37,816 nucleotides of DNA from NCBI GenBank assembly GCA_016875315.1, contig VGRQ01000004.1, positions 1-37,816 on the forward strand. Reading direction: 5' to 3'. Below are positions 1 to 37,816 of the stretch, piece by piece. The notes under the pieces are model-generated. The model had not been told where the DNA came from. It was given only the letters and a program-made list of their open reading frames with translations, and did not search any database. Each line of letters starts with the position of its first letter. Positions within the stretch are counted from its first letter, which is position 1. The position numbers and the translations under genes are program-made. The stretch is from Deltaproteobacteria bacterium. GTDB taxonomy: Bacteria; Myxococcota_A; UBA796; SXON01.

Positions 1-72
1 CGCGTCGACCACCGGGGTGGCCACGCCCAGCTTCGGCGCGGCCAGTGACATCGATAACAACAGGGCGAGCAT
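1..72 (-). CDS. N-terminus of an exported protein, truncated by window edge (MLALLLSMSLAAPKLGVATPVVDA...)
   Basis: ATG at 72 (minus) followed by a hydrophobic signal-like stretch, open to the left window edge. Confidence 0.55.
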   Translation of the reverse strand, partial: MLALLLSMSLAAPKLGVATPVVDA

Positions 73-87
73 CACGACGCCGCTAAC

Positions 88-843
88 TCACGGCCACGGC
101 CACGACGGTGGTCGGGCCCACCCGGGCTCGCCGCCGTGGTGCAGCCCCGGCTCGTCGACGTAGGGACCGATGCGGCTGCGCTCGAGCCGCGAGAGGTGCG
201 CCACCGTGCCGAGCCTAGCCGCCACGTCGCGGGCGAGAGCACGCACGTAGAAGCCACCCCCGCAGACAATCTCCAGTCGCGACCATGTATCACCATGTAT
301 CAGCCACCGCGCCGCGTGCAGGTACACCCGAGACGGCGGCAGCTCCACCGCCTCGCCCCGGTGTACGCGCGCGTAGGCCCGCTCCCCGCCCACGCGCTTG
401 GCGGAGGTGGCCGGCGGTACCTGCTCGGTGAAGCCGACGAAGGCAGACAGCGCCTCGTCGAGCCCCGCCCGCGGCACCGTCCCCTCGCGCACCACGGCGC
501 CGGTGGGATCGAGGTTGTCGGTCTCGATCCCCCAGCGCACGTCGGCCACGTAGGTCTTGGGCAGGCGATGGAGGGCTTCGAAGCTGTGTACAGCGTCGCC
601 CACCAGCACCAGCAACAGCCCCTCGGCGAAAGGGTCGAGGGTGCCCCCGTGGCAGGCCCGGAGGCGGCTGCCGGCCCGCACCTCGAGCTCGCTCACCACC
701 TCCTTGAAGCGCTCGAAGCTCGTGACGCCCGGCGGCTTGTGGACTCGCCAGGTGCCATCCACCGGCGAAACTCTCGCGCGCGGCCTGCCCCGCTTCAGCC
801 GATCACCTTCTGGAACACCATCAGCGCCAGGGTGGCAAACCAC
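88..843 (-). CDS. truB: tRNA pseudouridine(55) synthase TruB
   Basis: TruB motifs KPPGVTSFE, HGGTLDPFAEGLLLVLVG, KTYVADVRWGIETDNLDPTG; true start may be nearer 770, because the listed N-terminus overlaps the neighbouring gene. Confidence 0.9.
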   Translation of the reverse strand: MVCHPGADGVPEGDRLKRGRPRARVSPVDGTWRVHKPPGVTSFERFKEVVSELEVRAGSRLRACHGGTLDPFAEGLLLVLVGDAVHSFEALHRLPKTYVADVRWGIETDNLDPTGAVVREGTVPRAGLDEALSAFVGFTEQVPPATSAKRVGGERAYARVHRGEAVELPPSRVYLHAARWLIHGDTWSRLEIVCGGGFYVRALARDVAARLGTVAHLSRLERSRIGPYVDEPGLHHGGEPGWARPPSWPWP

Positions 844-1223
844 AGCGCGTGGAAAGCCGGGCCGAGCCAGCGCAGGCGCCCGAGCGCCACCGGGTCGGTG
901 CTGTTGGCGAGCAGCGCGTCGAGGGTGCGGAAGTAGGTGGCCTGTACCCCCACGAGCACCAGGGTGTTGAACAAGCCCACGTGTACCGCCACCGGCACGC
1001 TGCCAAGACCGCCCAGGGCGTAGACCAGGTAGAACCCTGTGAGTAACACCACGACCGAGGCGATCCGCGCCGCCCGCGCCACGCGACGTGCCCGGTCGGC
1101 GAGCCCGAGGAAGTCACCGAGGCGAGCCACGGTATAGCGAGTGTCGCCGGTGATGAACATCATCGCGCCAAACCACGCGGCGATGGCGGCGAGGTGCAAC
1201 AGGCGGGCGAGGTAGTAGTCCAC
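795..1223 (-). CDS. Small integral membrane protein (about 4 TM, CopD/DUF-like)
   Basis: 142 aa with several hydrophobic helices and HLAAIAAWFGAMMF motif. Confidence 0.65.
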   Translation of the reverse strand: MDYYLARLLHLAAIAAWFGAMMFITGDTRYTVARLGDFLGLADRARRVARAARIASVVVLLTGFYLVYALGGLGSVPVAVHVGLFNTLVLVGVQATYFRTLDALLANSTDPVALGRLRWLGPAFHALWFATLALMVFQKVIG

Positions 1224-1238
1224 GGCTTGCGACCCGTA

Positions 1239-3173
1239 TCAGGTCGGCTCGACATCGAGCACGGTGTGTACCGTCTCCGCCGTGCCCGGGTCGGTGGTGA
1301 AGAGCCGCCCGCGCCGCATCCTTCCTTGCAGCATCTCCATCCCCGGCGCCTCGGGACGGCCCGCGCGCACCGGCACGAAGCGCCACCACGCGCGCGACCC
1401 CGAGTGTACCCGCGCGCCGATCGCCAGTGATACACGCCCCATCGTCCAGCGAGGGTTCACCTCGACGATCGGGTCGATGACCAGCTGATCGTCGTGTTGA
1501 TACACCAGTGTATCAACGCCCACCGGGCCCTCCACGCCGAGCGCGGCGAGGCGGCCGCCGAGGAACTCGCCCACGGCCACCACCAGCCGCTGGAGCCAGC
1601 GAGGGTCGCCCCCCTCGCCCCCGAGCCAGCGGCGCACCGCGCCGGGCTCCTGCTCCAGCCAGCGACTGGGCCGCGTGCCGGTGAACTGTCCCCGGGCGTC
1701 GGTGTCGAAGCGCACCACGCCGCGCGGATGGGCGCGCCCCCCGGCCACGTCGTAGTGAAAGCTCAGGTCGAGCACCCGCTCCACCCAGGGCTCGGCGCGC
1801 AGCCGGCCGTGCAGGGCCAGTTGTTTCTCCACCCAGGCCTCCACCGCCGGCGAGATCACCCCCCGCGCGCGGCCCCGTCCCGCCGTGGAGAAGGGGGCCT
1901 TTACCACCCATCCCCGGGCCAGCGCGGCCCCGGCCTCGGCCACCGTGGTCACCGCCTCACCGCTGATACATCGAACGTGTGTATCATGTATCAGACTTGA
2001 AAAGTCGTGCTTCCACATCATGTGTTGCACCTTGTCTGCTGCCACGCGCAAGCCGGGCTGGTAACGCCGCCCGTCGCGCACCAGCAGCAGGCCGTCGGCG
2101 GTGGTCCCAGGGCCCCAGCCCCAGGGTTCCAGCCGCCCGAGCTTGCGTGTCCCGAGCACGTCGAGACTGGCGACCGTCTCGGGCAGCGGGCAGCCGGCCG
2201 CCGCCATCTCGCCAGCCCAGCTCTCGGTCGGCTCGCGGGGCATCACCACCACGTCGTCGGGCGCGGCGAGGAAGCTGAGCAGGGGCGCTAGATCCGCGGC
2301 CAGAGATCGCGCGGCCCCGGTCGGCGCGTGCCCCGGCTTGCCGCGGGCCAGCTCGTCTTCTACCGAGGGGTTGAAGACCCACGCGGCAGGGGGCCGTCCC
2401 TTGGACGCCTGGTATCGCGACAGTCGCTCGATGAACTCCTCGCCGAGCCCCGCCTTACGACGGCCCTCCACGTCGAAGCTCGGCCCCTTGGCTCTCGCGA
2501 GACCAAGCGGAGGGGAGAGCGCCGTGGAAAGCACCTCCCAATCGCTGCGCGATGGATCTTTCCAACGGTGAAACCAGGACAACCCGAAACGAACGTGACC
2601 CACCTCGTCGTCGTGTACCTGCCGCAGCACCCCGGCGGTTTCCCCGTCGCCGACCTCGCGGAACAGGTGCTCGAAGTGCAGCGCGTAGTCGAGGTTGGCC
2701 TGCTCGAACACCAGCGCCATGCGCATCACGTAGTCGAGCGGCGAGCTCATCCCCTGGAGCGCACGCCAGAAGAAGTCGTTGAGCGGCAGCTCCCCAAGCT
2801 CGACGCCGAGCGCGGCCATGCGTCCGAGGTACAGCCGAAGGTGAACCTGCTCCTCCACCAGCGTGGTGGCGATCCCGGCACGGAAAGCCCGGGGCGCCTC
2901 GGGAAAGGCGAGCAGGGTGGCGGCCATCGCCTCCAGGGCGAGCAGCTCGTGGTTGGCGAAGCGGTGCAACAGCCGGCCGCGCGCGGCCTCGTCGTCGAGC
3001 CGACCCGGGAGATCCGCGCGCTCGCGGGCGAAGGCCAGGCCCGGGGGACGCGAGGGCTGGTCGACGCGGGTGGACGCGCCCGGCGCGTGGTCGGTCCACG
3101 CCGGTGGCGCCCAGAGCTTGCCGTCGAGCGTGGTGGCCCCGAGGATCGACTCCGCCCAGGCCCGCAGCTCCAT
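1239..3173 (-). CDS. Fusion protein: N-terminal ferritin-like diiron domain (DUF455-like) plus C-terminal ATP-grasp-like domain
   Basis: ATG at 3173 gives MELRAWAESILGATTLDGKLWAPP. Diiron-type motifs: LEAMAATLLAFPEAP, LVEEQVHLRLYLG, FEQANLDYALHFEHLF, HDDEVGHVRFGLSWF. C-terminus: KAPFSTAGRGRARG and GVDTLV..VIDPIVEVNPRWTMGR. Confidence 0.75.
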   Translation of the reverse strand: MELRAWAESILGATTLDGKLWAPPAWTDHAPGASTRVDQPSRPPGLAFARERADLPGRLDDEAARGRLLHRFANHELLALEAMAATLLAFPEAPRAFRAGIATTLVEEQVHLRLYLGRMAALGVELGELPLNDFFWRALQGMSSPLDYVMRMALVFEQANLDYALHFEHLFREVGDGETAGVLRQVHDDEVGHVRFGLSWFHRWKDPSRSDWEVLSTALSPPLGLARAKGPSFDVEGRRKAGLGEEFIERLSRYQASKGRPPAAWVFNPSVEDELARGKPGHAPTGAARSLAADLAPLLSFLAAPDDVVVMPREPTESWAGEMAAAGCPLPETVASLDVLGTRKLGRLEPWGWGPGTTADGLLLVRDGRRYQPGLRVAADKVQHMMWKHDFSSLIHDTHVRCISGEAVTTVAEAGAALARGWVVKAPFSTAGRGRARGVISPAVEAWVEKQLALHGRLRAEPWVERVLDLSFHYDVAGGRAHPRGVVRFDTDARGQFTGTRPSRWLEQEPGAVRRWLGGEGGDPRWLQRLVVAVGEFLGGRLAALGVEGPVGVDTLVYQHDDQLVIDPIVEVNPRWTMGRVSLAIGARVHSGSRAWWRFVPVRAGRPEAPGMEMLQGRMRRGRLFTTDPGTAETVHTVLDVEPT

Positions 3174-3229
3174 GCCGGTCGCGTAGCCCCCCAGCCCGCG
3201 GGATAGCAACCCGGCCCCGAGGGTTCGCC

Positions 3230-5062
<1,833 letters not shown>

Positions 5063-5064
5063 GA

Positions 5065-5973
5065 CTACGCCGCCGACCAGGGCGTCGTGGGCCAGAGATC
5101 GCCGAGGAACTCGAGGCAGGCGCGCACGCGCGCGGGCAGGTGGGAGCGGTGTGGCCTCACCGCCCAGAAGTGTAGCGCGAGCGGCTCGTGCGACTTCAGC
5201 ACCGCGCGCAGGCGACCGCTGGCGAGGTGTTCGTGTACCTCGAAGTCCGGGAGGTAGGCCACGCCAAGCCCGGCGAGCGCACAGTCGAGGATCGCGTCGG
5301 TGGAGTTGGAGGTCACCGGCCCGTTGACGTTGACCACCGTCTCCTCCTTGCCCCGCTTGAAGCGCCACGCGCGCGGGTTCGCCATGCCCGAGTAGAGCAA
5401 GCAGCGGTGCCTCGACAAGTCGGCAGGTCGATTGATGGCATTGGCGTTGTCGAGGTACTCGGGGGCACCCACCGCCACGACCCGAAAGGGCCACAGGCGC
5501 TTGGCCACGAGCGAGTTGTTCTCCACCGCGCCTCCTCGCACGGCGAGGTCGTAGCCCTCGGCCACGAGGTCGACCTTGCGGTCGGTGAGGTCGACCAGCA
5601 CGCTCAACTCGGGGAAACGCTTCTGGAAGGCCGCGAGTTGTGCCGAGAGGTAGCGCCGCCCGAAGGACACCGGGAGCGATACTCGCAGCGTGCCCACCAC
5701 CTCGTCGCGCTCGGCGCTGGCGCGGGCCTCGGCGTGCTTCATCGACTCCAGGAGGGGGGAGGCCGCCTCGTAGAAGGTGAGCCCGGTGTGGGTGGTGGAG
5801 ATGCGACGCGTGGACCGGTGGAGCAGCCGGACACCCAGTCGAGTTTCAAGCTGTGTTATCAACCTGCTCGCGTGGCTCCGCGAGATGCCCATGTGCTTCG
5901 ACGCAGCCGCGTAGCTGCCCATCTCGACCACCCGTACGAACACCTCGACGTCTGTGAACTGCTTCAGCGACAT
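5065..5973 (-). CDS. LysR-family transcriptional regulator
   Basis: N-terminal wHTH (MGSYAAASKHMGISRSHASRLITQLETRLGVRLLHRSTRRISTT) and LysR effector-domain pattern. Confidence 0.92.
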   Translation of the reverse strand: MSLKQFTDVEVFVRVVEMGSYAAASKHMGISRSHASRLITQLETRLGVRLLHRSTRRISTTHTGLTFYEAASPLLESMKHAEARASAERDEVVGTLRVSLPVSFGRRYLSAQLAAFQKRFPELSVLVDLTDRKVDLVAEGYDLAVRGGAVENNSLVAKRLWPFRVVAVGAPEYLDNANAINRPADLSRHRCLLYSGMANPRAWRFKRGKEETVVNVNGPVTSNSTDAILDCALAGLGVAYLPDFEVHEHLASGRLRAVLKSHEPLALHFWAVRPHRSHLPARVRACLEFLGDLWPTTPWSAA

Positions 5974-6025
5974 GGAGCGAGCCTCGGCGGGAGCGAGCTA
6001 GGGGGAGTTCGGTGCGCGGCGGCAC

Positions 6026-6046
6026 CATGCGACGTATTGTCGCATG
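6026..6046. promoter_or_regulatory. Candidate LysR operator: perfect inverted repeat CATGCGAC-GTATT-GTCGCATG
   Basis: 8-bp arms with 5-nt spacer, between divergent lysR (start 5973) and the cyclo-ligase gene (start about 6091). Confidence 0.5.
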
Positions 6047-6090
6047 CATCGAGAGTGAGCCGCCACCACAATGTACGCGGAGATGTCGCC

Positions 6091-6654
6091 GTGGACCAGA
6101 CGCCATCGAGCCCTGACAAGAGCGCCCTCCGCCGCCGGCTGCGCGCCGAACTCGCCGGGCTCGCGCCAGGCGCGGTGGCCCGGCGGTCGGAGGCGGTGCT
6201 GGCGGCCCTGGTCCCGGAGATCGCGCGCGGCACCGTGCTCGCCTATGCGCCCTTGCCGCGCGAGGTGCAACTGGATCCCGTGCTCGTGACCCTGGCCACC
6301 GAAGGGCGACTGGTGCTCCCCCGCGTGGTGGGCGAGGAGCTCTCGCTGCACCGCGTGGCCGACATCGCCGGCCTGCGCCGGGGATCCCTCGGTATCCGCG
6401 AGCCGGGCGCCGACTGCCCCCGGGTGGAGCCCGGCGACATCGAAGTGGTGCTGGTTCCCGGCCTCGCCTTCGGGCGCGACGGCACCCGCCTCGGGCGGGG
6501 CGGCGGCTATTTCGACCGGCTCTTGCCCCGGCTGCGGGCGCGGCGCGTGGGGGCGTGCTTCGCCCTGCAGCTCTTCGACACCGTTCCCACCGAGCCCCAT
6601 GACGCGCGCGTGGATGCCGTCGTCACCGAGGAAGGCTGCTTGCGAGTGGGATAG
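6091..6654 (+). CDS. 5-formyltetrahydrofolate cyclo-ligase
   Basis: LVPGLAFGRDGTRLGRGGGYFDRLLPR motif typical of the family; GTG start at 6091. Confidence 0.88.
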   Translation: MDQTPSSPDKSALRRRLRAELAGLAPGAVARRSEAVLAALVPEIARGTVLAYAPLPREVQLDPVLVTLATEGRLVLPRVVGEELSLHRVADIAGLRRGSLGIREPGADCPRVEPGDIEVVLVPGLAFGRDGTRLGRGGGYFDRLLPRLRARRVGACFALQLFDTVPTEPHDARVDAVVTEEGCLRVG

Positions 6655-6662
6655 CGGCGCGC

Positions 6663-7040
6663 ATGTCCCAGCCCGCCGCTCTCCCCGTTCCCATCGTGAT
6701 CTTCGCCGCGATCTTGATGTCGCAGCTCGTCCTCGTGGCGGTGTCCTTCGCGGTCCCGCCCGGAGGAAGCAACCCGTCGATTGGCCCCTTCCTGGTGCTG
6801 CCGGCGGCGGCCACGGCCGGCCTGTCGCTGGTGGCGCCGCACCTGTTCGGCCCCAAGTTCGACCGTCTCACCCTCCACATCCTGCGATGGGCTCTCGCCG
6901 AGTCCGCCACGATCCTCGGCTTCGTCGCGGCGTTCATGGGCGCGCCGCGGCTGTTCCAGGCCGCCTGCACGGCGATGGGCCTGGTGGCGATGTTCGCGGC
7001 CTTCCCGCCGCGCGATCTGGCCGGCCCGCCACGCCGCTAG
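6663..7040 (+). CDS. Small integral membrane protein
   Basis: 125 aa, about 4 hydrophobic segments. Confidence 0.6.
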   Translation: MSQPAALPVPIVIFAAILMSQLVLVAVSFAVPPGGSNPSIGPFLVLPAAATAGLSLVAPHLFGPKFDRLTLHILRWALAESATILGFVAAFMGAPRLFQAACTAMGLVAMFAAFPPRDLAGPPRR

Positions 7041-7077
7041 GGACGGCAGCCACCAGCGCGCGGGTTAGCGCCGGGCC

Positions 7078-7641
7078 GTGCTGTTCACTTTCGCCCTCGC
7101 CCTCGCCCAGCCCCCGGCCTTCCCCTCGCTCACTGCCGACGAGAAGGCAAAGTTCGACGCGGGCGAACTCGTCATCCGGGCCGACACCAGCTCCCCCACC
7201 ACGGTATCGACCGGCATCGTGAAGGTGAAGGCCCCGCCCGAGCTGCTCTGGACGGAAACCCTCGACTTCCCCGCGCGCCTGCCCGAGAACCCCACGCTCA
7301 AGAGCATCGAGGAGTACGGCCGCATCTCGCCCGACAACTGGTACGTGCGCTTCGAGATGTCGATCTTCGGCATCCACGTGACCATCCACGACCACTGGAC
7401 CTGCTTCCCCGCCGAGTCCTACTGCACCTGGGTGCAAGATCCCGACGCCAAGAGCGACGTGCGCGAGGAGAAGGGCTGGCTCCTGGTGGTGCCGCATCCC
7501 GAGGGAAGCGCCATCGCCTTCCACAGCGAGTTCATCTCCGAGGTGTGGGCGCCCTCGTGGATTCGCAAGTGGCTGGCCAACGACAGCATGGTCAACGTGC
7601 TCGACAAGCTCCGCGTCCGCACCGAGCGCAAGGCGAAGTAG
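7078..7641 (+). CDS. Exported SRPBCC/START-like protein
   Basis: Short signal-like N-terminus MLFTFALALAQ; length and motif pattern resemble START-type proteins. Confidence 0.55.
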   Translation: MLFTFALALAQPPAFPSLTADEKAKFDAGELVIRADTSSPTTVSTGIVKVKAPPELLWTETLDFPARLPENPTLKSIEEYGRISPDNWYVRFEMSIFGIHVTIHDHWTCFPAESYCTWVQDPDAKSDVREEKGWLLVVPHPEGSAIAFHSEFISEVWAPSWIRKWLANDSMVNVLDKLRVRTERKAK

Positions 7642-7643
7642 GC

Positions 7644-8354
7644 TCAGGGCAGGCAGGGAATCGGCTTGCCGTCGCCCCCGAGCTGGGGCGTGCAGCCCGC
7701 GCCGTAGCGAGCCGCCACGTCGGCCGCGTGTACCTCCACCCCGCGCATGAAGCTCGCCATCGAGGCGCGGGTGTAGGCCTCGGCGGCCTCCGCGGGGATG
7801 TTCCCCCCGAGGTCGACCCGCACCTGATACACCGCCAGCGTATCGGCTGTATCAAGTGATACAAGCAACCATGAACCTGTGTTATCGGCCATGGTGATGG
7901 CGCCGTCGAAGGCGGCCGGGTCGGTACGCTCGCGTGACTCCGCCAGCCGGGCGTTGTCGATGCGCCACGCCCGCTCCCACACGCCGGTCGACAGGGCCAG
8001 GGCGGTGTTGTTGCGCAGCCGCAGCACCCAGTGACGGTCTTGCACCGGCCAGGGCATGTCGAGCCGCTGGTAGAGCAGCTTGGGTGACGACCAGCGCCCT
8101 TCCAGCGCGATCTCGGTGAGCCCCTCCACGTCTTCGCTCAGGCGATCGTCGGTGAGCGACAGCCACACCAGCGCCTGGGGCACGCGCATCAGGCCCACGC
8201 CCACGGCACTGTCGGCGCTGCTGATCCGTCCCACGCGACCGGCCGCCGCGTCGTCGAACACGGCGCGAGGCAAGCTCGGCGGCGGGTTCTCCGCCATCTG
8301 CCCCACCTGGGCCGCCACCTCCGCCCAGCTGGCGGCGAGGGCGGCCGCGTCCAT
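7644..8354 (-). CDS. START/SRPBCC-like protein, convergent with the previous gene
   Basis: LYQRLDMPWPVQDRHWVLRLRNN resembles START-domain 'pWP...RD' pattern. Confidence 0.55.
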   Translation of the reverse strand: MDAAALAASWAEVAAQVGQMAENPPPSLPRAVFDDAAAGRVGRISSADSAVGVGLMRVPQALVWLSLTDDRLSEDVEGLTEIALEGRWSSPKLLYQRLDMPWPVQDRHWVLRLRNNTALALSTGVWERAWRIDNARLAESRERTDPAAFDGAITMADNTGSWLLVSLDTADTLAVYQVRVDLGGNIPAEAAEAYTRASMASFMRGVEVHAADVAARYGAGCTPQLGGDGKPIPCLP

Positions 8355-8357
8355 CGC

Positions 8358-8777
8358 CTAGTTGAACACGAAGGGGTGCGAGGTCACGACGGTACCGCCG
8401 CTCGGCGCGGGGAACTTCAGGCGTTTCACGCCCGCCACCACGCAGTCCTCGAGCATCGGGTTCTTGAGGTTCGACTCCGCCGTCTTGGCGTTGGCCACGG
8501 CGCCGGTGCTGGTGATCTCCCAGGACACCACCATCCGGCCCTGGGCGGCCGAGCCGCCGTAGCGCGTGACGCAGTCCTGCACGGTCCAGCTCCCCTTCTT
8601 GATCACGGCGGAGATCTGGCTGGGGAGCAGCTCGCCCTGGCCCTCGTCCATGTCGCGACCCTCGTCCATGTCGGCGGCGGCGGCGGCGGGCTCGGCAGCG
8701 GCCGAGGGCGGCGGCGCGTCCATGTCGAACTCGGCCTCGTCCTTGGCGAGCGCGGTCACGAAGAGGGCCATGAGCAT
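8358..8777 (-). CDS. AgmX/PglI C-terminal-like (TonB-like) exported protein
   Basis: Signal-like N-terminus and VQDCVTRYG...GRMVVSWEITSTGAVANAKTAESNLKNPMLEDCVVAGVKRLKFPAPSGGTVVTSHPFVF pattern. Confidence 0.7.
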   Translation of the reverse strand: MLMALFVTALAKDEAEFDMDAPPPSAAAEPAAAAADMDEGRDMDEGQGELLPSQISAVIKKGSWTVQDCVTRYGGSAAQGRMVVSWEITSTGAVANAKTAESNLKNPMLEDCVVAGVKRLKFPAPSGGTVVTSHPFVFN

Positions 8778-8829
8778 CGGTCACCCCGGGGCGGCGGAAT
8801 CCTAGCGCAATACGCGCGGCAGGAGAAGC

Positions 8830-9528
8830 ATGATCGACCCCTACGCGAAGATCGCCCGCTGGTACGACGCCGAGTTCGAGGGTGCGAGCGCCGACATCCG
8901 TAGCTTCGTGGCTAGGAACGCGGGCCCTCGTGTGCTCGTCCTCGGCTGCGGGACCGGCCGGGTGTGCCGGGGTTTCCCCGCTGATCGGAACGTGGTGGGC
9001 CTCGACTTGAGTGCCCCGATGATCGAGGCGGCGCGGGCCCGGGGCGGCGAGTACCACGTGGGCGACATGCGGGCCTTCGACCTCGGCAGCTTCGACGAGG
9101 TGATCATCCCCAATGGCAGCTTCGCCTTCCTTCGGAGCCGGGCCGACCGCGCCGCCTGCCTCGCCGCCTGCGCCCGCGCGGCGCCCGTGCTCACCATCGA
9201 CGTGCCCATGCCCGACTTCGCGCTCCTGGGACAGCCCCACACGCCCGAGCGACCGGCATGGTCGGGGCTCGTGGACGGCGTGGCGGTCGAGCGCACCCGC
9301 GAGGTGTTCCGCGAGCCGGTGGCCCAGCGCCTGCGCCTGGTGGACCGCTACCGCGCCGGCGGCGAGCCCATCGTGAGCGAGCTGGTGCTCCACCTCTTCA
9401 CCCGCGACGAGATGGAGTGGATGCTCGAGGCCAGCGGCTTCTACGTCGACGAGGCCTGGGGCGACCACGCCGGCGGGCCGGTGCGGGAGGGGTGCGACCG
9501 GCTGGTGGTGCGGGCCCTGCGGCTCTAG
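8830..9528 (+). CDS. Class I SAM-dependent methyltransferase
   Basis: IARWYDAEFEG.., VLVLGCGTGRV, NVVGLDLSAPMIEAAR; RBS-like AGGAGA upstream. Confidence 0.85.
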   Translation: MIDPYAKIARWYDAEFEGASADIRSFVARNAGPRVLVLGCGTGRVCRGFPADRNVVGLDLSAPMIEAARARGGEYHVGDMRAFDLGSFDEVIIPNGSFAFLRSRADRAACLAACARAAPVLTIDVPMPDFALLGQPHTPERPAWSGLVDGVAVERTREVFREPVAQRLRLVDRYRAGGEPIVSELVLHLFTRDEMEWMLEASGFYVDEAWGDHAGGPVREGCDRLVVRALRL

Positions 9529-10655
9529 CGGATCGTCCCCACGATCCCCGTCCAGGACTGGTTGGTGCAGTCCACGCAGGCACGACCGGCGCCGGTGAAG
9601 GTGGCGGTGAAGGTGGCGGTGAAGGTGCCGTCGCCGGTGAACTCGCCTTCCAGCGTGTAGGCCTCCTCGCAGCTGCCCGCGAGCACGCGCTCCACCGAGA
9701 ACTCGGTGGTGCTGCTCCAGTAGCCGCTCATCGTGCCCGGCTGGGAGCCGGTGCCCACCGAGGTGATGTCGATCGCCGGGTAGCTGTCGAGGATGGACAC
9801 CTGGTCGAAGTCGATCATCACGTAGGTGTAGGCGCAGTCGTACTCGATGGTGGTGTCGAGGTCGTAGGTGCCGTCCACCGAGCACTCGTCGTCGCGACCG
9901 CTGCAGTCGTTGTCGATGCCGTCGTCGCACACTTCCTCGAGGTTCGGCGAGCGGGTGGCGTCGTTGTCGTCGCAGTCGGCGTCGCAGGCGGAAACGCCGT
10001 CGAGGTCGGCATCGGTCTCGTCGAGGGTGGCCGCGTCGCAGTCGTCGTCGATGCCGTTGCAGGCGGTTTCCAGCGCGCCGGGGCTCACCGTGGGCGAGAG
10101 GTCGGCGCAGTCCTCGCACTCGGTGTAGCCGTCGGCGTCGTGGTCGAGGCCGTCGGGGGTCTCGTCGTCGCAGTCGTTGTCGACCGAGTCGCAGCTCACC
10201 TCCGACGCGGTGGGGCTGATCAGCGCGTCGCTGTCGTTGCAGTCGGCGTCGTTCTCCACGAAGCCCTCGCCCAGCTCGCAGGCGCTGCCGGGGTTGTAGG
10301 GGTCGCCGAAACCGTCGCCATCGACATCCGCGAAGTAGGTGCTGCCGCCGCTGCCGTCGACGCTGTCGTCGGCGTCGTCGACGAGGTCGTCGCAGTCGTC
10401 GTCCACCTCGTTGCACACCTCCTGGCCGCCCGGGTTGATGGCCTCGTCGGCGTCGTTGCAGTCGAGCTTCTCGGCGGGGTACGTCGCCACGCAGTCGTCG
10501 TTGTCGCCGTCGAAGTAGCCGTCGCCGTCGCGATCGAAGGGGCCATCCACGTCTTTGCCCTCGGCGCCCTGGAGCACGCCGTCGCAGCGGGCGGTCTCGG
10601 TGACGGACACGTCGTTGGCGCAGCCCATGACGAACAGTAGAGCGAGGTGCCGCAT
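9525..10655 (-). CDS. Lipoprotein with MopE-type putative metal-binding repeats
   Basis: MRHLALLFVMGC lipobox; repeated D-x-D-x-DG...DCND...CN..DDDCD motifs. Confidence 0.8.
   Translation of the reverse strand: MRHLALLFVMGCANDVSVTETARCDGVLQGAEGKDVDGPFDRDGDGYFDGDNDDCVATYPAEKLDCNDADEAINPGGQEVCNEVDDDCDDLVDDADDSVDGSGGSTYFADVDGDGFGDPYNPGSACELGEGFVENDADCNDSDALISPTASEVSCDSVDNDCDDETPDGLDHDADGYTECEDCADLSPTVSPGALETACNGIDDDCDAATLDETDADLDGVSACDADCDDNDATRSPNLEEVCDDGIDNDCSGRDDECSVDGTYDLDTTIEYDCAYTYVMIDFDQVSILDSYPAIDITSVGTGSQPGTMSGYWSSTTEFSVERVLAGSCEEAYTLEGEFTGDGTFTATFTATFTGAGRACVDCTNQSWTGIVGTIR
9593..9628. repeat. 12-bp tandem repeat x3 (CGGTGAAGGTGG) within CDS
   Basis: Three contiguous units encoding FTATFTATFT. 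Confidence 0.85.
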
Positions 10656-10686
10656 GGAGTCTCCGTGGCTAGGATAGCGTAGCGCA

Positions 10687-10764
10687 GGCCCTTGTAGCTC
10701 AGCTGGACAGAGCCGGGGATTTCTAATCCCCAGGTCGCAGGTTCGATCCCTGCCAAGGGCGCCA
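10687..10764 (+). tRNA. tRNA-Arg (anticodon TCT), CCA encoded
   Basis: GCCCTTG/CAAGGGC acceptor, GCTC/GAGC D stem, GGGGA-TTTCTAA-TCCCC anticodon arm, GCAGG-TTCGATC-CCTGC T arm, G-CCA. Confidence 0.95.
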
Positions 10765-10793
10765 CCTCGCCCGCCGTGGTTTAGAATCGCGGC

Positions 10794-11417
10794 ATGTGGA
10801 AAGTCGTCGCCGCCGTGGTTGCGCTGCTGGTCCTCGCCTGCGCGGGCGCGCTCGTGCTGGGTGGCTACGGGGGCTTCGAGTACTTCCGGCTGGAGAAGGT
10901 GGAGGCCGAGCAGGAGGCGGTGGCCGCGCGCATCGAGGCCGCCGACGAGGCCGCCGGTGGCCGCCAGGCGGCAGCCTGCGAGCTAGGCGAGGTGGCCTAC
11001 GCGGCCCGCGATTTCGGCCGGGCCATCACCCACCTCGACGAGTGCCTCGAGCAAGCGCCCGGCAACGCTGCCGCCCTGTTGATGCGCGGCAAGAGCTACG
11101 CCCAGCTCGAGCGCTACGAGCGGGCGGAGATCGACATCGCCCTCGCCGCCGAGATCGACGGCACCAGCGTGGAGGCGTGGAGGACCCTCGCGTGGACGCG
11201 CGTGCGCACCGGCGACGACCGGGGCGCGATCGAGGCCATCGACCGCTGGCTGGCGCTGGTGCCCGGGGCGGCCGAGGCCCTGCACATGCGCGCCGACTGC
11301 GCCTACCGCCTGGGCTCGATGCAGGAGGCCCTCCGCGACGCGGCGCGGGCCTGCGATCTGGGCGCCCAGGAGGGTTGCGCGTTGCAGGAACGGATCAGGA
11401 GTGCGGGGCGGAGATGA
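10794..11417 (+). CDS. Membrane-anchored tetratricopeptide-repeat protein
   Basis: N-terminal TM plus TPR helices (AITHLDECLEQAPGNAAALLMRGKSYAQLERYERAEIDI...). Confidence 0.75.
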   Translation: MWKVVAAVVALLVLACAGALVLGGYGGFEYFRLEKVEAEQEAVAARIEAADEAAGGRQAAACELGEVAYAARDFGRAITHLDECLEQAPGNAAALLMRGKSYAQLERYERAEIDIALAAEIDGTSVEAWRTLAWTRVRTGDDRGAIEAIDRWLALVPGAAEALHMRADCAYRLGSMQEALRDAARACDLGAQEGCALQERIRSAGRR

Positions 11418-11481
11418 CGGACCGCCCGTGCGACGCGGCCTAGTCCTGCTGGTGGCCTGCGCCGACGCTCGACCGGGGTCC

Positions 11482-11716
11482 GCGTCGGCAGCGGTCGCTG
11501 CTCGAATGCACAGCGTCGTGAGCAGTCGCTGCTTGAGTGCACACCGCGCGGCGGTCGCCTTCCCAGAGGCGCGCACCGGGTACGGGCGAATCTGCGTTTT
11601 CGCCAAGGCGAAGGAAGCGCGCCCCCCGGGGAAAGCGGCCGCGAGGCCTCTGCGTGTGCACTCAAGTGTTATCCGCTTACGACGATGTGCACTCAAGTGT
11701 CATCCGCTTACGACGA
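11482..11716. repeat. Composite inverted-repeat element: two 31-bp tandem units (11482-11512, 11513-11543) facing two inverted units (11655-11685, 11686-11716) around a 111-bp partly self-complementary core
   Basis: Right units TGTGCACTCAAGTGTYATCCGCTTACGACGA; reverse complements of left units share TGTGCAYTCRAG and (A/C)CGACG at identical spacing. Confidence 0.8.
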
Positions 11717-11934
11717 CCCCCCGGGGGCCGTCGGCGGCTCCCCCTTCGATGGCGCGGTCTGACTCCACCGCCGTGCTGTGCGGGCCAGGATCCAGCACCA
11801 GGTGACCCTGTCCCGAGCTGCGGCCCGCTCCACGCCACCGTGTCCCATCGCGACGGCATCGCGAGTGCAACCACGGTGAGGATCGCGAACAGCCCGAGGA
11901 TCGCGCCCAGCCCGGTCAAGAGTCGCCGTTTCAT
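11677..11934 (-). pseudogene. Probable 5' remnant of an exported/TM protein (SRPBCC-like N-terminus) whose 3' part is lost at the repeat element
   Basis: MKRRLLTGLGAILGLFAILTVVALAMPSRWDTVAWSGPQLG then low-complexity residues and a stop inside the repeats. Confidence 0.45.
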
Positions 11935-11974
11935 GGCTGCCCCCTGCCCGCCCGAGAGGCTAGGCTGCCGCCCG

Positions 11975-14380
11975 ATGTGGTTTGCCCTCCTCCTCGCCTG
12001 CACCGGCTGCACCCCCACCGACGACTACACCCGGCTCTACCACACCGAGTCGGTGGCGCCGTCGCTCAGCGCCGACGCGGTGGCGGCGCTTGAGCACATG
12101 GGGCCCACCATCATCGACCGCGGCGTCAACTTCGCGGCCTACACCCAGGCCGCCGAGCGCGTGGAGCTGTTGCTGTTCGACGACCCCGACGCCGCCGAGC
12201 CGATCCAGCGTTTCGAGATGGACCGCTTCGGCGACGTGTGGAACCTCTACGTGGAAGGCGTGGGCGAGGGACAACTCTACGGGCTGGTGGCCTGGGGGCC
12301 GAACTGGAGCTTCAGCGACGACTGGTACTGCGGCGGCCAGGACGGTTTCGTGTCGGATGTCGATAGCCAGGGCAACCGCTTCAACCCCAACAAGTTGCTC
12401 ACCGACCCCTGGGGCCGGGCGCTCACCCGCGACCACGACTGGGGCGCGGGCTCCGCCGGGAGCGGCGAGTCGCGACGCAACCAGTGTACCTGGGGCGCGG
12501 CGGCGAAGTCGATCGTGGTGGAGAGTGACTACGCCTGGAGCGACAACGAGGCGTCCTGGCGAGCCGGTCGCGCCGACAACACCCTCGACCACCACGACTG
12601 GACCGACCTCATCCTCTACGAGGTACACCCCAAGGGCTTCACCGCCAACGGGGTCACCGGCGTGGATCACCCCGGCACCTACCGGGGTATCGCCGAGCAC
12701 GCGGGCTACCTCGCCGACCTCGGGGTCACCGCCGTGGAGCTGCTCCCGGTACACGAGAAGCCGGCCGACGGGGGCTACTGGGGCTACAACAACATCAGCT
12801 TCTTCGCCCCGGAGCTCACCTACTCGGCCGACTACGAGTACGGGGCCGTGTACGCCGCCGTGCTCGACGAGTTCAAGTTCATGGTCGACGCGCTCCACCA
12901 GGAGGGCATCGAGGTGGTGGTCGACGTGGTGTACAACCACACCGGCGAGGGCGGCCTCTGGCGCGACAAGGTGTACACCGACGACTTCCTCACCGACGAG
13001 GAGGCGATGGTCGACGCCTACAACCTCGACACCACCGAGGCCGCCACCATCTACAACATGCGCGGGCTCGACAACAACGCCTACTACGCCCTGTCGGAAG
13101 ACAAGACCGGCTACTGGAACAACACCGGCGTGGGCAACCAGACCCGCCCCAACTACACCCCCGTGCGCCGCCTCATCATGGACAGCCTGCACTTCATGGT
13201 GGAGGAGCTGCACGTCGACGGCTTCCGTTTCGACCTCGCCGGCATCCTCGGCGAGAAAGACGGCGACTACAACAACTGGGACGACCCGGCGAACACGGTG
13301 CTGCAAGAGATCGTCGACGACGAGGTGCTGCTCGCGCACAACACCCGGATCATCGCCGAGCCCTGGACGGCGGGCGGCTACTACAGCTCCATCGGCGCCT
13401 TCCCGGCTTCGACGGTCGACAGCGCCGTGGGCTGGGGGGAATGGAACGCGAGCTTCCGCGACTGGTGGCGCGACATCGTCAACAACGACGACTGGACGCT
13501 CAACAGCGCCGAGAACAGCATCGACGGCGGCGGGGTGATCACCGGATCCGAGCTGCGCTATGGCTGGAACCGGCGCCCGTACCACAGCACCAACTTCGTC
13601 ACCTGTCACGACGGCTTCACCATGTACGACCTGTTGTCGTACGACGAGAAGCAAAACTTCTGCGGCCCGCTCAACCCCACCTGTTGCGACGATCCCACGT
13701 CGAGCTGGTGCGAGACCGACAGCGGCGAGAGCAACAATCGTTCGCGCGACTGGGGGCAGGACGCCGAGGAGTTCAAGCGCCAGTTGATGCGCAACTTCTA
13801 CGTGGCGATGATGGTTTCGCAGGGCACGCCGATGCTCTACGGCGGCGACGAGTGGCTGCGCACGCAGTATGGCAACAACAACGCCTACAGTACCGCTGCC
13901 GACAACGAGTGGAACTGGTTCCGCTGGGGCGAGTGGCAGAGCCACGACGAGCGCTGGCGCATGATGGACTTCGTGTCGAAGATGACGCGCTTCCGCCTCG
14001 ATCGTACCTATGCCTTCTCCCCCAGCGAGTACGGCGGCGCCATGCCCCTGGCCTGGAAGAACGCGACCAACGACGGCGATCCGGACTGGGGTGGGCGTCA
14101 CCTGATGGTACACTGGCACGACGATGGCTCGGTCGGAAAGCCCGAGCTCCTGATGTTACTCAACATGGAACGCGGGGATGTCAGCTACACGCTCCCCGAG
14201 GGACGCGCCTGGGCCCGGGTGATCGACACCCAGCAATACTTCGACACTGACGAGTACGTGGCCACCGAGGGCCTCGACAGCCGCGCCAGCGCCAACTACT
14301 TCAACCCGGCCACGGCGATCACCGGCGGCAGCTACACCGTGCCCTCCACCAGCATCGTGATCCTCGAGGAAGCCGAATGA
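11975..14380 (+). CDS. GH13 lipoprotein, glycogen-debranching/isoamylase (GlgX)-like, with N-terminal CBM48-like domain
   Basis: Lipobox-like LLLACTGC; GH13 motifs VVVDVVYNHT, VDGFRFDLAG, IIAEPWTAGG, FVTCHDGFTMYDLLSY, GTPMLYGGDEW. Confidence 0.9.
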   Translation: MWFALLLACTGCTPTDDYTRLYHTESVAPSLSADAVAALEHMGPTIIDRGVNFAAYTQAAERVELLLFDDPDAAEPIQRFEMDRFGDVWNLYVEGVGEGQLYGLVAWGPNWSFSDDWYCGGQDGFVSDVDSQGNRFNPNKLLTDPWGRALTRDHDWGAGSAGSGESRRNQCTWGAAAKSIVVESDYAWSDNEASWRAGRADNTLDHHDWTDLILYEVHPKGFTANGVTGVDHPGTYRGIAEHAGYLADLGVTAVELLPVHEKPADGGYWGYNNISFFAPELTYSADYEYGAVYAAVLDEFKFMVDALHQEGIEVVVDVVYNHTGEGGLWRDKVYTDDFLTDEEAMVDAYNLDTTEAATIYNMRGLDNNAYYALSEDKTGYWNNTGVGNQTRPNYTPVRRLIMDSLHFMVEELHVDGFRFDLAGILGEKDGDYNNWDDPANTVLQEIVDDEVLLAHNTRIIAEPWTAGGYYSSIGAFPASTVDSAVGWGEWNASFRDWWRDIVNNDDWTLNSAENSIDGGGVITGSELRYGWNRRPYHSTNFVTCHDGFTMYDLLSYDEKQNFCGPLNPTCCDDPTSSWCETDSGESNNRSRDWGQDAEEFKRQLMRNFYVAMMVSQGTPMLYGGDEWLRTQYGNNNAYSTAADNEWNWFRWGEWQSHDERWRMMDFVSKMTRFRLDRTYAFSPSEYGGAMPLAWKNATNDGDPDWGGRHLMVHWHDDGSVGKPELLMLLNMERGDVSYTLPEGRAWARVIDTQQYFDTDEYVATEGLDSRASANYFNPATAITGGSYTVPSTSIVILEEAE

Positions 14381-15816
14381 TCCTGCTGGCGAGCGCGGCG
14401 CTGGCCGCCGACGTGGGTGGCTACCTGCGGGTGATGACCCGCCCGGACTTCGAGGGCGGCGACGGGCGCCTCGGCTACTGGAACCTCTACGGGCGCCTGC
14501 TCAACGAGGGGCCCTACGCGGCGCTGGAGCTGCGCCAGTCGGTGCTCGACCCGGTGCCCGGGAGCACCCAGCCCTGGACCGATCTCCACGCGAAGATCGA
14601 GGGCGGCACCGTCCAGAACGCCGACAGCGGGGGCGGCTCGCTGGCCTACCTTCGCCTGTCGCAGCTCTACGTGCAGGCCGGCAACGTGGGCCTGCGCGAC
14701 ACCACCTGGCGCCTCGGCACGCTGGAGTCGAACTTCGGCGACCTCGGCCTCTACGACATGCGGCCGGCGCAGGTGCTCTTCGACACGGTGGGCGCCCAGG
14801 CCCGCTACCAGACGCGCGCGCTGGAGCTCACCGCCGGCGCGGGCGACGCCGGCTTCAACCTCAAGGGCAGCGAGTACAACACCGTGCTCTCGGCCGGGGC
14901 CACGGCCCGGGTGAACATCGCGGGCAAGCTCGAGCTCGGCGTGGGCGGGCAGGGCTACTACGAGCCCGAGGTGGTGGGCAATCGTTACGCGCCCCACGAC
15001 ACGCCGGGTGTCAGCTACGAGGACTACCTCCGGGGCGAGGTGGTGCAGGCCTACCTCGACGAGAACCCGGGGCAGCTGGCCGACTTCCCCTCGCCGGCCG
15101 CCACCGACGCTTCCTCGTGGAAGATGGTGGGCTACCTTGGCTTCGGCAAGCTCGGTCCCCTGCGGTGGAACAGCCTCTACGCCAGCTACGCCCAGCTCCA
15201 CCCGGACAACTTCACCAGCGAGACGGTCGACGGCGAGACGGTCGACATCTACATCACCTCGCTCACCGACGAGCGCACGGCGCTCCTGGTGGGCGACGAG
15301 ATGCAGTGGCAGCTCGTCCCCGGGCGCTACGACGTGGTGCTCGCCGGGCTGTACGGCGTCCACCAGGACGGCGACAACGACCTCGCCCCCTCCGACCACG
15401 ACCGCACCTACATGTCGGCCGTGCTCCGCAACCAGGTGTACCTCTCGCCGGTGGTGCACCTCCTCGTGGAGGGCAGCGTGGCACAGGAGGTGTCGCACAA
15501 CGGCAACGCCTACCGCAACCACGTCGATAGCCTCTTCGAGAACACCGGGGGCAAGGCCGACAGCGAGGGCCTGGAGTACGGCGACAGCGACACTCGCTTC
15601 ACCTGGCAGGCCAAGGGCGGCGTGGTGCTCAACCCGCTCGGTCCGGGCATCTACACCCGTCCCTCGCTTCGATTGTTGTACGGGCTCCAGTACAGCACCC
15701 AGAACAACGCCTTCGGCAACAGCTTCGTCGAGTCGCTCGACGAGTACAACGACTTCGGCAACGTGGAGCGGCACTACCACAGCGTGCTGGCCCTGGAGAC
15801 GGAAGCATGGTTCTAG
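14377..15816 (+). CDS. Candidate outer-membrane beta-barrel (porin-like) protein
   Basis: ATGA coupling with the GH13 gene, short signal MILLASAALAA, alternating aromatic strands, C-terminal Phe (ALETEAWF). Confidence 0.6.
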   Translation: MILLASAALAADVGGYLRVMTRPDFEGGDGRLGYWNLYGRLLNEGPYAALELRQSVLDPVPGSTQPWTDLHAKIEGGTVQNADSGGGSLAYLRLSQLYVQAGNVGLRDTTWRLGTLESNFGDLGLYDMRPAQVLFDTVGAQARYQTRALELTAGAGDAGFNLKGSEYNTVLSAGATARVNIAGKLELGVGGQGYYEPEVVGNRYAPHDTPGVSYEDYLRGEVVQAYLDENPGQLADFPSPAATDASSWKMVGYLGFGKLGPLRWNSLYASYAQLHPDNFTSETVDGETVDIYITSLTDERTALLVGDEMQWQLVPGRYDVVLAGLYGVHQDGDNDLAPSDHDRTYMSAVLRNQVYLSPVVHLLVEGSVAQEVSHNGNAYRNHVDSLFENTGGKADSEGLEYGDSDTRFTWQAKGGVVLNPLGPGIYTRPSLRLLYGLQYSTQNNAFGNSFVESLDEYNDFGNVERHYHSVLALETEAWF

Positions 15817-16319
15817 GGCTATTGTTCGCGTGTATCAAGCCGACTCCGACGGCCACCGCCGAGGCGGTGCCGGTGGCGGTGGCCACCTTGATGCTCCCGG
15901 TGTCGGGCGAGGCGAGCGCGGCGCCGCCGGACTTCGAGATGGGCCTCGCCCCGGTGCTCAACGCTCACGGCACCATCCCCACCTTCAGCACCAGCGCCGT
16001 GGAAGCGGGGCGCCTCGCCGCCCGGGGCGACACCGCCCAGCGCATGGCGGTGCTTCGCGAGGTGTACCCGGGCGCCATCCTCCTGGTGGAGACGGAGCCC
16101 AGCTACTACTCCGAGATGAACGGGCAGTACCGCTGGACCGTGGGGGTGACGCTCACGATCACCGAGGGCAACGCGCCGCCGGTCGCGGCCGAGTTCGACG
16201 TGCCGGTCTTCCTCGCCTACCACCACGAGCGCGAGGCCGAGGCGGTGGCCGCCGCGACGCCGGTAGTGTCGCGACGCGTGGGACAGTTGCTCGACACGTG
16301 GATCGCCGGGCGAGAGTAA
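15807..16319 (+). CDS. Small lipoprotein, unknown function
   Basis: MVLGLLFAC lipobox-like start overlapping the upstream gene by 10 nt. Confidence 0.6.
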   Translation: MVLGLLFACIKPTPTATAEAVPVAVATLMLPVSGEASAAPPDFEMGLAPVLNAHGTIPTFSTSAVEAGRLAARGDTAQRMAVLREVYPGAILLVETEPSYYSEMNGQYRWTVGVTLTITEGNAPPVAAEFDVPVFLAYHHEREAEAVAAATPVVSRRVGQLLDTWIAGRE

Positions 16320-16883
16320 CTACACCCGGCCAAACAACCGCGTGATGTCGATCTCCACCGCGTGGAACGGCGGTAGCGGGGCCAGCTCGCCGTCGCCGGC
16401 CGCGCCCTGGGCCACCCAGAGACCGTCGCGATTGACGAAGGACTCCACGACGCGCGCCTCCGGATCGGCGGCCCAGAACCAGCCCACGCCGTGCTGGGCG
16501 TAGAGTGGGCGCTTGCGGAGCACGTCGTGACTCGCGGTGGAGGCCGAGCGAATCTCGCACACCCAGTCGGGCACGAGGTCGACCGGGCGGTCTTCGGGCA
16601 ACTGCCGCATGCGTTCCCGCCGCCAGCCCACCACGTCCGGCCGGACCGTGTCGTGCATTGAGAAGCGGACGTCGGTATCGACGAGGATCCACCAGCCACC
16701 GGGCTCGTCGTCCTGGTCGAACGGGCCGCCCACGTAGCGACCGAAGGCGGCCTGCACCCGCTGGTGGCGCGGCCGGGGGCTGGCGTGTTCGTAGAGCACG
16801 CCGGCGATCACCTCCGCCCGCGCGTCGGGCGGCAACCGGAGGATGTCGTCGTAGGTGGCGAGCTTGCGAGGGGGCTGGGCCAC
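16320..16883 (-). CDS. Uma2-family (DUF820, restriction-endonuclease-like fold) protein
   Basis: PPDARAEVIAGVLYEHASPRPRHQ, VRPDVVGWRRERM, PDWVCEIRSAST match the Uma2 pattern; GTG start. Confidence 0.85.
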   Translation of the reverse strand: MAQPPRKLATYDDILRLPPDARAEVIAGVLYEHASPRPRHQRVQAAFGRYVGGPFDQDDEPGGWWILVDTDVRFSMHDTVRPDVVGWRRERMRQLPEDRPVDLVPDWVCEIRSASTASHDVLRKRPLYAQHGVGWFWAADPEARVVESFVNRDGLWVAQGAAGDGELAPLPPFHAVEIDITRLFGRV

Positions 16884-16928
16884 GCCGCGATCATACCCGC
16901 CACGCTCGCCGCGCTACAAGGCAAGCCC

Positions 16929-18431
16929 GTGATCTACTTCCTCCTCGTCGATCGCTTCGCCAACGGCAACCCCGCCAACGATGGCGCCATCGACCTCGCC
17001 GACCCGCAGGCCTTCCACGGGGGCGACCTCGCGGGACTGACCGCGAAGCTCGACTACCTGCGCGACCTGGGGGTGGACACCCTCTGGCTCGGGCCGATCA
17101 CCCAGATGCGAACCGAGAAGTTCTTCCAGTGGGGCGCCTACCACGGCTACTGGCTCGACGACCCGGTGGCGCTGGAGCCCCGGTTCGGCACGCTCGACGA
17201 GCTGGCGACGCTGCGCCGTGAGGCCGAGGCGCGTGGCATCGGGCTGGTGCTCGACACCGTGTACAACCACGTGGCACCCGATCACGGGCTCGTGGCCCAG
17301 CATCCCGAGTGGTTTCACGCGCCGGGCAAGATCACCGACTGGAACGACCCCGGCCAGTTGCAGCGGGGCTGGGTACACGGGCTCCCCGACCTCGACCAGG
17401 ACAACCCCGAGGTACGCGGCTGGCTGGAAGCCGCCACCGACCTGTGGATCGAGCGCGCGGGCCCCGTGGCCCTGCGCCTCGACGCCGTGCGTCACATGGC
17501 GCCCGAGTTCGTGCGCGCCATGGGCGACCGGGCGCGGGCGCGCGGCGTGCAGACCTGGGGCGAGGTGTTCGACGGCAACGTGGCCGCCGTGCTCGACACC
17601 CGCGAGAAGGCCGGGCTCGACCGGGTGTTCGACTACCCGCTCTTCTACGCGCTCCGCGACGTGGCCTGCGGCGACGCGCCGCCTGCCGTGCTCGCCGCCG
17701 CCCTCGACCGGAGCAACGGCGTGCCCGGCGACACATGGCTCAGCTTCGTGGACAATCACGACACGCCGCGCATCCAGAGCGCCTGCAACGGCGACGCCTG
17801 GGCCGCCGAGGCCGCGATCCAGCTCCTGTTCAGTTTGCGGGGCCAGCCCGTCATCACCTGGGGCACCGAGTACCTGCCACTGGGCGCCGAGGAACCCGGC
17901 AATCGCGCCGACATGCGCTGGGACTCGCTCGATCGCGAGCGGGTGGCGTGGCTCGGCACGCTGGCCCGCGGGCGGCGCGAGAGCGAGGCCCTGTCGCGCG
18001 GCGACAGCCGAGTCATCGCCGTGGGCCAGGACTTCGTCGCCTGGGAGCGAGTGGCGGGTCGCGACCGCCGCTGGGTGGTCTACAACGAGGGGCCGGCGCC
18101 GGTGGAGATCGGGGGTGTCAGCTTCGACGGGCGCTCGGTCACCGCGTGGAACCCCGGGACCCACCGGGCGCCCCGAGTGCCCGCTGGCACCACCCGCTTC
18201 CGATCGGGCACCACGCTTCCCCCGGGCGACCGGCTAGTGGTGGTGGGCGACGCGCCGGAGCTGGGGAGCTGGGACCCGTCCCGGGGCGTGCCGGTGCCGG
18301 GCAAGGTGGCACTGGAAGCCGAGGTTTACCTCTACAAGACCGTGGTGATCCACGCCGACGGGCGCCCGCCCACCTGGAGCGAAGGGGACAACCGGTGGCT
18401 GGTGGGGGGAGGCGGGATGGTGAGGTTGTAG
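16929..18431 (+). CDS. GH13 alpha-amylase-family enzyme with C-terminal CBM20-like starch-binding domain
   Basis: GLVLDTVYNHV, ALRLDAVRHM, TWGEVFDG, FVDNHDTPR; C-terminus VVVGDAPELGSWDPSRGVPV...PTWSEGDNRW; GTG start inferred. Confidence 0.87.
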   Translation: MIYFLLVDRFANGNPANDGAIDLADPQAFHGGDLAGLTAKLDYLRDLGVDTLWLGPITQMRTEKFFQWGAYHGYWLDDPVALEPRFGTLDELATLRREAEARGIGLVLDTVYNHVAPDHGLVAQHPEWFHAPGKITDWNDPGQLQRGWVHGLPDLDQDNPEVRGWLEAATDLWIERAGPVALRLDAVRHMAPEFVRAMGDRARARGVQTWGEVFDGNVAAVLDTREKAGLDRVFDYPLFYALRDVACGDAPPAVLAAALDRSNGVPGDTWLSFVDNHDTPRIQSACNGDAWAAEAAIQLLFSLRGQPVITWGTEYLPLGAEEPGNRADMRWDSLDRERVAWLGTLARGRRESEALSRGDSRVIAVGQDFVAWERVAGRDRRWVVYNEGPAPVEIGGVSFDGRSVTAWNPGTHRAPRVPAGTTRFRSGTTLPPGDRLVVVGDAPELGSWDPSRGVPVPGKVALEAEVYLYKTVVIHADGRPPTWSEGDNRWLVGGGGMVRL

Positions 18432-18617
18432 GGGGTGGGTTCAGCCAGAGGTTCTACACGCCGACCGAGGGCGCGCCGGGTTGGATCAAGATCAAGCTTG
18501 ATTGTGCATCACCGTCGACGTGCGCGGCGCTCGATTCGACGACGGTGGCCTGTTTCGCTGCTCCCGTACCGACGTGTGCTGGGGGGCTCGCCGTCACCGA
18601 GCGCCGACTGCGAGTCC

Positions 18618-18646
18618 TTGCCACGATCTGCACACGCGAGTATGCT
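18618..18646 (+). promoter_or_regulatory. Candidate promoter TTGCCA-17nt-TATGCT for the first TA module
   Basis: -35/-10-like boxes with 17-nt spacer; predicted TSS falls on or next to the ATG at 18653. Confidence 0.5.
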
Positions 18647-18652
18647 CTTTGT

Positions 18653-18952
18653 ATGAACGCCAAGCGCCGACTCTCCGCTTCCGTGGATGCCGATCTGCTC
18701 CGGGCTGCCGAGGCTGCCGTTTCTGGGGGCGATGCCGACAGCGTGAGCGCCTGGGTGAACGCGGCGCTCCGTCTCAAGCTCACGCACGACGCCCGGCTGG
18801 CCGCGCTATCAAGCTTCATTCGCGAGTACGAGGCGGAGAATGGTGAGATCACCGCCGAGGAGATTCGGCAGGCCGGACGGCGCGCGAGCGCCACCGCGAT
18901 CCCGGTTCGCGGGCCGAGCGCGACGAGCGGCTCCCGGAGCGTCCCCCGTTGA
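18653..18952 (+). CDS. VapB-like antitoxin (RHH type)
   Basis: MNAKRRLSASVDADLLRAAEAAVSGGDADSVSAWVNAALRLKL; overlaps the downstream PIN gene by 4 nt. Confidence 0.75.
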   Translation: MNAKRRLSASVDADLLRAAEAAVSGGDADSVSAWVNAALRLKLTHDARLAALSSFIREYEAENGEITAEEIRQAGRRASATAIPVRGPSATSGSRSVPR

Positions 18953-19329
18953 GCCTGGTGCTCGACGCTGGCGCCCTCGTCGCGATTGAGCGTGCGGATC
19001 GCGGCGTACTCGCCTTGCTGAAGCGGGAGTTGCTCGCCGGGCGAGCCCCGGTGACGCACGGCGGTGTGGTTGGGCAGGTGTGGCGGAGCGGGAGCGGTCG
19101 GCAGGCCAACCTCGCGAGGCTGCTGCGAGGCGTCGAAGTCCGCGCGCTCGATGGCCCGCTCGGGTGCCGAGCGGGCGAACTCCTCGGCATCGCCGGAGAG
19201 GACGACGTGATCGATGCGGCGGTGGCGTTGCTCGCGCTCGACGGGGACATGATCCTCACTTCCGATCCAGGCGATCTCGCCGCGCTCGTGGCCGCCGCTG
19301 GAACGCACGCGGACATCGTCCCGGTATAA
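18949..19329 (+). CDS. PIN-domain (VapC-like) toxin
   Basis: LVLDAGALVAIERAD, AGELLGIAGEDDVIDAAVALLA, ILTSDPGDLAAL; TTG start overlapping the antitoxin stop. Confidence 0.85.
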   Translation: MSLVLDAGALVAIERADRGVLALLKRELLAGRAPVTHGGVVGQVWRSGSGRQANLARLLRGVEVRALDGPLGCRAGELLGIAGEDDVIDAAVALLALDGDMILTSDPGDLAALVAAAGTHADIVPV

Positions 19330-19504
19330 TCAGGCCTTGGCCCGCGCCTCGGGTGCACCGGTTTGTCCTTCACCTCCGCCGCTTGGCAGGGATCGTAACC
19401 GTTACGCAAAGCGAAACTATTTCACGAGTTCTACAGGCCTACCGTACCTCCTGGTCACCGACCGCGTTCGGGACGAGCGCGCCGATCGCGGCTATGCTCA
19501 TGGC

Positions 19505-19759
19505 ATGACCGCGTCGCCGCTCGCCCAGAAGGTCCTCTCCCTCCCGTACGACGAGCGGGAGCGTCTGCTCGCCGAACTAATCGACAGCCTCCACGACGGG
19601 AACACGGGGGAGGTCGTCCAGGGCGACGCCTGGGATCGTTCGTGGGCCGCCGAGTTGGACGCCCGCCTGAGCGGCGTCGAGGATGGGACCGTGGCGACCG
19701 TGCCCGCCGACCAGGTGCTCGCGGAGATGCGGGCGGGCATCCTGCCTGCTCGCCGTTGA
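19505..19759 (+). CDS. Addiction-module antitoxin (PF09720/TIGR02574-like)
   Basis: LAQKVLSLPYDERERLLAELIDSLH...WDRSWAAELDARLSGVEDGTVATVPADQVLAEMR. Confidence 0.85.
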   Translation: MTASPLAQKVLSLPYDERERLLAELIDSLHDGNTGEVVQGDAWDRSWAAELDARLSGVEDGTVATVPADQVLAEMRAGILPARR

Positions 19760-20057
19760 GTTCCACCCCGAGGCCCGCACGGAGCTCCTCCACGAACGGG
19801 GATGGTACCGCGAACGGAGTGAGCAGGTTGCGCTCGGGTTCGACACTACCGTGGCCGCCGCCGTCTCGCTGATCGCGGAGACGCCGGAGGTCGCGCCGGT
19901 CTGGCCCCCGATGGCCCACCGGAGGGTTCGCAAGTGGGCGCTGCGGCGGTACCCGTTCTGCCTATTCTATGTCGTTCTAGACGCACGCCTGGTCATTCTG
20001 GCCGTTGCCCATGCTCGGCGTCGCCCGGGGTACTGGCGGAGCAGGTTGGGGACGTAG
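19746..20057 (+). CDS. RelE/ParE-family toxin
   Basis: VEFHPEARTELLHERGWYRERSEQVALGF...KWALRRYPFCLFYVVLDARLVILAVAHARRRPGYW; start codon uncertain (CTG 19746 or other). Confidence 0.82.
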   Translation: MLAVEFHPEARTELLHERGWYRERSEQVALGFDTTVAAAVSLIAETPEVAPVWPPMAHRRVRKWALRRYPFCLFYVVLDARLVILAVAHARRRPGYWRSRLGT

Positions 20058-22205
20058 CCCGGGGCGCTCCGCCGCCTCGACCTGGAAACGCCTCCAGGGC
20101 CCGTCCAGCCCACTTGAAGTACACCCCCGCCGCCGCCTCCACGCGGCGATCCCCAGCAACAGGACGCCCGCCGCCCCGGAGTCGCTGGCGTCCTCGCAGG
20201 AACAGGCCGGGGTGTAGACCGCCTCGATGGGGGTGTCAAAAACCGGGTCGACCGGCTCGGGACAGAAAGCGCTGTTGGCGGCCCGCTCCTGCATCGCGAG
20301 CACGTAGAGCCCCGCGCCGAAGCCCACCATCGGCACGGGGCCGGCGTACTCGCCCGTTTCCGGAATGAACAGCTCCGGGATCTGCCGGCCATTGAGCATC
20401 GCCTGCCCGGTGATCCAGTCCTCGAGTTCCTCGGCGCGGGCGGTGGCGCAGGCACGTCGCATGGCGGTAGCTACCCGGAGGTCGGCGAAGGCCCACTCCG
20501 CATTGTCATAATCGCTGCCGTCGTCGTTGCGGGCGTAGCCCACGCCGGACTCCACCCGGAGCACCTCGTCCCAGGCCGCGAGCGTGGGGCCGAAGGAGCT
20601 GCCCAGGGGGTCGAGCACGTCGAAGTTATAGGCCTCTACCGCAGAGATATCGAGATAGTCGTCACCCGAGTTGAGCTGGCCCTTGCTCGCGGCGAGCACC
20701 CCGTTCTCGTCGACCAGCTCCAGCGCCACCGCCGCGGCGATGCCCTCCGCCGACTGGAGGTAGCCGGTGGCGCGCGGGTCGCCGAGTTGCAGCGCGATCT
20801 CCGCGGCGGCGCGCAGGCCCGCCACCGCCATCACCGAGGTGTAGGTGTACTGGTCTTGCTGGCCCGACCAGTGGCGTTCCCAGATGGAGCTGTCGACCGC
20901 GATGAGGCCGTTGCTGGCCACGATCATCGCCTGGAGCGGGTCGGCCACCTCGTCGAGGGCGCGCGCGCCCACATCGCCGAGCAGGCCGGTCTCGTCGCCC
21001 TGGGCCAGAATCTCAGCCAGCGCCCAGAGGAACAGCCCCCAGTTGTCAAGTTCCACGTTGGGACCGGTGCCGTCGTCGTCCGACCACTCGGTGCCGTCGC
21101 CGTAGAGGCGACACACGCTCACGCCGTAGTCCTGCCCGTTGACATACGCCGAGTAGCCGCCCGCCTTGCCCTCCTGGAACAGGAACCGGAGCGCGTTGGC
21201 CGCCTCCTCGCCGTAGCCCGCGCGCGCCAGGGCCACGATGCTGTAGGCCGAGTCGCGCACCCAGGTGATGTTCCAGTAGTGCGGGAAGTCGTCCTGCGGG
21301 GCGGCCACCGGGAAGCTCGCGACGATCTGGCCAAAGGCGGCACCGGGCTCGCGCACCTGGGCCATCTTCAGGTAGGCCAACTGCTGGCGGAAGACCGCCG
21401 TCTCGTCGCTGCCGAGGTCGGCCGGTACCGAGGCCTCGGACTGGAACGCCGCCCAGCCCTGCAACTCGGCCACCAGCCAGTCGCGAGCGCCCGCCTCGAG
21501 CGGCGACCAGTCCGGCGTGGGATCGGTGGTGGTGAACACCCCGTGCCACGCCTCCTCGCCTGGCCCCAGCGAGGGCACGCTCCAGCCGAAGCCCGGGACG
21601 ATGCTCGACGCGTAGAAAGCGCAGTCACCAGCGAGCTTCCGCCCGGCGAGCACCGTGTCGTACACCTGCTCGCAGGTGTTGTCTGCGGCACCCGGCGCGT
21701 GGAACCAGAGCGCAATGTCGCTCGCCTCCTCCACCACGAGGTCGGCGGCGTAGGTGGCCACGGTCTCGCTGCCGCCTGCCTGCCAGTTGTGCAGCGAGGC
21801 CAGCTGGAAGGCCGGCACCCGCGCGCTGGCGCTCGGGTTGCGCACGCGCACCACCTGGGCCACGCCGAAGCCCTCGTAGGCCATCGGCATGAAGGCCCAC
21901 TGGGTGAACTCCAGGTTGCCCGCCACCTGCTTGCTGCCAATCACGCCCGTGCCGTCCTCGGTCCACACCGACTCGGGGTCGCTCAGCCAGTTGCCGGTGC
22001 CGTCGAGGTCGGTGTAGCCAAAGTAGGTGTCGTACAGGATGTCGTCGGTGTACTCGTAGGCGTCGTACTGGGAATAGGTGTGGTTCCAGGCCTGTGTGAG
22101 GCGGTCGCCGTCGTAGACGATCACCCCGAAGCCATTCCCGGCCGCGCGCGTGTAGAGCGACGTGAAGGGCTCCACCGCGAGCGCAGACAGGACGAGGAGC
22201 GTCAC
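19977..22205 (-). CDS. Exported glucoamylase (GH15)-like enzyme with MYXO-CTERM-like tail plus atypical extension
   Basis: HYWNITWVRDSAYSIVALARAGYGEEAANALRFLF and SSIWERHWSGQQDQYTYTSVMAVAGL; CSCEDASDSGAAGVLLLGIAAWRRRRG near the C-terminus; GTG start overlapping the upstream gene's stop. Confidence 0.75.
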   Translation of the reverse strand: MTLLVLSALAVEPFTSLYTRAAGNGFGVIVYDGDRLTQAWNHTYSQYDAYEYTDDILYDTYFGYTDLDGTGNWLSDPESVWTEDGTGVIGSKQVAGNLEFTQWAFMPMAYEGFGVAQVVRVRNPSASARVPAFQLASLHNWQAGGSETVATYAADLVVEEASDIALWFHAPGAADNTCEQVYDTVLAGRKLAGDCAFYASSIVPGFGWSVPSLGPGEEAWHGVFTTTDPTPDWSPLEAGARDWLVAELQGWAAFQSEASVPADLGSDETAVFRQQLAYLKMAQVREPGAAFGQIVASFPVAAPQDDFPHYWNITWVRDSAYSIVALARAGYGEEAANALRFLFQEGKAGGYSAYVNGQDYGVSVCRLYGDGTEWSDDDGTGPNVELDNWGLFLWALAEILAQGDETGLLGDVGARALDEVADPLQAMIVASNGLIAVDSSIWERHWSGQQDQYTYTSVMAVAGLRAAAEIALQLGDPRATGYLQSAEGIAAAVALELVDENGVLAASKGQLNSGDDYLDISAVEAYNFDVLDPLGSSFGPTLAAWDEVLRVESGVGYARNDDGSDYDNAEWAFADLRVATAMRRACATARAEELEDWITGQAMLNGRQIPELFIPETGEYAGPVPMVGFGAGLYVLAMQERAANSAFCPEPVDPVFDTPIEAVYTPACSCEDASDSGAAGVLLLGIAAWRRRRGCTSSGLDGPWRRFQVEAAERPGLRPQPAPPVPRATPSMGNGQNDQACV

Positions 22206-24559
22206 TCGGGCACCAGGACGCGGCTGTCGAGGGCACCCACGTACACCGAGAGGCTGTCGCCGTCGGGCTCGAAACGCTCGCCGGTGAAGATGTCGACGTA
22301 GCTGGCACTCGGCAGGCCGGCGAAACTGAGCCCGTTGCTCAGCGTGCGCGCATCGCCGCGGTTGAGGATCACCAGCACGGCGTCGCTGCCGTTCACCCGC
22401 GCGTAGGCCCAGGTGTCGGCCTCGTTTTCCCACCAGTCCACGCGCGTGCCCGTCGACATCGCCGGGTGCTCGCGACGGGCTTGCCCGAGCGCCTGGACGT
22501 GGGCCAGGACGCGCGACTCGTCGGCACTGAGATCGCTGCCGAAGCGCATCTGCTGCCGGTTGTCGGGGTCGGCGTAGCCGGGCAGGCCGATCTCGTCGCC
22601 GTAGTAGATGAGCGGGAGTCCCTCGGAGCTGAGCAGGAAGGTCCAGGCCAGGCTCAGGCGATCGTAGGGCTCCGACCAGCCCGGGGCGGCGGCCGGGTCG
22701 CGCAGGCTGCCGTCGTCGCCGCACGCGCCCACCGATCCCTCTCCCGAGGCCGCCGCGATGAACCGCGACACGTCGTGATTGCCGAGGAAGGGCGACATCA
22801 GCGCCCCCCCGTAGGCCGCCTGCGACGCGGCCCAGGACGCCTGGAGCGAGCCGTCGCCGTTGCTCAGCCCGGCGCTCCCCTCGGCGAAGGCGGCGATGAT
22901 GCTGTAGTACAGCGGGAAGTCGAACTGGGCGTCGAGCTTGCCGTCGCCGATGTACTCCGCGATCTTGGTGTAGCCGTCGAATGTCTCGCCAATGGTACGG
23001 AAGTCCTCGGTGCCACCCACGCCCGAGTGTTCGATTTCCCGGGCGATGCGGGCCTGGCTGTTGACCACCACCGACATCGGCATGTGTTTCACCGCGTCGA
23101 TGCGGTAGCCGTCGAGGTCGTAGTCCCTGGCGAAGTCGATCGCCGCGTCGACCGAGCGGACGAGGGGGTCGTCCTGGGTGTAGTCGATGTCGGGCAGGTA
23201 CTCAGCGAACCAGCAGGTTTCCGTGCGCTGGTCCCAGTTGAGCTCGCCGTCGCCGTCGTCGTCTTCCTCGCAGATGAAGCGGTCGTTGAACCACTCGGGA
23301 CGGGTGGTGTACCAGTCGTGGGTCTCGTGCACGTGGTTGGCCACCCAGTCGACCATCACCCGCATGCCGCGCGCGTGGGCCTCGTCGACGAGGAGGCGGA
23401 GGTCGTCGGCGCTGCCGAAGTGCTCCTCGGGATCGTCGCCCGACGGCCAGTAGCCGTGGTAGCCGGCGTAGCTGGCGTTGCACTGCCCGTCCCAGGGGCC
23501 CTCGGCGTTGTCTTGCGGGGCCGTCAACCAGAGCGCAGTGACGCCCAGGTCGTCGAGGTAGTCCAGCTTGGCCACCACCCCGGCCCAGTCGCCGCCCTGG
23601 TAGTCGACGTCGGCGCCCTCCGACTCGTTGAGCGCCGCGTCGCCATCGAAGAAGCGGTCGACGAACACGAAGTAGAGGAGTCCGCTCTCCCAGTCGCGCT
23701 CGTCGAGCCAGAAGGGCACGTAGAGATCCTCGGCTCCGTCGGCGCCGACGCGGATGACATGCCGCCCGCTGTCGAGACCGGACGTGGCGAAGTAGAAGGT
23801 CTGGTCGGTCCACCCGTCGATCGGCTCGCCATCGAGCGTGGCCCAGGCGCCCGTCACCTCGCGATCCGCCCGCGCGCCCACCTCGATGCCGCGCGTGTCG
23901 CGGTCGATCTTCACCCTCGTGGTTTCCAGCAGCGGATCGTCGCAGTCGTTGACCACGACGAGCGAGTTGCAGCCGTTGCCCCCGGGGGAGCACTCCGCGT
24001 CGTAGCTCTGGCCCTCGTCGCAGTGGATGAAGTCGGCCTCCGCGTCGCAGCGCCAGTCGCTTCCGTTCTCGACGTACTTGTACGCGTAGCTGCCCGGCGA
24101 GAGCACCAGCGTGGTGCTCCAGCTCCCGTCGGTGCCCTCTTCCAGCACGTCGGCCGTGGTCGACCAGCCGTTGAAGTCGCCCGCGATGGCCACGCTCTGG
24201 GCACCCGGCGCCTCGGTGGAGAAGATCATCGGGCAGCCGGAGATCGAGCCCGGCAGAACCTCCACGCTGAGGTTGGTCTCGGCATCCTGCCCGCAGGCGT
24301 CGGTGGCCACCAGTTGCACCGAGGCGTAGCCCACGTCGCTGCCGTTGCCGGTGAGGTGGAGCTTGGTGCCCCGCATCTCGGCGTTGACCTTGCCATCGGA
24401 CACGGCGGTGAAGCTGAGCGACTTGCCCTCGGCATAGTCGGCGAGGTCGAGGGGCACATCCACCCCCTCGGTGACGGTGACGGGCTCGAGCTCCGACCAG
24501 GCAGGCGGCGCCTCGCAGCAGGCCCCGAGGAGCAGCACGAGCAGGAGGCTCGACTTCAT
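22202..24559 (-). CDS. GH13 alpha-amylase-family lipoprotein with N-terminal Ig-like and CBM48/E-set-like domains
   Basis: MKSSLLLVLLLGACC lipobox; VAIAGDFNGWS; RVMVDWVANHVH, DGYRIDAVKHM, TIGETFDG, FLGNHDVSRF. Confidence 0.9.
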   Translation of the reverse strand: MKSSLLLVLLLGACCEAPPAWSELEPVTVTEGVDVPLDLADYAEGKSLSFTAVSDGKVNAEMRGTKLHLTGNGSDVGYASVQLVATDACGQDAETNLSVEVLPGSISGCPMIFSTEAPGAQSVAIAGDFNGWSTTADVLEEGTDGSWSTTLVLSPGSYAYKYVENGSDWRCDAEADFIHCDEGQSYDAECSPGGNGCNSLVVVNDCDDPLLETTRVKIDRDTRGIEVGARADREVTGAWATLDGEPIDGWTDQTFYFATSGLDSGRHVIRVGADGAEDLYVPFWLDERDWESGLLYFVFVDRFFDGDAALNESEGADVDYQGGDWAGVVAKLDYLDDLGVTALWLTAPQDNAEGPWDGQCNASYAGYHGYWPSGDDPEEHFGSADDLRLLVDEAHARGMRVMVDWVANHVHETHDWYTTRPEWFNDRFICEEDDDGDGELNWDQRTETCWFAEYLPDIDYTQDDPLVRSVDAAIDFARDYDLDGYRIDAVKHMPMSVVVNSQARIAREIEHSGVGGTEDFRTIGETFDGYTKIAEYIGDGKLDAQFDFPLYYSIIAAFAEGSAGLSNGDGSLQASWAASQAAYGGALMSPFLGNHDVSRFIAAASGEGSVGACGDDGSLRDPAAAPGWSEPYDRLSLAWTFLLSSEGLPLIYYGDEIGLPGYADPDNRQQMRFGSDLSADESRVLAHVQALGQARREHPAMSTGTRVDWWENEADTWAYARVNGSDAVLVILNRGDARTLSNGLSFAGLPSASYVDIFTGERFEPDGDSLSVYVGALDSRVLVPE

Positions 24560-25746
24560 GCGCCCTTCACCGGCACGACCTCGCCGTCGGCGATGGTGGC
24601 GGGGCCCTGCACGGGGCGTGGCCAGCGGCGAGCGAGGTCGGCCGCAGGGGCAACGAGGAGGGCGTCGTTCGGCACGGCCATACCGTAGCCGAGCCGCACG
24701 CCCGCGCCGACCCTCGCGCGGTGGCCGACGCAACTGCCGAGGAAGTGTGTGCCCGAGGACGCGCGCTCCTGGCCGACATCGACACGGATCGGGCCGCCGA
24801 AGGACAGGTCGAGCGTCGTCACGCCCTGGGCGATGAAGCTGTCGCGACCAAACACGCAGGCCTGGTGGCCCCAGCCCTGGCTCACCAGCGCGCCCTCCGC
24901 GAGCACCGAGAGCGCCAGGTGCGCGCCGCGGCCCACCTGCGCGCGCGCCCCCACGCTGGAGGCCACCACGTGGGCCTGCGCGTCGATGCTGGCGCCCTCG
25001 CCCACCACCGAGCCACGCACCACCGCCAGCGGCCCGATCACCGCGCCCGCGCCCACCTCGCTCACCTCGACCACCGCCGAGGGGTGGATCTTCGCGCCTT
25101 TCCCGATGCGACAGACGGCCCGGTGGATACGCGCCTCGCTGGGCCATCCCGCCGCCCAGAGCACCTGCGCGACGCGCCCGAGTTTCCACCACCAGGGCGC
25201 GGTGTTGAAGTGCTCGGTGATCTCGGCCGCCTTGGCGGTGAGCCCCAGCAGGTTCACCCGGACGAGGTGGATCCAGTGCTCGATGTCGTGGGCGATGGCC
25301 GGGCCGGTGACCATGCCGCCCTCGGCCACCACGTGCGCGAAGGCCGGGTGGACCGTGGGCGGCGGCGTTGCCTGCAAGTTCAAGTCGAACTCGAGGTCGC
25401 CGAGACCGTCGAGGGTCGCGGGCTCGCCCTTGTTGACGAACCCGATACGCGGTCGCGACGGGTCGGCACAGAGGGGTGCCGCCATCCGCAGCCAGCCCTC
25501 GTCGCGGATGCGCAGTCGACCGGTCTGCCCGTTCTTGCGCAGTTTTCGCAGCAGCGAGGCGGTGAAGTAGGTACCCTCGCCGAACACGAGACGCGGTCGC
25601 GACAGGTCGTCGCCGAGGGTGAATCCCGCGGCGGCGAGGGCCTCGTCCTGCACGGCGCGGAGGGTACGCCCGAGCACGGGGAGCGAGCCCGGGCTCTCGC
25701 CGAAGGGCGCGATGGAACCGGCGCCCTGGACGCGAACGGCGAGCAC
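24556..25746 (-). CDS. Left-handed beta-helix (hexapeptide-repeat) nucleotidyltransferase/acyltransferase-like protein
   Basis: Hexapeptide pattern IGKGAKIHPSAVVEVSEVGAGAVIGPLAVVRGSVVGEGASIDAQAHV; ATGA overlap with the downstream GH13 gene. Confidence 0.7.
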   Translation of the reverse strand: MLAVRVQGAGSIAPFGESPGSLPVLGRTLRAVQDEALAAAGFTLGDDLSRPRLVFGEGTYFTASLLRKLRKNGQTGRLRIRDEGWLRMAAPLCADPSRPRIGFVNKGEPATLDGLGDLEFDLNLQATPPPTVHPAFAHVVAEGGMVTGPAIAHDIEHWIHLVRVNLLGLTAKAAEITEHFNTAPWWWKLGRVAQVLWAAGWPSEARIHRAVCRIGKGAKIHPSAVVEVSEVGAGAVIGPLAVVRGSVVGEGASIDAQAHVVASSVGARAQVGRGAHLALSVLAEGALVSQGWGHQACVFGRDSFIAQGVTTLDLSFGGPIRVDVGQERASSGTHFLGSCVGHRARVGAGVRLGYGMAVPNDALLVAPAADLARRWPRPVQGPATIADGEVVPVKGA

Positions 25747-25777
25747 GGCGGAGTCTAGCCCGTTAGCCGCCCCACCG

Positions 25778-28153
25778 ATGCCCAGCGCCAAGCCGCCCGC
25801 GCTGCCTACCCTGGCCCCGGGGGCCCTGGAAACGCTCCTCGATCGCTCCGGCGCGCTCATCTACTCGGTGGGCGCCGGCGGGAAGATCCTCTCGATCAAC
25901 CGCGCCCTCGTCGACCGGCTCGACCTCGACCCGGCGGCCCTGCCCGACCTTCGCGCCTGGACCCGATCGCTGATCGCCGAGCCCGCCCTGCGCGACGGCA
26001 TCATCGCCACCCACGAGCGTGCGCTGGCCGGGGAGAAGGTGCGCGAGGCCGAGTGGGTCCACACCAGCCGCGGCGGCGACGCGCGGCAAGTGCGCTGGCA
26101 GTTCGTGCCGCAGGGCGAGGGCGCGAGCCGGATGGTGGTGGTGGTCGGGGAAGACGTGACCGACCGTCGCAAGCTCGAGCACTGGGTGCGCTTGCAGGGG
26201 GGCTTGCTGGAGAGCGTGCCCGAGGCGGTGATCCTCGCCGACACCGAGGGACGCATCCTGCACTGGTCGGGCGGAGCCGAGCGCCTGCTCGGCTACTCGC
26301 CGCGGAGCGCGCTGGAGCGGCCGCTGTCCAACATCCTCGCCGCCGAGTCGCCGCGGGCGATGGTGCTCGCGTGGATCGACCGCGCCCGCACCGAGGGCAG
26401 CTTCCGTGAAACCCTGCCGCTGCGCCGCGAGCGTGGCGACAGCGTGGAGTGCGACGTGCAGGTGGCGCGCGTGGTGAACGACCGGGGCCAGTTGCAGGCG
26501 ATCGCGCTCATCGCGGCGCCCCCTCACGCCGCCGTGGCCACGGTCCCGGTGGCCAACGCCGAGGGCGACAAGGCGGTGCGCGAACTCGACCGCGCCGTGG
26601 GCTCGATCATCTCGGTGCCGGCCGTCGTGACCGCGCCCGACGGCACCGTGCGCGCCTGGAGCCGGGGCGCCGAGCGGCTCGGCGGCCTGTCCTCGGTCAA
26701 GGCGCGCGGGCAGAAGGTGCTCGACGAGGTGCTCGTCGTCCCCGAGCTGGGCTGGGACGGCCTGCTCACGCGCCTGGTGGCGCGCGGCAAGCACAGCCAG
26801 ACGGTCGAGGTGCGCCGGCCCAACGGCACCCGCTCGCGCGCCGAGCTCGACGCGGTGGCCCTCAAGGCTCCCGACGGCACCATCGACACCGTGCTCATGC
26901 TCTTCGTGGATCGCGCCGAGGCCGACGCGGTGATCGCCGAGTCGCGGCGAACCAAGGCGAGGGCGCTCGAGAGCGTGTTTGCCGAGGGCATGGTGAGCCG
27001 CCTGCTCGACGCGTTCGCGTACTTCGAACCCGACCACCGGGTGGTGCTGTCGCGACTGGCCGACCTGCGGACGATCGCGCGGCTGGTGTCGAGCGGGGCG
27101 AGCCTGCGCGAGTTCGACCAGGTCACGCGGCGCGCCCAGCTCGCCGACAAGGAGAAAGAACTCGACCTCGTGATCGACCGCCTGGGCGACGGCCTGTCGC
27201 GACTGCGCACGCTGGCGCACGACGTGCGCTCCTTCGCCGAGGCCGACCACGGCGCCCCGGAGCCGGTGCGCCTGTCCCGCGAGCTCGAGGCGGCGCGCGA
27301 CCTGCTCGCGCACACCTTCGACAATCGTCACGCGGTGGAATTCGTCGTGGAAGACCTGCCCGCCGCGCGGGCGGTCCGCGGCCCGCTCCTGCGCGGGCTC
27401 ACGCTCTTGTTGCTCGCCTCCATCGAGAGCTTCGGCCCCGAGGAGGAGGGCCGGATCCACGTGGAAGGCAAGGTCCAGGGCGGCTGGATCTGGCTGGAAC
27501 TGCGCGACAACGGGCAGGGCTACTCGTCGGAAGTGCAGACGCGCATCACCGACCCGGACTTCCTCGCCTCCTGCGGCGGCTACGCGCCGTTGTTCCTCGG
27601 CATGGCGCGCGAGGCGATCCGCGAGGCCGGGGGCACGCTCGACCTGGGCAGCGCCATCGGCACCGGCGCCAGGGTGCGCGTGAGCTTCCCCATCGCCGAG
27701 CAGGCGGCCGGCATCCGGCCGCTGGAGTCGCCGCGCCCGCCGATGGCGTCGCGGGGCAAGATCCTTCTCGTGGAGGAAGACGCGCTCCTGCGCCGGGCGC
27801 TGGAGCGCCACCTCGGCGAGATCTTCGAGGTGGTGGCCACGCCCACCGTGGCCGACGCCATCGCCGAGATCGGCAAGCAGCCCTTCGAGGTGGCCGTGGT
27901 GAGCTTCCCGCGCCCGGAGAGCTTCGGGCTGCGGCTCGTCACCCGGCTGGCAGAGGCCGCGCCCGACCTCGGCCGCAACATGATCGTCGTGGTACCCCCC
28001 GGGGTGCGCCACGCCACCCGCGAGCGCCTCGTCTTCCAGGGCGCCATCGTGCTCACCCGCCCCGCCGACTTCACCAGCATCCGCTCCATCTGCGAGCGCC
28101 TGGTGCCCGGCGAGATGGTGGTGGTCGAGGCGGAGGAGCTGGGGGAGGTGTAG
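25778..28153 (+). CDS. Multi-PAS sensor-kinase-like protein with HATPase-like region and C-terminal receiver-like domain, apparently degenerate
   Basis: PAS patterns (VILADTEGRILHWSGGAERLLGYSPRSALERPL), HATPase G1 LRDNGQGYSS, receiver-like GKILLVEEDALLRRALERHL. Confidence 0.78.
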   Translation: MPSAKPPALPTLAPGALETLLDRSGALIYSVGAGGKILSINRALVDRLDLDPAALPDLRAWTRSLIAEPALRDGIIATHERALAGEKVREAEWVHTSRGGDARQVRWQFVPQGEGASRMVVVVGEDVTDRRKLEHWVRLQGGLLESVPEAVILADTEGRILHWSGGAERLLGYSPRSALERPLSNILAAESPRAMVLAWIDRARTEGSFRETLPLRRERGDSVECDVQVARVVNDRGQLQAIALIAAPPHAAVATVPVANAEGDKAVRELDRAVGSIISVPAVVTAPDGTVRAWSRGAERLGGLSSVKARGQKVLDEVLVVPELGWDGLLTRLVARGKHSQTVEVRRPNGTRSRAELDAVALKAPDGTIDTVLMLFVDRAEADAVIAESRRTKARALESVFAEGMVSRLLDAFAYFEPDHRVVLSRLADLRTIARLVSSGASLREFDQVTRRAQLADKEKELDLVIDRLGDGLSRLRTLAHDVRSFAEADHGAPEPVRLSRELEAARDLLAHTFDNRHAVEFVVEDLPAARAVRGPLLRGLTLLLLASIESFGPEEEGRIHVEGKVQGGWIWLELRDNGQGYSSEVQTRITDPDFLASCGGYAPLFLGMAREAIREAGGTLDLGSAIGTGARVRVSFPIAEQAAGIRPLESPRPPMASRGKILLVEEDALLRRALERHLGEIFEVVATPTVADAIAEIGKQPFEVAVVSFPRPESFGLRLVTRLAEAAPDLGRNMIVVVPPGVRHATRERLVFQGAIVLTRPADFTSIRSICERLVPGEMVVVEAEELGEV

Positions 28154-28167
28154 CGGGTTGGGCTGGC

Positions 28168-29082
28168 CTACGGGTACTTCGTCTCGCCCAGGTCCGACAT
28201 GTCAACCACGTTGCCCGGGATGACACCCCACTCGCACTCGCCCACGCTGCCCTCGTCGCAGCCCCAGCAACTGATCTTGCCCGCAGTGGAGAGGGCGCAG
28301 AAGAAGCCGCCTCCGGCGCCAAGCGATCGGAAGGTGCCCGCGGGAGGCGAGAGCGAGGGCGTGTCCGATCCCCAACATTGCAGCGTGTCGTCTGACCGCA
28401 GCGCGCAGGCCGCGCCGCTCGCGACGGCGAGGGACTTGACACGCGCGAGCGCCGGGGGGAGGTTCACCGCTTCGTGGGCGCCCCAGCAACTTGGCTGCCC
28501 ACCGGGATCGAGCACGCAGGCAGCCCCGCCTCCTCCCGACACCATCACCCACGGCCCGGCGAGCGGCACAGTTGGCGGGTACGCGGCGTTGAATGCGCCG
28601 CTGCATGCCAGGAGGCCGCTGGGGTCGATTGTGCAGGTGTCGTTGGTGTACACCGCCAGCGTGGTAAACGGACCTTCGCCCGGCCGCGTCTCCCCGGCGT
28701 GGTCCGTCCCCCAGCACGTCACCTCGCCCTGCTCGTCCAGACCGCACCCGTGGTGCTCGCCGAGACCCACCTGCGTGAACTTCGTGCTGGGCGCGTCGGT
28801 CGCTCCGAACGCGGTGTTGCCCCAGCAGTACGGGACGCCCGCCGTCAGCGCGCAGGTGACGTAGGCGCTCAGCACCAGCGAGTCGAAGCCCTGCTCGGCA
28901 GGCAAGCCCAGCTGGGCGTAGTCCACGCCCGCGCGGAGGAACTGGCACTCGTAGCGGGGACCGTCGCGGGCGCAGGCGCCATAGCCGCCCACGTACAACG
29001 CGTCGTAGCCGCCGGAATCCGCCGGCTCCGCCGTCTCGCCCTCGCCATCGCAGGCGAGCAGGGGCACGAGGAGGAGGAACAC
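28168..29082 (-). CDS. RCC1-repeat-like lipoprotein
   Basis: MFLLLVPLLAC lipobox-like; repeats G.HHGCGLDEQGEVTCWG, GAACALRSDDTLQCWG, GFFCALSTAGKISCWG. Confidence 0.8.
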   Translation of the reverse strand: MFLLLVPLLACDGEGETAEPADSGGYDALYVGGYGACARDGPRYECQFLRAGVDYAQLGLPAEQGFDSLVLSAYVTCALTAGVPYCWGNTAFGATDAPSTKFTQVGLGEHHGCGLDEQGEVTCWGTDHAGETRPGEGPFTTLAVYTNDTCTIDPSGLLACSGAFNAAYPPTVPLAGPWVMVSGGGGAACVLDPGGQPSCWGAHEAVNLPPALARVKSLAVASGAACALRSDDTLQCWGSDTPSLSPPAGTFRSLGAGGGFFCALSTAGKISCWGCDEGSVGECEWGVIPGNVVDMSDLGETKYP

Positions 29083-29084
29083 GC

Positions 29085-30447
29085 CTACTCCGCCGGGATG
29101 CTGTAGGTCCCGGGCTGGCAGAGCTCCTCGCTGTCGAGTGTCAGCGCGTCGAGGCGGAGCGTCAAGGTGTCAGCCGATTGCGCGGTGATTGCGCCCCGCA
29201 GCTCGAGCGGCCCTCGCACCCACTCGAAGGTCTCCACGCCCTGCGCGGGCACCATGCTCGCCGACACGGCGAGCGCGGGCGCGCCGACAGGCTCGATCGT
29301 CAGGCGGTCGAGGCCGGGTTCCGGCCGCAGGACCACTTGCTGGATGGCATCGCACCCGAGCGCCGCGAGACTCACGCGATAGCCCGGCGGCGCGGGGAAC
29401 ACCGGCCCGCTCGCGTCGCAGGTCCAGTCCATCTCCACGCGGATGTAGGGAAAGAACGCCGGGTCGACCTCCTCGATCACGAAGGGCGACATGCCCTTCG
29501 GGCGACCGGAACCGAACCGCACCGTGCCGGTGATGGCCGTGGAGACGGCGCTGGCCTGGGCCACCGAGTCGGCGTGGGTGTAGGAGAAGGGCGACGTGCT
29601 GGTGATCACCCGCAACACGTTCGGCTCGGTCGACGCGCGGGTAACACGCGACACCCGCCCCCGGCGCGTGAGCACCCCGGAGCCCGAGAGCAACACCGGG
29701 GCCAGCGAGAAGGTGGCCTTGCCGTCATGGTCGCGATCCCGGCCGTAGGTGGGCACCAGCACGAACTCGCCCGTGCCCGGCGTGCACGTGGAGCTCTGCT
29801 CCACCGCGAGGCCGTCGGCGTTCTGCTTGTCGACGAGGTCGAGGCGCGTCGCCATGGGAACGAACTCGAAACAATCGTTCTCGGCGTTCTCGATGTGCGC
29901 GAGGTACTGCCCCGAGCAGGCCCCGGCGCTGCCGTAGCCGCAGTCGGTGCCCTGGTCGGTGTTGCACTGGTAGAGGCCGCACCACGACGTGCCCCCGCAC
30001 TCGGCGAAGCCGTTCTTCCAGGCCACGTTGCCCGAGGGCGCGTCGATCCAGCCCGACAGCGCGTGCTCCGTGACCGGGCAGGCACCGGTGCGCGACATGT
30101 ACGCGTCGACGCCGCTGCCGACCGGCACCTGAGCCTCGCCCGCCTCGTTGCGGAGGCCGAGCAACTCGCCGCCCACGACCTGGTTGCCCGAGAGGTCGGC
30201 GGAGCTGACGGTCGCGAACAGGCAGTTCCCGAAACTGCCCCCGTCGTCGTACATCGAGATCATCTCGCTGGCGTCCACGCTGTAGGCCACGCCGCCGGAA
30301 CCGCTCGGTGCGCAGGCGGTGTCGTGACAGTCTCGACCGCCCTTCGCGAAGTCGGGCGGGTCAACGGGGCAGCCCGCCCCCAGGAAGCCAGCGCCGAGCG
30401 AGAGTGCGGCTAGCGAGAGCGCGAGAACGCGAGAGCGCGAGAGCCAT
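29085..30447 (-). pseudogene. Lipoprotein gene, out of frame at its 5' end in this copy (candidate phase-OFF)
   Basis: RBS-ATG at 30447; intact signal peptide/lipobox LALSLAALSLGAGFLGAGC lies in a different frame; ORF otherwise open to 29085. Confidence 0.65.
30413..30444 (-). repeat. Four tandem 8-bp units (GCTCTCGC GCTCTCGC GTTCTCGC GCTCTCGC, gene strand) directly after an ATG
   Basis: Direct reading of 30413-30444; 8 nt per unit means slippage changes frame. Confidence 0.9.
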
Positions 30448-30617
30448 GATTACCTCCGGTATGGATGACCTATCGCAGCGCGTCGCATCGCGCAACCACG
30501 CCTCACGCCCAGCTGACCGATGCCACCCGCCCCGAGCCTGGCACCCTACCCGAGCTCACCCGGCCAGACCCGCGCGAGCTCATCCTCCACCCCCAACACT
30601 GCGGCCCGCCGCGCGAG

Positions 30618-31100
30618 TCACGCGCCGTCGAGCGCCGGGCCCTGGACGGCGACGATGCCCGCCGCGTCGCGGGGCTGGCGCTCGGACCCGGTGGACTTGG
30701 CCCACTCCAGCTTGGCGAGCAGCACGTCCTCGGGCGACGCCACCCATACCTCGACGCCATCCACGACCGCCCGGCGCCGACGCTCGAACTCGGCGCGGCT
30801 GAACTCGCGACCTTTCCGGAGGATAACGTCGACGTTCCACCCGGTTTCGAGCTCGATGAGGTTGAACATAGATTGCCGCCGGGCAGCGTCGATGACCATG
30901 TCGATGTCGGCGTACCAACGCTCGGCGGGCAGCGCGCGACACAGACTCACCTGCGACATCCGGGAGGCCACGATGTCGATGTCCTGCGTGGAGCGCACCT
31001 CGCCCCAGGTCGAACTCGCCGCCGAGCCCGCGAGCATCCACGGGATCTCGAGGCTGTCGAGGGCGGTGCCCACCTGCTCCAGCGCCCGGCCGAGGCTCAC
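30618..31100 (-). pseudogene. Nucleotidyltransferase (AbiEii/MNT-like fold), truncated by in-frame TGA; homology-like reading continues to about 30546
   Basis: IPWMLAGSAASSTWGEVRSTQDIDIVAS, FNLIELETGWNVDVILRKGREFSRAEFERRR, VWVASPEDVLLAKLEWAKSTGSERQPRDAAGIVAVQGPALDGA*LARRAAVLGVEDELARVW. Confidence 0.65.
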
Positions 31101-31341
31101 GGCGTCGGATCCCTCTGGCACACCCTGTCCGCGGTCTCGTCGCCATGAAGGCGCCGAATCAGCGCGAGGGCGACCTGCCACGGGGTCCAGCCAGGGTACG
31201 CGGCGGCAATCTGGTCGCAATCGTGCGCATCAGCGACTCGGACAGTGCCGCCGCGGCGCGACTCCGGCCCTCGGGGCCCATGCGCCGCCACGCCACCGCC
31301 TGCACGCGGGCGGCGCGGGGATCGGTGCCGGCAGGGTCCAT
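31097..31341 (-). pseudogene. Frameshifted small partner gene of the nucleotidyltransferase
   Basis: MDPAGTDPRAARVQAVAWRRMGPEGRSRAAAALSESLMRTIA in one frame, (D)QIAAAYPGWTPWQVALALIRRLHGDETADRVCQRDPTP in another; GTGA coupling to the next gene. Confidence 0.65.
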
Positions 31342-31489
31342 CCGCCCAGTCTAGCTTGGGGCGCTCGGACCCCCGGGGTCGCGTCCACCGCGCGGGAGCG
31401 CGGCTGCCATCGCCAGCGACGGCGGCTCCAGCGCTGGCCCGGTGTACCTGTTCCTCGCCGGCGGCGGGGAGCGGCGCTACATCGGCCGG

Positions 31490-31954
31490 ATGACCGTCAC
31501 CCCCGCCGACTTCAAGCAGACCCTCGGCCGCTTCCTCAGCGGCGTCACCGTGGTGAGCGTGGAGGTCGACGGCGAGGTTCACGGGATGACCGCCAGCGCC
31601 TTCCTGAGCGTGTCGCTCGACCCGCCGCTGGTGCTCGTCTCGGTGGCGCGCACCGCCCGGATGCACGCGCTCCTGGCGGCCGCCAGCCGCTTCGGCGTCA
31701 CCCTGCTCTCCTCGGCCCAGCAAGACCTCTCCAACCACTTCGCCGGCTACGGCGCCGCGATGCCGGTGTGGGATCGCTCGGTCGCGCCCCCGGTGCTCGC
31801 CAACGGCCTCGGCTGGCTCAGTTGTGTGACACACGCCGCCCACGAGGCCGGCGACCACACGCTCTACCTCGGGCGGGTGGAGGCGCTGGGCTACGGCGAC
31901 GGGGAGCCGCTGGCGTATTACCGGGGGAAGTACCGGGGGCTGGTGCCGGTCTAG
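31490..31954 (+). CDS. Flavin reductase-like FMN-binding protein
   Basis: FKQTLGRFLSGVTVVSVEVDGEVHGMTASAFLSVSLDPPLVLVSVARTARM. Confidence 0.88.
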   Translation: MTVTPADFKQTLGRFLSGVTVVSVEVDGEVHGMTASAFLSVSLDPPLVLVSVARTARMHALLAAASRFGVTLLSSAQQDLSNHFAGYGAAMPVWDRSVAPPVLANGLGWLSCVTHAAHEAGDHTLYLGRVEALGYGDGEPLAYYRGKYRGLVPV

Positions 31955-32454
31955 GCGAGGGCGGCGAGAAACGCTTCCGGCTCCCGCGGCGAAACCACGT
32001 AGATCCGTCCCCCGGGATCGTACACGCGCACCGCCCGGGACGAGTCGGTCACGAAGGCCCGCTGCCGCTGGCGGCTCTTCCAGAACCAGCCATACCAGCC
32101 GTAGCCGCCGTTGATGGCGAACTTCGGGCCGAACAGGCCGCCGTGCCAGAGGGGCTCGGCGCGCAGGGCCTCGCTCACCTCCACCCGCACGGTTCGTACC
32201 CGGGTGACGATGTGCAGCGTGCGGCCATCCAGCCGGAGCACGGTGGGCTGGTCGACCATCACCCAGAGCAGGGCGAGCAGCACGGTGTTGACGAAGCCGG
32301 CCGCGATCCACGGCGGGCGTCCCTCGGCGAGGTCTTTCACCAGCGACTTCATCGCGGCGAGGCCCACCAGGAGCGCGAAGCTGCCGAGCGCCCAGGCGGG
32401 TGCAGGCAGGGGGGCAACGGGGAAGTCACGGCGCACGGCGAGTGGGGTATCCAT
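31951..32454 (-). CDS. Membrane protein, possible bacterial PH-like domain
   Basis: Two N-terminal hydrophobic helices; soluble C-terminal part; ATG at 32454. Confidence 0.6.
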   Translation of the reverse strand: MDTPLAVRRDFPVAPLPAPAWALGSFALLVGLAAMKSLVKDLAEGRPPWIAAGFVNTVLLALLWVMVDQPTVLRLDGRTLHIVTRVRTVRVEVSEALRAEPLWHGGLFGPKFAINGGYGWYGWFWKSRQRQRAFVTDSSRAVRVYDPGGRIYVVSPREPEAFLAALA

Positions 32455-32472
32455 GCCCCACCCCTGGGGCAT
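32453..32472. repeat. Perfect inverted repeat ATGCCCCA-CCCC-TGGGGCAT in a divergent intergenic region
   Basis: 8-bp arms, 4-nt loop; overlaps the start codon of the minus-strand gene. Confidence 0.6.
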
Positions 32473-32518
32473 CCATGCCCAGTACCGGGTTGGCGCCCGG
32501 TGGTGTAGGGTGCCGGCC

Positions 32519-34357
32519 ATGCGACTCGTTCCCATCGGCCTCCTGGCCCTCGGCTGCTCCGACTACAACCTCTCGTCGCCCGCCAACCTCGACGAGGGGA
32601 AGGACGGCGACACCGCCTTCGACCCCGGCGACGACACCGAGGACTACGGCGCCTGCGGCAACGCCGACAAGGACCCGCGCGAGGTGTCGCTGGCGGAGGA
32701 CTGCGAGGCCGAGGCCATCACCGGCACCTTCACGCCCGAGATCAAGTGGCAACAGACGTCCGTGGGCGACACCTACACCACACCCGTGGTCGGCCACCTG
32801 ACCGACGACAATGGCAATGGCATGCTCGACGGCGGCGACACCCCGGACATCGTGGTGTCGAACGTGGCCGGTGTCACCTTCGCCCTGTCCGGCGCCGACG
32901 GCGCCATCCTCTGGCAGGGCGGCAACCTCGGCAGCGAGCCGATGACGCCCGCCATCGGCGACCTCGACGGCGACGGGTGGAACGATGTGGTGGGCGGCGG
33001 CGCCAGCGCCACCATCGCCCTCGACGGGCGCACCGGCACCCAGCTCTGGCGCATCTCCGCCTACGCGGGTGGCCACACGCCGCAGTGCGGCGCGGTGGGC
33101 ATCTACGACCTCGACGGCGACGGCGCCGCCGAGGTGGTGATCGGCCGCGACATCTACGAGGGGAGCACCGGGGCGCTGGCGGGTCGAGGGTCGTACGGCG
33201 ACGGCGCCGGCCACGAGTGGGCGGCCCCGATGGGCGTGGCGGCCGACATCGACCGCGACGGCGAGCTCGAAGTGGTGGTGGGGAACGCGCTGTACGACAA
33301 GCGCGGCACCACCAAGTGGTACAACAACAAGTCCGACGGATTCGTGGCGGTGGGCAACTTCGACGCCGACGACTACGGCGAGATCGTGGTCACCAGCACC
33401 GGCGACATGCGCCTGCAAGATCACGACGGGACGGTGATCTGGTCGAAGTCACGGGTCACCGGCGACACCATCGGCCCGCCCACCGTCGCCGACTTCGACG
33501 GCGATGGCGAGCCCGAGATCGGCGTGGCGGGCCACGACGTGTACGTGGTGGTCGAGACCAACGGCTCGGTGAAGTGGAGCCGCAGCACCAACGACTACAG
33601 CTCGGGCTTCACCGGCTCCTCCGTGTTCGACTTCGAGGGCGACGGCAAGGCCGAGGTGGTGTACGCCGACGAGAACGACGTGTTCGTGTACGACGGGGCC
33701 ACCGGCGCCATCAAGATGCAGGAAACACGACACAGCTCCGCCACCTGCTCCGAGTACCCCTCGATCGCCGACGTCGACAACGACGGGCACGCCGACATCA
33801 TCTACAGCTCCGGGGCCTACAGCGGCCGCGAGACGGGCGTGACGGTGATCAAGGACCAGGACGACAGCTGGATGCCGGCCCGCGCCGTGTGGAACCAGCA
33901 CGGCTACGCGATCACCAACGTCAACGACGACGGCAGCATCCCCGCCTCGCCGAGTGTCAACTGGGACACCTACAACAACTTCCGCTCCGGCGACCTGTCC
34001 GCCGCCACCGGAGGCGCGCTGACCGACGCGGTGCCGGTGCTCCACGACGTGTGCAACGAGGAGTGCGACGCCGACATGCTCCGGGTGACGGTGTCGGTGG
34101 GCAACCAGGGCCTCGTCGACATGCCGGCCGGGGTGCCCATCTCCCTGTGGTCGAAGAAGGCGTGGCTGGCCACGGAGTACACCACCGAGGACATCGCCCC
34201 GGGGGAGACGAGCGAGGGCATGGTGTTCAAGCTCGACCCGGACGACGTGGGCAGCAGCATCATCGTGCGGGCCGACGACGACAACGGCACCACGGTGGTG
34301 TCGGAGTGCGACGAGGACAACAACGAGATCGAGATCGAGAAGGGCCTCTGCGAGTAA
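32519..34357 (+). CDS. FG-GAP/VCBS-repeat lipoprotein
   Basis: MRLVPIGLLALGC lipobox; repeats AIGDLDGDGWNDVVGG, GIYDLDGDGAAEVVIG, TVADFDGDGEPEIGVAG, SIADVDNDGHADIIYSS. Confidence 0.88.
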   Translation: MRLVPIGLLALGCSDYNLSSPANLDEGKDGDTAFDPGDDTEDYGACGNADKDPREVSLAEDCEAEAITGTFTPEIKWQQTSVGDTYTTPVVGHLTDDNGNGMLDGGDTPDIVVSNVAGVTFALSGADGAILWQGGNLGSEPMTPAIGDLDGDGWNDVVGGGASATIALDGRTGTQLWRISAYAGGHTPQCGAVGIYDLDGDGAAEVVIGRDIYEGSTGALAGRGSYGDGAGHEWAAPMGVAADIDRDGELEVVVGNALYDKRGTTKWYNNKSDGFVAVGNFDADDYGEIVVTSTGDMRLQDHDGTVIWSKSRVTGDTIGPPTVADFDGDGEPEIGVAGHDVYVVVETNGSVKWSRSTNDYSSGFTGSSVFDFEGDGKAEVVYADENDVFVYDGATGAIKMQETRHSSATCSEYPSIADVDNDGHADIIYSSGAYSGRETGVTVIKDQDDSWMPARAVWNQHGYAITNVNDDGSIPASPSVNWDTYNNFRSGDLSAATGGALTDAVPVLHDVCNEECDADMLRVTVSVGNQGLVDMPAGVPISLWSKKAWLATEYTTEDIAPGETSEGMVFKLDPDDVGSSIIVRADDDNGTTVVSECDEDNNEIEIEKGLCE

Positions 34358-34370
34358 TTCCGGGCCGGGG

Positions 34371-35219
34371 CTAGTACTTGTAGAAGCCCTCGCCGCTCTT
34401 CTGGCCGAGCTTGCCCTCGGCCACCATCTTCCGCATCAGCGCGGGCGGCTCGAAGGCCGGGTTGCCCAGCTCTCGCGCCAGGTACTCGCCGATGGCCATG
34501 CGCACGTCGAGCCCCACCATGTCGGTGAGCTTGAGCGGCCCCACCGGGTGGCGGTAGCCGAGCACCATCGCCTTGTCGATGTCGTCTGCGCTCGCGACGC
34601 CCTGCTCCACCATGCGGATGGCCTCCATGCCGAGGCAAACACCGAGCCGAGAGGTGGCGAACCCGGGGAAGTCCTGCACGGTGATGCACTCCTTGCCGAT
34701 CGCCACACCCCAGGCGCGCACGCGATCGAGCGTCGTGGCGCCGGTGGCGCCGTGTACGACGATCTCCAGCAGCGTCATGATGTGGACGGGGTTGAAGAAG
34801 TGGGTGCCGATCACCCGGCTGCCGTCGGCCACGGCCTGGGCGATGCGCGCCACCGACAACGACGAGGTGTTGGTGGCGAGCACGCAGTCTGCGCCCACGA
34901 TGGGCTCGAGCTGGCGGAAGAGGTCTTGCTTCAGCTCGAGCCGCTCGGGCACCGCCTCCACCACCACGTCGCAGCCGCCGAGATCGCCGAGCGCCGTGGT
35001 CACCGCGATGCGCGCGATGCTCGCGTCGCGCTGGGCCGGGCTCAGCTTGCCCTTCTCCACGCCCTTGTCGAGGTTGGCGGCGATCTTGCGCAGGCCAGCT
35101 TCCACGCGGGCGTTATCCACGTCGAAGAGCACCACGCTCTGGCCGGCCAGGGCGCAGGCGTGCGCGATGCCGTGGCCCATGGTGCCGGCGCCCACGACGC
35201 CGACGGTGCGGAAGGACAT
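34371..35219 (-). CDS. 3-hydroxybutyryl-CoA dehydrogenase-family protein
   Basis: VGVVGAGTMGHGIAHACALAG, ATNTSSLSVARIA, GTHFFNPVHIMTLLEIV, GEGFYKY. Confidence 0.93.
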   Translation of the reverse strand: MSFRTVGVVGAGTMGHGIAHACALAGQSVVLFDVDNARVEAGLRKIAANLDKGVEKGKLSPAQRDASIARIAVTTALGDLGGCDVVVEAVPERLELKQDLFRQLEPIVGADCVLATNTSSLSVARIAQAVADGSRVIGTHFFNPVHIMTLLEIVVHGATGATTLDRVRAWGVAIGKECITVQDFPGFATSRLGVCLGMEAIRMVEQGVASADDIDKAMVLGYRHPVGPLKLTDMVGLDVRMAIGEYLARELGNPAFEPPALMRKMVAEGKLGQKSGEGFYKY

Positions 35220-35299
35220 GCGGTCTCCGGGAAGCGGCCCCCGGCTAACCCAGCCGGCGCGTTGCGCAGCGGCGCCAGGAGACGGTAAACTGGCCCAAC

Positions 35300-37456
35300 A
35301 TGCGGAGCATACTGTCGCTCGCGACGCTGGGGCTGCTCGCCTGCCAGGGCGAAGCGCCAGGGGCGAGTGTGCGGCGACCGGACTACCACGGGGTCGTCCG
35401 GCCGCCTCCGGTCGACACCGGCACCGGCACCGGCGACAGCGCCGACACCGGCACCGACACCGGCGTGTTGCCGCCGCCGCCGTGGCTGCGTGTCGACGAG
35501 CTGCCCACCGAGATCTACGCCGACGGTCGCTCCTCGGGGCGCCTTCTCGTCTCGGCCTTCGACGGACTCGGCAACCCCCTCCCCGACGGCGCTCGCCTCC
35601 CGGCAAGCATCAGCCTCGGCCGGGTGACGCTCCACCCGGTGCAAGGCGGCGTGGCCGAGGGCCGGGTGACGGCGGGCACCTGGGCCGGGGAGGCCGAGCT
35701 CCAGTTCGGCGCCTTCGTCATCGAGGGGCCCAGCACCATCGCCTTCCGGCGCGCCCCTCCGGTGAGCGCCCAGCTCCACATCCACGGCTCGTTCTCCGAG
35801 GGCACCGCCTCGATGCAGAGCCACGCCACCCAGGCCGACGCCCTGGGCCTCGACGTGGTGTGGTGGACCGACCACGAGCTGTCCTACTACCCGAGGGCCT
35901 ACCTCGAGCTTCCCGGCTTCGACTTCGAGAACGGGAGCCTCCAGCACGCGCTCGAGGCCAGCTGGCACACCGACGGCGAGGTGGTGGCCGAGTGGCGTGC
36001 CTACGTGGGGAGCTTCGACGAGGCCAGCGCCACCGCCACGGCGGCCGCGGCGCGGCACGGCGACTACGGCCTCCGCCTCAGCGGCGACCGGATCGCGAGG
36101 CTCGACGGCCTCCAGCAGGTGTTCGGGGTCAGCGTCGTCAGCCAGCCGCGGGTGCAGACGCACCAGCTCATGGCCGGCGTCCACCTCGGCTTCAGCTACC
36201 GCCCGGTGGCCACCAGCAGCGACTCCGCCCTCCTCGTGGAGATCCCCATCGGCCTCGACGCCGAGGAGACAAGCAGCGTGAATCACGGCTATCGCGTGGT
36301 TCTCTACCACCCCGCCGACACCAGCCTCGCAGAGGACGATGGCCGCACCGCCTGGGTTCCCCTCGCGGGCGACACCGGCCGGTGGAGCGAGGTGTCGGTC
36401 AACCTCTCCGACGTGGTGCAGGACGCCTTCCCGGAACTCGCGCTCGACGCGCACGTCGACCTCGCGCGCGCCGAGATCCGCACCTTGCACCGAGGCACCG
36501 TCACCTACGATCTCGACGACTTCGTGTTCTCCCAGGATGTCCGGGGGACCGACCTCCTCGCCGTCCAGCAGGCCTACCTCGACGGCCTCGGCACCACCGC
36601 GCGGCACCACGTGGGGCTCGAGTGGAGCTGGCTCCACGACGGGCACCTCACCGTGTTCGGGGAGAGCTGGAGCTTCATCCCCTTCTGGGACGGCGACGAC
36701 CACGACCTGTACGAGGGTGTCGACCAGGCGCACGGCGAGGGCTCGATCGTGGCGCTGGCGCACATGTTCGGCTCGTCCGCTCGCGTGCTCGACGAGGCGG
36801 AACGCCGGTCGACGGTGATGCAGACGATGGCGGAGTTACTGACCGCCGAGGCCTACGGCTGCGACCTGCTGGAAGTGGGCTACCGCGAGCGGGGGGGCAC
36901 GCTCGACGACCACCTCGCGGTGTGGGACACGCTCACCGAGCACGGTATCTACCTCACCGGCACCGGCGTGAGCGACAACCACCAGGACGCGGAGTGGTCG
37001 CTGTTCCCCAACAACCTCGTCACCTGGGTGTCCTCGCCGTCCGACTCCCGCGACGACCTCGTGTGGAACCTCCGCCGCGGCGTCGCCTGGTTTGGCGACC
37101 CGAACTACTTTCCCGGCGCCGAGGCGGAGATGACCCTGTCGGCCCCCGACCTGCGCGCCGACATGGGACAGGTGGTGGTGGGCGCGTCCGGTCCCACGCC
37201 CCTGACGTTTTCCTTCTCCCCTTCCAACGCCGCGTGGAGCGTTCGCCTCGTGCGCGACGGCGAGGTGTACGGCGAGTGGCCCGCCAGCCACGGCAGCACC
37301 TGGGAGATGGTGGTGATCGACGCCGGCGAGCCGGCCGCCTACCGGGTGGAGGTGCTCGACGACACCGGCACCCCCATCCTTCTCTCCAACTGGATCGCGT
37401 TCGCGGCCGACGACGGCGGCCAGTCGGTGCCCGGCTGGCGCGTGCCCGAGCCCTGA
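35300..37456 (+). CDS. Lipoprotein with PHP-domain metallo-phosphoesterase-like core
   Basis: MRSILSLATLGLLAC lipobox; DTGTGTGDSADTGTDTG linker; AQLHIHGSFSEGTASMQSHATQADALGLDVVWWTDHE and later ALAHMF / TGTGVSDNHQ. Confidence 0.75.
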   Translation: MRSILSLATLGLLACQGEAPGASVRRPDYHGVVRPPPVDTGTGTGDSADTGTDTGVLPPPPWLRVDELPTEIYADGRSSGRLLVSAFDGLGNPLPDGARLPASISLGRVTLHPVQGGVAEGRVTAGTWAGEAELQFGAFVIEGPSTIAFRRAPPVSAQLHIHGSFSEGTASMQSHATQADALGLDVVWWTDHELSYYPRAYLELPGFDFENGSLQHALEASWHTDGEVVAEWRAYVGSFDEASATATAAAARHGDYGLRLSGDRIARLDGLQQVFGVSVVSQPRVQTHQLMAGVHLGFSYRPVATSSDSALLVEIPIGLDAEETSSVNHGYRVVLYHPADTSLAEDDGRTAWVPLAGDTGRWSEVSVNLSDVVQDAFPELALDAHVDLARAEIRTLHRGTVTYDLDDFVFSQDVRGTDLLAVQQAYLDGLGTTARHHVGLEWSWLHDGHLTVFGESWSFIPFWDGDDHDLYEGVDQAHGEGSIVALAHMFGSSARVLDEAERRSTVMQTMAELLTAEAYGCDLLEVGYRERGGTLDDHLAVWDTLTEHGIYLTGTGVSDNHQDAEWSLFPNNLVTWVSSPSDSRDDLVWNLRRGVAWFGDPNYFPGAEAEMTLSAPDLRADMGQVVVGASGPTPLTFSFSPSNAAWSVRLVRDGEVYGEWPASHGSTWEMVVIDAGEPAAYRVEVLDDTGTPILLSNWIAFAADDGGQSVPGWRVPEP

Positions 37457-37460
37457 ATCC

Positions 37461-37816
37461 TCACAGCCGGTAGTGCATCGTGTAGCGCGCGATGAGCGCG
37501 TCGCGATCGGCACGGACGGCGCGTACCTCGAGTCCGGTGTGGTCGCGCACCGCCGCCATCGCGCCCTCCTTCGCCGGGTCGTCGATCGCCACCACCAGCG
37601 AGTTGCCCTCCTTCCGGAGCGGGATCACGAGGTACTGGCGCACCATCCAGGTGGGCAGGAGGTTGAGGATCTCCTCCGCGATCCGGACGCGCAGCAGGTC
37701 GATGTCGGGCGGCGGCTCGTCGTACTCCTCGGGCGGCACCGGCTCGTCCTCGAACACCGAGCCCTTCTCGCCGGTGCTCGGCTTGTCGACCGCGGAGGGC
37801 GCCGGCTTGACGGCCA
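37461..37816 (-). CDS. GspE/PilB N-terminal (MshEN-like) domain protein, continuing beyond window
   Basis: IDLLRVRIAEEILNLLPTWMVRQYLVIPLRKEGNSLVVAIDDPAKEGAMAAVRDHTGLEVRAVRADRDALIARY; frame stays open to the right edge. Confidence 0.7.
   Translation of the reverse strand, partial: AVKPAPSAVDKPSTGEKGSVFEDEPVPPEEYDEPPPDIDLLRVRIAEEILNLLPTWMVRQYLVIPLRKEGNSLVVAIDDPAKEGAMAAVRDHTGLEVRAVRADRDALIARYTMHYRL

Follow-up and report, generated by a model that had tools for sequence, protein, structure and literature searches.

In Neisseria, the opa genes carry CTCTT repeats in their leader region. These genes are established phase-variable genes (PMC1097732). The phase-variable HpuAB operon of Neisseria, the first gene of which encodes a surface-exposed lipoprotein, is controlled by slipped-strand mispairing, and NalP of the same genus possesses a poly-C tract (PMC5472700). 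The Campylobacter phasome comprises genes across the whole genome that contain poly-G/C tracts, and in its survey a cut-off of five units was used for longer repeats (PMC6321876). Repeat-driven phase variation has been studied mainly in host-associated pathogens, and no report of it in Myxococcota or in metagenomes was found in the literature searched, most of it outside subscription journals. The locus described here lies in a window of 37,816 nucleotides, the whole stretch of DNA that was analyzed, which makes up an entire contig. The assembly (G000), from an uncultured Myxococcota lineage, is fragmented, with 881 contigs that total 5.5 Mb, 92% completeness and 6% contamination. Judged from the sequence, an 8-bp array at the start of a lipoprotein gene (gene A) is likely to be the switch of a translational contingency locus, and the assembly is likely to have captured this locus in the OFF state.

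Gene A is encoded on the minus strand, where the Shine-Dalgarno (SD) sequence GGAGG (30453..30457) is separated by a 5-nt spacer from an ATG start codon (30445..30447). The proposed switch follows directly and consists of four 8-bp units, GCTCTCGC GCTCTCGC GTTCTCGC GCTCTCGC (30413..30444), of which the third is imperfect, with one mismatch between GTTCTCGC and GCTCTCGC. The SD sequence, the ATG and the four units had been reported in the earlier note, and all of these elements can be read directly in the sequence. In the assembled sequence the ATG is out of frame with the lipoprotein, and its translation, MALALSRSRALASRTLARRWLPGGGLPR, terminates after the 28 codons that the earlier note had counted (abortive frame, 30361..30447, minus strand). 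The note had also placed a lipoprotein signal and an ORF of about 400 aa in another frame; the frame and the signal hold, and the size needs correction to about 453 aa, as the +1 frame, which begins with WLSRSRVLALSLAALSLGAGFLGAGC, is open for 453 codons to the TAG at 29087-29085 (gene A, 29085..30446, minus strand). As claimed, this frame has an upstream stop, a TAA just before the ATG, and offers no start before the signal peptide, the first ATG, GTG or TTG being found only after the lipobox. The ATG is in frame with two, five or eight units and out of frame with one, three, four, six or seven, which bears out the prediction that a gain of one unit or a loss of two restores the frame. A start inside the +1 frame in the four-unit state, at GTG 30290, would instead give a 401-aa cytoplasmic protein without a signal peptide, and this ORF does exist in the form in which a gene caller would annotate it. 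However, such a start would leave out a good signal peptide together with its lipobox, lacks an evident SD sequence and has no counterpart in any homologue, and we find this reading scarcely credible.

The signal peptide of the +1 frame (30369..30438, minus strand), contained in SRVLALSLAALSLGAGFLGAGC, has an n-region, a hydrophobic core and a lipobox, identified by inspection, that ends in LGAG|C (...LSLGAGFLGAG|C; Cys codon 30371-30369). It overlaps the 8-bp repeat, within which the n-region Arg residues are encoded. Gene A belongs to a conserved unnamed family, for which 13 full-length members were aligned (alignment A1) over 592 columns; among the 26 invariant ones are the lipobox Cys and a motif near the C-terminus, C..GTYxxPAE. 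Searches of Pfam, NCBIfam and PDB returned no match to this family above chance, and, as far as tested, there was no homology to Neisseria Opa, HpuA or NalP. The AlphaFold2 model of the protein is poor (mean pLDDT 40), with only the C-terminal β-rich part reaching about 70-80. The family profile matched in 11 of 63 genomes of the order, and in a sample of 141 genomes of the phylum the six positives all belonged to the window's order. A DNA-pattern scan, for which the first alignment was too diverse, gave three named genomes of the order with a closer set of sequences, namely Myxococcota bacterium MAG.533, Deltaproteobacteria bacterium UBA2385 and Ki3-D2_bin-0965. The locus is single-copy in the G000 assembly, and a single-protein scan of genome contigs gave no match to a close orthologue in the genus. 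The N-termini were therefore compared across remote homologues, which are 22-28% identical to the window protein when the whole alignment is counted and 27-33% identical within the matched stretches.

In the proposed mechanism, slipped-strand mispairing at replication could alter the number of units, possibly in either direction, and each change would shift the frame of the ATG because 8 is not divisible by 3. With four units, ribosomes would initiate at the good SD-ATG and terminate after 28 codons, and gene A would be OFF. The array is a non-triplet tandem repeat in the 5' coding region, the gain or loss of whose units moves the main frame in and out by simple arithmetic. On the other hand, four units with one mismatch fall below the five-unit cut-off of the Campylobacter survey (PMC6321876), and therefore the rate of switching may be low, or the array may have shrunk from a longer one; the survey thresholds (at least five long units; at least seven G/C) are empirical cut-offs rather than a definition. 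Chance does not account for the array: no near-perfect four-copy 8-mer was found in 1,195,430 bp from the window's genome and three relatives, none occurred in 200 simulated windows for each of Markov orders 1, 3 and 5, and when the signal region was recoded at random, with synonymous codons drawn according to the codon usage of the genome, such an array arose with p <= 1.5e-4.

This rarity also bears on the possibility that gene A is decaying as a pseudogene or has a fixed frameshift of one base, with the repeat as a by-product of Leu/Ala/Ser-rich signal-peptide codons. Signal peptides are of low complexity, and the deletion of a single base, like an assembly error, would yield an identical frame relation, which speaks against the switch. 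However, synonymous recoding rarely produces such an array, the other 453 codons are intact and can be aligned end to end with homologues, including their C-terminus, and independent homologues bear unrelated repeats at the same place. We regard decay or a fixed frameshift as unlikely.

The homologues were retrieved by protein similarity and not by their repeats, and therefore the DNA at their starts provides an unbiased test of repeat placement. Poly-C tracts that exceed the survey cut-off of seven G/C were found as ATGACCCG-C12 in L003 (G047) and ATGCATA-C8 in L008 (G007), both out of frame with the signal peptide, and as ATGAACCTCG-C9 in L005 (G028), which is in frame. A C14 tract follows an SD-TTG in L002 (G008), which was counted as out of frame with its signal peptide. 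The choice of start codon in L002 is a matter of judgement: the reading is out of frame if it begins at the TTG that has normal SD spacing, and would be in frame if it began at another TTG, located one base past the SD. L004 (G015) possesses TCCTC x4 in frame, and L018 (G028) has TCTCAGG x2 (ATG-TCTCAGG-TCTCAGG) out of frame with the signal peptide. These repeats are located between the start codon and the signal peptide, and their classes are unrelated to the 8-mer of the window and to each other; it is therefore the position of the repeat, and not its sequence, that is conserved. In 48-nt start windows, a repeat was present in 6 of 12 homologues and in none of 612 other windows from the same genes (p about 1e-11), the scan being restricted to perfect repeats and thus leaving the imperfect array of the window gene uncounted. 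Five of the seven repeat-bearing starts are out of frame, compared with none of the six repeat-free ones (Fisher p = 0.016, window gene included; 4/6 versus 0/6, p = 0.03, without it), and five of seven is close to the two thirds expected from random repeat length. The repeat-free starts, in 6 of the 13 family members, have a normal reading frame. Four further members (L007, L011, L015 and L017) were left unclassified for want of a convincing start or because of a broken frame; among these, L007 (G018 C58:177-) is full-length with a signal peptide, has neither a repeat nor an ATG, GTG or TTG before the signal peptide, and perhaps uses ATT or has a disrupted start. The earlier note had named orthologues devoid of the repeat and with a different start as a refutation. 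In the remote homologues, on which this was checked, the window's repeat is not present, but about half carry another repeat, and most of these are likewise out of frame. The contingency-locus reading of that note gains support from these different, slippage-prone repeats at the same site.

An assembly or sequencing error, with a single in-frame length as the true state of the array, could likewise be suspected because the genome is fragmented into 881 contigs, some of which end in C38-C40 beside poly-G, probably a sequencing artefact. However, normal reads are long enough to span an array of 32 bp whose third unit differs from the others, homopolymer errors cannot cause the out-of-frame state of the 7-mer homologue L018, and errors would not put repeats at start codons; an error of this kind appears quite improbable. 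Whereas a single locus could be the result of a pseudogene or an assembly error, the recurrent placement in homologues could not. It is also conceivable that the repeat is a recoding signal, through which ribosomal frameshifting or transcriptional slippage yields some lipoprotein from one DNA state, and the poly-C tracts of the homologues could permit slippage by RNA polymerase. In contrast, neither ribosome nor polymerase slips on arrays of 8-mers, 7-mers or 5-mers, the members have no single motif in common, and some of them are in frame (L004 and L005), which makes recoding a very improbable explanation.

The proposed switch may extend beyond gene A. Gene B (28168..29082, minus strand), a lipoprotein-like gene with RCC1 repeats (RCC1_2, E=1.2e-11), starts at GTG 29082, 2 nt after the gene A stop, the spacing that the earlier note had given. 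A second lipoprotein-like gene is located downstream on the same strand at 11 of 11 loci, with its likely start about -4 to +6 nt from the gene A stop. RCC1 repeats are present in the partner gene of the window and of 8 of 10 other loci, and the partner genes L166 and L155 had no Pfam match. Start-at-stop junctions of such spacing normally reflect translational coupling. Gene B is therefore probably coupled to gene A, and an out-of-frame gene A should silence it. This conserved, tightly spaced operon strengthens the earlier note's proposal that the RCC1-like gene may be affected too; gene B would probably be lost together with gene A, whether by polarity or because translational coupling fails. 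A single tract could in this way impose stochastic ON/OFF expression on a two-lipoprotein module, presumably at the cell surface.

Start-site repeats were also surveyed across the order. An SD-ATG followed by C9 or longer within 24 nt occurred at 87 sites in the 63 genomes, compared with 23 for the reversed pattern (p = 3e-10), and the same count in 92 other genomes of the phylum gave 34 versus 18. The sites of the order often lie ahead of signal peptides and out of frame. Among the sites read individually (69 of the order's), those in which C10 or longer precedes a hydrophobic N-terminus were OFF in 12 cases and ON in 6, by frame calls that are approximate because they are based on a simple composition score; cytosolic enzymes with C8-C9 were mostly in frame, the tracts being ordinary proline codons. 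In the window's genome, at least four more secreted or lipoprotein genes (L159, L160, L169 and L170) are out of frame with C8-C11 at or near the start. A C tract is not diagnostic by itself, because many C10+ tracts of G000 lie away from starts and some are probable contig-end artefacts. We lean slightly towards the view that this uncultured Myxococcota order has a large phase-variable secretome, in which repeats placed between the start codon and the signal peptide switch the lipoprotein/RCC1 operon, exoproteins with a MopE motif and further secreted families, the repeat class (poly-C, 5-mer, 7-mer or 8-mer) having been replaced in evolution while its position was kept.

A second candidate phase-variable family comprises L159, L320-L323 (G008) and L326-L328 (G005), which are secreted proteins with C8-C11 after the ATG, most of them out of frame. 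Pfam detects the MopE-type metal-binding motif in L159 (G000 C14:20230), just under the curated cut-off, and in L320; of those that resemble them by N-terminus, L321, L322 and L326-L328 are OFF and L323 is ON. L169 (G000 C2:13137-13147, minus strand) has C11 about 15 codons past the lipobox, where the signal frame ends just after the tract and a 1243-codon frame is offset by one. Similar leaders occur in L160 (G000 C125:2661), which has Pfam matches to SpvB-N and FG-GAP, and in L268 (end of G000 C202), with C9 and C17, respectively, and the contig of L268 breaks just past the tract. L133 (G047) and L341 (G037) are look-alike secreted proteins with a DPAPGDR motif and C14 and C15 after the ATG, both OFF. 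The similar proteins L315, L317 and L318 (G002; about 210 aa) carry C11, C13 and C10 after the ATG, all in frame, and possibly represent a cytosolic phase-variable family; L317 has no Pfam match.

Other repeats of G000 were placed elsewhere. At L259 (G000 C22:13851), C10 lies just before GGAGG-AGT-ATG and could vary the spacing of promoter or ribosome-binding site, not the frame. A perfect 7-mer array, AGGCTGG x6.4 (L183, G000 C17:2487-2531), was rejected as a start-site repeat, as it lies near the end of a frame and not at a start. The C38-C40 tracts beside poly-G at L275 and L277 (ends of G000 C386 and C585) are probably sequencing artefacts, and the notion that every long C tract marks the start of a gene was discarded, since the census of C10+ tracts in G000 contains many intergenic or contig-end cases.

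If the position-conserved switch operates in uncultured Myxococcota, it would suggest that surface switching is favoured outside hosts by grazing, phage or encounters between prey and predator. Proteins of this kind are overlooked or shortened by gene callers, and the loci described here provide a concrete gene set that can be examined in existing metagenome reads. The mechanism itself is already known, whereas the protein family, the operon and the lineage appear to be new. As in Neisseria opa, a non-triplet repeat is located within the signal-peptide coding region and the number of units would set the frame of a surface protein; Opa proteins, however, are outer-membrane barrels, in contrast to the lipoprotein, 8-bp unit and uncultured Myxococcota host of the window. 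HpuAB resembles the present operon in that the first gene encodes a lipoprotein, but its partner is a TonB-dependent receptor, whereas here gene A is paired with another lipoprotein, at most loci one with RCC1 repeats. Neisseria NalP and AusI (MspA) are autotransporters and not lipoproteins, and the window copy uses an 8-mer. The Campylobacter phasome differs in being host-associated.
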